Source of the DNA: Kappaphycus alvarezii
Taxonomy: Eukaryota > Rhodophyta > Florideophyceae > Gigartinales > Solieriaceae
Length of the DNA: 64,000 bases
Assembly (NCBI GenBank): GCA_002205965.3
Contig: NADL03000624.1
Coordinates: 248,001 to 312,000 of the forward strand
Direction: 5' to 3'
Shown here: positions 1 through 64,000 of the stretch, piece after piece
Layout: each line of letters opens with the position of its first letter
Numbering within the stretch: the stretch's first letter is position 1
The notes under the pieces: model-generated
Seen by the model: only the letters and a program-made list of their open reading frames with translations
The model's database searches: none
Told to the model about the DNA's origin: nothing
Program-made: the position numbers and the translations under genes

Positions 1-8
1 AACAATCT

Positions 9-958
9 GTGCCGACGAAAAATTCGAACGATCTTACATCAGTATCGAGATCCACATGGGCTTCTCTTTTCGAGCTCAGCCCCGTTAAGACTAAAGAGGC
101 CGGATTCGTTCCGAATAAGGTCGAGAAAGCGTGGATTGTAAACCAAATTGCAGCGGATGGAGCTGCGGTACAGAAAAGGAAAACTTTAGAAGGCCTTTGC
201 TCGACAGCTGAACGAAATGCAGCCACAATCCACATTACGGATGTATCTATTTTGGATGAGCAGGAGACATGCTGGATGTCATAGCGCCGCTAATACATGG
301 GTAAAATTAAGCCTGCGAACATCCTTTATATAGCTAACGCTGACATGAAACAAGCACGACTCGTTCAACCGAATGTTGCCGAAGACTGTGAGGAGTCCCC
401 GATCGTTTCCGCTGTTCGCCCCGGTGGAAAACAAGGGGACGCTAACCATATGTTGGATCAAGCTCTGCTTTTTTATCGACAAGGGGGCGCCAAAAAGGCA
501 TCACCGTCCTCAGACGTAACGGATATTTTGATATTGAGAAGGAAAGCGGCTCATAAAGAGAAAAAAGAGCGTTTACAGAAACGGAGACTAGATTACGAAA
601 GAGTTAGAAAAGTAAAAGCGCATAAAAGAAAAGAAGATTGGAAGAGAGGCGCGCAGCAGAGCGTCATCACCTTCAAACGGACACTAAGACGGCAAACGCT
701 ATGGCAGTTAGCGTGGTCATATCGGCCAAGCAATGTGAGCAATTTGGCGCATTCTTTGATCTGTATGCAATGAAGAGCAATTTATCAATGCCCCTTCCCT
801 CCACGTCCGGGCTACCAAAAACAAGCGAGCAACCAAGACAACTGGATCCTGAGCTGCATGCTCCAGCAACTGCACTCTGGGCGAAACCTAATGCCAGCGA
901 CGGTAATAACAACGTCGCAACTAACACTAGTGAAGCTGATGACTATCAACAGGGGTAA
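9..958 (+). pseudogene. Unrecognised ORF cluster, probably a decayed coding region
   Basis: Three plus-strand ORFs lie end to end here: 9-284 (91 aa), 297-773 (158 aa) and 638-958 (106 aa). They switch frame between pieces, as one longer protein with frameshifts or small introns would. The middle ORF has a strongly basic, Lys/Arg/Glu-rich stretch at about residues 78-118 that could be a charged helix or nuclear-targeting segment. The last ORF is Ser/Thr/Pro/Asn-rich towards its end. I recognise no domain. The window begins only 8 bases upstream, so the true start may lie outside. It could be a remnant of a transposon ORF1 or a lineage-specific gene. Coding status is uncertain. Confidence 0.25.
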
Positions 959-2123
959 ATATCAACGTAATCGTCGTTCTCAGACTTCAAGTGGCGTTCT
1001 AGTTTCTCATGATACCTCTCGATTTTTTGGAGTGCAAATCTGCGTCTGTCAAATATCCAGTTCGCCAACATTGCAACACTGTAATAAGCGAGAGGGAAGA
1101 GCTCCGTGTCAAACGGCCAACCACCAAGAAAAATTCTATACCGACTGTTGATAAACCCAATTTCCCATTCGTTGACCATCCTTTGTCTTCTAATATGGTA
1201 ATTGGAAACGGTTAGATACATCCAGGATGTACTTCTTTTTGCCTGAACGGGACGATAATGTCCCCATCTTCCGCAAATCCCATATCAGCCATGCCATGCT
1301 GTCCTGGGTAGAGGAATTGTTCCCTGTTTTTGTATACGTCTTAATCCATGTACATATTTCTATCTGGCTCTGCTCCTTTGTTGATTATATCAATGCGAAT
1401 GAATCGTCCAAAAAGGTCACAAAATACTAGTACAGAAATGGAATAGGCTTTTTTATAACCATCATATGCCCTTTCTTGCTCTTCCACATCTTGAGGGCGC
1501 CATCAACGGTTCTTTATCCCATCCACAAAAGAAATCATCGAGGAAACCCTATAAGCAGCCCTTCCATCAATTTGCGTTCCGATTCCCTCGGCCAACGGAG
1601 AAGGGCAGGAGATACGGGTAAAAGAGCGTAATTTGGAACTGTAATTCTGTGTCTGAAGTAGTTGGAAACAGATCCAGGCGAGATCCGGTATCTTAATGAA
1701 ATTTTATCCGTCCCTAAACTCCCTTCATTTGCACCAATCAGGACGTCAAGGAGAAATAATGCCAACTCTTGGCTGGATAATCTACGTTTTCTGGGTACCT
1801 TGATGTGGTTCTCTCGCTTTCGAAGTAGTTCACAGGACGAAGCAGGGCCATTTTCGTTATCTTGTGTAACTGGTCGAATACTGTTCAGCTGATATGAGTA
1901 TTTCTCTCAAACAGAAGTATGTCCGCGTCTTTGTCACGGATATACTTGTAATTACCTGAGAGCTCTCAACGAATATAGCTCGCATTTTTCCCGTTGATGG
2001 CATTGCCTCCTCCAGGTCCCGGTGTATCTCCTGAGGATGTTTCAGAATCATAGGATCACTTTCTTTTTATTGCTGCAGTGCGACCGGCAAGGTGATGAGT
2101 ATATCGTACTTGAGAGAGGAACT
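959..2123. other. Stretch with no supported gene
   Basis: Only short overlapping ORFs below 80-100 codons occur on both strands, with no recognisable motif, repeat or RNA gene. Confidence 0.5.
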
Positions 2124-2178
2124 CTTGCCATGCACGCACAGTTGTGCAATGCACGCACAGTTGTGCGTGCATGGCAAG
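2124..2178. repeat. Inverted repeat with internal tandem duplication
   Basis: The 17-bp arm at 2124-2140 (CTTGCCATGCACGCACA) is exactly complementary to 2162-2178, with a 21-nt spacer. The unit ATGCACGCACAGTTGTGC also occurs twice in tandem inside the structure. It can form a stable hairpin or cruciform. It could be the end of a small inverted-repeat transposon or a foldback remnant. No gene sits next to it. Confidence 0.8.
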
Positions 2179-3330
2179 TGCAGTTGCGACGTCGTCATTT
2201 CCGGACATTGTGGGTATGCCGGATTGCCGATGGTGAGTTTTCGGTACTGGACGTGTTGCGGTTGAGTCGTTTTTTGGTGGAACTTGTTTGCCACGTATTA
2301 CACTCAACAAGTCGGCCGGGAATGTATGGCTTATCTGAAATTAGGAAATGAGCCAGAAACCGGGGGCTAGATTTAGTTACGATTTTCCTTAATTCAAAGC
2401 CTCTACAGTCTCTACTACAAGAGACGAAAGGGTAACTGTTCTCGGGGATAGACAGAAAAAATCTCGCGGGGGAAAGCACTCCCTTGGTAACCAAACCACG
2501 ACAAAGTTCAGAATGGCTGGATCCTTTTACATCTCTGCTGTGCGTATGGTTCAATAGATTGAAGGTTAACAGTTCGGAAAACCTCACTTCCAGCACCCCC
2601 ATGCTAAGCTGTACCGTCCTCGCGCCAAAGACTTCCGGTCACCTACTACAAATGTATTTATCTCGGTGAAATACGGCTTCAAACTGCCGGAGACATATGG
2701 AGTGTTCCGTCCAAACTGTGCGACGGACAAACTGCAGTCTACCTCCTCCGTCACTACACAATCACATGCAGAGTCGTTTGTGCCTCCGGACCACTCCCCG
2801 TACGTAACCCCAAGTGGTCGAAGTCTGACTCCGAAACTAAGTGCCTTCTGATAAAATGTAACTTCTAGATATTTTTTGGCATGCTGCGCGGGATGAGCTG
2901 GCATGCTGCGCTGGCTGCGCTGTCACTGTAATTGCAATTTTAATTTCAATTATTTTTAGAGGGATGCTTTGCACCGTACTGTAGCGGTGCCGATACGTAT
3001 GGCACATAGGTACCGTATAGGTGCTACAAATTGTGAGGGTTGAAAACTCTATATAAAGGGCTGTTTGCATGAAATGGTAGGAGTACTTGTGAGCCAGCAT
3101 ACCCTAGCGGGGCGCTCAACAAATTAAGTCGCACACAAAGCAGGAAGCAAGTTGGCAGACAACTTCAAGTAAAGTCCCGAGTTGTTGGAAGTTTAGGGTC
3201 AACTTCGGACCCAAGAAACATTTTCCCTACGCTGGTCACAGAGCATCAGTGGTAGATCCTGCCCCTTCCACACTTGCCTGTAGCTCTCTCAACTTTCTTC
3301 CTTACCTACTCCTTTTTGTTCGTTCAACTA
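2179..3330. other. Stretch with weak ORFs and one TATA-like site
   Basis: The longest ORF is on the minus strand at 2195-2602 (135 aa) and matches no family I know; it may be chance. A TATA-box-like TATATAAAGGG lies at 3050-3060 on the plus strand, upstream of the LINE fragment that begins near 3340, but no transcript can be assigned to it. A short imperfect hairpin (GCACCG...CGGTGC) lies at about 2970-2989. Confidence 0.35.
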
Positions 3331-3339
3331 TACCACGGT

Positions 3340-4450
3340 AGCACTTTTGTCGCTTGCAACACCTTCTTCTTGGGTAATTGGTTCTGAGTATCTCTTCTCC
3401 CGACGATTTACCCCTATCACCTTCCAAAGGAATTATCCAGAACTAGAGGACAGCTACTGGTTTTTCTCTACGCCTTTCTCTCTCAGTGGGCTGGGGCTCA
3501 CTCTTATATCTACCATTCACTTCGCAGTACACCCTCGCTTTCTGCTGAGCACATACACTCTCTCACACGAACTACTCCCCTATATCGATAAACCTCCAAC
3601 CTGAAGATATCAATAGAACACATAACTTTCTCCATTAATCCCTGCATCTTGTACACCTCCGGGCCGAGACTATGCTGGTATGCCTGCAGTCACGAGGCCC
3701 AATCCACGGCGTTCAATTCGACCTTTCTAAAGCTGTTCACGACAGACGGGGCAAACACAAACTAGCAACAGCACCGCAACACACAAATCACAACGCCTGG
3801 CGCGCAACCTGAGCTACCGCAGTCGATCTGCCAAGTCCCCCTGCCTTACCCCTCCATCCTCCCCCAACTCGACTTGAGCCACCCTCGAAAACTAGACACG
3901 TATGGAACTACCACGCCCTAGTAACCCCCACGCCCTAGTAACCCGGTCTCTCCCGACCGGGACTACTGCCACCCGGTGTCTTTTAGCACATACGATCCCC
4001 ACCTCCCCTTGATCCTCCCGGGAGGTATACGAGCCACTTTTCAGTGATGCAGAGATTCCTTGGACGTCACAATCACCTTCAACCGACCACATCTTCCTTG
4101 CATTAATATAACCAAAAAATTTCCCCTTCGAGGAAAACTCGACCAACTCCTTCGAAACATGTCGGTCATGCTGAACCCCTATCTTGAGTTCACCCTTCCC
4201 ACTGAAGTCTACGGACAAGGATCGTCGCAAGGTTGACATCTTGATTGAAAAGTTTTTGAGTCTGTCCGAGCCCCTGCTCCCTACAAGTCATCGTTGGAAG
4301 CCCTTTAAATACAAGAGCCATGTTCTACTCTCGCATGACACCGGAGGAGCAGTAGTACCAATCCAGGCTCACAAAATTCCGCATTGCGCTGAACTTGGTT
4401 TTACGATAAAGGCAAAATTCCTTCCTGTTGGCTTTGACACGTGCGTGCAA
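3340..4450 (+). mobile_element. LINE family A, truncated 3' ORF2 fragment
   Basis: Pieces in shifting frames align, in order, with the C-terminal half of ORF2 of the family A element at 7.3-11.3 kb. They are a post-RT segment with GLGLTL (about 3490), a segment matching VGPLHGVQ (about 3690), RLARNLS (about 3800), a cysteine-finger remnant ending near the RHNH motif (about 4075), the endonuclease-like motif with VDIL (about 4230) and the late motif FLPVGFDT (about 4420). Stops and frameshifts make it dead. An extra 50 or so bases after the RHNH motif are not present in the other copy. The right end joins family B sequence near 4450 in the same orientation. Confidence 0.75.
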
Positions 4451-6871
4451 TCGGGACAACTTCCTGAAACTCCCTTGCAAAGTCGCCTCCTTCGCAGCAC
4501 GTCGCAGCACCGCTCCTTCAGCGATTCCTCGGGATTTAGGGACTTCACTGAAGAAGAAGTCCTGCACGCCATCCGAGCCTTTAAACCGGGTTCCGCTGCT
4601 GGGGCTCGGGACTTAAGCAATGCCACCTCGTCGAACTCTTGCGAGCCTCCTCCACGCAGGCGGGCTTTCTACCGGCTATTACAAAATTGGTCAATGTGAT
4701 CGCCTCTGGACGAGCTCCCGTTACACTTGCTCCGTGGATCGCAGGAACCCCACTCACGTCACTGGCAAAAAAGGACGGGTCCCCAAGGCCGATTGCGGTC
4801 GGAGAGAGGCTGTGCAGGCTCGTCGGACGCTGTCTACTGCGAAGAGTGTCCAAGAAAGCTGCACTATACTTCCAGCCTCTTCAAATTGGGTTAGTAACAA
4901 GAGCCGGGACCGACACCGTGGTGCACACTACGCGAAGAATGGTACACATTCGGAAAGAGGGCAGACTACACATTGCTCTCTGCCGACCTCAAAAATGCGT
5001 TCAACCTCTGCAGCCGATCCTCGTTCCTCCAATCCGTGAAAGATCTGTTCCCCGAGCGCCTTCCATGGGTGCGGTATTGCTATGCTAAAGAGCCAGAATA
5101 ACTATGGGTAGGATCCAAGACCATGCGGAGCGTGGTTGGAACCCGACAGGGCGATAACCTGGGTGGGGTGCTCTTCGACCTAGTCCTGCATCCTCTCATC
5201 CTGAGAATACATGATTTGCTGTCCTCTAACGAGGATGGCGTCAGAGAGGTAGGTCATCTCCTACTACAGCTATGGTATCATGACGACGGATATATCATAG
5301 GAACCCACAAGCAGCTACTGAAAACAGTAGAAGTCCTCTCGTCGTCATTTGCCACAGACCGCGGCCTTTAGTTGTCAATGACAAAGTGCAAAATTTGGTG
5401 GCCTACCGCACCACCGCCGTCCGTCCAAGAGCTCTACCCAGCCGGCCTAAAACAAGTGTATAGCGAAGGGACTCACATTCTCAACGCCCCCATAGGTTCG
5501 ACAGCATTCATGCAACGGGACTTCTACGAACACGTCCAGTCCCTCAAGCCCTTCCTGGCAATAATTGCCGATCTCGACGACACACAAGTGGCCCTTCAAC
5601 TCCTCCGAAATTGCTTTGGCGTCTGCAAGGTCGGCTACTTGTTACGCGTCGCTCCCCCCTCTAGTACAGCGGAAGGCGCCAAGTGCTTCGACGAGATGAT
5701 CGAGAAATGCGTCCGAACTCTGGCCGGAGGCGTCCTCGACCGCGAGGTCCTCCGAGAATTCCAGCTCCCAGTGAAACCGCTAAACCCCAAGGAACCATCG
5801 CTGGGGATAGGCCTCACGTCGGCGCGGGACATTTCCGCCCCCGCTTTCCTCGCTTCTTGTGCCGCTGCTGATACCCTCGGCCGCTCCATCCTACCGGCTC
5901 CGGTATGACCGCTGAGCACATACAAAGATGCAGCCGACGCCTACAGGGTGTGGTCTGCCTCATGGCCGCCGTCGAAGATAGTTCCTTTCTGCGCCTTTTG
6001 CTCCAACAACCCACCCTCGCAATAGAAGCTGACGGACGAAATTCACGAAGCGGCTCAAGACCTCATACCCCCTGGCGACAGCAGGAGACAAGCTTTTCGC
6101 TCGTCGATGGGCCTTCGCGGTGCTAAACAATGGGTATACTGCGCACCAAGCCCGGGCCTTAAGACAAACATTGCTCCCAAGGCTCTCTCCGTCTGGCTCC
6201 AGTATTACTGCCAGGTACCGTTCTTCGCCCCGAACACCCCGTGCCCCAGGAGCAACTGCCCGGAAACCTTGGACATTTACGGCGACCACCTCATGCACTG
6301 CTTGCGTGGCCGAGAGCGAATCGAGCGTCACGACCGGCAGGTTACGGTCCTCACGTGGGACTTAGCAAAGGCCGCGCGACACCCGGTCATGGAGCCCCGT
6401 CCCATTGGCCAACACCGCACAAGGCCAGACATCAAGGCTTTAGGGAGCACCAGAGGGACAGGCTTCTTTGACGTTACATTCGTCAATCCACTTGCCCCCT
6501 CCAACACACAGGCCGCTGCTTCAACCCCTGACATCTCTGAATGCCGCGAAAGCGTCAAAATTCAGGAGGTATCAAGACTTCATCACCACGCATGCCAGGT
6601 CCCGACTGATCCAAGTGCCGATATCCACTCTTGGCGGGTGGCACCCGGACGCATTCGCGGTGGTCACAGACGTGGCTAGGCACGCCTCATTTCCAAACTT
6701 GTCCTTACGAGCACATGCCTTACGGCTGGCCTCACACCAGCCCTGTGAGGTAGTACCTCATGACACGGCCTCATTTCCAGACTCTCCATTACACAGACCT
6801 GTCCCCCTTAGCCTTCGGAAAATAGCCGTCCCGCATCCCTAATCAGTAAAGCACCCCAATTCCCCCCCCCT
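4450..6871 (+). mobile_element. LINE family B element, 5'-truncated
   Basis: A long piece of a second non-LTR retrotransposon family: reverse transcriptase, C-terminal cysteine finger, endonuclease-like domain and 3' UTR. Its 3' end is marked by TAATCAGTAAAG followed by a C-rich run at about 6840-6871, which recurs at the ends of other family B pieces in this window. The 5' part, including any ORF1, is missing and replaced by family A sequence. No target-site duplication was found. Confidence 0.75.
4500..6720 (+). pseudogene. Family B LINE ORF2 (RT + CCHC finger + endonuclease-like domain), broken
   Basis: Once encoded the polyprotein that nicks target DNA and copies element RNA. Recognisable pieces are: start of the RT with an EEEVLHAIRAF motif (about 4550); KKDGSPRPIAVG and CRLVGRCLL (about 4765-4845); ADLKNAFN (about 4982) carrying the first catalytic Asp; GTRQGD (about 5137); YHDDG (about 5276) at the YADD site, with His in place of Ala; thumb and linker with LLRNCFGVCK (about 5600); a finger CPRSNCPET...GDHLMHC (about 6242-6300); an RPDI plus FFDVTFVNPL pair (about 6425-6490), as in R2-type restriction-like endonucleases; and the family B signature GWHPDAFAVV (about 6637). 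At least six frame changes or stops separate them, for example at about 4985, 5098, 5371, 5908 and 6500, so no full protein can be made. Confidence 0.8.
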
Positions 6872-7070
6872 ACCGGTAAATCACCGCCGTCATGTCACTC
6901 GTCCTCCAGCTCAAGGGCAATGTCGCATATCGCTGCACATTGCTTCTCTCACCATGTTAGACTTGAAAGTCTCGTCAAGAGTTCGCCTCTGCGGCGATAC
7001 AAGTTCGTACCAATCTTTTTAACAATAATAAATCATTGAAGCATAACTGCTCTCCTAGAGTAAAAGCAAG
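6872..7070. other. Spacer between LINE B and the LINE A tail
   Basis: No gene is seen. The segment at 7045-7062 (AACTGCTCTCCTAGAGTA) closely resembles 11370-11386 beyond the other end of the family A element and may be one copy of its target-site duplication. Confidence 0.4.
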
Positions 7071-7233
7071 ATTGTACTGTACTGTACTGTACTGTACTGT
7101 ACTGTATTGTACTGTACTGTACTGTATTGTACTGTACTGTACTGTATTGTACTGTACTGTACTGTATTGTACTGTACTGTACTGTACTGTATTGTACTGT
7201 ACTGTACTGTATTGTACTGTACTGTACTGTATT
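7071..7233. repeat. (TACTG)n microsatellite with a 20-bp higher-order period
   Basis: About 163 bp of pentanucleotide TACTG repeats. Every fourth unit usually carries a C-to-T change (ATTGT), at 7105, 7125, 7145, 7165, 7190, 7210 and 7230. This gives a 20-bp superunit with one 25-bp step. The pattern suggests that four-pentamer blocks were amplified. Read on the minus strand it is (TACAG)n and directly follows the 3' UTR of the family A LINE, so it may be that element's 3' tail. Every frame is open through it on both strands, which makes spurious Tyr/Cys/Thr/Val/Leu ORFs. Confidence 0.95.
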
Positions 7234-7294
7234 CAAACAAAAAACAAACAAACAAACGCTTTTATTACAAGTTCACTAAACCGAGCAGGGTCGC

Positions 7295-10163
7295 TCACGC
7301 ATCAGGTGATGCGAGAGACAGGGCACGGCGAGCTACGGCATGGGCCGTGAGCTGGAGAACGAGGGAGGAGAGGGTAGTGACCAGGCGGTCGTATTCGACG
7401 GCAGCGGTAGTGCCGCGTCGTGTGGAGAAGAAGGCGGCTATCTTCCCTAGCGCGTGTGGAGCAGAGGAGCCCAGTGCCCCATGTGTGTCAAACCCGAGGG
7501 GAAGAAGTCGGCGTGTATTGTTGCGCAAAGGTCGGCGTAGCGTGCCCTCTTCTGGGTCTCCACAGGGGAAGTGGCGCCGCCTGGGGTCTTGCGGGCGTGG
7601 GGGATGGCGGCAGCTGTGTACGGGCTGGCGACAAAGACGTCTATGGCGCAGGGGCGAGGAGAGAGCTCGTAATTGTTGATTAGGATGTCCATCCTGTGAC
7701 GGTCTTGGGGCGGGAGGTGGTTTTCCGCGGGGAAGGTGTACTCGAGGGTGGGGTTGAGCATTGCGGATGGGTGCCGAAGTAGGGAGAACAGCTTGTTCCG
7801 TAGGTGGTTGTGCCTTCGGAGAAATCCTTCCATAGTTGGGCAATGAGTCGCGTGTCTGCCGAGCGGGTCGAGGATGGGCGGGGAGCGAGCGTTGGAGAGC
7901 AGACATCGAGGGCACCGGTCGAGGCCACTGAAGACCGGGTTGCCGAGGCGCAGTAGGACCATGTACGTCCAGATCTCGGGGGGACTCGAGTAGAGCTGCG
8001 TGAGTCCGGGAGTGTGAGGAAGGGGGAGTTGGCAGAGCGGGTTCGGCAGCTAAGGTTCCTCGCGAGGCGTTGGGCTGCGGTTTCGTGTTGCGGTGGAGAA
8101 GTTAGGTATGCTTGGAGGCGTTGCTCGTGAATGGCATTGGTGATAGTTGGCTGGACGCCATGCAGTGGGCCCACCGTTTGAAGGCGGGCGAGCAGGGGCT
8201 CGAGTTGGAGGTGGTCGGGAAGGAGGGACTGGTCGAGGGAGCTGTGCGTACTGCGGACGGCAAAGGTGAGGAGGTGGCGTCCGTCTTCCGGGAGTAGGTC
8301 GAGGATGATGTGGTAGGTACTGAGCATGGAACATAGATGAGCGGCGGCGTGGATTGAGGATGTGAGTGTGAGCCCCAGGCCGCCCATTGTGAATGGCAGT
8401 GTTGCGCAGTGCCAAGAAGCGTGATGAAGGTCGCGATGAATCCTTTGAAAAGCCCCTCGCAGTTCTTCATCAAACGCATTTGATAAAGAAAGGGTTAGGT
8501 GCGGCGGGGTTGTCCGAAGGGTGTACACGAGCTTGCATGCGCTTGCGCAGTGGCGAAGGAGGTGGAAGGAAGTTTGGGGATCCCGGAGGGCTGGAAGGGC
8601 TGCCCAGATGTTCCGGGCGGACTCGAGGCTGTGTGGGAGGAGAGAAGAGCATCCGCGGTCAGTTCCGATCGGGGAGCCGAGCACTGTAGTGGCCTCGGCA
8701 GTGACGATTTTGCAGGGGAGGCGGGGGAGGTTGTCGTTTCCGAACCACCATGCTTCAGTCTTGTGCAAGTTAATAAACATTCCTATCTGCCTGCCTTCCC
8801 TCTCGATAGTATGCAGTAGATCCGGGGCGTCACGGGAGGGAAGGATGATGTTGCCGTCGTCGGCATACCATGCGTGCATCGCGGCTGCGGGGAAGGATGT
8901 GTGCAGATGGCGGAGGAAAGGTTGGATGGCGAGTGCGTACAGGTGCATGGCGAGAGGGTCGCCTTGGTGTGTACCTGTGGCAGACTGCAGGACGTAGGGG
9001 CCGAAGTGCAAATCCGAGGCCCTCCCGTAGGTTAGGTGAACGAACCTGGCCGCCTGTGGAGCGTAGTCGATGACCGAGCGGAGAAAACAGGAGCGCTCCA
9101 CGCTGTTGAAGGCGTTGGAGAGGTCGATTTTCAGTAGGACGTAGTCTTGATCTTTCAGGGCGGAAGCCGTGAGGCGGAGGGCGTGTATGATAGCTTCAAT
9201 GCCGTGTTTAGAGCCAACTGCGTGTTGCAGCGGTCGTAGGTGCGAGAGAAAGACGCCGTCGTTGCTGAGTCTAGCTGCGAGGAGCCGTGCCACAAAACGT
9301 CTGTATAGGATCCCGATTGCTATGGGCCGTAGACGTAGAGAGTCAGGTGAGCTTTTCGGGATTGCGATCAGTGATGCGGCGGAGAGGCAGGTTTGGAGTG
9401 AGGAGGGTACAGTGCCGTTTGCGAGCTTGCTGACGAATTCCGTTAGGGCTGACAGTGCGTTTGCTTGTGGTTCTCCGCCCGCTGGAGCCGTCGAGAGGAC
9501 GCGAAGGATGGAGGGTCGCATGCCATCTGGTCCGGGTGCCGAGTGCCTATTCAGGGCTTGTAAGGCTCGTCGAACTGTGGACTCGGCGAAGGGGGTGACG
9601 GTGGGGAGTTCGGGCTGAGGGGTTGGCGTGGTTTCTTGGAGGGGCGAGGGGTGAAGGTTTTGGAGTATGGGAAGTGTGTGTGGGGAAGGCGTCGCCGGTG
9701 GCGTATTCTGTAGGAGGGCAGCCGTTGCTTTGGAGAGACATCCGTCCCGGACGTATCGTTGACATCGTTGTATTGGAGAGTGGGTCGCCCTCTGCGGCGC
9801 AGTGGGGTGTTGCAGTGGTGGAAAGGCGTCAGTGCAGCTCGTGTAAAGCTGTTGCCACTGTCCTTGCCTAGCGAGGCGGATGCGGTTGCGGAGGGTTGAG
9901 ATGAACGCCAGTGAAGAGCGAGTTCGTGTCTCGTGCCGGCCATTCCTGCGAAGAACTAGTTTTGGCGTTGCCAGGATGCAAGAGAGTGCGTCAGCTTGGG
10001 TGTCTTGTGTGCGGGCTGAGTTGTATCGGGAGTAGAGGTCGTGGAATAGGCGATGGAGGTCTGCGCGGAGGCAGTTGGGTAGGTATTTGAGCGTTGGAAC
10101 CCGCATCGGGAAGATGATATCGGGTAGAGGGCACGATTGGGGGTTCATGCCGGTTGTACTCAT
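7295..10163 (-). pseudogene. LINE A ORF2: reverse transcriptase with C-terminal finger and endonuclease-like domain, two frameshifts
   Basis: A single open frame runs 10163-7680 (827 codons). RT motifs are intact: SAPGPDG at residues 208-214, RLRPIAIG at 277-284, KIDLSNAFN at 345-353 with the first catalytic Asp, GTHQGDPLA at 397-405 and YADDG at 433-437. The first ~200 residues show no APE-type endonuclease motif. After the RT, the homologous reading leaves this frame near 7980 and continues in another (7962-7447) with a CPRC...GRHATHC finger (about 7914-7850) and an RMDI...AIDVFV pair (about 7695-7630) resembling R2-type restriction-like endonuclease motifs. It shifts again near 7520 into the frame with FFPLGFDTHGALG and ends at 7295. 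The first methionine is chosen because of the ATGA overlap with ORF1. Two frameshifts probably inactivate this copy; sequencing error is the other explanation. Confidence 0.85.
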
Positions 10164-11336
10164 TGCGTCGTTGCCATGTCAGCATCGACAGGGGGAGGTG
10201 TGCGAAGTGGGCTCGTGGGGATATTGCCGGTGGCGTCGAGGTCGTCGAGGGGGATGTGGGGGAGGTGGGGGGAGGGGAGGGAAGCATCCTGGCGCTGCGG
10301 GGCGTGGGGCGCGGGGGATGTAGGCGGCTGGGGTGTGATGTGCTGCACTGGGGGTACGGCGGCGAGGGACTGGTCGGAGGGATGGGGAGTGTTGTCGGAG
10401 TTGAGATGTGCAGCAGGTTCGCGCTGGGTCCGGGTGAGGGAGTCAGCGATGGGGCGGAGCGTGGCAAGGAAGTCGTGGCGCAGGCGCCATATGCATTCCT
10501 CCGAAGAGAGGCGGTTGATTTCCGCCATGATGATTTGATGAAGGGCAGCGATATCAGCAGCGGAGGCGCAGGCGTCACGGGGGTGGCGAAGTGCCGTGAA
10601 TGTGAGTGTCGGGACGATGAGGTCTTCGGCGGTGGCCTGTTGACGAAAGCGTCGATAGGCGTAGGGGATGAGGGGGACGGCTCGCTCGGGTGCAACAAGG
10701 AAGAAGACAGAGGGGGTGCTCGATTGGAGTACGGCGATTGGTGCGCGCAGTCCTCCCTCGCGGAGAGCATGACGGATGTGGGAGGGGTTGCGGATGCGGC
10801 CGGTTTGCTCGGCGGCCTGAACGTACACGAATTGGCAGGGTTCTGGAGCACAGAGCCTGCGTGCAGTGGAGGCGATCGTAGAGCGGGCGCGTCGAGTCAA
10901 GGGCATCGGGCAGTCGGGTTCTTCGGGGTGTCGGTTGGAGGAGGGTCCTGAAGACGTAGAGCGGGCAGGGAGCGCGCGGGGCGTGCAGGTGCAGGGCGTG
11001 CAGCGACAGCGGCATAGGTAGGGATGGGGCGGTTCCAGAAGTCTCAGGCGTAGGGGCGTCGCCATTATCTACGGGGGCCGGCGGGGTGGCGAGGTCCGGG
11101 AAGAAGGCAGTCGAGAGCTTGGTGAGAAGAGCGAACTCTTGTCTCATCATTGTTTTGACGGCCGGGAAGCCGGCGTCTTTCTTCATGGACGCCGCGAAAC
11201 GAGAGATGGCGGCGTCGTCGTCGAGGTCGAGTGGGCTGATGCAGGAGCGGAAGCCCATGGCCAGTTTGAGGAACGAAGTGGCGAAGATCTCCGGGTGGAG
11301 GGTGGGGGATGGTGTGTTGTTACGCATATTCAACAA
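10160..11336 (-). pseudogene. LINE A ORF1, with at least one frameshift
   Basis: The first cistron of the family A element. ORF1 proteins of LINEs usually bind element RNA. Translation from the ATG at 11336 gives a plausible start for roughly 80-100 codons; the reading then continues better in the frame that is open from 11065 to 10160. A frameshift therefore lies somewhere around 10950-11065. The downstream part contains alpha-helical-looking sequence (CEDFLA-like region replaced by RLSSEECIWRLRHDFLA, about 10500) and ends in a Pro/Ser/His-rich tail. I see no zinc knuckle, RRM or esterase motif. Its stop codon overlaps the start of ORF2 in the tetranucleotide ATGA (10163-10160), a typical termination-reinitiation arrangement. 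Confidence 0.6.
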
Positions 11337-11340
11337 GAAC

Positions 11341-11490
11341 TGTATGTATTGTGCTGTACTGCGAAGAAAAACTGCTCTCTAAGGTACCCACCTTAAATGA
11401 ATGTAGTGGTGAGGTTAGAATCTCTCCGGCAAATGGACCTAGGGGGGATTGAACCCCCTGTATTGTACTGTACTGTATACTGTACATCAG
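11341..11490. repeat. 5' flank of LINE A with degenerate TACTG repeats
   Basis: Short TGTATTGTGCTGTACTG (about 11345-11361) and TGTATTGTACTGTACTGTA (about 11459-11477) runs resemble the tract at the other end of the element. Between them lies the possible target-site copy at 11370-11386. A GGGGGATTGAACCCCC hairpin-like stretch lies at about 11444-11459. Confidence 0.6.
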
Positions 11491-13869
11491 AGTTTCAGTT
11501 AAAAACTGAGAAGAGAAGAAAAGAGAGCTTCCCCCAATCCTTTACATTGTAAGCTTTTACCCACATCACGACATCCCTCGGGAAACAGATGACCGCATTT
11601 TAAATGGATTAAAAACACCCCAAATTTCCCCCTTTATGTTATATAGTTTACGGCAAATACTGTAGTTTCTATGGTGCAATACTGTATTGTACAGTACTGT
11701 ACTCCCGCTGTACAGGATTCCACTTTAGCAGTAATGGATTTACAAACCAGAGAGACACAGCATTGATGACGGTACAACACACGAAATACACCATCTGGCG
11801 GGCAACCGCTTCAATGTAATACAGCTAGCTAGGTACTGCCCTGTAAAGATTATGTGTGGTACATCTCCTAGAGCTTTATTTCCACTTTATTTTTAGCAAC
11901 TCTTTCAGGGTAGCATCACATCAGTCTCAAAAGATAAAAAAACTATTGATTAATTCTGTTTGATTCGAAAAGTGTATTTCTCTAGAAATCAAGAAATTCC
12001 AGCTAAGAAATGATAGAAAATAGTTGATTGAACAATCTTTGAGCCGCTCCTGACTAGGCCTGTCTGTGGACTCGTTTCTTCTTTTGATTAGAAGTTTTTT
12101 GGAACATATTTTTCCATGCAAAGATCGATCATCTCAAGACGAAAAGGAAAGACCTTCCATGGGCGGCAGGCAGGCCTCGGTTTGGAATGGAACACCTGTA
12201 ATCAGTCCTTTCAATGGACTTTCTCAAAAGACAGTGAGGCAAACTCCATGACAAATTGGAATTTCCAAACCTGAAATTAGTTGCTAGCACCAGTCAAAAA
12301 AGGTAACCGAGTACAGTACTGTACATTGATATCGATATACCGCGCAATCCTTAAATTCTAAATATATCTGGCTCAAGGAACATCAGCTTTTTAAAGATTT
12401 TAAAATATTTGAAAATTTAGTGGACAAGAAATCAAAGCAAAAATTGCAACTGGTATTTTAACTATTTCAGAAATTGATTGGCATACAGTACTAAAATGGT
12501 CTACAGTCCAAAGAATTATCATAAACGGCAGAATTATTGACTAGTGACACTGTTGAAGACCACAAATCGGTACCTAAATCAACATTACAGATGAGTTTAA
12601 TCAAAAATTGAATTAATACTTTCTCGATCAAACTAAATCACTTCATGCACCGTGAAAAATGCAAACATACAAGCCTTGCGAAATTTATGGAACATTTCAG
12701 CTGGACCCCACTCGCTACTATCCCTTGAGGGTAGCCATTACAAAATTTGAATGTGCAACGATAAACAAGAGACCCTGCGGACCGTGGACACCATCTACTT
12801 TCTCAAGACGACCTCCCCTACAATCCTTCGCTGCTGCGGGTTGCAAAACGAATGTCTCAACGTTGCTGGCACACTTATTGGAGGTCGTGCGTATACGCAG
12901 ACTGCCTTTCCCAGTCCCCACGAATTTTTTGTGTCATCTTGACAAAAATTGCGCGGAGAAGTTCGGCAGAGCCTGAATATATAGATTCCCGCCTCGCTGA
13001 CTGCAGAGGAAGAAGAATCCATTCTTTACAGTTCTAATATTACATGAATACCATCTTCTCCAATGTAATAAATACACTTTTTGATTGTGTAGTCATGGTG
13101 TGATTAGACAGAGAGCCCAAAAAATCCAATCTTTGTTCAAGTACAACCTACTGTCTGAAAAACCGCAACCACCTCTTTCTAGACCCTGAAATAATCACAA
13201 ATCTAATGATGCCAACAGCACCAACTCTAGAAATAGATGTGACAGTGTAGACAACGAGATTTTCCGACATTAATAGATTTGCCCTAAATCTAGAGCACAT
13301 AGTTCGCGTTTCGAAACGACATTGGGGGACGATTTTAGTCTCCAGGTAAAAGGTACTGATTCTAGCAGTGCTTAGCATTGATTTCGACCATAAGGCTGCG
13401 GTCGGTGGTCCGTTGCGCACCTACAAAGAAAGCATTGCACCTTAATCTCGCACGCGAAGGGAAGCTCGTCAGCCCAATATTCTTTTTCTTCGGCATTTGT
13501 ACCACTGCAGTTACTTGAAAATTATGCAGTCACATCTATACAGTTTGCAAGATAGGTTTAGCTCCGATGTCACCGTAGAATAACCTGCGATCCGCAATTC
13601 GGTTTTTATCGCTTTATTTGCTTGTTACAATGCAGTAGACATGGTAAAATTTACAATTATTGATCCGCTACGTTACGAAGTTTAATTCATCCAATTTCAA
13701 AATGTTGTTGACACCAGAGGCTCCTCAGTTGATTCCATTTAACAATTTCGTTTACACTAACAGCGCCATTTACAGTGGTGCTGTCTTCCTCCGCCTAGTC
13801 GCCCTTTGGTACTTGACGGAAATTACTTCTCGACCACATACGATGCAAAAAAAATCATTTCCTGCTATC
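11491..13869. other. Gene-free stretch with one LINE B-type terminal motif
   Basis: No supported coding sequence is visible. An ORF at 12659-12976 (105 aa) has overlapping ORFs in other frames and no known motif. At 11608-11645 the plus strand carries GGATTAAAAACACCCCAAATTTCCCCCT, like the 3' terminus of family B LINEs at 6840-6871. TACTG/TACAG pieces occur near 11685-11702 and 12312-12326. Confidence 0.5.
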
Positions 13870-14010
13870 TGTAGTACAGGGTGAAACATTAGGGGGAAAT
13901 GTGGGGTCGTTTAATATTTGAAAGATATGGTCGGTTGTGGCCCAGAATATCGTACAGGGTGAAAAATTAGGGTGATTAGCTGCTTAGAGACACTGACGGG
14001 TGTGTCCTGA
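13870..14010 (-). mobile_element. LINE family B 3' UTR remnant
   Basis: The segment with TTTAATATTTGAAAGATATGG (13910-13930) and the following sequence to a CAGGGTG near 13962 closely matches 57130-57185. There the same block lies directly beyond a family B C-terminal coding end. The complement of the G-rich part at about 13888-13910 matches the AAACACCCCAATTTCCCCCT-type terminus of family B. No coding part is kept. Confidence 0.5.
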
Positions 14011-14554
14011 GAGGGAGGCATTTCTACGCACTAAGAACGATCAATAGGGCCGCTCTCTCAAGACTGTACCAGAGCATTGCCTGATGCTTGCGGAAAATTT
14101 TGTACGGTATTTGCCGCCAGCTCACAAATTCTTTCAACGTGTGATGCTCACATTAGCGACATCTGACACAAACAAGCCTCTGACATCAACAGTCTGCTGC
14201 TCTTATCGAATTCGAAGCGCATGAGTGCCTCACGAACACTGCAAATCCTACCGACCTGTGAGCGGCCGTTGCACGCAGAGCCTTCTCCCTCGGCCTTACT
14301 AGGTAGATAACGCAAGAAACTGTCAGTGTCATTCTCAAGGGCTTGCAACGCATACCAATCCATGCATTAAGCAAAATGTAAACGGGGGCAAAGAGGGGTT
14401 TCGGCTACTGTGTGAGAGGTATATTCGCTGTAGCCCAGTCACAGTTTAACGTCGACCTTGTGCGCAGATGTGCACGTGCACAGGACTTACAGTGTTACTA
14501 AATGGGGAAAGTAGGTCGTGTATTTACTGCGAGGGTTCGGAGAGCAGAGAAACG

Positions 14555-14651
14555 GGGGGCATTTGGAGCAGGTCTGTGTAATGGGGATTCTGAAAATGAG
14601 GCGGAGTCATGAGGTACTGCCTTAGAGGGCTGGTGTGAGGCCCGTTCTAAA
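14555..14651 (-). mobile_element. LINE family B 3' UTR fragment, inverted
   Basis: CAGGTCTGTGTAATGGGGATTCTG and the sequence up to GGCTGGTGTGAGGCCCG are the reverse complement of 6716-6801 in the family B element, with a few differences. It abuts a family B coding fragment that begins at about 14652 in the opposite orientation, so the two pieces form a head-to-head junction. Confidence 0.7.
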
Positions 14652-16200
14652 GTGCAAGATCTGAGGGCCCATTGCCCCGCTTCCTCAGTTCAAGCTGCAT
14701 ATACACCTAATATGTTACAGGAATACTGTGAGGTGACCGTCATTTTAAACGCGCCAGTAGGATCTAAGGCGTCCGTGGAATATCACATTCTTGACCATGC
14801 CCACTCCCTCGAAGCATTTCTCAATGCTATCATGGAGCAGGAGGAGGTACAGATCTGGTTCCAGTTACTCCGCAATTGTTTCGGGGTCTGCAGATTGGGC
14901 TACCTTTTGCGAATCGTTCCGCCTTCCTGTACAAAGGGAGAGGCCGAGTATTTCGACGGCTTAATCGTAAATTGTGTCCGAAAGTTGGCAGGGGGACTGC
15001 TTGTTTAACAGGTACAGTTTTGAGGAGCTGCAACTGCCCATAAATCCGATGGGGGACAAGAAGCCGATCTTGGGAATTGGCCTCACGTCAGCGAAAGAAG
15101 TAGGCGCTACTTCATTCCTTGCATTCAGTGCTGCTTCAAACATTTTGTGCGCCAAATTCCTACCCGCTTCCACAAAAAAAACTTGACCTAGTACAGGTGG
15201 GAATGATGGGTAGTTTACTTCGTCGTCTGCCACTTCTAGCGGGGGGAATCTAAACGGAGTTTGGAAAGGAGGAAAGGAGAAAACAGAAACCGGTCTGCGC
15301 CTCCGTGACCCTTTGACTACATCGACGGGTCAAGGTAGGCGAGGAGGCATGCCGCATTAGACAGTACAGCTTGCGCTGCGTTTCTATGCATGTGACGCAA
15401 TCGAGGCTGTCTACAGATGGAGTGCCTCTGGCAGACCTTCGGACAGAGTTCCGTTTAGCAAACTTCTGCTCAAGCAAACCCCCATCACAGAAGAAGCTTA
15501 CGGACGCAGGCCATGCGGCTGTGCAAGATTTGTCGCCTGGCGATAGCCGTATCCGAGCATTTCACGCCTCTATGTCGCTACCTGGTGCTCAGGGATGGGT
15601 CAATTGCGCACCTTGTGCAGGGTTGAAGACGCACACCAGTGGCACGGAATTCTCTGTGTGGCTACAGTACCTCCGCTAGATTCCGTTATTCGCCCCTGAG
15701 GCTCCTTGTCCAAAACTTGGGGGCCCTGAGATGCTGGAGATCCACAGGGATCATTTGTTGCTCTGTCGTTATGAATGCCAGCGCACCATTCACTACAACA
15801 GTCAGGTTGCTTTGCTGGGGAATAATCTCGAACTGGCAGCTCGACGTCCTTTCATCAAACCTCGTCTGCAATATCAACTTCGGACAAGACTGGACATCAG
15901 GGTTATGGGAGCTGCGGGTGGGATTGACGATTTCGACATAATATTTATCATCCCACTCGCCTCCTCTCATTCCAGAGTCCGAAATTTCACCCACTGACCG
16001 GTCTCAATGCAACCAGCGCGGATAAGCAGAGGAAATATCACCGCTTCCTTGCGGATTTGCCTAGGAGAAACAGGCTAGTTCCTGTCCCCATCTCCAAGCT
16101 AGTTGCCACAGAGCTTGCAAGAAACGAGGCCAGATGTGCAATGGAACGGTTTCGACGGTTCCAGGCAGTCTTCTGCAGCGACGTTCGACGTTGACACTGA
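14652..16200 (+). pseudogene. LINE family B ORF2 C-terminal half, broken
   Basis: It aligns in order with 5380-6640 of the first family B copy. It starts after the RT active site at a KCKIW-equivalent position (about 14655). It then has ILNAPVGS (14742-14765), LLRNCFGVCRLGYLLR (about 14866-14913), LPINPMGDKKPILGIGLTSA (about 15031-15090), a QGWVNCAPCAGLKT segment (about 15592), a finger remnant (about 15705-15775), and the endonuclease-like pair LDI...DDFDIIFIIPLA (about 15893-15960). In the last, the expected RPDI is changed to RLDI. It continues through LVPVPISKLV (about 16077) to about 16200. Frame changes near 15005, 15190, 15680 and 15995 disable it. The RT palm itself is absent, so this is a rearranged fragment. 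Confidence 0.8.
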
Positions 16201-16244
16201 TGTCTAACGCGGCTTGTTTGTTGGCTAGCCTCCCATCGACATTC

Positions 16245-16640
16245 TAGTAAAGGGGAAATTGGGGTGTTTTAATGATTGAAAAATAGGTTAGCCTATGTTC
16301 CAAAGCGAATCAAATAATTGGTACAAATTGGTCGGCATGGGGGAACTAGGAAACGGAATTAATCCAGTTCGAAGTCGCTAGAAGGCTGGCTCGAGGCCAG
16401 CCAGCAGGCAGGCCGCGTTGGACATGGCAGCGGCCGCAGCGTGCCGTTGCGTGAATATCCCGCGAACCTTCCCGTATGATTCCATGGCCGTGATTGCAAC
16501 GCTTCTTGCCACTTCGGTTATGACGGCGTAAGCGTCTGGATGCCAACCGCTGAGAGTGGATATGGGCACGGGGACAAGTCTGCCTCGAGAGGAAGTAGCA
16601 ATGAAGAGTTGATACTTTCTGCGCTTCGCCGCTCAATGTG
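16245..16640 (-). mobile_element. LINE family B 3' end (C-terminus plus 3' UTR)
   Basis: On the minus strand, 16569-16381 encodes MPISTLSGWHPDAYAVITEV and a short tail ending CLLAGLEPAF and a stop. This is the last ~60 residues of family B ORF2, complete here. Downstream on the minus strand the 3' UTR runs to the complement of GGGGAAATTGGGGTGTTTTAATGATT at 16253-16280, matching the family B terminus. With the plus-strand fragment ending near 16200, the two pieces face each other tail to tail. Confidence 0.75.
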
Positions 16641-18935
16641 CTTCTAGCTAGTACTGCACTGTACAGTACAGTATAGCCGTTAGTGTAGAGAGTCGATCTT
16701 ATTCGCTTTCTACAGTATTGAATTTTAAATTGCCTTTACAGCCAACATCTCCATTACAGTTAATGAACGTCCGCCTTTCCCCTTTTTGGATTATAGTCGG
16801 ACCCTGCAGCGGACACCCGTTATAATGATGCCATAAAGTTTCTCTCTTACTACAGAAGTAAAGGGTGCAGGCAAAGTTGGAGAATAGTTTCTTCAAAAGG
16901 TCTATAAAGGGGAGAAAGAGAAAGAAAGTCCTTGTGGGCTCCAGTTGAAGAGAAGTTATTATTCGATGTGTAAATCCCATTCAGGACCTGCGGCTCGTGA
17001 CCAGCTACTGAGAAAACATTCCACCGATCAGCCCTCCTGCACTTCTATTTTTAAGCTACCACCTCATACAGTTGAGTATTGAACTTCAGTTGATGTAAAG
17101 TACAGTTTATTGCATCTGACCTAGTCTTTTGGTAGCAGAATGAATATTATTTCCGTAAAGAAAAAACATCTTGCGGATTTCGGCACCTTTACATTTTCTG
17201 CTAGAAACCCCGTCGCAGCTCTCAGTTATGAATTCAAAGCGCCCTGCCGCACAGTACAGTAGTATAACAGGGAACAAGTAACTGGATATAAATATTGGCT
17301 TCGTCGAGATGCAAAGCTATCCGTTACAGTTCGAGAACTCAAATTACGGGTTGAGTCTGTTTAGCATACCCGCTGTAAATTCACAAAGGCCTCTCTCTTT
17401 CTTAAATCAAGACCTCTGCACGTGGCCGAAGTGGTCAATCCAGTTAGTTCGTAACTGAATATTCTGGCAGAATTGAATGAGTAAATACAGTACCATCCAA
17501 GACATAGGCCCTATTTGCCATAGCTTAACCAGTACGGCTAAAGAGGTGAGACAAGCACCAATAGCATTAGTCAGCTCTTCGTCAGGAGTCAAATAAAATA
17601 AATCTTCTCCGCACCAATAGAAAAAGCTTTATAAAAAGGAACTGCATTTACTTTTAAGGCATTACCGGTCTTGAAGAGGCGATTAACGAAGAAGAGAGAG
17701 AAGTAAAATTAATATCACTGAGAATGGGCAAAACAGCTCGTCATACTATACCGACCAAATTTGCCCATTTTTAGACTGTCACAGAGTTTTCGAAACTGAT
17801 CTCCCTATTGCTGAGTAGGTGATCACCAATAACTTGCATCGAAAATCAATTCCCACGAGTGATTTTCCTTTATGTAGTGAGTGACACCATTGAACACTCG
17901 GTAACCAGTAGTATTACTATAAACCTTGTCGTCATTTGAATTACTAGAGTAAATAATCTGAAAATACCGTGTAGCCAAGGCAATGTCCTATCCTGTAATG
18001 AGCGGAATGCAAGCTGCATATGTATGCAGAAGAATTTCGCAAGCTGTTTGTTTCTCGGGGATTTGCAGCTGTTTGGCTTTACATTAACATAGAGAATAGA
18101 AGCTGCAATGCACTGTTGCTTCAAGCTTGCTATGTAACAACCTTGCATAAACGGCGGGATTTATTCGCTTATTTCTCTTTTGTTACTGTATTTGGATTAA
18201 CAGAAGACAGCATATTCCTACAGAGTGAACTGTAGAAATGCGCTGTCCCGAACTGTACAATATACCGTCCGCATCTCTTAACCATCTCAGGTTTTCAGCT
18301 ACATGTTCTTACAATATTGCACCAATTAATGTGCAGATCACGCGTTATCATTGAAATATGCGATCGATAAAATCCTGTGTAGCTATCGAAGACAGCCGCT
18401 TGAAACATTTACAACTGAATCTCTCTGGACGCTGACATAGGTAAAATCGCAGCAGATCAGAGAAATATCCAGGTTCCTTGCTGCATTTGCTACCTGTGGT
18501 TTAACTTGTACTGCCGTATCATATACAGCAATATTGGGAAGAGGTTAATTACCTGGCTGCGGAAACGAGTAAACAATTTGAGGAATTCACCACTTCCTAG
18601 AATAATCATTTGACTTAAGCAGCGTGGTAATATTCCGCAATTCCTTCGGATCTCAGCCTGATTTTATTTTTCAAGCATGAAACCCCCATTTTCCCCACAG
18701 GAGTATAGCAATAAATGGTACTGCGAACTATGGAATAATCACACATTTGCTTCTAAGAAATATCTGTGTTTTCTAGAGGTCAGAAGAAGCGAATTCCATA
18801 AATATGCCCCTTAGAACTGCAACATACGTGTCTCTATGTCTGGAGCAAGAAATAAATCTCATAGCCACGCAAATGATTGTGAACGGATTGTGGTCCACCA
18901 GATCATTAAGATCCGGATTATGAACAGAAACTGAA
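16641..18935. other. Gene-free stretch
   Basis: Only ORFs below 95 codons without recognisable motifs. A TACTG/TACAG cluster lies at about 16651-16674. A tRNA-like box A resemblance (GTGGCCGAAGTGG, 17421-17433) is followed by no box B or cloverleaf that I can fold. Confidence 0.5.
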
Positions 18936-18939
18936 TGCC

Positions 18940-19190
18940 TTGCGAAACCCTTTCCTTTCCCAGCCTGGATGTCTTGCTAAATTGTCAGGGAGACACAGGC
19001 TGGTTTCTATCCCTCTCTCAACCCTCCGAGGCTGGCATCCGGCGGCGTTCGCCGTCGTCAAGGAACCAATGAGAACCGTCGTCAGTCGTGTGATGGAAGA
19101 GGTTTCGAGGGCGAAAGGTAAAGTATTCCTTTACAGCGACACTACGCATCGGCAGTAACCTTCAATGTGGCTTTTTTGCTTGCTGGCCTC
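18940..19190 (+). mobile_element. LINE family B C-terminal fragment
   Basis: An ORF at 18940-19158 carries the family B C-terminal signature: LVSIPLSTLRGWHPAAFAVV at about 19000-19059, then a helical tail and a stop. Only about 70 codons are kept. The usual GWHPDAF is GWHPAAF here. Confidence 0.7.
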
Positions 19191-21150
19191 TCTCCTACTT
19201 ATTGGTAGAGTGAAGTACCATCAGCGCCTATAGCAACATTTCACGTACATGCATACTAACATACAACTTGACTGGGTACCAGCCAGCTTATCTGTCACAG
19301 TAAATTGACCACCATATTCCCTCCTTTTCCTTTTTTCTCAGTATTTGGCCACCCCCAAAGAGCAAATGTCTGCGCAGTCATTGAAATGCTGTTTAATATT
19401 TCGAGACCTACTCTCGTTATTTTATCACTGTTATACATATGTGTGTGCAACACTACGGGGTCACTGCAAATCTAATTTTGAATCGGGTGACTGAATTCTG
19501 CGTGTTGCGGGGCACGACGTATTACAGACGCCGCACATGTGGACCAAATGATGTAGTTAAGCTTCTGATACAAGCGAGTCTTCACTCCTCCAGTAGAGCA
19601 TCCGCTGCGAGACGCGACAGCTGCCGCTTATTTCTCTATGACCTTGGATGATGTCTCAGAAGGTGATCCAAGCGAGTCAAAAGCTAGCGGCACAAAATTC
19701 CATCCTAGCCTCGATTGTCCGGGCAGGACCTCGCCAGGAATGGCAGCCACTTTCGTGGCTAGGTCTCTCTTCTTCGCTTTTTTGCTGCGTTGGCAACGGC
19801 TCGCACTTTCCGTGCTCCCATTAACATATTGCTCCCATGGAATGGCGAGGATACGGTGATATTGTAGGCAACTAGGAGAGGGGGCGGGGTGTTCATTGTG
19901 TCAGACTGCGGATGCACTTTAAGTCTGGTCGCCGAAGTGCTTTACGCTGAATGGCCTGCTGTCTGTGGACAAGTGTGAGAATGGCTGTACAACAGCCGTA
20001 CTAGTACGGCTGTCGCTGTTTACTGTCTACAGTAGGAGCTCTTCCACATCTTTGTAAGGGTAATGTGTGCCTATGATCAGCTTCATTGTCAAGTCACTTC
20101 CAATGATTTACTCTCCGCCAAAGAGCAGGTCAGTCTGCAGAAGGTTCATATGAAGAGTATTGCAAATCTGTAAACTATCACCCCTCGCTGCTCTTACGAA
20201 CTTTGCTTGCGATCTGTTTGTTGTCATATTGACTGGTACAGATGATTAACTGGCGCTTGCCATTGGGGACTCTGTGAAAGGATACATTTACGCCACTGTC
20301 AGAGGAAATCGGACTTTCAACTCTCCCTGAAAGAATCAGGGCAGTGGACAGCCAGGACGGATATCTGCTCTGCAATGCTGAGGAGTCACAATCAGATGTA
20401 ACGGAACAAGAAGACAGGAATCAATTCTCTGCTTAGTTATCGATAACGGTTTCTGTCTGCTTCAATTTTAACAGGTGAGGACATTGCAATCAGCTTCGTA
20501 TCTTACGGTCCGATGACGACATGAGAGTGCGCCTGCCAGTCTGAAGAATTGAAAGAGAATGCTGTCGTTTGCGAAATATAGAATTGATTGGCCCGGCGTA
20601 CAGTGCTCTTTGCGTTAAACGTGGAATTTCTATTGAAAAATTAGGGCAGCAGAAAAAAAAGATGTGAACCTCCGGGCAATGAAATTTCAAACAGTACAAG
20701 AAAAAGAAACTCTTATCTTCGAGCTCAAGTGCGCCTTCCTTGCAAACTCCCTTTGTTCGTCGCCCTCCGAGCTCCCACAGTAAACACACACCCTATTTTC
20801 CCTATTTCGAACTTACAACTTTGTAGGCCCACGATTTGAACAAATGACAGCGACCATTTTTGAGTCAGTGAGCTTTATAGATTCATACCCCCTGCTCGTC
20901 CTTCATAAGAATCGTGTATCTTTTTTTATTGTACCTACAAACGCTTCACCTGCAATAATCATAATGAACCTTGAATCAGAAATCGAAACAAAAACCCACC
21001 AGAGATATATAAAAAATCAAATATAGGCGGAGCAGAATTATAGATTCAAAGACCGTAACATAGTTTTGAGCCAAAATGCGCATATACAATACTACTGAAC
21101 AGTTGATTCTGTCCTCTCTCTGCCCAAGAAAGACATTATAGCCTTTAACA
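19191..21150. other. Gene-free stretch
   Basis: Short ORFs only (for example 19638-19859 +, 20490-20789 -), none recognisable. A perfect palindrome at 19992-20013 is listed separately. Confidence 0.45.
19992..20013. repeat. Perfect 22-bp palindrome
   Basis: ACAGCCGTACT followed directly by its exact reverse complement AGTACGGCTGT. It could be a binding site for a dimeric protein or a footprint of a mobile element. No neighbouring gene supports a regulatory role. Confidence 0.8.
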
Positions 21151-21160
21151 TCTTTCAAAA

Positions 21161-22080
21161 GTGCCTCGTATCACTGCTCTGTCCTCTGAAGGACAAGCAA
21201 AGATCTTAGTCGTCGCCAAAGAACACCTATCGACAAGGGCTCTTGCTGCCAGCCTCAATCGATCTGAAGAAGTCGTCTGTAACCTTATTCAGGCTCCCAG
21301 CCTGCATGGGATCAAAAACAAGAAGCGAAAGGCCGCGCTTATTGGGAAAAAAGAACGCCACAGGCTGTAGAGGGAATTGGTGAAGATGGGTCACAGTGCT
21401 ACGCGCGTAACAGGCGATCTGTTATTGGATGTTTCGAGCCACTTTGTGCTGCTATAGATCAAGAGAAGCGGTTTTGTCGATTAGAATATGCTGAGGACCA
21501 GTTTTTGTACATAAGACTATCATAAAAAAGCTCAGGTATAGCGGGAAATGGGAACAGTAACCTGCACTGCACCTAAATGGCGCTCGGTGATCTTCACCGG
21601 TGAAAAATTTAAGATGGATGGCCCGAATAGATTTTATTTAAGTGCCACTATCTCGGCAGTTAAGAGAAATTATTTTCTCGCCGCCAGCGAGGTGGGGAAT
21701 GGTATAATTCGGGGCATTTTGTTTACTACGCTAAAGGAGAGCTTGCGTTTCTGGAAGGTGATCAATATTCGAAGAAGTACTGCAGTACGTTGATTTACAG
21801 TTTGCTTCTTTGAGCAGCTTTGACGCACGGAGAACACTGGACACTACAGAAGGACATCCGTCCTCTCCATGGTCAGCCTACACTCGAGCTTTGATGGCGC
21901 ACCAAAGAATCGATTTGCTTACGTTTTTGTCCAAGTTTCCCGATGTATCCCCCCCAGAAAATCTTAGGTCCATAAAAATTTTAATATTATGGAAGGCAGT
22001 ACAGGAGATGGGAAGATCTCAAGGCTGCAATCGTCACAGCCTGGAACATTTTTGAAGAAAATAGTATCCAACGACTTGTT
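21161..22080 (+). pseudogene. Tc1/mariner-type transposase, decayed
   Basis: Three ORFs in changing frames match, in order, a Tc1-like DDE transposase. 21161-21370 holds an N-terminal helix-turn-helix region (LSTRALAASLNRSEEVVCNL) followed by a basic segment. 21548-21793 holds KWRSVIFTGEKFKMDGPNRF, equivalent to the block around the first catalytic acidic residue (usually W..V.FSDE..F); here the acidic residue is Glu after Gly. 21810-22055 holds FPDVSPPENLRS, equivalent to SPDLNPIEN near the third catalytic residue. The QDNAP block with the second Asp is not clear. Stops near 21370, 21480 and 21795 inactivate it. I could not find terminal inverted repeats by eye. Confidence 0.65.
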
Positions 22081-22099
22081 GATTCTATGCAGCATCGCT

Positions 22100-25000
22100 T
22101 CCTTGGTATATTACTCTTACACGGGAATAATACAAAATATTGATACTTAAGGGGACTCTGAAGTACAATTATTACAACTGAGTCTATGTTTTTGCAACTG
22201 TTGAAATATTTTCCTATTTTATATTATTCTAGTTTAACTTTAAAAGACAATTTCTATAAATCTGGTTTTTTTCACTTTACTTCCAATGGTCTTTCCGCCG
22301 CTTTATTTTTTGCAAATTACAGCGCAAATTACAGTGGTAACGCTGCTGACTCTATAGGTTTTTCAAAATAATGTAAATGTACAGGGAGTCTCTTGTACAT
22401 TTGAGACAAAGTTACTATAAATGGTTTTCCACGCGTCCTGAATGTAGTGCAATTGGTAAATATATTTTATTTCCACCGCCAGAGCTGATTTTCATGATCT
22501 TTCAATGTTCATGCTGGCAAAATGCTACCAGCAAGTAATATACAGGGTCTTCACTGGAGTGGGCCTGATGGTGAACCGTCCAGATCACTCGGCTTCCAAC
22601 TTAGACCTGATATTTACGCATGAAAAAGGCACCTATGGGGCCAAGTGTCGACTTTACTCATCTCTAACTTGGATCTCAATTACTTGGCTGACTTTACTTA
22701 ACCCAACTTCGTAGATAACCATAACATAGTTAACTATTATTTATTCCTAACTGGCGACCAGGGGACAAGAATAAACAGCCACCCCGGTGTTAGCTCTGAG
22801 GTTGAATCCCAACTTCAGCCTTGCAGCAACCGTACCAACGCCAACTTTGGCTATAGCCAGTTTATCCACCCGGATTCCCCTTCTACTTACCCCTCCCTAT
22901 CCCGTATTATAGTACCCCTTTCATTGTTCGTCTGTGATATTTACTCACACTTGGCGTCTCGGACTCCGGCACATATATATACAAATAGGAACTTCAAGGT
23001 TGTCGTTGGTGACAACACCCTTACCTCTAAAGGAAATAATAAGCACTGCTAACCCACTAGTACATCCTATTTCGTTCAATATTGCACTTCTGGTGTCTAC
23101 GGTTCTTTTGACTCGATTTTTCTCAAGGCTCTAGCATTCTGTGGATCCCAGTCCCGCCTAACAACCCGGAGGGCAATTATACCGTCCAGCCGTCTAAGGA
23201 ATCACCCCCGCTCCACCCTTCTCAACTTCTCCTCGCCATCGACGGACCGTGCTACTGCATTGCAGGGTGATTAAAGGGAAAGAAGGACAGCGAAAAACCT
23301 GTGAGTATTAGTGTGTGCGTATTGATTTTCTCATTGCTTGACGGGATTTCATACCAAGACGGGAACAACTGCGCACCGCGCATTGCACTACACTCAAAAA
23401 CACCTACATCTTACCAGAACAGAGCGTCTTCCCCGGCGTCGCATCTCTTACAACGAACCCAAAAAATACTCGCGTGATGCTCAGGATGAAAACTCACTCA
23501 CTAGCAGCTATGGTAAATATTTAATTATTTCGGACGCCGAGGCGTCTCTAAATAAAAATAGCTTATTCGATAACGAATTAATCGTTTCTTGAGGCCCGTG
23601 AATACTGGCCCCATCCCTTTGGGAAGTTCAAGTAGTTATCTTGCCAAAATTTTGGCGGCTTGTGGAATCAATTTCAGGTTGAGTACAGTATCGCTCATTA
23701 CTTATTACAATCCTATTTCTTCGAAATAAATACCAACGGCGAGGTGCAATATAGAGACTTATAGCTGACCAAATCATGAAGAGACAGCATCTATTGTGTC
23801 GCGCTTAAACCTCTTGAGACTCTTTTTCAAATCATACAAGTACATTAGCGGGCCGTCTGGCCCATCTGAACTGAGTCCATTATCGAAGTGTGTCCAAAAT
23901 ATGTCTCCGATATAAGTAAATCTGCAAGCCAACTGCGACCTTCTCTTCTTCTGTTTATCCATCATAAAAGGTACCCTGTGTAATCTGCGATAGCAAAAAA
24001 ATTAATTTCAAGTCCACAAATAAAGAAATTAATGATCAAAAACAGTAGCAAAGAATAATTGGGGATAAAACTTAGTTTTGTATTACGAGCTGGCTTCTGA
24101 ATTACAAGTTTTGGTAGCATATTCTGCTCAATAATAGCTGATGACACCGTCACGTTGTCCAAACCCTCCAAAATAATAATGGTAAACACGATTTAATCAC
24201 AAACCGGCCAAACATTGCATTGACCTATTGGTCACTCGAATACGTGAGAAATCAATGGAAATATTGATATTTCAAAAATATCAATATTTGAACGGCACAA
24301 AAAAGAGAGAAAAAGGTACTCAAAATAAGTGGCCAAGTGATTCGAAAGGGAAGAACAATTTCTAGAAACTATTTACGAGTATTGAAAAAATAATGAAGCA
24401 AGGAACTGATTTTCTTAATTTTCCTCTATAGGATTTCAAAAGGTAATTTCAATAGTGAAAATGGCGTAATCTGAGCAAGTTGGACATTTTGCTGGTGGAA
24501 TTATCTTCCGAAAATAGGGTACTTTTTTAAAAAAACAGAACGGATAATAGGTTTTGGGTTGGGAGTTTATTTGTCTTAGGAAAGTCTCGCAACTTACTTC
24601 AGTTTCTGAATAGCAAGAGTAATATTTATCCCTGACTGTTACAGTTTAAATGGGAACCATTTTTGGACAAACGTGATGTTTTGGATTTAAGATTATGGGA
24701 ATTCAAGCGGGTTAGAAGAAATTGTTGCTTTAGGAACCGGAAAATATGAAGCTACCATAGACAGCCAAATGCCTGAATTAAGCCCCACTTTCAAGGCTTG
24801 GCTATCTTGGACTGTATATTGTACAAAAATTCTTCAATGTTGCTCTCTAAATGAGTGAAAAGATTAAACCCATGAACTAAATTTAATGACCATTTTAGAT
24901 ATGATATTCGAGCATACCACGAATGGTTACATCTATTCGACTAGAAATAAATAAATCTTACCCATCCATGATATTTTTGAAAACTAGGCGTTTACTGTAG

Positions 25001-28000
25001 GTTGCGCTCATGAAATTAAGCATTTTCAGGATTTACAAGAACAAAAGTTACACTGCCGAGTAAAGGGTAAACGCCAAAAATACGGATGAGAATGAGGTTT
25101 TGATGTATTTGCCCCAAAAACCCTACGTACTGTCCAACAATTTGGAGGATATTGGATATAAGAATAGAATTAGGATGGCAGTCACATTGAGCCTTCCGCT
25201 ATTGGTCATTTTTTAGATAGAAGAATCTCGAATCTGGAGTATGAATTTATTGATGGAGAACCTGCTGAAAGTGGATAATGCATCACCACATTGTATTTCA
25301 TTAGGCTACTTTACAACGTGCCGTAAAGAGAGAAAGAGGAGATAGTATTAGTGAATCAGGGAACTTTATTTGCAGTAGTAAAGAATACGTTCGTGTACCA
25401 TATGTATGCATATAAGGGGAATGTATTAGGCTGCGGAAAGAAACCGGAAAATACGTACATAATGGCCTCTCCCGAAAATAAGGAGAATATAGAGGGCTAT
25501 TGTCACCGTACTACACGTTGAAAGGAAAGAAGTTTGGCTTAGTTAATCCTTCATTCAGACCGAAACGAGGCGTAAATAATTAAGAATATATTTAAAATGG
25601 CTGTAAATCCTTATCTTCTGCTGTTGCATCGTGCACTGCGACAAATGATCGTAAAAAAGTATCATAAATACTATACCAATATCATAAATTAAATTAAATG
25701 GGGCTTTATTGCTTCAGGAAGAAGTGATTCGAAGCAGGTGTAAATATCTTTAAAATAAGTATAGAAGTCTTGATTCGATTATGCATACGATTTTGGGACA
25801 TATTGAGGTAAGAATATGAATGCACCGATATGAAATAAGTTGCAGTTACGTTTTACAATTTCGAGAAGTATTCAAAAATTGTTCAGAAGTACCTTCAACT
25901 TTTTCAGCAGATGTATATAGTTAAAAACAGATTGATTCACCTTTGGATGTTGAGAATTAAGAACTATTTCTAGCTGGTTGGGGTTTTCTTCGCCACTAGT
26001 TCAAGTTTTGGTGATGAAACGCATTTAATATATCTACATAAATTAATTCTAGTATGTTGACTTTAACCGAGATTGGCTTCTAAAAGACTTTTCTCTGAAA
26101 ATTGAAACGGAAAGATAAGTAATTTATGGGGTTATTGGTTTATTTCATCAGTATTGAGCCAGCTGCATAATGAAAGCTGGATTCAGTTTCAGGGTGGAAA
26201 TTAAAAAGTTTGCTCGCCGAAATTGTTGAAATGCCCTTACAAAGTCATATGAATTGAAGAAAATGTACCTTTTCATCTAATTTTCTTAGAGAAAGTGATG
26301 AATTTATTTTTAATTTACAAATATTTGATACGTTACTTCGGATTTTGTACGGATGAAATCAACTAAATATTTGATAGTGATATGAAAATATGCAACTCGC
26401 TGCAAATATTTGAAACAAATGAAATTGATACCCAAACTTCGAATTTAGCTCCAAATTTCATTTAATTATGCAAATAGACTAAAATTTCTTAAGGGAAAAT
26501 TTAAAAGCATTGATATTTAGTAGAGCACCTTTAACTATACAATGATGTAGTTTAACTTCCTTCAGAGTAGTTTAAGTGCATGAAAAAGCATTTCATCCGG
26601 TCAATACACTCATTCTGCGAATTTCCACAATCTCGAGGACCATTTCCCTTGCTCGGAGGATAAAATAAAGGAACCAGGACAAGAAATACCGCCCATCTCT
26701 GTTTTAAAGGCCAGATAATGCTTCTTAGCATAATTTTTGAAAAAGAAAATATTTTCATACTTTTCAAGTTGCATTAGAAAAAAATTAAGGCATAAAAATA
26801 ATTCTGAGAGAGATTCAAGTGTAAAAAGGCTTAATATCGGAAAATGTTTATAAACACACCTGTAAGTAATTTTTTCAATTAAAACACGAAATTTAAATAA
26901 TTAGTAATAATGCAAGAAATTAATCTGCTTTTGCTGCGACAGAAAAGATATATTTGGATTTTCTAACTTGTTAGACTAATATTGTTAGACTAATAAACCA
27001 AGAAACGGAGAGCCGCGCATATAATATTGAATATTTGAAGTAACCGAATCTTAGCGGAGATTTTTCTGTAATTGTGAATTATCCTACATTGAAGCAATTT
27101 AAAACGCTAAATTCACGCAAAAACTGATGAAAATGCTTTCATGCGATTATGGGACCAGTTTATTCTGTAAATTAAGACACTTAGGGTTTTTCAATAGAAA
27201 ACCTTTCGTTGAATGAGTTTATATAAAGGGTACGGGTCATCAATACTTCATGTAAGAAACGAGGAGAATATTTACGAAATTTATGAGAATGGGGAACTAC
27301 AGAAAAGAGGCAAAAATAATTCTAGGGAATTCGAATATCAATTAAGGAAATTAAGTATTCTTGAAGGGAAATTCTGTTTAAAATGAAAGCCCTGGATCGT
27401 TTATAGTTAATAATCGATTGAGATGAGCGAGGAAGTCGAAATGAAGGATAATTACAAGTATATTCTGAAGAACCGGAAGCGAGTGCCGATTTCTGAAAGC
27501 GAAATGGAAATGTCTTGTAAAATATCTCAAGCTATCTTTAGGTCTTCTCCAAAGTCTAAAGATCTTAGTAAGATTTTGGATCTTTTTGATGCATAAATGC
27601 ATCAAACCGTACGGTGAGGATAAATAAACATGAAAATGTTACGTTTTTATTCAACTTCAGCAGAGAGTGAATTTCGATAATATAATTAATTATCCGATTA
27701 TTTAGAATATTTCTGTCGACTTAATGCCATTCTTTTCGCAAATGAAACCAACAAAGGCTGTATAAAATGAATTATATACGTAGAATTACAGTGCTTCCAA
27801 CTGGGGGTGAAAAATCTCGATGTGGATCACAAATTACGATGAATGATTATGTAAGAAATAAGAAATCAATTATCTTAATTCATGCAAATCTCAATTCTCG
27901 AAACCATGTGAAAGTATGATAACAAACGTTTAAAAGGCTAAATATATTCTATATTTGTGTAATATTTTTCAAATATGTTCTCGTAATCTCGTAATTGATT

Positions 28001-28620
28001 TAATTAGCGACCCTCGGATACGAGCTGTCGGTGAAAATTTTGGACGATTCAATACAATTTTATTGAAAGGTGCATTATTTACCAAGAATAGCTCTGAGAT
28101 TGTTGTCGGAAGTGAAATGGACAATTGTTCAAGGAAGAAGAGAAGCTAAGCTATTGCAAATAGATCCTCCAATTTTTCACAGCTATGAGAAGCACACGCT
28201 GATTGAGAAGCAGAAGAACTGGTGCTTTATACGATGAAATGTTCTCATTATTGAAACTTATATTCTTGAAGTGGCCCACCCTACCATAACGGCCATAAAA
28301 ATTGAATTCTGAAAGAAACTTAGCTTTTAATTTGCTGCTCTAATGTGCAACGAGTTTATAATGATAATAAAACTTTAATTTTCGGTTAGGCTAAATCAAG
28401 CCGTTTCCTCTCTTACAATCTCTCCCAATCACACCTTTTCATGTCAGATGGAAAGTAGTATATAGTAAAAGAATAAGGCCTTTTCTAGTACTACTTTCCA
28501 AATGGTCAGTTTTTGGGCTGGTTTGCACATAAATATTTTAATGTAAACTTCCAACAATCATCTAAATATGGGTACATGCTTTAAACCCCAGTCCAGAAGC
28601 AATCTTTCTAAAGGGATGAC
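22100..28620. other. Long AT-rich stretch with no supported gene
   Basis: From about 22.1 kb to 28.6 kb there is no ORF above about 85 codons with any recognisable motif. The 24-28 kb part is AT-rich and has almost no ORFs at all. The short ORF at 22505-22714 includes NLDLIFTHEKGTYG, faintly like a LINE endonuclease block, but the similarity is too short to call. A hairpin at 24259-24289 is listed separately. Confidence 0.5.
24259..24289. repeat. 14-bp perfect inverted repeat with 3-nt loop
   Basis: AAATATTGATATTT, then CAA, then AAATATCAATATTT. An AT-only stem; chance is possible in this AT-rich tract. Confidence 0.75.
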
Positions 28621-28630
28621 AGAACATTAA

Positions 28631-28984
28631 ATGAATTCCTGCAGCAGATATTATGTTTCGAAAGCCGGTGGATTAAAAATTTATTTAATACGTTCACTGT
28701 TAGGGATAAATTTCCGGGGGATGAGATTCTCAGAGCCAATTATCCAAAGACGGAGGCTTTTCAAGCGAAAAGAGTGCTACCGAAGTATGATTGTGGGAAT
28801 AAGAACATATGAACAAGGAGAAGGACCAAGGGGCTGTAATAAAGTACAAAAGGGGCATTATCTACCCCTTTGCTCAGGGACTAGTTTTGAAGAACTGTTT
28901 CTTAGGACGGAAGATGAGTTTCAACTTCTAGACAACTCGGGTCTTCTTTTGAACTTGTATCCCAATTTGCCTGCTCTTCTGTAG
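28631..28984 (+). other. Hypothetical ORF, 117 aa
   Basis: ATG to stop without overlap by a longer ORF, standing in an otherwise ORF-poor AT-rich region. The product is basic in its first two thirds with a Leu-rich C-terminus. I see no domain, signal peptide or clear membrane segment. There is no homologous copy elsewhere in the window. It may be a small gene or chance. Confidence 0.2.
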
Positions 28985-29394
28985 AGAAGCAGTTTACTCA
29001 GCTTATATATACATTTTAACCAACCCAAAAGTCCCAAAGAAACATGCTAAGTACCAAAAAAATGAATTTAAGGGAATCTTTGGATCAAAGACACTAAAAG
29101 TGGATAATATTAGAATCAGGATATATACTTACTCCTTAAAATCTTAGTTTTCGAGATCTGAGCCAACCAATCCCTTTTAAATATCCATAGGTCCAATGCA
29201 GCTCCTGGAAATTCCGTTGAACTGCACAGAATGACAAATAGCCTTCTCTAGCATATCAAACTGCTCCAACTCTACCTCATGACATTCAAATTATGTCTGA
29301 TCCCCAGTAGAGGAGTCCAAAATAACCATCACTCCCCCCTTCTACCCTTTACCCTCCACACCAGCTCCCCAACGGTTGTACCAGTGGCTCCCAT

Positions 29395-29694
29395 GTGTCC
29401 ATTCAAGACTCCCCACCTTCTAATCCCTCTACACCAGCCTCAACTTCCTCCTCCTCAGCCTCCGCCTCAGTCTCCTCAGCCTCATCTTCGTCTCCTTCCT
29501 CATCCGCTTCCACGAAGCAACGCCCGAACGCATTCCCAGCCAATTATTCTATGGTTGTCGTCACAGTCGGCTGGTCTATTGACCATCAAGTTAAAAGCGT
29601 TGAGGGGAAAGCGGGCTCTGGATTCCTTGGCGATAGTGAGGGATGTGCAGAGGTTGGTCATGTTGAAGACAAAAGGGGGGGTGGTCTGATGTGA
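29395..29694 (+). other. Low-complexity Ser/Ala/Pro-rich ORF
   Basis: A 99-codon ORF whose first 45 residues are nearly all Ser, Ala, Pro and Thr. The same CT-rich DNA is also open in another plus frame (29279-29689) as Pro/His/Leu/Gln-rich sequence. Such composition-driven ORFs are common in CT-rich DNA. Coding is doubtful. Confidence 0.2.
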
Positions 29695-30143
29695 AGGTAG
29701 ATGGAAGAGGTAATTCTGCAACGACGGTAATATCGAGCTATAAATATGGTGACTTTTTCGCAAAGTTTCACGGCCTTGGTCGAGATAAAAAACGGCGAGT
29801 CAATGTCGCTGCTTTGAATCTTCATACATTTAGGGCAATCAAAAAATCTTCTTGTTAAATTATCGGAACTGAATTTGAAGGACGAAGCGGATCATGAGTC
29901 GAAAGTTTTTGTGAAGAGGGGTTTTGTGAAAAGGGAGGACCAAATATTCAAACGTAAAATGGAAAATGGGATCCTTCGATGAATTTGGATTCAAAAAGAA
30001 AAAGGACCACAGGGTTTCTTTTTGTTGAAAAAAGGAAAGAGGATGTGTTAATAATGGATGTCAGGAGAAAGGGAACGTGGTGGTAAATCTTTATTGGTTG
30101 TACAATGTCGCACAGAAGCGTGCGGAGGGTATTCATAAATTAA

Positions 30144-30800
30144 CTACGGATGCGGGCGGCGGAGAAAAACCTGTCGGACTTGCATTATTTGGAGACTAAA
30201 TGCAAAACGGGCAACGAAGTCGCGGAGCTCCTGTTGAGGGGAGGAACCGCGACGGGAAGCAGCGAAGGAAGTAAGGCGGCGGAAAAAACCCTTGCCGTCG
30301 TCGCCCAAGGCGCCATAGATATCAATCCCGACGGTGGAGAGGAGGATATCGTTTTGGTTGCAGTAGGTGCCGTAATGACGATGTTTCTCGCGCTCTGCGA
30401 GTGTTGCGGCAGCGCCTGCGGTAACCGTACTTGGCGAAATGTGGCGGCGTGCGGAGGGGTGGGCAACAGTAACGTCGACAGCGATATCGGTACTGTGAAG
30501 CCCGCATGCAGCGGGTATGTAAATGTCCATTCGTAGCGCGGAGGACTGCGAATGCCCAGATGGGTTGGGAACCTGGTAGAGGAGCGGATGTTCGACGAAG
30601 GCGACGATCCCAAGTTCCTTGCAGTAGCGGGCAGGAACGTTGCGGAGGATATGATGACGACGAGTCATTCCGTCTTCGTATTTGCAGGTCAACGCGTGTT
30701 GACCACTTGGACCTAAGACGGGTACGATGTCGGCCGAGCGGCGGGAGCAGACCGGACAGCGAGTAGATCCAGGGAATAGGAAAACCCCTAAATCCCCTCA
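30144..30800 (-). pseudogene. LINE family A ORF2 C-terminal fragment
   Basis: An open minus frame (ATG 30692 to stop 30144, 182 codons) plus about 90 bases upstream covers the C-terminal third of a family A ORF2. In order it has a finger CPVCSR...GQHALTC (about 30757-30686) followed by a His-rich RRHH segment, an RMDI...IAVDVTVAHP pair (about 30540-30470), a charged EREKHRHYGTYC helix (about 30400), the late motif VGIDIYGALGDDG (about 30330-30285) and a short tail. The finger, the Asp pair and a downstream Lys are all kept, so this is the clearest view of the endonuclease-like region. ACCAATAAAGATTT just beyond the stop (about 30100-30085) may be a poly(A) signal. Sequence to about 30895 may continue the element in other frames. 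Confidence 0.8.
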
Positions 30801-31184
30801 AAGGGAACAGAAATTTGCGGAACGGACCAGTTTCGTGGTGACATTCACCACGAGAAAGGCAGGATTCAAGCATTTTAAGTTTCCCAACTGCCATTCATCG
30901 TCTATGAACTGGCTGCTTGCTACCGACAGCCAATAAATAGAGGTTCTCCTGCATTTCTGGTTGCGGAGTCAGAAGCTCATGCAATCAGGAACTGAGGTGC
31001 AGCTATCAGAAATGCAGGTGCAAAAATTCCGGAGCAGAAAGAATACTCTGTACGCACCGAACGCGTTTCAATGCATAGTTTGGCGGATATTACATTATTT
31101 TTTTGTGATATTGTACAAATTTATGTTGCTCTAGTTTCGAGTGGGCGACGATTGAAATCTTATTCACTAGAGTTTAGAGGTCGT

Positions 31185-31310
31185 ACATTATGACTCGGCT
31201 TCATTTTCGGACTCTCTAATACACAGATCTGTCCCCCCTAGTCTTCGGAAAATAGCCGTCCTGCCTCCTTAATCAGTAAAGCTTTTCAATTTTCTCCCCT
31301 TTAATAATCC
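31185..31310 (+). mobile_element. LINE family B 3' UTR/terminus fragment
   Basis: GACTCTCTAATACACAGATC, the following CTTCGGAAAATAGCCGTCCTG and TTAATCAGTAAAG match 6780-6871 almost base for base. It ends with the same CTCCCCT-type terminus. No coding sequence is kept. Confidence 0.8.
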
Positions 31311-32036
31311 TTCTGGAAAATGCTCATTGTTTAGGTTATAGAAAGGGAGTTGATCACTCTCTGGAAAACGTAAATCACCTGGACGCCAGCCTCTTGGGGC
31401 TTTCAGAGGATGCTTATCTGTACCGTGGCTTCAGAGGATTCTCCGCAACCTCCATGTCCACACCTTTACGTCTTACAACATTTCTAAAAGGGGTCGTCAA
31501 AAAGTGGAAAAAAGTTGGGGAGTTTTACTCGTTGAGGATGTATTCGATTTACCCTAAAGAGAATGGAACGCGGAATTCTGTCGGGCACCCCTGAACCTGA
31601 CCTGCGTTGATCAAGCAGCTTTTTGTTTTTGCATCCTAACGCTTCTGAGATAGGGCGGAATTTGAGGTGCTTCACTGATTGGAGATGTAGGACCGCTATT
31701 TTCGAGAGTAGGGGGCTCCTGAGATAGAAATATCCGTTTTTCGAGTCATTAACGTCACCATCTTGCGGACGGGTTTTCGACTCTTCGGCTTACACTTATA
31801 ATTACAGTCTCAAACGTGCTCTGGGTGAGGAAAAGTTAATTACCCTGGCGTAATTCCAATTAACATGGCAGGTCTGGTACTCTACTCCGGAAGACAAGAT
31901 CAACTAGCCAGTTGTATTCTACTGGTGGATATAGTATAGTAGTTCTCCACTGCATTAATTGCAAGAAAGTAATTCATGCACATAAAGCGCCGCTGGGGAT
32001 CTTCAATATCCATGTTTATTGCAGTCTATCCACTCA
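31311..32036. other. Gene-free stretch
   Basis: Only ORFs below 70 codons and no recognisable motif. Confidence 0.45.
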
Positions 32037-32140
32037 ACATAGCCCTCTAGGCGGCTATTAGTCAGGAAAATAAATAATTGTTCACCACATAGCCCACTAG
32101 GCGGCTTCTTTACTCAGGAGTCTAAATAAATGTTCGCCAC
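32037..32140. repeat. Two-copy tandem repeat, period about 50 bp
   Basis: ACATAGCCCTCTAGGCGGCT at 32037 and ACATAGCCCACTAGGCGGCT at 32087, each followed by a similar GTCAGGA/CTCAGGAG...TAAATAA...TTCRCC segment. The units differ by several substitutions. Confidence 0.75.
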
Positions 32141-35100
32141 ACCACACCAGAAGGTGTTGGTCACAGGCTTATGTAAGGCTCATCATTTCCCGGAGGGATA
32201 TCGATTTCAGAAAATACGCCGAAATGGAATTACCAGCTGACAAAAAGGTCATGAATAATTTCTTTCAATTCTTTTAGGGTATCCAAAAGTCATCCTGACT
32301 CACTTGAGGCAAATATCGCCCTATGCGGCAGCAAACCTGTACATAAATACTGCTTGAGAGTAATGGAATTGGTTTTCCAGAAACTTTGACTTCTTTCTCC
32401 TTCGAGAAATGCGGAAACGGCAACATCCTCAATGACGATATATTGACAGGAAGGTATCATTGCTGCAGCCAGGTTGCATTAAGCAATATTTACCTGAAAC
32501 TTGCTTCCATGATGACAGTAACTTGTCATGCATTGATCATGACTACGTGTCCCCAATATTTTCAAACCTGTACGAGGCCTTCTCTCTTGATGCAGAAAAA
32601 GCACTACGACATTCCAGTACAGTATATTAAAGTGTAATGTATTCGAAGGCACTGTTGTGTACAGCACAGTCCTGTACACTACTGTCGTGTACCGATACTC
32701 ACCCCATGAGTATGTAAAGTACTGTACAGTACATGTAATATGCAGTTGTCCTAGCATCCTACCGTACATACATAATAATAATATGCAAGGATTTTACTTC
32801 TCCAGAATTCTCTTAATTTTTATTATATTCTCTTGTTGACCAATAACTTCTCGCTGTGAGGTAGCCAAATTACAAAATGAAAGCAATGTAAAGCTCTTAC
32901 AAGGCCATTTGATAACAAAACGTTCAGCGGACCCGGCGCGGGCTTAAATTGAAACTTTTCATTCTTGCTGCGGGTTGAATGAAGGATAACTTTGTCCATA
33001 TCATACAGTAAGAATTGCAAACGCCTAGATTCCTCGGAGGTTGATATTTTCTAATTATTTACAGAATTAGAGCGTGCAACATCTGACCGACTACTTAGTT
33101 TAGAGCATTCTAATTGCTATTACGTTAAATTTACCTTGTTTGAAATGTGAGGGATTGCCTCAGTGGATGCAGTGAATCGCAAATGGCTTTTGAGACTATA
33201 AAAATCAAGGTAGAGGCGCATCGAGCTACGGCGTTATTTAAAGGAGATGGTTTCGACGCCTGCGCGGGTGAGATTAAAACTAATTGAATCACATTAGTTC
33301 GAACAGACGCTTTGATACGAAGGAGAGAGAGGAAAGGAGACATTGCACTCTCTAACAGTCTTGTAGAAACTCATTCAGAGATTAATCTCATGAATCGCCC
33401 TCATGAAGGGTGTCAATCTTGGCAGATGTTCGCGGCTGAAGACAAGAGTAGTAGATAAAGACATGGCCTCAAAAAAACAGTCCGACGGATAGCTCGTGTC
33501 GGTTATTCCATTTGGCGTCAAATGTTGCAGAGTACCAACGAGTTTACCACATTTCAGGAAGATAAAGTTAGATTACAAAAATACTGCCAAAGAGCAGAGA
33601 GCAGTGAAGATCGTGTACCAAGTCCTAGGGGTTGTTGCTGGCCATCTCTAGGGTCCTCAACATACAAACTCTACATTGAGTTGGATGCAGATATGTATAA
33701 ATTTTGTCTACGGCCAACTAGAAATTGATGCTGTGGCAGACAGAACCGCAGCTCCTGTTAGATAAAGAATATACAATGGGATTCCTTCGCGCTCCCCTCG
33801 TGGCGAAACCTTAGCCAGTTCTATTGAATTAGGCGGCATTTGTGAAGGAAAAACAAAGTCAAAGCAGCGAAGCCCGCGATAAGGTAATTCTAATAGACTT
33901 CGTAGTAAGTTTTGTAGTAATTCCCTTTCATAATAATACTGTAAATCTGTGAACGGTCAGCCTTGAAAAAGTTTCTAATGCTCAGGTAGCGAACGAGTTA
34001 AGGTTAGTCAAAATGGATCAAAAAAGTACACTTCTTGCAAGGGAAAACTGTATAAGAGCTGGATATCAATATCCTCCCTTTGACGATAGAAACAATTGCG
34101 TTACAATTTATAGTGTGTGTTGATTCTTTGCTGTAGTAAAGAAATAGGGCTCTTTTTTAAATAAAATACTATCCGCTTTGCAAGAAAAGCCGTCAAATAG
34201 AACAAACCCCGATTAGCAAACACTTGCCTCCCCAAAAAAGTAGAAGTCCTAGGTATTAATCAGAAACGGGTGGGTAGCGAAACAGACTCTGCAGCGAGAA
34301 TGATATGCAATGGCTCATTTGACAATAAAGTCAAGAAAAAAATAGTAAAGCGATAGTATTAGTGGACACAAACTGTACGGACTAGTGGTACCGCATCATA
34401 TCGATGACAGAACAGATTGGCAAGTCTCTCGTGTGAAGATGCACTGCTGCAAGTTGAATGGAAGCAAGCCGAACCTTTCGAAAATGCAAAACCTCAAATA
34501 AGTTTCAAGAAAGCAAGGGTGTAATATTTGGCGTAATGGAAAAGTATGGAAATTAAGAACTCTTGACTGGCTACACACCGTTCTGTGCACAAAACAATTA
34601 TGGTGATATCGCTCGCTGTGCACGAAAATTGTTTCAAAGGAAACACTTCAGGCCTAAATGACGGAGATTTTGTGCTTGAAGTTGCAAGAATGCTATGTCT
34701 GGAGTGCATTGGTATGGGATTCTATTGTGGTTTTGAGTTGTTGCACCCACCGGGTCTGGAGTGTCTGTCCAGATAATGGACTGCAAGGAAGTGTTTCACA
34801 ACAAGTAAATTTGATTGGTGGAGAGGTGGTTTTTTTTCACGGAAGGATTCTAAACTGGGACAAATGTAGTGTTTTCTTAGCTGTCTGTGCTCCAGTGAAT
34901 GGTAGTTGTATTGATTTTAAAAAAATTTCCGGGGAGGAAACTACTGGCTGACAGCAAGTTTTTTTTCAGTAACGTGCACTAGGTGACTCGTTCCGTTCAG
35001 ACAAATCACGCCAAGCTGAGCTCTGATCGCGGACGAATTCTTAATCGGTACTGTACACAGTAACTTTACCAACAGTGACTCGGTGCAACACGAGCCAATC

Positions 35101-38100
35101 TCCCACCCACCTCTAATTTGGAGTTTTGATTTGGAGGATACTCTGTCTATGACAGCAGATGATATTTATGCATTATTTATCTATCTAGAAAAGTAAGATT
35201 TTCTCAAATTGAAATTAATGGAATCACATACTTTTGAGATATGATGTCACTTTATTTTATTCTAAGCGGAGGAACTGTAGCGGCCCCTACATCCTTAACA
35301 GTGAAGTAATTTAACGGATTCGGCCCTAAGGCAGTGGATTTGCGTGGTGCCTTTCAGTTGGATGGGTTGTGGTACTCCTGCAGCCTTTGGTTCAAACCAA
35401 ACGGCTGTCAGCCAACCGTGATACAGTAAATGTATTTCGAAAGGACTTTGGCGCAGCCGTTTTCCTTCAGTCTTGAGAAGTAGAAATATGTAACACTACG
35501 GTAGTAATTCAAGAATCTACGGGATTGAAACCGAGTAAAATTATGTGTCGTCTCGTCAAGTCCTCCCGTCTTCCTGAAGACATAGGGGACGCATCATTTC
35601 ATCTTATAGTAGTGTGAAATGACCCGTAATGTATCCAAGGCAGCGCATATTTACTACAGTACAGTATTGAAAAAGCAGACGAGCCGGGGTAGTCTCATAC
35701 AGCGCTATCGATAATGATCTGTGCCTCTCCATAATGGAAACCCCTCTCTACTGTTGCACGCCAACAGTAAGTCCTTTCAATCCTCGTAAAGGCCTAGTTG
35801 CACTACCGTGCAGAGACAGTTGAAAGAACTGCAATTGGCAAGAGATATTGCACGCGACTGTCCAATGCTCAGCAGTCCAGTACTGGAGAACAATACCCGA
35901 ACATCAAGTACTTCAGTATGAAAGCAGGGCAGCTCGATACTGTACAAAATTTTTCCGTTCCTTGTTTTAAAGTTACTGTACAATGCACCTTTGCATGTCT
36001 ACAAGTAGCTAGCTGTACTGTACATACTGTAGGTGGGCCCAATATGACAGCATTGTTGTTTTTATTGGGTTGTTGGCTTCACTGTATGTTTGTGTTGCTC
36101 TTTTGGTAACTTTCCTTTGCATCGGTTTGATTGGCTAGACAGGATCTCTGCTATTCCTCATTCCAAAGATTGGATGATGTTGGGTATTTATTTTATTTTA
36201 ATAAATATATTTGGGAAACTTACCAGAGGTGAGCTGTTTGAAACGGAACTGTTCAGATTTGTTTAAGAACTTTTTATGAGGAATTTTTGCAAAGCTGATC
36301 ATAGTATTGACATGTGGAGACATGTTAATCATTCAAAAACAATTTCAATGATTTTTTAATTTTAAGATTGGACTAATTTCAAGTTCCCAAAACCAAAAAT
36401 GCTGGCTCCCTTATGGTGGGAGTTTGCGTAGTACTGTACAGCAAATGTACAGTAAGGTCTGATAGGAGTGTTCGACATTACAAACGGTGTTTGTATTGTG
36501 TGTACATACATAGAACTGTACTGTGCAATTACTGCACAGTGGTCAAGAAGGGGTATGTGCTCCCTCCTTGAGGGCATTTCTTAGATAGTTCCTCCCTTTC
36601 TTTGAAGCTATTCAATAGTTGTAGGGTGGTAGCATCCGAGACAGTGAAGAAAAGATAATTCCTAAAATCTATGTCTCTACGTCTATACGTTAGGAAGGAG
36701 ATTAATTAAAAGTGAAGCAAACACATGACTCGGAAAACACATTCTGATGCAGAGACAATCTTGATAGTTCAAGTACAGTACAATACACCGCAGTGATCAT
36801 ACAAAAATTCATGTGGCGGCTCAAAAAGTTGTGCGTAAATTTACTTTTGCGGAAAATATTGCGGGAAAAGTGCGCGACTTCCCGCTGGGCTCTGTGGACA
36901 CTTTTTGATATGTTACACGGGCGGAAAACCTAAGGATTAAATATGCCGAGGAATACACTTTTTGATGTGGCGCGGCTCATTTCAGCCAAAAAGAATCAGA
37001 CAAGTCTAGGCTACCTAGGAAATTTATGATTGTTTTTGCAAAAGTACCTATTGCTAAAATACATTCAAGCTTTCAAAAATTTTCAATTTCATTCAGATCA
37101 GATCATCAACACCAACACCAACACCAACACCATCATCATTATTCGAGTTTTTCATCATCATAATTGAAATCATGTCGACACAACATTAATAAAATAATTA
37201 CAACGAAAAAAACACGGTTTGTTGAATGCAATGTATATATTATCTGAAGTTTATATTAAATATCAATAAATTCGGAAACGAGAACGTCTCGCGGAATTAG
37301 CGTGAGGCAGTTTCTGACATTTACAGCCAACCATATTGGGAACTTGTCCTCCTGTAACTTTTCCAGGGACGCCCGAAGTGAAGGCACATGCTGTGGTGGG
37401 TGGCATGCATTTTGTCGAGTGTACAGAGCTTCACATCAAATTATTCGAAGAGAGGTACACTTGCGAATCACAGCTCCTTCCATCCTGTTTCCGCTATCAC
37501 CTGTCGTTGACCTACAATCGCTTCCACACCGGTTACTCGGCTTCAAGCTGAACCGAAAGGCAGCAAAAAAGAAAAGAAAAACTTGAAAACTGCCGTTGAA
37601 TTTTGTCTTTGCGTTTCCTCACGTACCAAATAATCATCTTGGCAGCAGTTGTAATTCACTCACCTGACTTCAAGCTTTCCAGAAAACGAATACTTTGATT
37701 TGCTTTCCTTGTCTTAAGACCGCTGACTGTCCCACACTATTCCACAATTACAACCAGCGTCTAGCTCTCCATCAGGTCAATCAGTCATTGTAACTCGTTA
37801 TCAACTTGTCCTCCCCTTGCCCTGCCTTCGTGATATCAAGTTCTTCATCACTACTGTTCTTAACCTTCTCACCGCCTAACACGCGTGCCCCAGTCAGAAA
37901 CCCTTTGTACATCCTATTCTCATCCGCCCGACTCTACATCCATCGCCCCCAATCTTCTTCCTCGTCGCTTGCTCGTCGCGGAACGCCACGGGCTCGTGGT
38001 GATTCCACCTTCATCGCTGCCACTACCACTGCTGCAACCCCTCCCGCGACCTCGGGTACACTGCAGCCGTGAATACCTAGCTTTTCCCCTCTACTGTTTC

Positions 38101-38290
38101 CAATCCGTGTTCAATTCTGCATCAGCTCTCAAGAGTCCGACGTATCTTCGCCGCCTTGGCCATCGTTCATCAATATCTGCATCATCCAGTCCTGAATTTC
38201 ACCAAGATATCCATTGGATTACTCACTCGGTCTTGCTCTTAGTGTTTCCTCCAAGTCGATCTAATCCCATTTCCACCTCCACTTACTACT
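32141..38290. other. Gene-free stretch with dispersed GTACTGTAC clusters; 5' flank of the Myb gene
   Basis: No supported gene. GTACTGTAC/GTACAGTAC-type sites cluster at about 32615-32735, 35655-35666, 35940-36030 and 36430-36545. A (CAACAC)n microsatellite lies at 37105-37140. From about 37.8 kb the plus strand becomes CT-rich and holds overlapping Pro/Ser ORFs (37806-38072, 37885-38403). This is more likely the leader or promoter region of the Myb gene than a separate gene. Confidence 0.45.
37105..37140. repeat. Short CAACAC/CAT microsatellite
   Basis: Four to five CAACAC/ACCAAC units followed by CATCATCATT. Confidence 0.8.
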
Positions 38291-38291
38291 C

Positions 38292-40924
38292 ATGGATAAC
38301 ACCTCTTCCCGAACTCCGTCCTCGAATTGTCCTCCCGCTCATGAGACCACTAATTCTCTCTCCGGGCCGTCTTCTTTCTCTGCTATACAGCAACCTCACC
38401 TAGCCTCAAGCCGTTTCCCGTATCCTCAAAACAACACCAATTCAACCCAGACGTCAATCTTCCCTACACAGAGCGCTGCTAAGCGACATGCTACGCCGAT
38501 TTCGAATCCGCTTTTGACTTCTAGCCAGGCTCAACCAACTATACCGCAGAATCACCCGTCTCAATCCACTTCAGGCAACATTCAGCCGCCTATGCGCCCT
38601 CATCTATCCCGCCCTTTGGATCTGTCGCATCCTCACAGTTCGAAACAACCGCCATCCCTCCCGTTTCCGGTCCGCTCAAGTTCTTCTCACCTTCACAATC
38701 CAACTTCTCTTCCTCACGCAGGACAAAACCGCCCTCAACTCCACGTACCTGGTCTGCAACTGTCATCTCTCTATTCTCAACCTCTTTCTCATCACAACCA
38801 ATTTACTTCTGGGCAGACCGAGCAGTATCGTCCGTTGGATGTGCAAGCCCAGACCCATTCGTCTGTCCCGCTATCCACTCATCAACCTGCATTGCAGAGC
38901 GACTTCACCAGGACCGCCCACCAATTCGCAATGCCTTCTACAACCGTCTCCAACTTTCCACCAACGTCGCCTCCTATTCACTCGTCCCGTTCTGAGCCAT
39001 TTCCAAACAGCAAGTCACTTCCGTTTCCGATCTCACAACATCAGCCACCAGCGTCATCCGTTGCTCAGTCGTCTACTGGCAGGCCACAAATTACAGCTTC
39101 TGTTCCGGCTTCTCTTTCCGCTGCGACACTCCAGAACGGCGCGTCAAATACTGCCACTCTGCACTCTACCTCTACCAATCTTGCTCAACAGTCTGCAATA
39201 CAATCTTTTGTCTTATACGATATAGCCAAGTTGCAAGCTGCAAAGTGCAGTATAATTTGTGGGAAGGTGTACAATGACAAGGGCCATAGTATTTGTGGAG
39301 TGTTGAACCAGCACGACAAACCCTGTCGGCGCATTGGCAAGTGCCCATTCCACGGCGTAGCAACACCAGTCTCTGCAGAGAATTCTTGCAACGGTTTTGT
39401 TGATGCAAATGGTACCGCTATGTCAAACGAAACAGGTGACGATGTCGTCTCCCCTACGGTACTATCTCCGATGGTGGCGGGAGATGGGAGCGGATCGATG
39501 CCCTCAGCTACGGCTCCCCCAAAAAGCAACAGTACAAGCACGGTTGGTCGAAGGAAGAACACTACCTGTTTTTGAAGGGATTGCAGACGCATGAGCGTGG
39601 GTCATGGAAGCAGATTTCAAACTTAGTCCAATCCCGGAATGCCACTCAGGTACAATCACATGCGCAGAAGTACTTTCTGAGACAGAAACAGAATAACAAA
39701 AACAAGCGCTCCATTCATGACTTGACCATGGATTCTCCGGAAATGCAGGAGATGGACAGGAAATATAGGAGTGGTGAGTTGCGAATTAACGCGGTTTCTG
39801 GGGGCATTAATGACAATATGTACGGCCTTAACGCCGGAGACGGCCCCTCTGGGAAATTGAGGGACTCTCATGGATCTGTGATAGGATCGATGATTGGCAT
39901 CGCAGGATCCAATCATGCCGGCATAGTGGGCACAGACAGTCTCGGCGGTGGTGTCGTCAGCGATTCAAACTTTACCAGGTTCGGATCTCATGGTCCCCCA
40001 ACAATCGGCACACGCTACGGACCGGGGCAAGCGATGAGTGCTACTACGCTGGGGTCATCCATGAGTTCAGGAGTACAAATTCCGCAGCTTACTGGTGCGA
40101 TTCATCAGAGGGCAGGACTCAATACGAGTGCATCCTTGATGTCATATGACTTCATGGGTGGTGGCTCCCACGGAACCGCATCGTCGTACAAAAAAATTAG
40201 CAAAGTTGCTTTCAATCGACCGGGGCAGGTACCTGATTCTCGAGATTTATCACTGGCTGACGCGAAACCTATACTGTCTCACATATCGTATTCTACCCCC
40301 GCACCGATATTGACAGGTATCACACCGAAACCCGAACATCGAATTTCCGATGCGGCTATCCTTGGTACGGCAGCCGACAGGGGTACAGACGGTAATAATG
40401 AAACTGGCCACGGGCAAGCTACTTATGGATCGAGTGGGTTTTCGACTATGTACGCGGGCGCGAACCATTCCTCTCTACTCCCTCCAAATCAGAGTAGAGC
40501 AGCCGCAGATGGGCAAGCAGGATGGCAATACGGGAGTAACGCAAAGGTACGAAGGGTGAACCCAACGAACGCGAGGGAAGCTATTCAAATCCAAGGCCCA
40601 TTCGCAGGGATGTCAAATTTGAACATGGCAGATGGTTACAGTGCAATCGGTGGTATGAATCAAGTAGATCACACGATGGAGGGCACTAGCAATCAGCAGG
40701 GACCTGCTTTTGCAACTGGTTTGTTCGCAAGTACGGATGCGGTTGAGATGGGGGAAGGGGGGCCGAGCTACAGTACAAACGGGGGGCCCCCAGGTCATGA
40801 ATGGGTTCGGAACGAACGGTCTTCAGTTAGGAGGAATAAGTGGAGTCAGAGGACAGGGCGGCATGCACAGCTCGTACGGAAGAAACTGACCTCATTTTCA
40901 AGATTGATGGGGGCATTTCAGTGA
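38292..40924 (+). CDS. SHAQKYF-type Myb protein with SCA7-like zinc motif, spread over two frames
   Basis: Putative nuclear DNA-binding regulator. Frame one (38292-39575, 427 codons) is Ser/Pro/Gln/Thr-rich and ends with Cys335-x9-Cys345-x5-Cys351-x2-His354 (ICGVLNQHDKPCRRIGKCPF region, 39294-39353). This spacing is that of the ataxin-7/SCA7 zinc finger; two more Cys (319, 323) precede it. Frame two, open from 39437 to 40924, carries the Myb repeat: GWSKEEHYLFLKGL with Trp at 39545, second Trp 20 residues later, and SHAQKYFLR at 39656-39682. A Gly/Ser/Asn-rich tail without domains follows. An in-phase candidate intron, GT at 39459 to AG at 39526 (68 bp), would join the frames; a frameshift is the alternative. 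Coordinates are therefore the outer limits. The RWDD1-like gene converges from the right, 374 bp away. Confidence 0.75.
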
Positions 40925-41298
40925 ATATCCCTGTTCGGGAAAATGGGTCCGATTTTTTGTTAAATTCGTAGTCCAGCAAAGCGCTGTCCGTTGTAAACAA
41001 TCTCGGTTTGATTCGTGTGCCAGCTGCATGGACGTTTTGGTGTTCCAGTGCTTAAGACATAACCATCGTTTCGAATCCCGGCTAAACGAAATTGAGAACA
41101 TGACTGATTTGGCAACTTTGACTTATGATTACAACTTTGACTAATGATTACAACTTCAGGCGCCTAAAAACGTAGGGGGGAATGTTACTTTTGTAAGTAT
41201 GTGGTGGGACGGATGGTGTGACGCGGATCGAGGGTTAGGGGTAGCTCGAGTGCTGAGGGATTTCGCAAGGCAGATGATGGTATGGTGCATCGTGCAGG
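40925..41298. other. Convergent intergenic region
   Basis: The shared 3' flank of the Myb gene (+) and the RWDD1-like gene (-). A tRNA-like string (GGTGTTCCAGTGCTTAAGAC...TTTCGAATCCCGG, about 41038-41084) has a box B resemblance but I cannot fold a full cloverleaf. A direct repeat TTGACTTATGATTACAACTT/TTGACTAATGATTACAACTT lies at 41118-41157. Confidence 0.45.
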
Positions 41299-41967
41299 TT
41301 ACGGGGAAGCCCCGCCCGCAAGAGCTTGACTCGCCTCAGCTTCCCAAAAGCTCTCACTCTCTGCCGATACCACTATAGTACGGCTCTCAAACAACTGACG
41401 GCCGGTCATTTTCTTCTTTGCTTCCTTGTCCAACTGCTGCTTGCTCTTCAATTTATGAATCTCTTCCATGAATGTCTCCCTCCATTCCGCGAAAGTCTCG
41501 ACTGTTACCGGCGTGCCGATGGCCTTGCTTGAAATAACTTCTACTTTCTCTGTCTGTGTCGAATCAAGAGTCTCAAACTTCGTTTGGTCATGATCGGCGT
41601 CTTCCGTACCGGTTTGGCCGACAACTTTATCCACCAGCCACTCCCTAGCAGCATCGCAGAGAGTGTGAACGCAGGGCATCTGAAGATTTTCCGAGGCGAT
41701 GGTCTCCAAATGAGACTGAAGTTCCTTGCGAGATGGAGCAGACAAGCCTTGTAATGCTTGGACAACGATAGTTAGCTGTTGGTCCGGATATTCGAGAGTG
41801 TGAGTGAAGCTTAAGCGTAGTTTGACGCCAGCGTCCGCATCATCATTAATGTTGATCTCGAAACGAGCGCCGGAGGCGGAAGTGGCGGGTTCTATGATGT
41901 AAAAGTCTTGATCGTAAATGGCCTCTAGCACCTCGAGCTCAGCTGCCTGCTCCTCGAGGTGATCCAT
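41299..41967 (-). CDS. RWD-domain protein, RWDD1/GIR2 (DFRP2)-like
   Basis: A complete 222-codon intronless ORF. The N-terminal RWD domain (about residues 1-115) begins with a short helix (EEQAAELEVLEAIYDQDF), has the YPDQQ turn at about residues 60-64 typical of RWD folds, and ends near DAAREWL. The C-terminal half has the RWDD1 family signature GTPVTVETFAEWRETFMEEI (about 151-170), a Lys-rich helix and KKMTGRQLFES (about 184-194). Length and order match RWDD1/yeast Gir2, cytoplasmic proteins that bind and stabilise the DRG2/Rbg2 GTPase and touch the Gcn1-Gcn2 stress pathway (family knowledge). The start is the first ATG before the conserved N-terminus. It converges with the Myb gene. No frameshift or stop interrupts it, in contrast to nearly everything else here. 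Confidence 0.9.
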   Translation of the reverse strand: MDHLEEQAAELEVLEAIYDQDFYIIEPATSASGARFEININDDADAGVKLRLSFTHTLEYPDQQLTIVVQALQGLSAPSRKELQSHLETIASENLQMPCVHTLCDAAREWLVDKVVGQTGTEDADHDQTKFETLDSTQTEKVEVISSKAIGTPVTVETFAEWRETFMEEIHKLKSKQQLDKEAKKKMTGRQLFESRTIVVSAESESFWEAEASQALAGGASP

Positions 41968-42239
41968 TTGGGGAGTAGTTCGCCTTCAGAACAATGTGGT
42001 GTTGCTGAGGCAGGCAAGGAGAAGTAAAACGCGCAGGTAGATTTGCTATCTGTTCCTCGAAATAAAATGCGCTGGTAGATCCACGTCCTGTTCTTCGATA
42101 TAAAGCCCGCTTGTGCAGTACCATCACCACTTGTTAGCCGCACGCGCATCTACGTATCGGCGCATTAGTTGCACGATGTGGTTGTCTCCCATACAATGTA
42201 TCTTCTCGCGCATGTCGCTGCACGTGGCCGACGTGGACC

Positions 42240-42764
42240 ACTCGGTTAGCTCTTAGCTAGCAGTGCAGTACACAGTACAGTACTGTGCTGTCGGATCTTG
42301 CAGCGGCCAACTGTCATACTAATGCTGTAAAGTACACTTGTTCAACTTGATATACGGTACAGTCGAGTATAGTACACTATTGCGGATCGGTCCAATGTCA
42401 TGTTCCGAGGATGTTGCCGTATACTTTGCCGTGGAATAGTGATTTATTGCCACCAATCTTCCATTCTTGTATACTTTTTAGGGCACATTTGACCTATTGG
42501 ATCGAATACTGCTACTACCGTACATTATGTACTGTACAGTACTGTACTGTACTGGAGGAGCATACAATATACTGTAATTGTGCTGTGCAGAGATGTACCT
42601 TACTCGATAGTGACTACTGTACAGCACAGTGCTACGTACTGTACAAAATTCTAATGTACTGCACATGTCCAGTACGAGGACTGTACTACTGTACTGTACA
42701 GTACAGTACAGCAACTACGATACATTGTACCGTACAGTACTGTGCTGTATGAGGAATGGGCCCC
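42240..42764. repeat. Dense cluster of GTACTGTAC/GTACAGTAC motifs
   Basis: At least a dozen overlapping GTAC-centred sites occur in about 500 bp, for example at 42265-42287, 42528-42553, 42614-42655 and 42678-42710. Many are palindromic (TGTACTGTACAGTACA-like). It lies just upstream of the left LTR and about 300 bp beyond the start of the RWDD1-like gene. It may be a decayed (TACTG)n tract. An ORF runs through parts of it (42411-42752 +), but its sequence only reflects the repeat. Confidence 0.75.
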
Positions 42765-42769
42765 CTCTC

Positions 42770-43047
42770 AGTTGACAGCACTGTACTGTTCGACACTGTA
42801 ATTACCGTACTATATGCATTGCTGCAATGTCGCCCGACTCGCGCCATCGTTCAGTACTGAAGCCTTGACTCCGTCGGCACTTTGTCGACGGGGTAAAGAG
42901 GAATTGTCTAGCAAACCGTGCCCTGCACTTTACTGGTATCCTTCGCCCCGCCTTTCTATCTCCAGACCATTCTAACATCTTTTCATCTCTTCCTCCGCAA
43001 AGAGCTTGGTCTCTTTGGTACCTCACGAGAACCCGTGTCGCGCCACA
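42770..43047 (+). repeat. Left LTR
   Basis: 278 bp, closely similar to 46204-46484 with scattered substitutions and small indels. It ends CGCGCCACA. The first base is A instead of the T of the right copy (AGTTGACAG against TGTTGACAG), so the usual TG start is mutated. Confidence 0.9.
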
Positions 43048-43082
43048 ATCCGGATTCGCGCTTCACGAACTCGTGAATCGAA

Positions 43083-44626
43083 ATGACACCCACAACACGC
43101 ATCGATGAACGCCGCGCCACTTTTGGACGGATCAAACTCCTTGCAGAAAAGTATCAACCGTCATGTGATACCGGGAAGAAGTTTTTGGGAATCATCCATA
43201 TGTTCATGGACTTGAATCCAATCGGAGAAGAAGGCACATCACAAGAAATCCCATCCGCCATGAAGATGTTGCTCCCGCCGGCCCGAACAATATTTACCGA
43301 TGAGTTTTTCGCGAAGCCGCTGTTCACCGTTCGTATGCTGAAAGATGTCGCCGATCTCTGCCAATGTTTGCCTTCGAAAGGAGACGTCGTATCCTCAATC
43401 GATGATGCGTCACTTCAAGTTAACAAGAATGAAATGGCTTTTTTTTGGCTCACCTGTGCCCGAACGGATACTAAAAATCAGGCGAAGGATCTAGCGAGAG
43501 CAATTATGGCCCGTTTCAGGAAATTAACGCAACGAACGTTGGATGATATAGACCAGAATCTTAGCCCCTCCCGGCCCCTACGCCACCGATTCTGACACCA
43601 CTGGCTCCTACCCCGGCTCCGTTGCCAAGCCTTGAGGACCCTTAGGCCCTGCCGCTACCAATTGAAGGTCAGTCTGACACACGGGCGCTATCGACCATCC
43701 TCAATTACTTCTGCGATCAGAAATCCACTGGCGAAAGGGATTCTGAAACCCATCAGGTGCAGTCAATTCACTCGGGGCTTCGAGACAACGATGAATGTGC
43801 CTCTCAAGCTGGTCTGTCCCCAAAGCAGAAGGGATCATTCTTCAACCTCATCTTCGCTGGTCCTGCCCGAATTTTCTTCTTCGAGCACTGCAACCCAAGC
43901 ATGTCACATCGCCAACAAGTTGCGGTTATGCTTTACGAATAAGACTCCGATGCCCATCAGCTCGAGGCTCAATCAGAGTTGGAAATTTTGTCCCTTCCCA
44001 AGATCATGCGAGAGACTGACACTGCGATTGTCAGTGTTCGGCTTGAAAAACTTGTCACCCAGATCAACACTCTGACACCTCAGTTTCCGGGTCAATTCCG
44101 CTCGGAAGACCACAAGATACGGTATCTTCGCTCAGCAATCCTACACCAAGAATAGGTAATACCAGCGCTGAGCCAGATTACCAGAGCCAAGTTCACTTAA
44201 AACCGTTTCGTGACTGCTTTGCGTGAGCATCTGAAGTTCTACACAGAGCGACATGGTCTGGTCTCCGTCAACACCAGACAAGGACCTGCCCAAAATCCTC
44301 AGGTACTTTCGCGACGTTACGGGAAACCACCGAAGCCAAAGAGCCGACGTCAGCTCCCGATGAAACCCCCGTAACTTTCGACCCCTCCGCAAGCACGCCG
44401 AAAGAACCCTCTAGACCGCAACAGGAGGCGTATGCTCTGCCATGTTTGCAACTTTGACGAGCACCTTTCCAGCTTTCATCGTACGCGTGACATTCGTCAG
44501 TATGTCCGTGACAGTTTCGCTCGTGGCGCATCTGCGGTCCATATCGTCCAGGACCTGATGACTACAGTCGACTGCCTAATCGAAAACGCCAATAAGCACC
44601 AAGTAATGCCAGATTTCGACTGAGAC
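43083..44626 (+). pseudogene. Retrotransposon Gag with zinc-finger-like end, broken
   Basis: It starts at ATG 43083, 35 bases after the left LTR. ORF 43083-43595 is the N-terminal region. The core Gag reading continues after frame changes with FNLIFAGPARIFFFEHCNPS (about 43839-43898), a helical region to about 43945, then KIRYLRSAILHQE (about 44116-44154) and RFVTALREHLKFYTE (about 44204-44250). After a basic linker it ends in CHVCN...HLSSFHRT (about 44439-44486), a Cys/His finger in the position of a nucleic-acid-binding knuckle. Stops at about 43595, 43942, 44155, 44372 and 44624 disable it. The arrangement resembles Gag proteins of fungal and algal LTR elements; the family is assigned by context, not by a search. 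Confidence 0.65.
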
Positions 44627-44799
44627 CATGATGCACCTGATATCAACTACGCATATGGCGAAAACGCAGACCTCGACGAGTTTGATCATCTCAACGATGC
44701 CATTTTGGACTCCAAGATCTCCGACCCTGATACTGCCCGTGACTTTGACGAAATCGACAAGACCATAGCGATCAACCATGTGTCAGCCTCTCTGTCACC

Positions 44800-45670
44800 A
44801 ACTCCCAAGCTCCACTGGGAGGAGAACCCCGAGGCGGATTTTTGTTACGGCGTCGCCTTGCTGCGTCTCATCGACGTCGCCCCTCACCTCGTTTTCGTGC
44901 ACACCGCACCTAATGACCCAGACGCTCTTCCGCCAGCTCCAAACCCTCTTGGCCAGTTTTCAACTTTAACTTCTCTTCCGGCAAATTGAGGACTAACCCC
45001 GGGAAACCCTTGGTTTTTGCGTTAACACTGGGGCACCTAAATTTGTTATCGGTCTGAAAGAAGCACGCCGGATATTCAACGCGCTCAAACACCGACCGCC
45101 CGAGTTGCGCAAGGGTCGCAGGCGTTTCTCAGTCTTCGACTCTCATGGTACTGTTTAGATCCCGCTTGCCACACCCCTCGACATACAAACTGTTTTCATT
45201 ACCCTTGACGTTGTTGCTGCCGATGTACCCGCACTACTCGGTTTGGAAGACCTCGACCACCATTCATTCGTCGCTGACACAGTCCAGAACAAACTCGTCA
45301 AGAATATCCTCATCCACCCCGCCGATAAATCTTCTTCTCGTGCTGTCGACCTGTGGCATGCCCCCCTCGGACGGCATGAAGGACATGTAAACGTTGCTAT
45401 GAGTTTCCCGGTTATGACATACTTCACACGCCTCCAGCTTTTCAAGCTACACCGTCAATTTGCTCACCCATCTGCTATCCACAAATTTATTACCTCTGGA
45501 AAGATAAATTCCAAGGTTGAGCAATGGATAATTCGTAAGAAGTGGCGCGAAGATTAGTCGGAGCTACAAAAGATGCAGAGCAGGGATTTCGACAGATGAT
45601 CAGACAGTGCGAGGCAATGATGATAAGACGATTGCGGAGATTAGTCGTTGTAAGTTTTGGCACTTACACA
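44800..45670 (+). pseudogene. Retrotransposon aspartic protease and integrase N-terminus, broken
   Basis: Pieces in three frames run in order. The protease region has a NTGAPKFVIGLKEARRIF stretch (about 45022-45076), where the catalytic D-T-G appears as N-T-G. Next come a strand and loop region (IPLATPLD, about 45160-45183) and DVPALLGLEDLDHHS (about 45223-45268). The integrase N-terminal zinc-binding part has FKLHRQFAHPSAIHKF (about 45441-45490). A following Arg/Lys-rich region continues to about 45670 with a degenerate Cys/His pair. The catalytic core of integrase, RT and RNase H are not present before the polypurine tract. Confidence 0.65.
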
Positions 45671-45880
45671 TGTCATCGGCGGAAAATAAAAAAAAGAATT
45701 TCATAATCGACTGCTACATATCTGTTTGATCATGGCCCCTGGCTGATAACTCGACCGCTTGGGTCTCGATGGATGATGCTTTCTCTTGCGGGTCTACGCG
45801 ATTTAAAGGGTGTAGGATATCCTGAGCCCCCGGTGTGACACAGCACGTCACCATACTTTGATCAAGCCCGAAGGAACTTT

Positions 45881-45919
45881 TTCGTTTCTGTTGTCAACTA
45901 AGTTGACAACAGAAACGAA
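45881..45919. repeat. Perfect 19-bp inverted repeat with 1-nt loop inside the LTR element
   Basis: TTCGTTTCTGTTGTCAACT, then A, then its exact reverse complement. A third partial copy, AAGTTGACAAC, follows at 45921-45931. It lies in the remnant region between the integrase fragment and the right LTR. It may mark the junction of the internal deletion. Confidence 0.9.
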
Positions 45920-46203
45920 CAAGTTGACAACGACGCGATACGGAAACTGCAAGCCGTCGAAGCCCTTGGTACTTTTTCAAGTTCCGAGCATGAAATTGGG
46001 AAATCATTCTATATATACCTCGTTTTTCCTTTTTTGGATTATTTTATCACAGCTTCTGCCTCATGTCTGACCTAATTTTGCATTACAGTACTGTGCACAG
46101 AAAACTGGCGAGTTAGCAGACCGGAAAATATCGCAGTATTGTGCACATGTGGTCTCAAGTTCAAATCCAGGACCTAATTACGCGATCGTGCGAAAGGGGG
46201 GAG

Positions 46204-46484
46204 TGTTGACAGCACTGCACTGTACGACACTGTAATTACCGTACTGTATGCAGTGCTGTAGTGTCGCCCGACTCGCGCCGTCGTTCAGTACTTAGGCCTT
46301 GACTCCGTCGGGACTTCTTTGTCGACGGGGTAAGGAGGAATTGTCTAGTAAACCGTGCCCTGCACTTTACTGGTATAATTCGCCCCGCCTTTCTATCTCC
46401 AGACCATTCCAACATCCTTTCATCTCTTCCTCCGCAAAGAGCTTGGTCTCTTTGTTATCTAACGAGAACCCGTATCGCGCCACA
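46204..46484 (+). repeat. Right LTR
   Basis: 281 bp with TG...CA ends (TGTTGACAG ... CGCGCCACA). It is preceded by the polypurine tract at 46192-46203 and followed by the CTCTC duplication. Confidence 0.92.
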
Positions 46485-46489
46485 CTCTC

Positions 46490-46732
46490 CTCCCAGAGGA
46501 TCATCGACCTGACTGCCCTTTTGTTCTCGTACAGTAAAAGCAGTGCTCTCCAGTTGAGCTCGTCAATGTCCCTGTAGCTTATCACAATAAAGCAATTGTT
46601 GGTCGATATCTCTGTACAGACGGTAATGCAAAATCCTTAAGACAATAGAGGCCTCACTTGCACAGCTGTACAGTAAAAACCTCTTCTCCAACTCAGGGTC
46701 ATTGTCGTCTCCGGCAGGACCTTTATATATTG
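46490..46732. other. Spacer between the two LTR elements
   Basis: No gene is seen. A CTGTACAGTA motif occurs at about 46666-46675. Confidence 0.5.
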
Positions 46733-46745
46733 TGACGTAGAAGAG

Positions 46746-47369
46746 TTAATACCTTTTTTTCGAGGTGACGACGACGCCAGTTATGCCGTTATCTATGATT
46801 TCTCTGCACGTTTCATCCGTGCGTGCGGTCTGGTTGGAGCCTGGACTGTTACCAGCGTGGAAAATGTGTGGTCTAGCACTCTCCGGCACGCCAATGGCAG
46901 ACTGTGGCGGAGGAGGAAGGAATTTGAGAGCATGTCGAAGTTGGCGGAAGCGTTGGGGTTGGATAGGCTTTGTAAGAAGGTCAGCGAGAATCGCCACGCT
47001 GGGGACATGCTTGGCTGCGAGGCAGTGTGTTTCGGTGAGGACTTGGAGGAAGTGGTGCCGAAAGTCGATATAATTTCGATGCTTGGCTGATGCGGTTTGT
47101 CGTGCGACTTGAATAGAAGCATGGTTGTCGATGAAGAGCGGTGTCAGCGTATTCGGAGCTTGACCAATGTCAAAAAGTCGTTGGAGCCAAAGACCCTGTT
47201 GCGCTGCGGAGGATGCGGACAGATACTTAACTTCACATGTGGACACGGCGACAGTCTTTTGTTTCCTGGAATGCCATATGAATGGGATGCGGGTAAGAAG
47301 CTGAATGGTACCGGTATACGATTTGCGATCAGTTGAGTTGGCAAAGCTGGCGTCGGCGTATGTGATCAA
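46746..47369 (-). pseudogene. Copia RNase H domain and C-terminus
   Basis: The longest intact piece of the element (207 codons). It opens with YADASFANSTDRKSYTG (first catalytic Asp in ADASFAN), then WHSRKQKTVAVSTCEVKYLS (Glu of the STCE motif), then IDNHASIQVARQ with the third Asp, and LADLLTKPI near the end. All three acidic residues are present. The last ~30 codons run into the terminal repeat and stop at 46746. The domain alone is readable, but the polyprotein upstream is broken. Confidence 0.85.
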
Positions 47370-47453
47370 TTGTTCGTAAGGGAGTGAGTTGTAAACATTG
47401 CCGTGAGTCTTCGATCCTTTCAGGTACTTGAGAAGGTACCAAAACTGACCCAG

Positions 47454-48462
47454 TTATGTTCCGTTGGCCTGCATGTGACAGTGGCGAGGCGACTGACGGC
47501 ATGAGCGATATCCCGGCGTGTTGAATACGCTAAGTAGCGGAGCTCGCCGACAGTTCGGCTGAACGTGAATGGTTTCTCGGTTGTGAGAGAGGGGGAGGAT
47601 GTGGTACTCGTGGAGTTTTTTTGTCAGCATAGGGTGTGGGCTTTGGATGGCAGTTGGCCAGATTGTGTCTCTGCAATATGGAGCGGATGTGGGGTTGGGA
47701 TATGTGTATGGAGCCGTCTTGGAAGCGTTCGATTCGCCAGTTGAGGAAAAGCTTAGGCTCGAAAAGACGGAGAATTTTATATCGGCACTTGAAAGTAGTG
47801 TACAAGTAGGAAATAATTGTCGGCGAGGTAAAGGCGACAAAGAAATCATTGATGGTAACAAAGATGAAGAGGCAAGGAACGCTGTCGGCTTGTTGGTACT
47901 GTGAAGATTTCAAGAACTTTTTGATTGCGTTGAAGTAGATGTGGGAGACAGGAGGTGTGCCATACATGTTGCCGATGAGCTTGCTTATTTTGTGTGGGTG
48001 CTTATGTGTGCCATCAAATCGAGTTAGTTGTTGAATGTAGACGGGGGCTGAGTGCTGGTACCGTTCGTGTAAGAAGGCCGAAGAGATGTAAAATTGCTCA
48101 ATAGAGAGGTCGAAGGCGGCAGCGAGGCAAGTGATTGTGCGAATTTATGGGCGTTCGGCTGTGTATGTTGTGACTCGTTCGGGGTCAAAGTGAATTTATG
48201 GTTTCATCCGGTCTCCTCGTACGGTGAACCTGGTTTTTTATCGTATTATTCCGCCATTGTCGGAGCGTTTGTATCGGTAGGTCAATTTTAGAGGAAAGAG
48301 CTTGGTGCCGAGAGGGATGGAGGAATTTGGTACCCATTCTATGGTGTTAGTTGTGTCCAGAGTATCGAGTTTTTCGTCATGGGCGAAGGCCCTTTGTTCG
48401 GCATCTGGAAATTGACAGGCCTGTTTGAGGGAGGTTGGGGGTGGGGTGGATTCGGGCATAGT
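47454..48462 (-). pseudogene. Copia reverse transcriptase (RVT_2), broken
   Basis: The N-terminal block at 48459-48238 has SPDAEQ-like FPDAEQRAFAHDEKLDTLD and NTIEWVP...GTKLFPLKLTYRYKR, matching the start of copia RT. A later block at 47967-47530 has MYGTPPVSHIYFN, then FIFVTINDFFVAF (about 47883-47845) at the YVDD-type active site. In this block the expected second Asp pair reads ND. It is followed by the downstream connection region. The part between about 48230 and 47970 is poorly readable. Confidence 0.75.
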
Positions 48463-48859
48463 GAGACCTATGGGTTTTATTCTGTGTACGGAGGTGGCGA
48501 GTGCCTATGGGTCGTGATAAAGGGGTCCAGATGGTGGAATTATGGCTTAAAGGCGACGAAACGTAGATGCGTGTATTGATTTGTGCGGAGGTTTAGGGCG
48601 ACTATGTGGGTTGGGAAAGTATTGTACATGAATCGGTCAGGATCGGCGCGGTGCTAGAGTTTCTTCTTTTGGATGTTGTAATTTGGGATGTTTCCCAGTT
48701 GGCCGAAGGCGAATAGGCGTGGAATGTCGGAGGTGTGTTGATTCTAGAGTTGGCAGGGGGATTTGCCCCTTGCGTCGTGAATGGTAAGGTTGTACTTGAA
48801 AATGACGTCTGGCATGGCGTCTTCTCAGAATGAATCGTCCAGCTAGGATTGGTAAAAAG

Positions 48860-49213
48860 CGGCTATGAAATAGTATAATTAATTAAATTACTGCGTTCGG
48901 CTAAGGAATTTTCTTGTGGTTGGTGTGGAGTGTTGGAGCGGTATTCTTTGCCGTGGGAGTTGTAGAGATTGCTCATCTCGTTGCTCTGGAATTCGCGAGC
49001 ATTGTGTGATCTGTATATGGAGGGGGGCGGTGGTGATGCGAATTTACGAAGGCTATGGAAAGTGGTGTTGTGTGTTTGACGAAGGATCTGTCGGGACTGA
49101 GGAAGACGATGAGATATCAGCTGTGGGCATCCAGGTAGGTGAAGAAATAGAGGTTTCCATGGCAGGAATTGGACACAAGTGTCGCTGCTAATGTAGGAGC
49201 CGACCGGGTACAT
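48860..49213 (-). pseudogene. Copia integrase core fragment
   Basis: The ORF ends in a clear integrase catalytic block: SHNAREFQSNEMSNLYNSHG (about 49016-48957), where the expected catalytic DN appears as HN, followed by YRSNTPHQPQENSLAERSN with the conserved Glu after PQEN. The first part of the ORF looks frameshifted. Loss of the Asp and the frame changes make it inactive. Confidence 0.75.
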
Positions 49214-49559
49214 GTGTGTCCGAGGAGGGTGCCTTTGGCGCGACTGTTTGGCGGTGGGGCAAGTGGAGCAGGTTATCGACGGAGGCGATTGGCGGAAGTT
49301 TTTTTGCAGTATTGGGAGTGTGTTATCGAGGGCAATGAGCTGAAGTTTGGGGAGATTGGTGTGGTTAAGAACGACGTTCCAATGGAAGAAATCTTGAGCG
49401 ATGGGATTAGGTGCTGGATTGACATGAGTTTCTAATATTAAGTGTAGTCGTGGAGTGATAAGTGGCTTTGCGTGACATTTCTGGGGAGTACTGGGCTTTG
49501 ACGTCGGATGGGGCGTTGCTGGTGTTTGGAGGTGGGCTTGGGAGATGTATTGATTTTGC

Positions 49560-50060
49560 GCCTCAGTTGGATCGTGCGAGCGCCGTATGCATGAATTTGT
49601 GGGAGGGGGGAGGAGATTGGAGGGCGTAACTATGTTTATCCCATGTAGCCGTGCTTACTATGTATGGTCGATGTCTGTCTCGAAGGTTGGGGATGTAGCC
49701 ATAGTCTGGCTTGAACAGGAAATCGCCGTATTGGGCGACTATATCGCGCACCGATAGGAGGTTTCAGTACAGAGATGGGGCAGCAACGTACGGAACTAGG
49801 AGTGGTGGGTGCTTATTGTGCAGGCGGATCTGTATAGTACCAGGGTGCGTGCAGGACGTGATTCCTTTAGCAGCGGTGCGGGTGGAGATGTTCGAACATA
49901 GGGTAAGGAACAGGGTGCGTTTTTTTTGTGTGTAGGGTGCGCGGCTGAGTCGAGTATGAACGTACCTCCCACATCGTGGGTGTCTGCGGGTTGGTCGACA
50001 GGTTCGTCTTGGTGCGGAGCGACAGGGGGAGCGGGTTATGCGGCGTAGGGCCAAGTGTGT
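49560..50060 (-). pseudogene. Copia protease end and GAG-pre-integrase region
   Basis: The minus-strand reading includes GTIQIRLHNKHPPLLVPYV (about 49840-49784), then after a frame change a leader of VRDIVAQYGDFLFKPDYGYI (about 49755-49695). This corresponds to the copia block in which protease ends and the LLSV..L...G..V..F motif of the GAG-pre-integrase domain begins. The protease active site itself lies upstream in broken sequence and was not identified. Confidence 0.6.
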
Positions 50061-50349
50061 GGCATCAAGATGGGAAAATGATGTAAAATAGGGTTTGTTG
50101 CTGGAAAGGCTTGGATGTTGCTTGCAGTTGGGGCTGTTGGTTCGGGTTTTGCCCGTGCTCTTCCGCTGCGGAACTTAGATGCCTAGTGTCCCGGCATTGT
50201 TCGTCACTATGGTTTGGCGGTACACGCAAGAATTTTTAATGGAAACTGCATGGTCGGAAGCCGGGCTGGTGATGGGGTGATGTGTCGTTGGGCTTCTATG
50301 CTGCGTTGTGCTGTTTGGTTCGGAGAGGGTAATAATTGGTCGGGAGCGT

Positions 50350-50972
50350 CGATTAGGGCAGGACGTGGTAGAAAGTTGGGGCCGGGAGAGAGGGGATGCT
50401 CATGTCGTAAGATTTCAAGCGGTGAAAGTGCTGAAGAAAGTCCTTCACGGTGGGTGGGTTGATCGCCAAAAGTTGGCAACCGATATCGATCGTGTCGGGA
50501 TTGTAGCGGAGGCCGTCGATCATAAATTCCACGGCCGTGGTTTCTTGGGTGATATTAAGAAAATGAGAGGCGATCATTTGCGCACGGAGGGAGTTATGGT
50601 TTTTACGTAGCCTTTAATGTTCATTCCACTTTGAAAGCGGAGGTTATCTGCCTTGGACTTCAGATACTTTTGGTCTGTGGCTGTGTTCGTCTTCATGTGT
50701 TCGAGAACGGCTTCGATGAGATCTTTGGGTGAAGTATCTGACCAGATACTTAGCAGACTCAGGATGTCGGAGGGAAGAGCGAAAAGTACTAATGCACGAA
50801 GAGTGTGCCGTGTTTTGTTGTAGGATGTGAACTGAGTGGAGTCTCGTGGGACTAGAGGGTTGGTTGTTAATTGATCAAATCCATAAAGCGTTGTGACGGT
50901 TGAATCGATGGCCATTTTCCAGAAATAGGGTTTGCTGCGATTAAAGTTGGGGACGTTGATTTTGGTGTCCAT
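50350..50972 (-). pseudogene. Copia Gag (UBN2-like), one frameshift
   Basis: It begins MDTKINVPNFNRSKPYFWKM at 50972, the usual start of a copia Gag. It runs in one frame to about 50574, then continues in another (50577-50353) with AVEFMIDGLRYNPDT and FLQHFHRLK. The helical pattern and the LKSKADNLRFQSG region (about 50660) are typical of copia Gag polyproteins. No CCHC knuckle was recognised downstream. Confidence 0.7.
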
Positions 50973-51385
50973 TGTTTGCCGGTGTTGTGTGGTATCGGTT
51001 GGGGTATCTGTGTCCGGTATGTTGAGATGTGCGTTTTATCAGAGCTGGTTGACGTAATGAAGGTCCTCGATCAGATTTTGTCGTTCCTGTGAACGTTGAG
51101 ATCGAGCGTTACGGTTTGACGTTTTGAGGAGTAGGGGGAGGGACGGAGTACAAAGATGAGGGTGTGGATGAGAAAGGGGGGGTGCTTGGACGAGATTGTA
51201 AGGGTAGAGAAAGAGGGAGTTCTTGGACTATATTTTAAGGGTAAAGGAGTGGTTTGGTTAGCATATCTTAGGTCCCATAACTTATGACGAAGAAGAGTTC
51301 ATACCTTTACTTCGAGGTGGCATCGACGCCGGTTGTGCCGTTATCTATGACTTCTCTACACGTGTCATCCGTGTGTGCGGTCTGG

Positions 51386-54300
51386 CATTTACCATAAAGT
51401 AAAGGGCGGGAATGGTTTGGGTGGTTTTATCTTTGGAAGATATACTGTATTAAAACAAAGATTACTAAAAATTTCCTAATGCTTGAGAGACCCAGACCTG
51501 CTACCTAAATCAAATAAATGATCATTCAAATGATTATAATTTTATAGCATGATATCGGTGTACAGTAGGTTTCTAAACTAAATATTGATTTTATCACTGA
51601 ACATCAAATGTTTTCGAATGAGATAAAAAAATTTCAAAAGACCACCAAGTATATGAAGCGACCAAGCTTTCAAAACAGCATCTATTTTCATGATAGGTCA
51701 CGAAATAAAATGATAACACACTAGCGGCGAGGATATAACAGACCACATCTTCCATACATGAGAATAAGTGATAAAATCCCCCTCCAACATATTTAAAGAA
51801 TATGATTTTACTAATATCCCAATTCATGAAAAATAAAAGGTTGTCACAAAACTGTCTTCAATAGGACTCAACAGACATAAATTGTATAACCATGCGGTCC
51901 TTACGCCTGTTTCTGTATTGCTCGTGAAAAAGACACCGTTTCACTTGAGCCAATCTTGTGTATACAATTACGCATACATTGGAAGCGGCTTTAGTCCTCC
52001 ACGCGAAAAAGGGTGCCAACATATATGTAAACTTCTTAAAGAAAAACAAACTCGAAAGAGCTTGTCATAGGTTCCTCAGACAAGCACCTCTAACTACGCT
52101 CCAAAGGCTCCAAATCCAACCAAAAACTTTTCTATGATAATTCGATCACTTGAAATCTTGAGGTATCGAGCCTCGTCTGTCTTCGATAAATTTCCACTTT
52201 CCCGCTTCTTTTTAAGTCACGAGAGCCCTACAAATCACACCGGATCCTTGATATCCTTCATAAATCAAATCAGCCTACACGTTAGGGTATTCAACGGACC
52301 GCTTCCTCTCGTCCTGAGACTTCTGATCATGTCTTCATTTCTTAATTTCAGTGCATACGACTATATGTTTCTTGAAATATTTTTAGGTACGAAATTGAAC
52401 CAGAATATGGAAGAGAACAACCTAGGGCAAAACCGTTGAAATGCACGGATACTTCCACCTGGTATACATATAATTTGGGCTTCCCACTGAAATTACTCTT
52501 TCAATCCAGGAAACTTCCATTCGGCCAAATTGATGGCTGAATAGTAACTTTAGAAGCATATGGTGCGTAACTCAATGTATTCAACGTAGTTTTGTCCGTT
52601 TCTAAATTTTTATTGAGAAGTGCAACCGAATAGTTGTAACAGCGGCCTCAAATATAAAATCTGAAGCGAATAAAACAGAAAGGTTTATAAATGATTCAAA
52701 TGAAGGTCCCTTTTTACCAAAAAGGGTAGCGTTCCAGTCCTACTCTCCCTAATCTTTAGATTAGCGCGCATAATGAGAAACGCGTCATTTTCTGTAATTT
52801 AGTTTCCCTTCCCGCCCTGAAATTGAAGTTTTCCGCGATAAAACTTTCAAAGAAGCCCCATAGTCCGTTGTTCTGTTCTGAAGTTGGCTATGCTCAAGCC
52901 TCTTTCATTGAATGTATCAAAGAAGGGACAAGGATATCCTTTTTCCCCTTCGCTCTCATACGCATGGCTGTTGATATAATTTTCAAATTCTGCCACTCTG
53001 TCAGCCGCTGCCTCCGCTATCAATGGTAGCGCCTGATCCGCCTGCTGATCTCAGATGGGATATTTTGATTGTGTTTCGGAGGAAGGGCGCGGTGCTGAAT
53101 TGGGAATTATGTGCGGCATACTGTGTATCGGGAGCTGTAGTTGTGTAATCAAGGAGTTCAGTTGTGAATTGGAAGTCTGGTGAGGTAGCAGTATTGGCAG
53201 CAGCTGGTACAGTACAATACGCTCATTAAGGCCCGCCAGTGACTGTCGAGAATTTTGGAGACCCTTCAAATTGAGAAATATCGAATATTATTAGAAGTGA
53301 TTCTGTAATTTTGCTAAAGGGGATCTTTTTGCGTTAGTAATTTATTCCCAAAAATTTGTTTTGAATTTCATTTTGTAGGCGCTCACTACCTTTAAAGTCC
53401 AGCAAATGTGTATTTGAGTAACATTTTTGAATAACCATGCTTTTTCCTGTATCCGTTACTGTTTCCGAAATTTTATTGGCTCTTTCGCAGTTTCCCTCAT
53501 ATATCGCTGGAGGTAGAGTAAAGTTGACCCCTTTCTCACTCCTTCAACATTTACGACTGGTCTTTTTAATATTTATTACAAATCGCTCGGCGCCCGGCCA
53601 TGTGGGACTCGGGCGCCGAGGTATCAAGATCAAGCGGGTCTTCCGGATGCAATGTCCTCTCTTTAGAGCCTTAGCTGCGCAAGTTTTGATTTTTTCGGGG
53701 CTTTAGCTGGATTTTCATCCCTCTCCCCCACTGCACGTCGGGTCGATATGGGAAGCCCCCCTCAACTATTCTCAGCGATGCTCAAAGTACCCTGTCGCAC
53801 TCAACCAGTGATGTCTTTGTCACAGCAGACGAGGGGTCCCAGCTATTTCTGTCCTGTTGGTGTTACTCAATATCGCTCACTTCGAGAATTCGTCGCTGTC
53901 GTCACTGCCCTGTGGACATCGCTTACTTAGGCATTTTTCAACCAGTTGTTTTTCTGGTTGTCGGGATTACATTGTGGGAATTTTTATTCCGTCCTCATTG
54001 CTAGAGTATGCATTTGTTAAGTCCTTGTCGGGTTGTATCTGTTTAGCAGACCCATCTTCATCTATAAATAAGGATCCCAGTTACTTTCTCGAGTATATAC
54101 GTTTTTTGTTTGGCGAGTCTTTTGCTGCTTCTAATACCTTCATGCTTCGCCTCGATTCTCTTGACGCCCACGCTGCATTATGTTGTATTGCCATCCGGCT
54201 GCGCATCTCTAGGATTGCATGCCTACAGCTGCGGATCTCTCACTGAACTGTTCTTGTGGATGGGTATCTCGAGTAGATTGTCGCCCCATGCCCTCAGCCC

Positions 54301-57105
54301 ACATGTGAAGAGCTGGGAAAGTAATTTAAGGATTGCTAGCACATTACAGCCGGTTTTCCATGGAGCAGTGTATCCTACTGAAGCCAACAAAACTGTCACT
54401 GTGAAAAACTGAAGGTGACCCTGGTCTTACTATATCTGCAAGTTCTTTGCAAGCTTAACCGTCCAAGTCTTCCGTCCTCGTCGTTGTCTTACATTCATGT
54501 GAGATTTTTCATGAGTACATCTGGAAAATTTTGCTATTTTTATCCGGGATCTGGACGACGGAGTTTACTTCCTGTCTTTTCTGGTATTACCGCGCTAACA
54601 TTGCAGCCGTTTCCGAGAGTTTTTTTTGTTTAAATTAGCAAAATTTGGATATGCGAATTGTGCAACAGGGGAGAAGAGACATTCTAACGCAAAAATATGA
54701 AGGGTGGACGAAATATATCCGGGACTGTGACGCGAGGTCTAGAATGTTGCAATACTGAGTGCGTTTATTTGATTCATCGGAACAAAAGTGTATCGGAGTA
54801 GTAATGCAGAGAAATATGTCCAAAGGGCGTTAAACTCTTTGTAACGGTGCCTGAGGCTTCCGGCCATAAATGGCAAAGGTAATGGGAGTAAGCTAAATGA
54901 ATGATTGCTTGCATAGAGCGGAACGGTGAGCGAATATACTTCTTTCTGGCCAGTATAGAGTGGATTCACCTTTGTCGGCAAGGTCTCGGTATGTGGTAGG
55001 GTTCGGACTTATAATGGAGACGTCTAAATCCTGCAGGAAACAAGGACAAAAAGCTATTTTTTTAAACTTCGCAGTACGTTATGTGCAGTGCAGTACTATC
55101 AGGCCTCTTTACTTACGGTAAAATCACATTTTTCCATTTTGGGTCCATATTGAATCTTTCAATAAACCACAATGAGCAATATTATTATTGCAAAATTACT
55201 TTCATAAAATAAGCAACAGGGCCCAAATAGGACAACAGTAGGGTTCTTTTGCTTATAATTGCGGAGGAGCCAGCAATTTTGTCTCCTTCTGACGCCAAAA
55301 GTACAGAGAAATAGGACGGGCTAACAGCTAATGGAAAAATATAACTCTTTTGGACCCGTGCACAACGAGCCGCTTCTTTTTCTTCTCACAATCATTCTGC
55401 TAATTAAAAAATCTTTTATTTAGTTTCAGGGACCTCATTTTTTCTATCTTGGTAATCTTCTCGCTGCCTTTATCATCGCTTTGCTTCCTAACATCATGCA
55501 TCTCACGACTGCAGCACCATAACTCTCAGGCATAGCAGGCTTATCCTTTACCTTAAAATACTCGAACAGCGTTGAGCACCTGAATTGCTTCTTTTCCTTG
55601 AAGCTGTACTTTTCTGTCCTCTATTGTTATAACCTCGAGTTTTGGGATTGCCTTACTATTATTAAAATTCTAAACAGCTTTATTTCTCCTTATTTCAGCA
55701 TAAAATTGAAAATAAGGCCTTTTTGTTCTTTAGCGAACGCTCACGGAAAGAATGAAGCATTTTTGTGTCTATTCCGTACAAATTTTGGGATCGAACCGCG
55801 CGGTATAAACTTAACATTTTCGCGCCGCTGCCAAAATGATCACAAGTATTTGCGTTATTTTAGTGCTGGAAAATACAGGAAAAGTTTCTATATTATGCGC
55901 AAATAGCGGTAGACGGAAAAATTGCAGCCCTAGTTCATTGAAAAACTTGAGAAATTTAACAAATCTCTATTACAGCTAAACTAATTCATATTTTGGTTCA
56001 TCTGAATGTGCTTCTACGAAATTTCGAAGCCGTTCATCGACGTGGCTAATGGCCTTTTTCCCTAAGGATCTAGAACGAAATTGATGCTTTTCAAGCAAAG
56101 GTTTTCCTATTAATGACGAAAAGTACAACTTCACTATTGAATAGATTGTCAAATTGGATGTCAGTGTAGTTTACATGACTGTCAGTATTTCATTGGACTA
56201 GGTTTTAGCAGCTCTCATGATCAAATCGACCAAAGAAAGAATGTGAAAAAATTCAAATCTGAACGAGAAACCTATTTGTCAAATATTTCAGTCATTAATT
56301 ACAATTAAAATTGAAAAAACTTGCAGCCTCGTTTCAAATGAAAAACATGAGAGGTTATTCTGGCTTTTGACTCAGAAAATGCTTAAGTTTACTCTTATCT
56401 ATATGTTCGTACTTATCTGTGTGTAAAGAAAAGATTGAGAACTTGCATATACTTGCCGCACCTCTTCATGACAGCCACACTAAGCAAACACTTCACGATA
56501 CAGCTCACTCTCTTCTTAGTGGGCGTTTGGAGACATATGCAAATAAATTGCTTCCCCTTGCAACTGACGGAGATAGGAACATGACAGGTTGATTTCAAGG
56601 GTCTGTAACAAGATTACAGGAAACAGTGCTATCATTTGTTTAATTTTATCTAATGCGCCTGTTATTATCTAGGTCTCTCTATTCAAAGCTAGATGAATGA
56701 AGCTCTCAGAGAGGTACTTGGATACCATTTTTGGGGTTAACTGCATATTTTCGACGACAATCCAAATTACGAAATTTCTAGGAACTATGTGTCAATCTTT
56801 CATTTCGTATGCAAAACACTGTAGTGTTATCTCTGTGGCACAACAATATGGTTGTTCAGGCAGAGAGATCAGGTTTTTACATATATGGACGATGGAATTG
56901 CTTCAGCATCTTCTTCTACTGCTTGCAAAGTCCTTCGTATAGCCGGTGGATGAACAATTTAGAGCAATTCAAGGTCGAGATACTATTATTGCGGAAAAAT
57001 TTGCGATTACATGATCCGAAAAACCCTGTAAAAATAATAGGGTATATAGTCAGGTCTCTTGACTCCACGAAGTGTTTGAATTACTTAGAAACGGCTTTGC
57101 TATAG
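51386..57105. other. Long stretch with no supported gene
   Basis: AT-rich except for 53.4-54.6 kb, where several plus-strand ORFs of 60-129 codons follow one another in changing frames (53437-53706, 53748-53930, 53857-54246, 54110-54412, 54415-54633). That cluster may be a decayed gene or transposon, but I recognise no motif. Nothing else stands out. Confidence 0.45.
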
Positions 57106-57109
57106 CAAT

Positions 57110-57260
57110 GATCTAGTGGAGCCGGTGGGGTGATTTAATATTTGAAAGATATGGTGGGTTGTGTCCCGGAATATCCTGCAGGGTGTCCAGTAATACCTCT
57201 GAAATTACCCTAAACAGCTGGCTCAAGGCCCCACAGCAGACAGGCTGAAAAGAAAATGTT
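57110..57260 (-). mobile_element. LINE family B 3' end remnant
   Basis: On the minus strand, the complement of GCTGGCTCAAGGCC...CAGACAGGC (about 57219-57248) matches the last codons of family B ORF2 (LLAGLEP region, compare 16384-16411). It is followed by a 3' UTR block containing the complement of TTTAATATTTGAAAGATATGG (57134-57154), as at 13910-13930. Confidence 0.6.
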
Positions 57261-59255
57261 TGGATCTGAACACTTTTACCTCACCAAGCATCTGTACTTC
57301 CAACACACATTTTTCCAAATGTATCCAACACTGAGGAAATGGTTTTCTCAGCGTTTGTTCGAAAATTCCTGTGTTCAAATATATACATGATAATAAAGTA
57401 TTACTATTTCATGTCTCTTATATGATTAAAACGTTGAATGTAAAATATTTTCAAGGCTCTAATCTTTCCGCTGGTAAATGAAGACAAAGAGTAAATCAAT
57501 GTAAGAAAATATTCATAATATTGCTCTCCTGTAGAAATCAGAATTATTTCATCAATTGCTACAATTTTCAGTTCGTACTTCTCAAAGTTTGATGACTTAT
57601 ATGAACTTTTACAACCTGAAGGGACATAAAGATACGTTGAAGTGAAAAAGCCATGGTAATGCGCAGAAAAAAACATATTTTTGGCATTTTTGGCTGCTCC
57701 ATATTGTTTGGTCAATGCGAATGCCAAATATTAAACATAATTAGATAATATAATTTTTGATCTTGGCTTGAAGGCGTTTGTTTACATATCTTAATTATTT
57801 TAATTTTCAAATCATAATTTGACAGTTTTAATCGTCAAATTAGTTGACGATATCTTAATTACTGGATAGAACCACATTAACGCAAAAAAAGTATGGAAAA
57901 TCTGGGTAAATATATAACATTGGGGCAATAGCGCACACTCCTAGATCTTTCAATTCTAATGTAACTAGAGTTCAATTGCTTTATGAATAAGAACTATGAT
58001 ATCTGCTGGTGAAAACATAAATGGGCTGAAACCTTATCAAACTTCCAAAAACCTTCGTAAACAATCGGATGAAGATATTGCTCCTTCTGAATTTTTTTCT
58101 TTTCATTCTTTGAATGGCTCAATTGTCTACATGGATATGGGAAACTTAGCTTTATCTGATTTTACGTGAAGCTATCTCAAGCAATACGAGGTCTAGTATC
58201 TTGGTCCGTGATTTATATATTCAATCATTAATGTAAGGAAATTTAAAATCTTTTGGCTCTACCAAAGTATATTCTCGCCAGATAAATTCAGGGATTATTA
58301 ATTTATGGATTCTTTTGATGCAGAAAATTATTCAGATCCACTAATAAACAACTTGACTGTATTGCTTGGCCCATAATTGTTTTGTCAAATTGTAATTCTC
58401 ACGTGCATACGTTATTGGTATTCAAAGTTAGCTGGAGTCATTCTAAAAGTAAATATAGATAGATAGATAAACAATTAATTATGATGATGATAATAATAAA
58501 AATTCCTCTGAAATTATTGCTGCTGGGGAAGCTATCAAAAAAAGAAAGATTGTTGTAGTAATGCATAATAAAATTCTCCGAATTTGTATTCCTCCATCCG
58601 TCGCTGTTGATTTAAAGGATTCATTAGGCTCTCTATCCATTTGATGTTGTATGAATGAAGAAAATTCAATCGGATTGGTTGTTCAATAAGTAGCATGTAA
58701 ATTTGAAACGAACAAAATTACGAAAATGATATAGATATCAGGCAAAATTAATCATTCTGATTCGACGAAAAAACACTACAGTCCTGTCTCTTATATTCTT
58801 GAGCTCCTTTCATTATATTTACCTACTGTATATACATGAAGAACAATGCGGAACATATTTGTAGGACATTGCAAAATGACTGGGGGTAAGAAAATAGTTT
58901 TCAAATCAAATGATGAGCATTATGGGAAAAATGCTCACTTCGCAGCCAGTTACCCTTTCCTAGTAGCCCAAATCTCAGCTGCAAACCAAACTCAGAGCAC
59001 CAAACTTGGCCACAAAATTTGGAGTAGAGATGCTTACAGGGCGACGGGTAAAAATGGATTGGATTGAGCTAGTAGACCCTTTTACAGGGAACCTCTACAA
59101 AACAGACCATTAAAAATATTATTATAAACAAATATCGCAAAAAGTACAGAACAAAACTGAATTAGCGATAGTCATTGGTCACTTTCCTATTGATCCCGAC
59201 AGCCTTGATCACACAGTCACTTAAAAAAACAAAACAAGTAAATGAAAAGGCACAG
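57261..59255. other. AT-rich gene-free stretch
   Basis: Only isolated short ORFs. Simple AGAT and GATGAT/AATAAT runs occur at about 58457-58500. An ORF at 58846-59067 (73 aa) precedes the pogo-like remnant but shows no motif. Confidence 0.45.
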
Positions 59256-59256
59256 C

Positions 59257-60440
59257 TCTTTAGTAAATGAGCTTGAAAAAATTAAGGCTGGTTGCTCCTG
59301 AAGCAGCATCCCTGAAAAAACGACTTAAAACCCCTTCAAGTTCTCCAAATCGGCTCTACAGCGGTAAAGCAAGCAATATTCACTTGAAATACGACGTAAC
59401 GAATACGGTTTGTATTTAGTTACATAAAATAGACCTGATAGCTCCAATTTTTTCGCAATGGATCAAGAGAAGGGTTTAGAGGCACGTGTAACTTCTTTTC
59501 TCAAGTGGGAATCATTTTGGATATTGATGCAATTTCAAACTAGCACGACAGTGTTTTGAGGGGCCAGAGAGCACGAGAAGTGGGTTTGTCGACTAAATAG
59601 AGTAAAATTTTCCGACTTTTGTCTAAAGGGTTTCGCTCCCACCATTTCGATGAGGTAAGGTTTCTCTCGTCCAGACCTGCCGACTGGGTACGTTTAAAAT
59701 GATTCAGTGGTGATACTTTAGCTCTATTCTTCGCACAGGTTGCATTAGTTTACTGCGTTTGCAATATTAAGTGTATCCGAAAAGTATACAATCTAGATGA
59801 AACGGATTTCTATCCTAGCAGAGATTTCAGTGTAAAGAATGTAAAGCGTGTAGTTACATCAATGAAAGTGACTGCTAACTGGTAAAAGGTCAGTTTTCAA
59901 TACAAGAATCGAATTGCAGTCCTTTTGTGTGTAAACGCCCTCGGCAAATCTTTCGCGCCTGTTGCAGTGTTAAAGGGCATTCACTAGCCTAGAAAAATTA
60001 ATGGAGCGCACAGCGAAAGGGTAAGTAATGTGACACACAAAGGATTGCATCCTCTTTGGAGACGTGGTGTAAGCAGTCTTGATGTACATGTTTTTAAGAA
60101 CATTTGGGTATCTTTTTAACAAAACGGTAAGAGAAAACCATCCTAAAGAGGAATAGATTGTTCTGTTTTTCGATGCGTTCCAATCTCATCTGTAAGATCG
60201 CGTCGCGCGCTTCGAGGAAGAGTTTTCACTACTGTGAACTTTTAAAGAACGGTGTTGGGCAGTTGGAAACCGCCTTAAACAGGAAGAAATATTCTTAACA
60301 GTTTTCTGATGTTTTAAGTGGGACGATTTGGAGCAACGTAGGATAATACCAATTGTCTGCAGCAAGCTGACTGACGCCAAGTAAATTCTTTTCAGATATT
60401 TACTTAAGCATTTGTTTGTAGGAATTGTTAGTCTGTCACG
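59257..60440 (+). pseudogene. Pogo/Tigger-like DDE transposase, decayed
   Basis: Plus-strand pieces in order match a pogo-group Tc1/mariner transposase. Near 59265-59360 is an ELEKIKAGCS...KSALQR helix-turn-helix resemblance (psq type). At 59786-59824 is KVYNLDETDFYPSRD, the block with the first catalytic Asp (NLDETGF in intact members). After a helix comes RIAVLLCVNALGKSFAPVAV at about 59910-59969. At about 60160-60193 is VLFFDAFQSHL, matching the second Asp block (ILFxDGHxSH). The third acidic block and C-terminus are not clear. Stops at about 59571, 59644, 59883 and 59987 inactivate it. No terminal inverted repeats or TA duplications were found by eye. Confidence 0.65.
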
Positions 60441-63400
60441 ATCTAAAGTATAGGAAAAGATAACTAGAGCCACACATATTTATACAATATTTCATTCTTT
60501 CATTATCCCCGCTGGTTCAAAAGAATGTTCAGGAGAGCAAAAAATTGTTTAGAACTCAGAAAGGAGCGGGCGTACCCGCCCCGCGCCCGGACTTCCTTCC
60601 CCCACTTGACCACACGGTCACACCAATAGTGGTTTTCAACGGCAACTGGTAGCGAAAGAGCACTTCCGCATAAAAAGTCCTCTATTGATATATGCCTTCT
60701 TTCTCTCTTCTTTCTTCTCTCACCTCACTAAATGCATATGCTCATGATGGTCGCAAACAAAAATAGCGAGTAAATCTTTTTTGCAGTATTTCAACTTTAA
60801 CGAAATTAAGGGTGATCGAGAAGGACAGTAAATGGACGCTTGAAATGGCCTGTCCCACGAACAAATACTTGACTGCTATGAGTGACAGCTTATACTAGCA
60901 CTCATCTCATGCAACAATGTAAAATTGCTTAACTCATTCAAAGAGGAGATGATGGTTAAAAGGAGTTAAAAGTACAATCTCTACCCTGGTCTCCTACGGT
61001 ATTGACGAATATTAGATCAGTATCTTTATTTCAGGCCCAGAAATTATAGTTATTGTGAACCATCGAAGAATGGTCTTACCCATCTTATGTGGGACCTACT
61101 TTCTTTTGTAATTAGATGAAGCAGTATTTATGTCTTTCGGTTGTATTTAGTATTCTAGAGGCAGTAATTGTTGCAATTGTGCTGAAAATAAAATGTTTTC
61201 TGGATTACTACCTACCTGTAAAAATAATCCAATAATTATTGTAGATCCTTCATGAAGCTGACGAAAATATTTTACTGTTCTCCTGAATTCTAGTAGCAGA
61301 TCCCCTTTGTTAAAAAACAGTACCCAGTCTTGGACCATTAACCTATTTCAATCGATCTGGTAAAGTTTCATTAAATTTCTTTTGAAATTTTTAATCAAAA
61401 TCAAATTGTTCTTTATTCCAATTCGAAATATTTCAATTTTGGATCTAGGTATTACAATATTTTTCATGCAGATGCTGCTTTCTATTGCCTATCCGACATG
61501 GAATGTCTTCATATGAGGCGCACTTATTCCTCATATACGAAAAAATCTCTTTTCATGCCAATATTTAAAGTGAGACAATGAAAATAATTTTTTGGGGCAG
61601 TAAGTATTTACTGTAGAAGGTACTCTAATTGCAGTAAAAGGAGTCTCGGTAGCTCAAAAATATACATCAATTTGCCTAAAGCATCAACCTGCAGGTACAG
61701 AAATTGTGAAATATGGCAAATTGGAACTAAAATTGGAGTTTGTCGAGTGGTAAAAAGTGGGTCCTACTCTGACCAGCGTTATGATTACCGAAATTTTTTT
61801 TGATGGAGTTTCACTTCTGTTCAAAGTAAAAGTTAACACAAAAATAGCAGAAAAAGTATTCTTTTACTTAAAAATTAGCCCTAAAATTCGCCCTCATTTG
61901 AGGTCAATTGTCGGATAGAGATTATGGTGCTTGAGGACATTAGCGGAATAGGCTGAAAATTAACCCACCGACAGCTTTCTGAAAGGGAATGCTACGCACT
62001 AAACTACTTTCTTCGCTAACAGCAGAGCGAGGGGCCATCAGCAGATATACTAAGGACATTAGTGCTCCGTTCGTAAAGCAACTCATAGCGAGTAATAGGA
62101 TTGATGGAAAAACACTGATGTATAAGGGAAATAACAAAATAGACCACGCTGAAAACTCAGGAATGATATATGGAATCCTGAAGGTTGGAGCAAGGGAGTT
62201 AGCGAGATTTTTGAATGCTCTGCGAGCCAACTTGCAGTAGAGTTCAAATTCGTTACTCTGAAGGCCGATCTGCATCCATCATTATCACTTACAGATCTTG
62301 CATTGCCTCAAAATGCACCTGAGTCTCTGAATCGCATGTCTTGTACTGTTTTATCTTCATCTTTCCTTCATGCAGCAATTATTCCTCGCTTCATCCCCAG
62401 CCCCCGACATGTCCTGCTCCTTCCTTCGTTCCTTCTTATCCTCCTCCTCTCCCGCATTGTTACAAACGTTTTACCCAATCATGTCTGCAAGTTCAAACCA
62501 CTTCTACACGGCCATTACCGCCCGGGGCCCTTTTCCATGAATACTTATGCTACACAATACGGGCCCTCCGCGTTTCTCCGGTCTTGTCCTTGTCCAAAGG
62601 TTCAACAAAAAATGCTCAAACTTCATCATCCTAAAATCCTTTACCAGCGCCAGTGTCCGGCACCCGAAATTTGCACTGATGACGAATTCAACGAATTCCG
62701 TAAAGGAATTAACCATGTTCCCACCGAAGATCTGTGGAGCATTCCGTACCCTTTCTATTGTAGGGCCCCGCAAACTCATAAATGTAACTATTGATCGTTC
62801 CCTGTCTGTTTCTTCGCCCTGCTCAAACTAGATTAGGCTACTGCGGCTATCAAGTTTGACATCGTCAGATAATTTATTTTCATTGATTCTTTAACTCGTT
62901 TGGCAGTTAAATTGACCGAGCAGAAGAATAATGGCCCTTTTTCATATAGGGTGGGGAGGGATGGGATCTCAGACTTCATCCTTCGAATGCCCCCGGTTCT
63001 GTAGAGTTCTGCTACAGTCTGTGATAAACTAAAAATGGATATTTATTACAAATCCAAGGCGTGAACTACGCAGGGGTCTAGATTTAGAGAGGAACGAAAA
63101 CTAGGAAACAGGTATAAGGGGGAGAGGAGGATCAGTTGGGCGTTGGATGCCTCTCTTCGAACTCCTGCGCGGTATGATACGGGATTAGGATTCATGAGCA
63201 ATATTTGAACTCCGACTATTTGTGGGTTTTTGAGCGCATAAAATGTAATCGATGGTTGAACTATTGGTTGATGCTTTCTATAAACAGGCCGAAGCATCAG
63301 ACCAGAGTTTATACGAAAAAATTACTCTTCACCAGCAGAGATAAATTGTAAGTAGTCGGAACTAAATGCAAAGTTATCCTAGAGAAAGCCACCCTAGAGG

Positions 63401-64000
63401 TAACAAAACTACAAGGTTCTGAAGTTTCATGTAGCAGTTATCAGTGATACCGAAAGCACTAAACTTTATGGCAAAGTTATATTGGTCCAATTGGCAAGTA
63501 GGCATAAAGTAACTACTGATTGATGGGGTCCAAAATGTTTCGGGAACCACGCGAGATAGCCAAGATGACTTCATGTCACAGGCTTGGCCCAACCTGTTAT
63601 GATCTTGTATTTTACACTGTTGCGTCGGTACAATGCACAACTTGCACTCATGCCTTCTTACAGTGCAAATCTTTGGTAACGGCTACTGAAGGGATACTGT
63701 CAGATTATTTGAGATGATTTATGGGCATAATCGTTACACTCTTTGTGCAACATTGAATAGGGCTAGGCACGATTTTTATCAGTGGTACCAGAGTTTAGTC
63801 CCCCAAGCCATCTGTCCTCACCCAAACGAACCATTCTGCAGTTGTTGCTTCTTCCAAATACTTCAGCCCTAAGGTCCACATCCCGTAGCGCGAACTCTTC
63901 CGAAGCTTTATGCCCCCTCGAAAGCCTCCACGGGCGACCTGCCTTCTTTTTCAGCCATTACCGTTTGATTCACAAGATGCCGCATCCATTACTACCGTTT
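60441..64000. other. Stretch without a recognised gene, with one CT-rich ORF group
   Basis: A short GC-rich island (GCGGGCGTACCCGCCCCGCG, about 60569-60588) stands out in AT-rich DNA. ORFs at 61989-62240 (+, 83 aa) and 62303-62794 (+, 163 aa) follow each other. The second overlaps two other plus-frame ORFs (62341-62634, 62547-62831), as CT-rich DNA often does. The 163-aa product has a hydrophobic segment at about residues 20-55 and several Cys residues near its end. No family was recognised. The last 200 bases may begin another gene that leaves the window. Confidence 0.35.

Follow-up and report, generated by a model that had tools for sequence, protein, structure and literature searches.

Kappaphycus alvarezii carries what is very probably a two-gene non-LTR retrotransposon, whose protein combining a reverse transcriptase (RT) with a restriction-like endonuclease (RLE) would be translated by reinitiation at the stop-start overlap that ends a gag-like ORF1, and which would insert by target-primed reverse transcription. 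A copy of this element lies in the window, by which we mean the whole 64,000-nucleotide stretch analyzed. A first-pass annotation had described a LINE with two ORFs, C-terminal endonuclease motifs of R2 type, and no detectable APE; at the level of motifs, this description was right. The element and its relatives in the window comprise the following features:

7234..11337 (ends approximate), minus strand: window copy of the element (family 1), ~4.1 kb, with a 5' UTR of ~10 nt.
10160..11327, minus strand: ORF1, gag-like, with frame changes near 11.03 and 10.93 kb in this copy; searches of Pfam and PDB gave no relative.
10160..10163, minus strand: ATGA, the ORF1 stop overlapping the ORF2 start, seen in 17/17 family-1 junction copies and in 5 near-identical family-2 copies.
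7295..10163, minus strand: ORF2, 954 aa long in copy L014; frame changes near 7.98 and 7.50 kb break it in this copy.
8745..9362, minus strand: RT domain (Pfam RVT_1, E 1.2e-15; PDB R2, 1.5e-8; YADDG at 8867-8853).
7840..7914, minus strand: zinc knuckle CX2CX16HX3C, by motif.
7537..7839, minus strand: putative RLE, with motifs RHN, E, RMD, D, then K-x2-R-Y, at motif level.
7073..7233, minus strand: (ACAGT)n microsatellite adjoining the 3' tail, outside the family.
3422..4435, plus strand: decayed relative with linker and RLE pieces, by sequence similarity.
30144..30797, minus strand: C-terminal piece of family 2 with an uninterrupted RLE, by similarity and motif.
4657..6679, plus strand: lineage 3 piece with RT and RLE (CX4CX9HX3C, RHD, RPDI, FDVTF), by similarity and motif.
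14727..16160, plus strand: second lineage 3 piece, decayed, by similarity.

The minus-strand element earlier placed at 7063..11369 is present, but it actually extends from ~11337 to ~7234. Its 5' border is shared with copy L054, and its 3' border, ...TAATAAAAGCGTTTG(TTTG)n, with other copies. Within family 1, the window copy is a type-A ORF1/type-B ORF2 chimera with both ORFs disrupted by single-base frame changes; it belongs to a chimeric subfamily in which the ORF1 of one subfamily is combined with the ORF2 of another, and L054 is the same chimera with different flanks. The (ACAGT)n array was considered as a target and dropped, as it did not show up in the printed stretches that follow 20 other copies. 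Beyond the array, a flank match scored 24, a level that 20 of 4971 random pairs reach; it was left unused.

In copy L014, the RT, CCHC knuckle, and RLE lie in one uninterrupted ORF2. In the window copy, the 827-aa RT ORF departs from the coding frame near 7.98 kb, the CCHC and RLE motifs (7914-7537) continue inside another frame (ORF 7962-7447), and the C-terminus lies in a third, so that the CCHC finger and RMDI...DVFV pair noted after the RT are both there, but in a different frame from the 827-aa RT ORF. The RT itself is intact, as claimed, with RVT_1 matched at aa 268-473 (E 1.2e-15) and YADDG at aa 433-437. RVT_1 was the only domain found in two ORF2s at E up to 1, which bears out the claimed lack of an APE; the same search found no APE-type domain in ORF1. 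The APE that opens ORF2 in L1, Jockey, I, and R1 elements was thus not found, nor was the pairing of APE and RLE typical of Dualen/RandI.

The ORF2 C-terminus reads, at motif level, as an R2-type RLE, using motif definitions from the available text of PMC12857005 and PMC5678591. The broad R2-group arrangement of RT, knuckle, and PD-(D/E)XK-type motifs, including a KX2KY-like one, is present as motifs in 7/7 proteins, all of which fit the RLE pattern including K-x2-[RHK]-Y, two of the seven being 99% alike; the RLE motifs are conserved between families. A CCHC-RH-E-RxD-D pattern occurs three times in the window, in 0 of 100 Markov windows, and in 0 of 1000 random 4.3-kb stretches, and its shorter half 3, 0, and 1 times in the same sets, chance counts limited by the pattern having been widened after the sequence was seen. 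Among PDB entries, nothing relevant matched the RLE queries; the RRHN region of R2 aligned collinearly with the local RLE, but at 0.2 bits.

ORF1 is about 390-430 aa long and has a conserved block within 10268-10927. It matched no Pfam domain (search at E up to 1) and no PDB relative, and showed no similarity to lineage 3 (best E 3.0). The ORF1s of families 1 and 2 are homologous (E 2e-21, about 30% identical). Read by eye, the conserved block has a pattern that may be RRM-like.

The element had been said to recur at 3.3 kb and 30.1 kb. The pieces at 3.4-4.4 and 30.4-30.8 kb share only 28-37% protein identity with it, so they are related families rather than copies. Family 2 has an ORF2 37% identical to that of family 1 and the same CX2CX16HX3C knuckle. 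Lineage 3, in the same genome, likewise has the order RT-knuckle-RLE and is 26-27% identical to the family-1 ORF2 over about 840-870 aa, but differs in having one ORF, of 992-1153 aa. In its two long versions (L051, L052), about 200 additional residues at the N-terminus include a C2H2-type finger, seen by eye. Both family 2 and lineage 3 look recently active, since each has many same-scoring copies. Scans of viral_contigs, genome_contigs, plasmids, and phages found no relatives outside this genome.

Where this element belongs among LINEs was approached with an RT tree of 10 rows in three groups (local, R2, and L1), to which two group II intron RTs were later added. The RTs of family 1, family 2, and lineage 3 cluster together, separately from the R2 and L1 rows (100/99). 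With the intron RTs included, R2 and the local group fall on one side in 19% of 200 bootstrap trees and R2 and L1 in 32%, with long branches and uneven composition flagged. R2 was the top PDB match to the RT, with L1 nearly equal when a profile was used (1.7e-14 vs 5.3e-14). The earlier suggestion of a distinct LINE lineage went too far: Entamoeba LINEs also have both two ORFs and an RLE, so this pairing by itself makes no new lineage.

On balance, we lean toward placing the element in a clade that already has a name (CRE, R4, Entamoeba-like, or other) and that may include two-ORF members. Entamoeba LINEs are placed in the R2 group and have two ORFs of 480 and 956 aa, a C-terminal nuclease motif, and target duplications (PMC2657916, in the text available). 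By description, EhLINE and EdLINE resemble family 1, which also has two ORFs of similar size (about 390-430 and 954 aa) and an RLE ending ORF2. They are alike, too, in having target duplications and no single fixed target (PMC2657916, PMC3118788), but their nuclease favors GTATT-like sites (PMC3118788), and a stop-start overlap is not described in the available text of either paper. The CRE clade (SLACS, CZAR, CRE, MoTeR, FoTeR) shares the motif order RHD/N-E-RxD-D/E and HX3-4C, the HX3C knuckle being that of MoTeR/FoTeR (PMC12857005, in part). Against the CRE spacing given there, HX3C, RHN, and E fit, whereas CX16H, X8 before RHN, RMD, and X15 to D depart; by description, CRE members are also set apart in being site-specific or telomeric and in having R/KPD or RAD for the local RMD. 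The R2 clade shares the order RT, zinc knuckle, RLE, but the local element has two ORFs rather than one, a CX2CX16HX3C knuckle in families 1 and 2 rather than CX2-3CX7-8HX4C, an RT outside the two-row R2 group, and no fixed target. Nothing decisive stands against a named clade, the RT rows compared with the local ones being those of R2 (two rows), L1, and group II introns.

More tentatively, these families may be an old LINE lineage of their own, where a gag-like, stop-start-coupled ORF1 was joined to an APE-less, RLE-type ORF2, with a single-ORF sister lineage in the same genome, offering a natural before-and-after of ORF1 gain (or loss), with ORF1 and ORF2 swapped as modules between subfamilies. 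The two-ORF families 1 and 2 form one RT group in 10% of 200 bootstrap trees; this grouping is not supported, and therefore a single gain of ORF1 and its loss in lineage 3 are both possible. A literature search that took in neither Repbase nor most subscription papers, and so is no proof of absence, found no printed precedents.

At the junction, the ORF1 stop TGA (10162-10160) overlaps the ORF2 ATG (10163-10161), confirming the claimed ATGA. Its context (CAATGAGT) is identical in all 17 family-1 copies that hold the junction, each of which also has an in-frame stop 6 codons upstream of the ORF2 ATG; in family 2, the overlap occurs in L039-L043, five mutually near-identical copies. AUGA is named as a coupled stop-start form in the available text of PMC5972666, which describes SART1 as overlapping its ORF1 stop and ORF2 start as UAAUG, not AUGA. 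SART1 and other two-ORF APE LINEs are thus alike in this overlap but differ in their APE, none having been found locally.

At the junction, ORF2 is in frame -1 with respect to ORF1, so a -1 ribosomal frameshift within the short overlap could yield ORF2 as an ORF1-ORF2 fusion protein. We consider this improbable: by eye, no X-XXY-YYZ heptamer is common to subfamilies A and B and family 2 between the upstream and ORF1 stops, and all copies checked, 17 of family 1 and 5 of family 2, have an ATG precisely at the overlap. That a single-ORF R2-like gene was split by frameshifts in the window copy is scarcely credible, despite the several other frame changes in that copy, the single-ORF lineage 3 in the same genome, and the reassignment of T. 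cruzi CRE elements, once viewed as two-ORF, to a single ORF in most species (PMC12278014, in part), since ATGA and the upstream stop are kept in 17/17 copies and ATGA recurs in family 2 despite its divergent ORF2. The two-ORF split is thus no artefact of a broken copy, and ORF1 and ORF2 stay in separate frames in the copies holding the junction; a single shared frame is what the first-pass annotation had named as counting against it.

Both ORFs are under purifying selection, with dN/dS about 0.13 (0.128 for ORF2, 0.141 and 0.125 for parts of ORF1, and 1.23-2.20 for wrong-frame controls); constraint is weaker in the ORF2 of the window copy (0.347). Chance, like an artefact of one broken copy, is rejected on the Markov and random counts, dN/dS, and junction conservation. 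No copy with both ORFs intact was established among those examined, the ORF1 of L014 being shifted near its end. Printed copies end in (TTTG)-type tails followed by unrelated flanks, which differs from a fixed rDNA target; the exception is L009/L027, which have flanks in common. Flank repeats of at least 7 nt accompany 8 of 13 copies vs 10 of 154 mismatched pairs, and there is one 379-bp duplication.

We expect that the two-gene retrotransposon produces one almost leaderless RNA carrying ORF1 and ORF2. Ribosomes finishing ORF1 at the TGA would restart at the overlapping ATG to make ORF2, as the conserved ATGA suggests. By analogy with the family, the ORF2 protein would nick DNA with its RLE, and target-primed reverse transcription would copy the RNA, starting at its (TTTG)n-type 3' end. 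Insertion sites would share no sequence, in keeping with the unrelated flanks and short flank repeats observed.

The available text of PMC5678591 and PMC3636483 describes RLE LINEs as having a single ORF and assigns two ORFs to the later-branching, APE-bearing group; two overlapping genes together with an RLE are a combination known from few organisms. A conserved two-ORF RLE lineage that shares its genome with a one-ORF sister uncouples the gain of ORF1 from the endonuclease switch, and the order of these two events becomes testable. RLE LINE proteins are also of interest as DNA-insertion tools.

The window copy of family 1, a two-ORF LINE, has the following layout:

~11337 to 7234, minus strand: LINE of ~4.1 kb
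ATG 11327 to TGA 10162-10160, minus strand: ORF1, its stop overlapping the ORF2 ATG
10163-10161, minus strand: ORF2 start ATG, overlapping the ORF1 TGA 10162-10160
10163-7680, minus strand: open frame of 827 aa with the intact RT, matching RVT_1

The first-pass annotation had placed an ATGA overlap of the two ORFs at 10163-10160 and an intact RT in ORF2, and both hold: the TGA lies across the ATG, and a Pfam search finds RVT_1 in the 827-aa frame at E 1.2e-15. Codon-usage scores in 120-nt bins, a few of which prefer another frame, place the coding roughly in frame 0 down to 10.92 kb, in frame 1 down to 10.16, in frame 0 again down to 8.0, in frame 2 from 8.0 to 7.5 kb and in frame 1 from there to the end. 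Aligned against its relatives, ORF1 changes frame near 11.03 and 10.93 kb and ORF2 near 7.98 and 7.50 kb. All four changes sit at or beside C runs, and sequencing error could account for some of them. The CCHC knuckle and endonuclease motifs described as following the RT are present, but because of the two ORF2 frame changes they fall in a separate ORF (7962-7447), outside the 827-aa frame.

Relatives in the 336-Mb assembly containing the window give the intact form. ORF2 has at least 72 matching stretches, some being pieces of one copy, a lower bound since 55 of 12,586 candidates were scored; in L014, one fetched locus, it is one uninterrupted frame of 954 aa, MSTTGM to SPDA, that comprises RT, knuckle and restriction-like endonuclease (RLE). 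Twenty family-1 places were fetched, and 17 of the resulting 21 copies, window included, contain the ORF1/ORF2 junction; L015, L017, L018 and L019 were left out of the count because their ORF2 match starts past the ORF2 start. All 17 read CAATGAGT, end ORF1 in ADM[AV]T[TS]Q and have a stop six codons upstream in the ORF2 frame, which bears out the proposed two-ORF split; L024, L026 and L028 have extra frame damage just upstream. Comparing subfamilies A and B, whose ORF2s are 69% identical, gives a dN/dS of 0.128 in ORF2 and of 0.141 and 0.125 in two segments of ORF1; the shifted-frame controls give 1.23-2.20. ORF1 and ORF2 are thus both real, selected proteins. Within A the ratio is 0.136; the window copy gives 0.173 for ORF1 (compared with L014) and 0.347 for ORF2 (compared with L009).

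The RLE piece at 30.1 kb (30144-30797), which had been read as a recurrence of the same element, is related but belongs to a separate, abundant family 2 (at least 150 matches; 150 scored of 10,066 candidates), whose ORF2, 954 aa in L039 and L040, aligns with that of L014 over 938 aa at 37% identity. Thirty-one of the matches listed share one score, 432.2 bits, so family 2 looks recently active. Its ORF1 ends in DADMDPNA and shares ~30% identity with the family-1 ORF1 (E 2e-21 for L039); a block of ~150 aa is conserved between the two and matched no Pfam family or PDB chain. The ATGA overlap recurs in five of six fetched family-2 copies (L039-L043, near-identical there); in L044 nothing matched the junction. 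In the window (10186-10160) and in L039-L043, ORF1s only ~30% identical end in DADM followed by four residues, with AADM instead in L025, and the ATG of that methionine opens a 5-codon frame closing exactly at the overlap.

A third lineage, likewise abundant (at least 150 matches; 150 scored of 11,748 candidates), accounts for the pieces at 4.7-6.7 and 14.7-16.2 kb. Five of its copies (L049-L053) have a single long ORF. Counted from its first M, this ORF is 992 aa long in L049, 1007 in L053, and 1152 and 1153 in L051 and L052; L050 and L049 share an open frame of 1031 aa. By eye, a C2H2-type finger stands at the N-terminus of L051 and L052. The alignment of family-1 ORF2 with L051 (26% identity) starts at ORF2 residue 6 and L051 residue 203, so ORF2 does not have the N-terminal part of L051; no similarity was found between ORF1 and lineage 3.

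The R2-like C-terminal endonuclease stood as a set of motifs. The published consensus is C-X1-3-C-X7-8-H-X3-4-C-X9-10-RHD/N-X19-33-E-X9-21-R/KPD-X12-14-D/E (PMC12857005), with the first K of KX2KY as the catalytic lysine of LINE RLEs (PMC5678591); the window copy reads C-X2-C-X16-H-X3-C-X8-RHN-X21-E-X15-RMD-X15-D, then KRARY. A search pattern, widened only after this motif had been seen, occurs at three places in the window (7914-, 30758-, 6242+) and is absent from 100 Markov windows and from 1000 random 4.3-kb sequences composed like the element; the corresponding counts for the first half of the pattern are three, zero and one. With K-x2-[RHK]-Y it is present in all seven ORF2/pol proteins from three lineages, a set including L051 and L052, which are 99% alike. 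Searching PDB with RLE pieces or profiles returned no relevant match, and a full ORF2 profile aligned the RRHN region of R2 collinearly at only 0.2 bits, so the putative nuclease is supported at the level of conserved motifs.

The best PDB match of the window RT is R2 (E 1.5e-8), with L1 ORF2 at 2.8e-4. In trees of 10 rows (6 local, 2 R2, 2 L1) or 12 (two group II intron RTs added), without CRE, NeSL, R4, Hero, Dualen or Entamoeba LINE rows, the local RTs form one group (100/99) apart from R2 and L1. The proposed phylogenetic placement yields a separate local group whose order relative to R2 and L1 varies among bootstrap trees: with the 12 rows, flagged for long branches and uneven composition, R2 and L1 make up one side of a branch in 32%, and R2 and the local group in 19%, of 200 bootstraps. 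The two-ORF families do not come out as a single RT group (10% of bootstraps, 10-row tree). Pairwise, R2 9nl2 is nearer L1 (28.7%, E 2e-29) than the local RTs (best E 4e-17); the shorter segment of R2 9nl3 is equally close to the local famB row (3e-14) and L1 (7e-14), and profile scores are alike (R2 1.7e-14, L1 5.3e-14).

The element's 3' end, ...TAATAAAAGCGT, leads into short (TTTG)-type repeats, beyond which the flanks are unrelated; L012, L022 and L026 have no clear tail, and L009 and L027 count as one insertion because they have common flanks. On our reading, the 5' border lies 18 nt ahead of the ORF1 ATG in L014, L023 and L024; this distance is 10 nt for the window copy and for L054, and ~3 nt for seven of the eight B copies examined. 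Flank-to-flank matches of at least 7 nt occur in 8 of 13 copies versus 10 of 154 mismatched pairs, and of at least 9 nt in 4 of 13 versus 3 of 154; three copies lack any match of 6 nt or more, the 8-nt match of the window copy falls in a microsatellite, and in any single copy such a repeat may be chance. The pattern of tail and flanks fits TPRT-type insertion (target-primed reverse transcription) at various sites. At the full-length L010 (G000:C477), a 379-bp direct duplication, 93% identical and much longer than the short repeats that flank other copies, adjoins both ends.

Elsewhere in the window, a direct repeat (42771-43050 and 46205-46487; 91-94% identical, ~3.4 kb apart) has ORFs nearby at 43083-43595 and 46746-47369, and 38292-41967 holds candidate host genes:

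39572-40924: Myb-like protein (Pfam Myb_DNA-binding below cut-off, SHAQKYF motif)
41299-41967, minus strand: RWD + DFRP_C protein

A Pfam search gave three phycobilisome-domain matches; the two retrieved, L055 (G000:C74; best PDB match a phycobilisome core component, ~53 bits) and L056 (C669), encode diverged phycobiliprotein-like domains with N-terminal extensions, on contigs that also carry these LINEs. The host may accordingly be a red alga, or some other alga with pigments of this type.

We propose that ORF2 would be translated by reinitiation at the AUGA overlap after the ORF1 stop, that the ORF1 protein would bind RNA, and that the element would insert by TPRT. The observed basis is the two selected ORFs, the conserved ATGA, the RT and RLE motifs, the tail and the flank repeats. 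Frameshifting in the overlap region could instead produce ORF2, but inspection by eye showed no shared slippery heptamer within the stretch it would need. For reinitiation, the review PMC5972666 names AUGA and UAAUG as overlaps and SART1 as a LINE case, the UAAUG form in SART1 coming from its reference list.

RLE LINEs are described as single-ORF in PMC3636483 and PMC5678591, and for the CRE elements of T. cruzi an older two-ORF view has given way to a single ORF in most species (PMC12278014). The pairing of two ORFs with an RLE had been taken as a hint of a distinct lineage; that argument alone does not suffice, since Entamoeba LINEs of the R2 group, as described in PMC2657916, likewise have two ORFs (480 and 956 aa) and, in Ed_LINE2, a nuclease motif, so the combination is of a known kind. 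The texts consulted did not describe a stop-start-coupled pair of this sort conserved in two diverged families, nor the near-leaderless form, the modular chimera and a single-ORF sister in the same genome.

The chimera is the window copy itself. Over the 2.2 kb compared, it is 99-100% identical in bins to type A from the ORF1 start to 36 nt beyond the ORF2 ATG, mixed for a further 150 nt, and thereafter 94-99% identical to type B. L054 (contig C744) has the same switch just inside ORF2 with other flanks, so the chimera has either propagated as a subfamily or arisen twice. ORF1 and ORF2 behave as modules.
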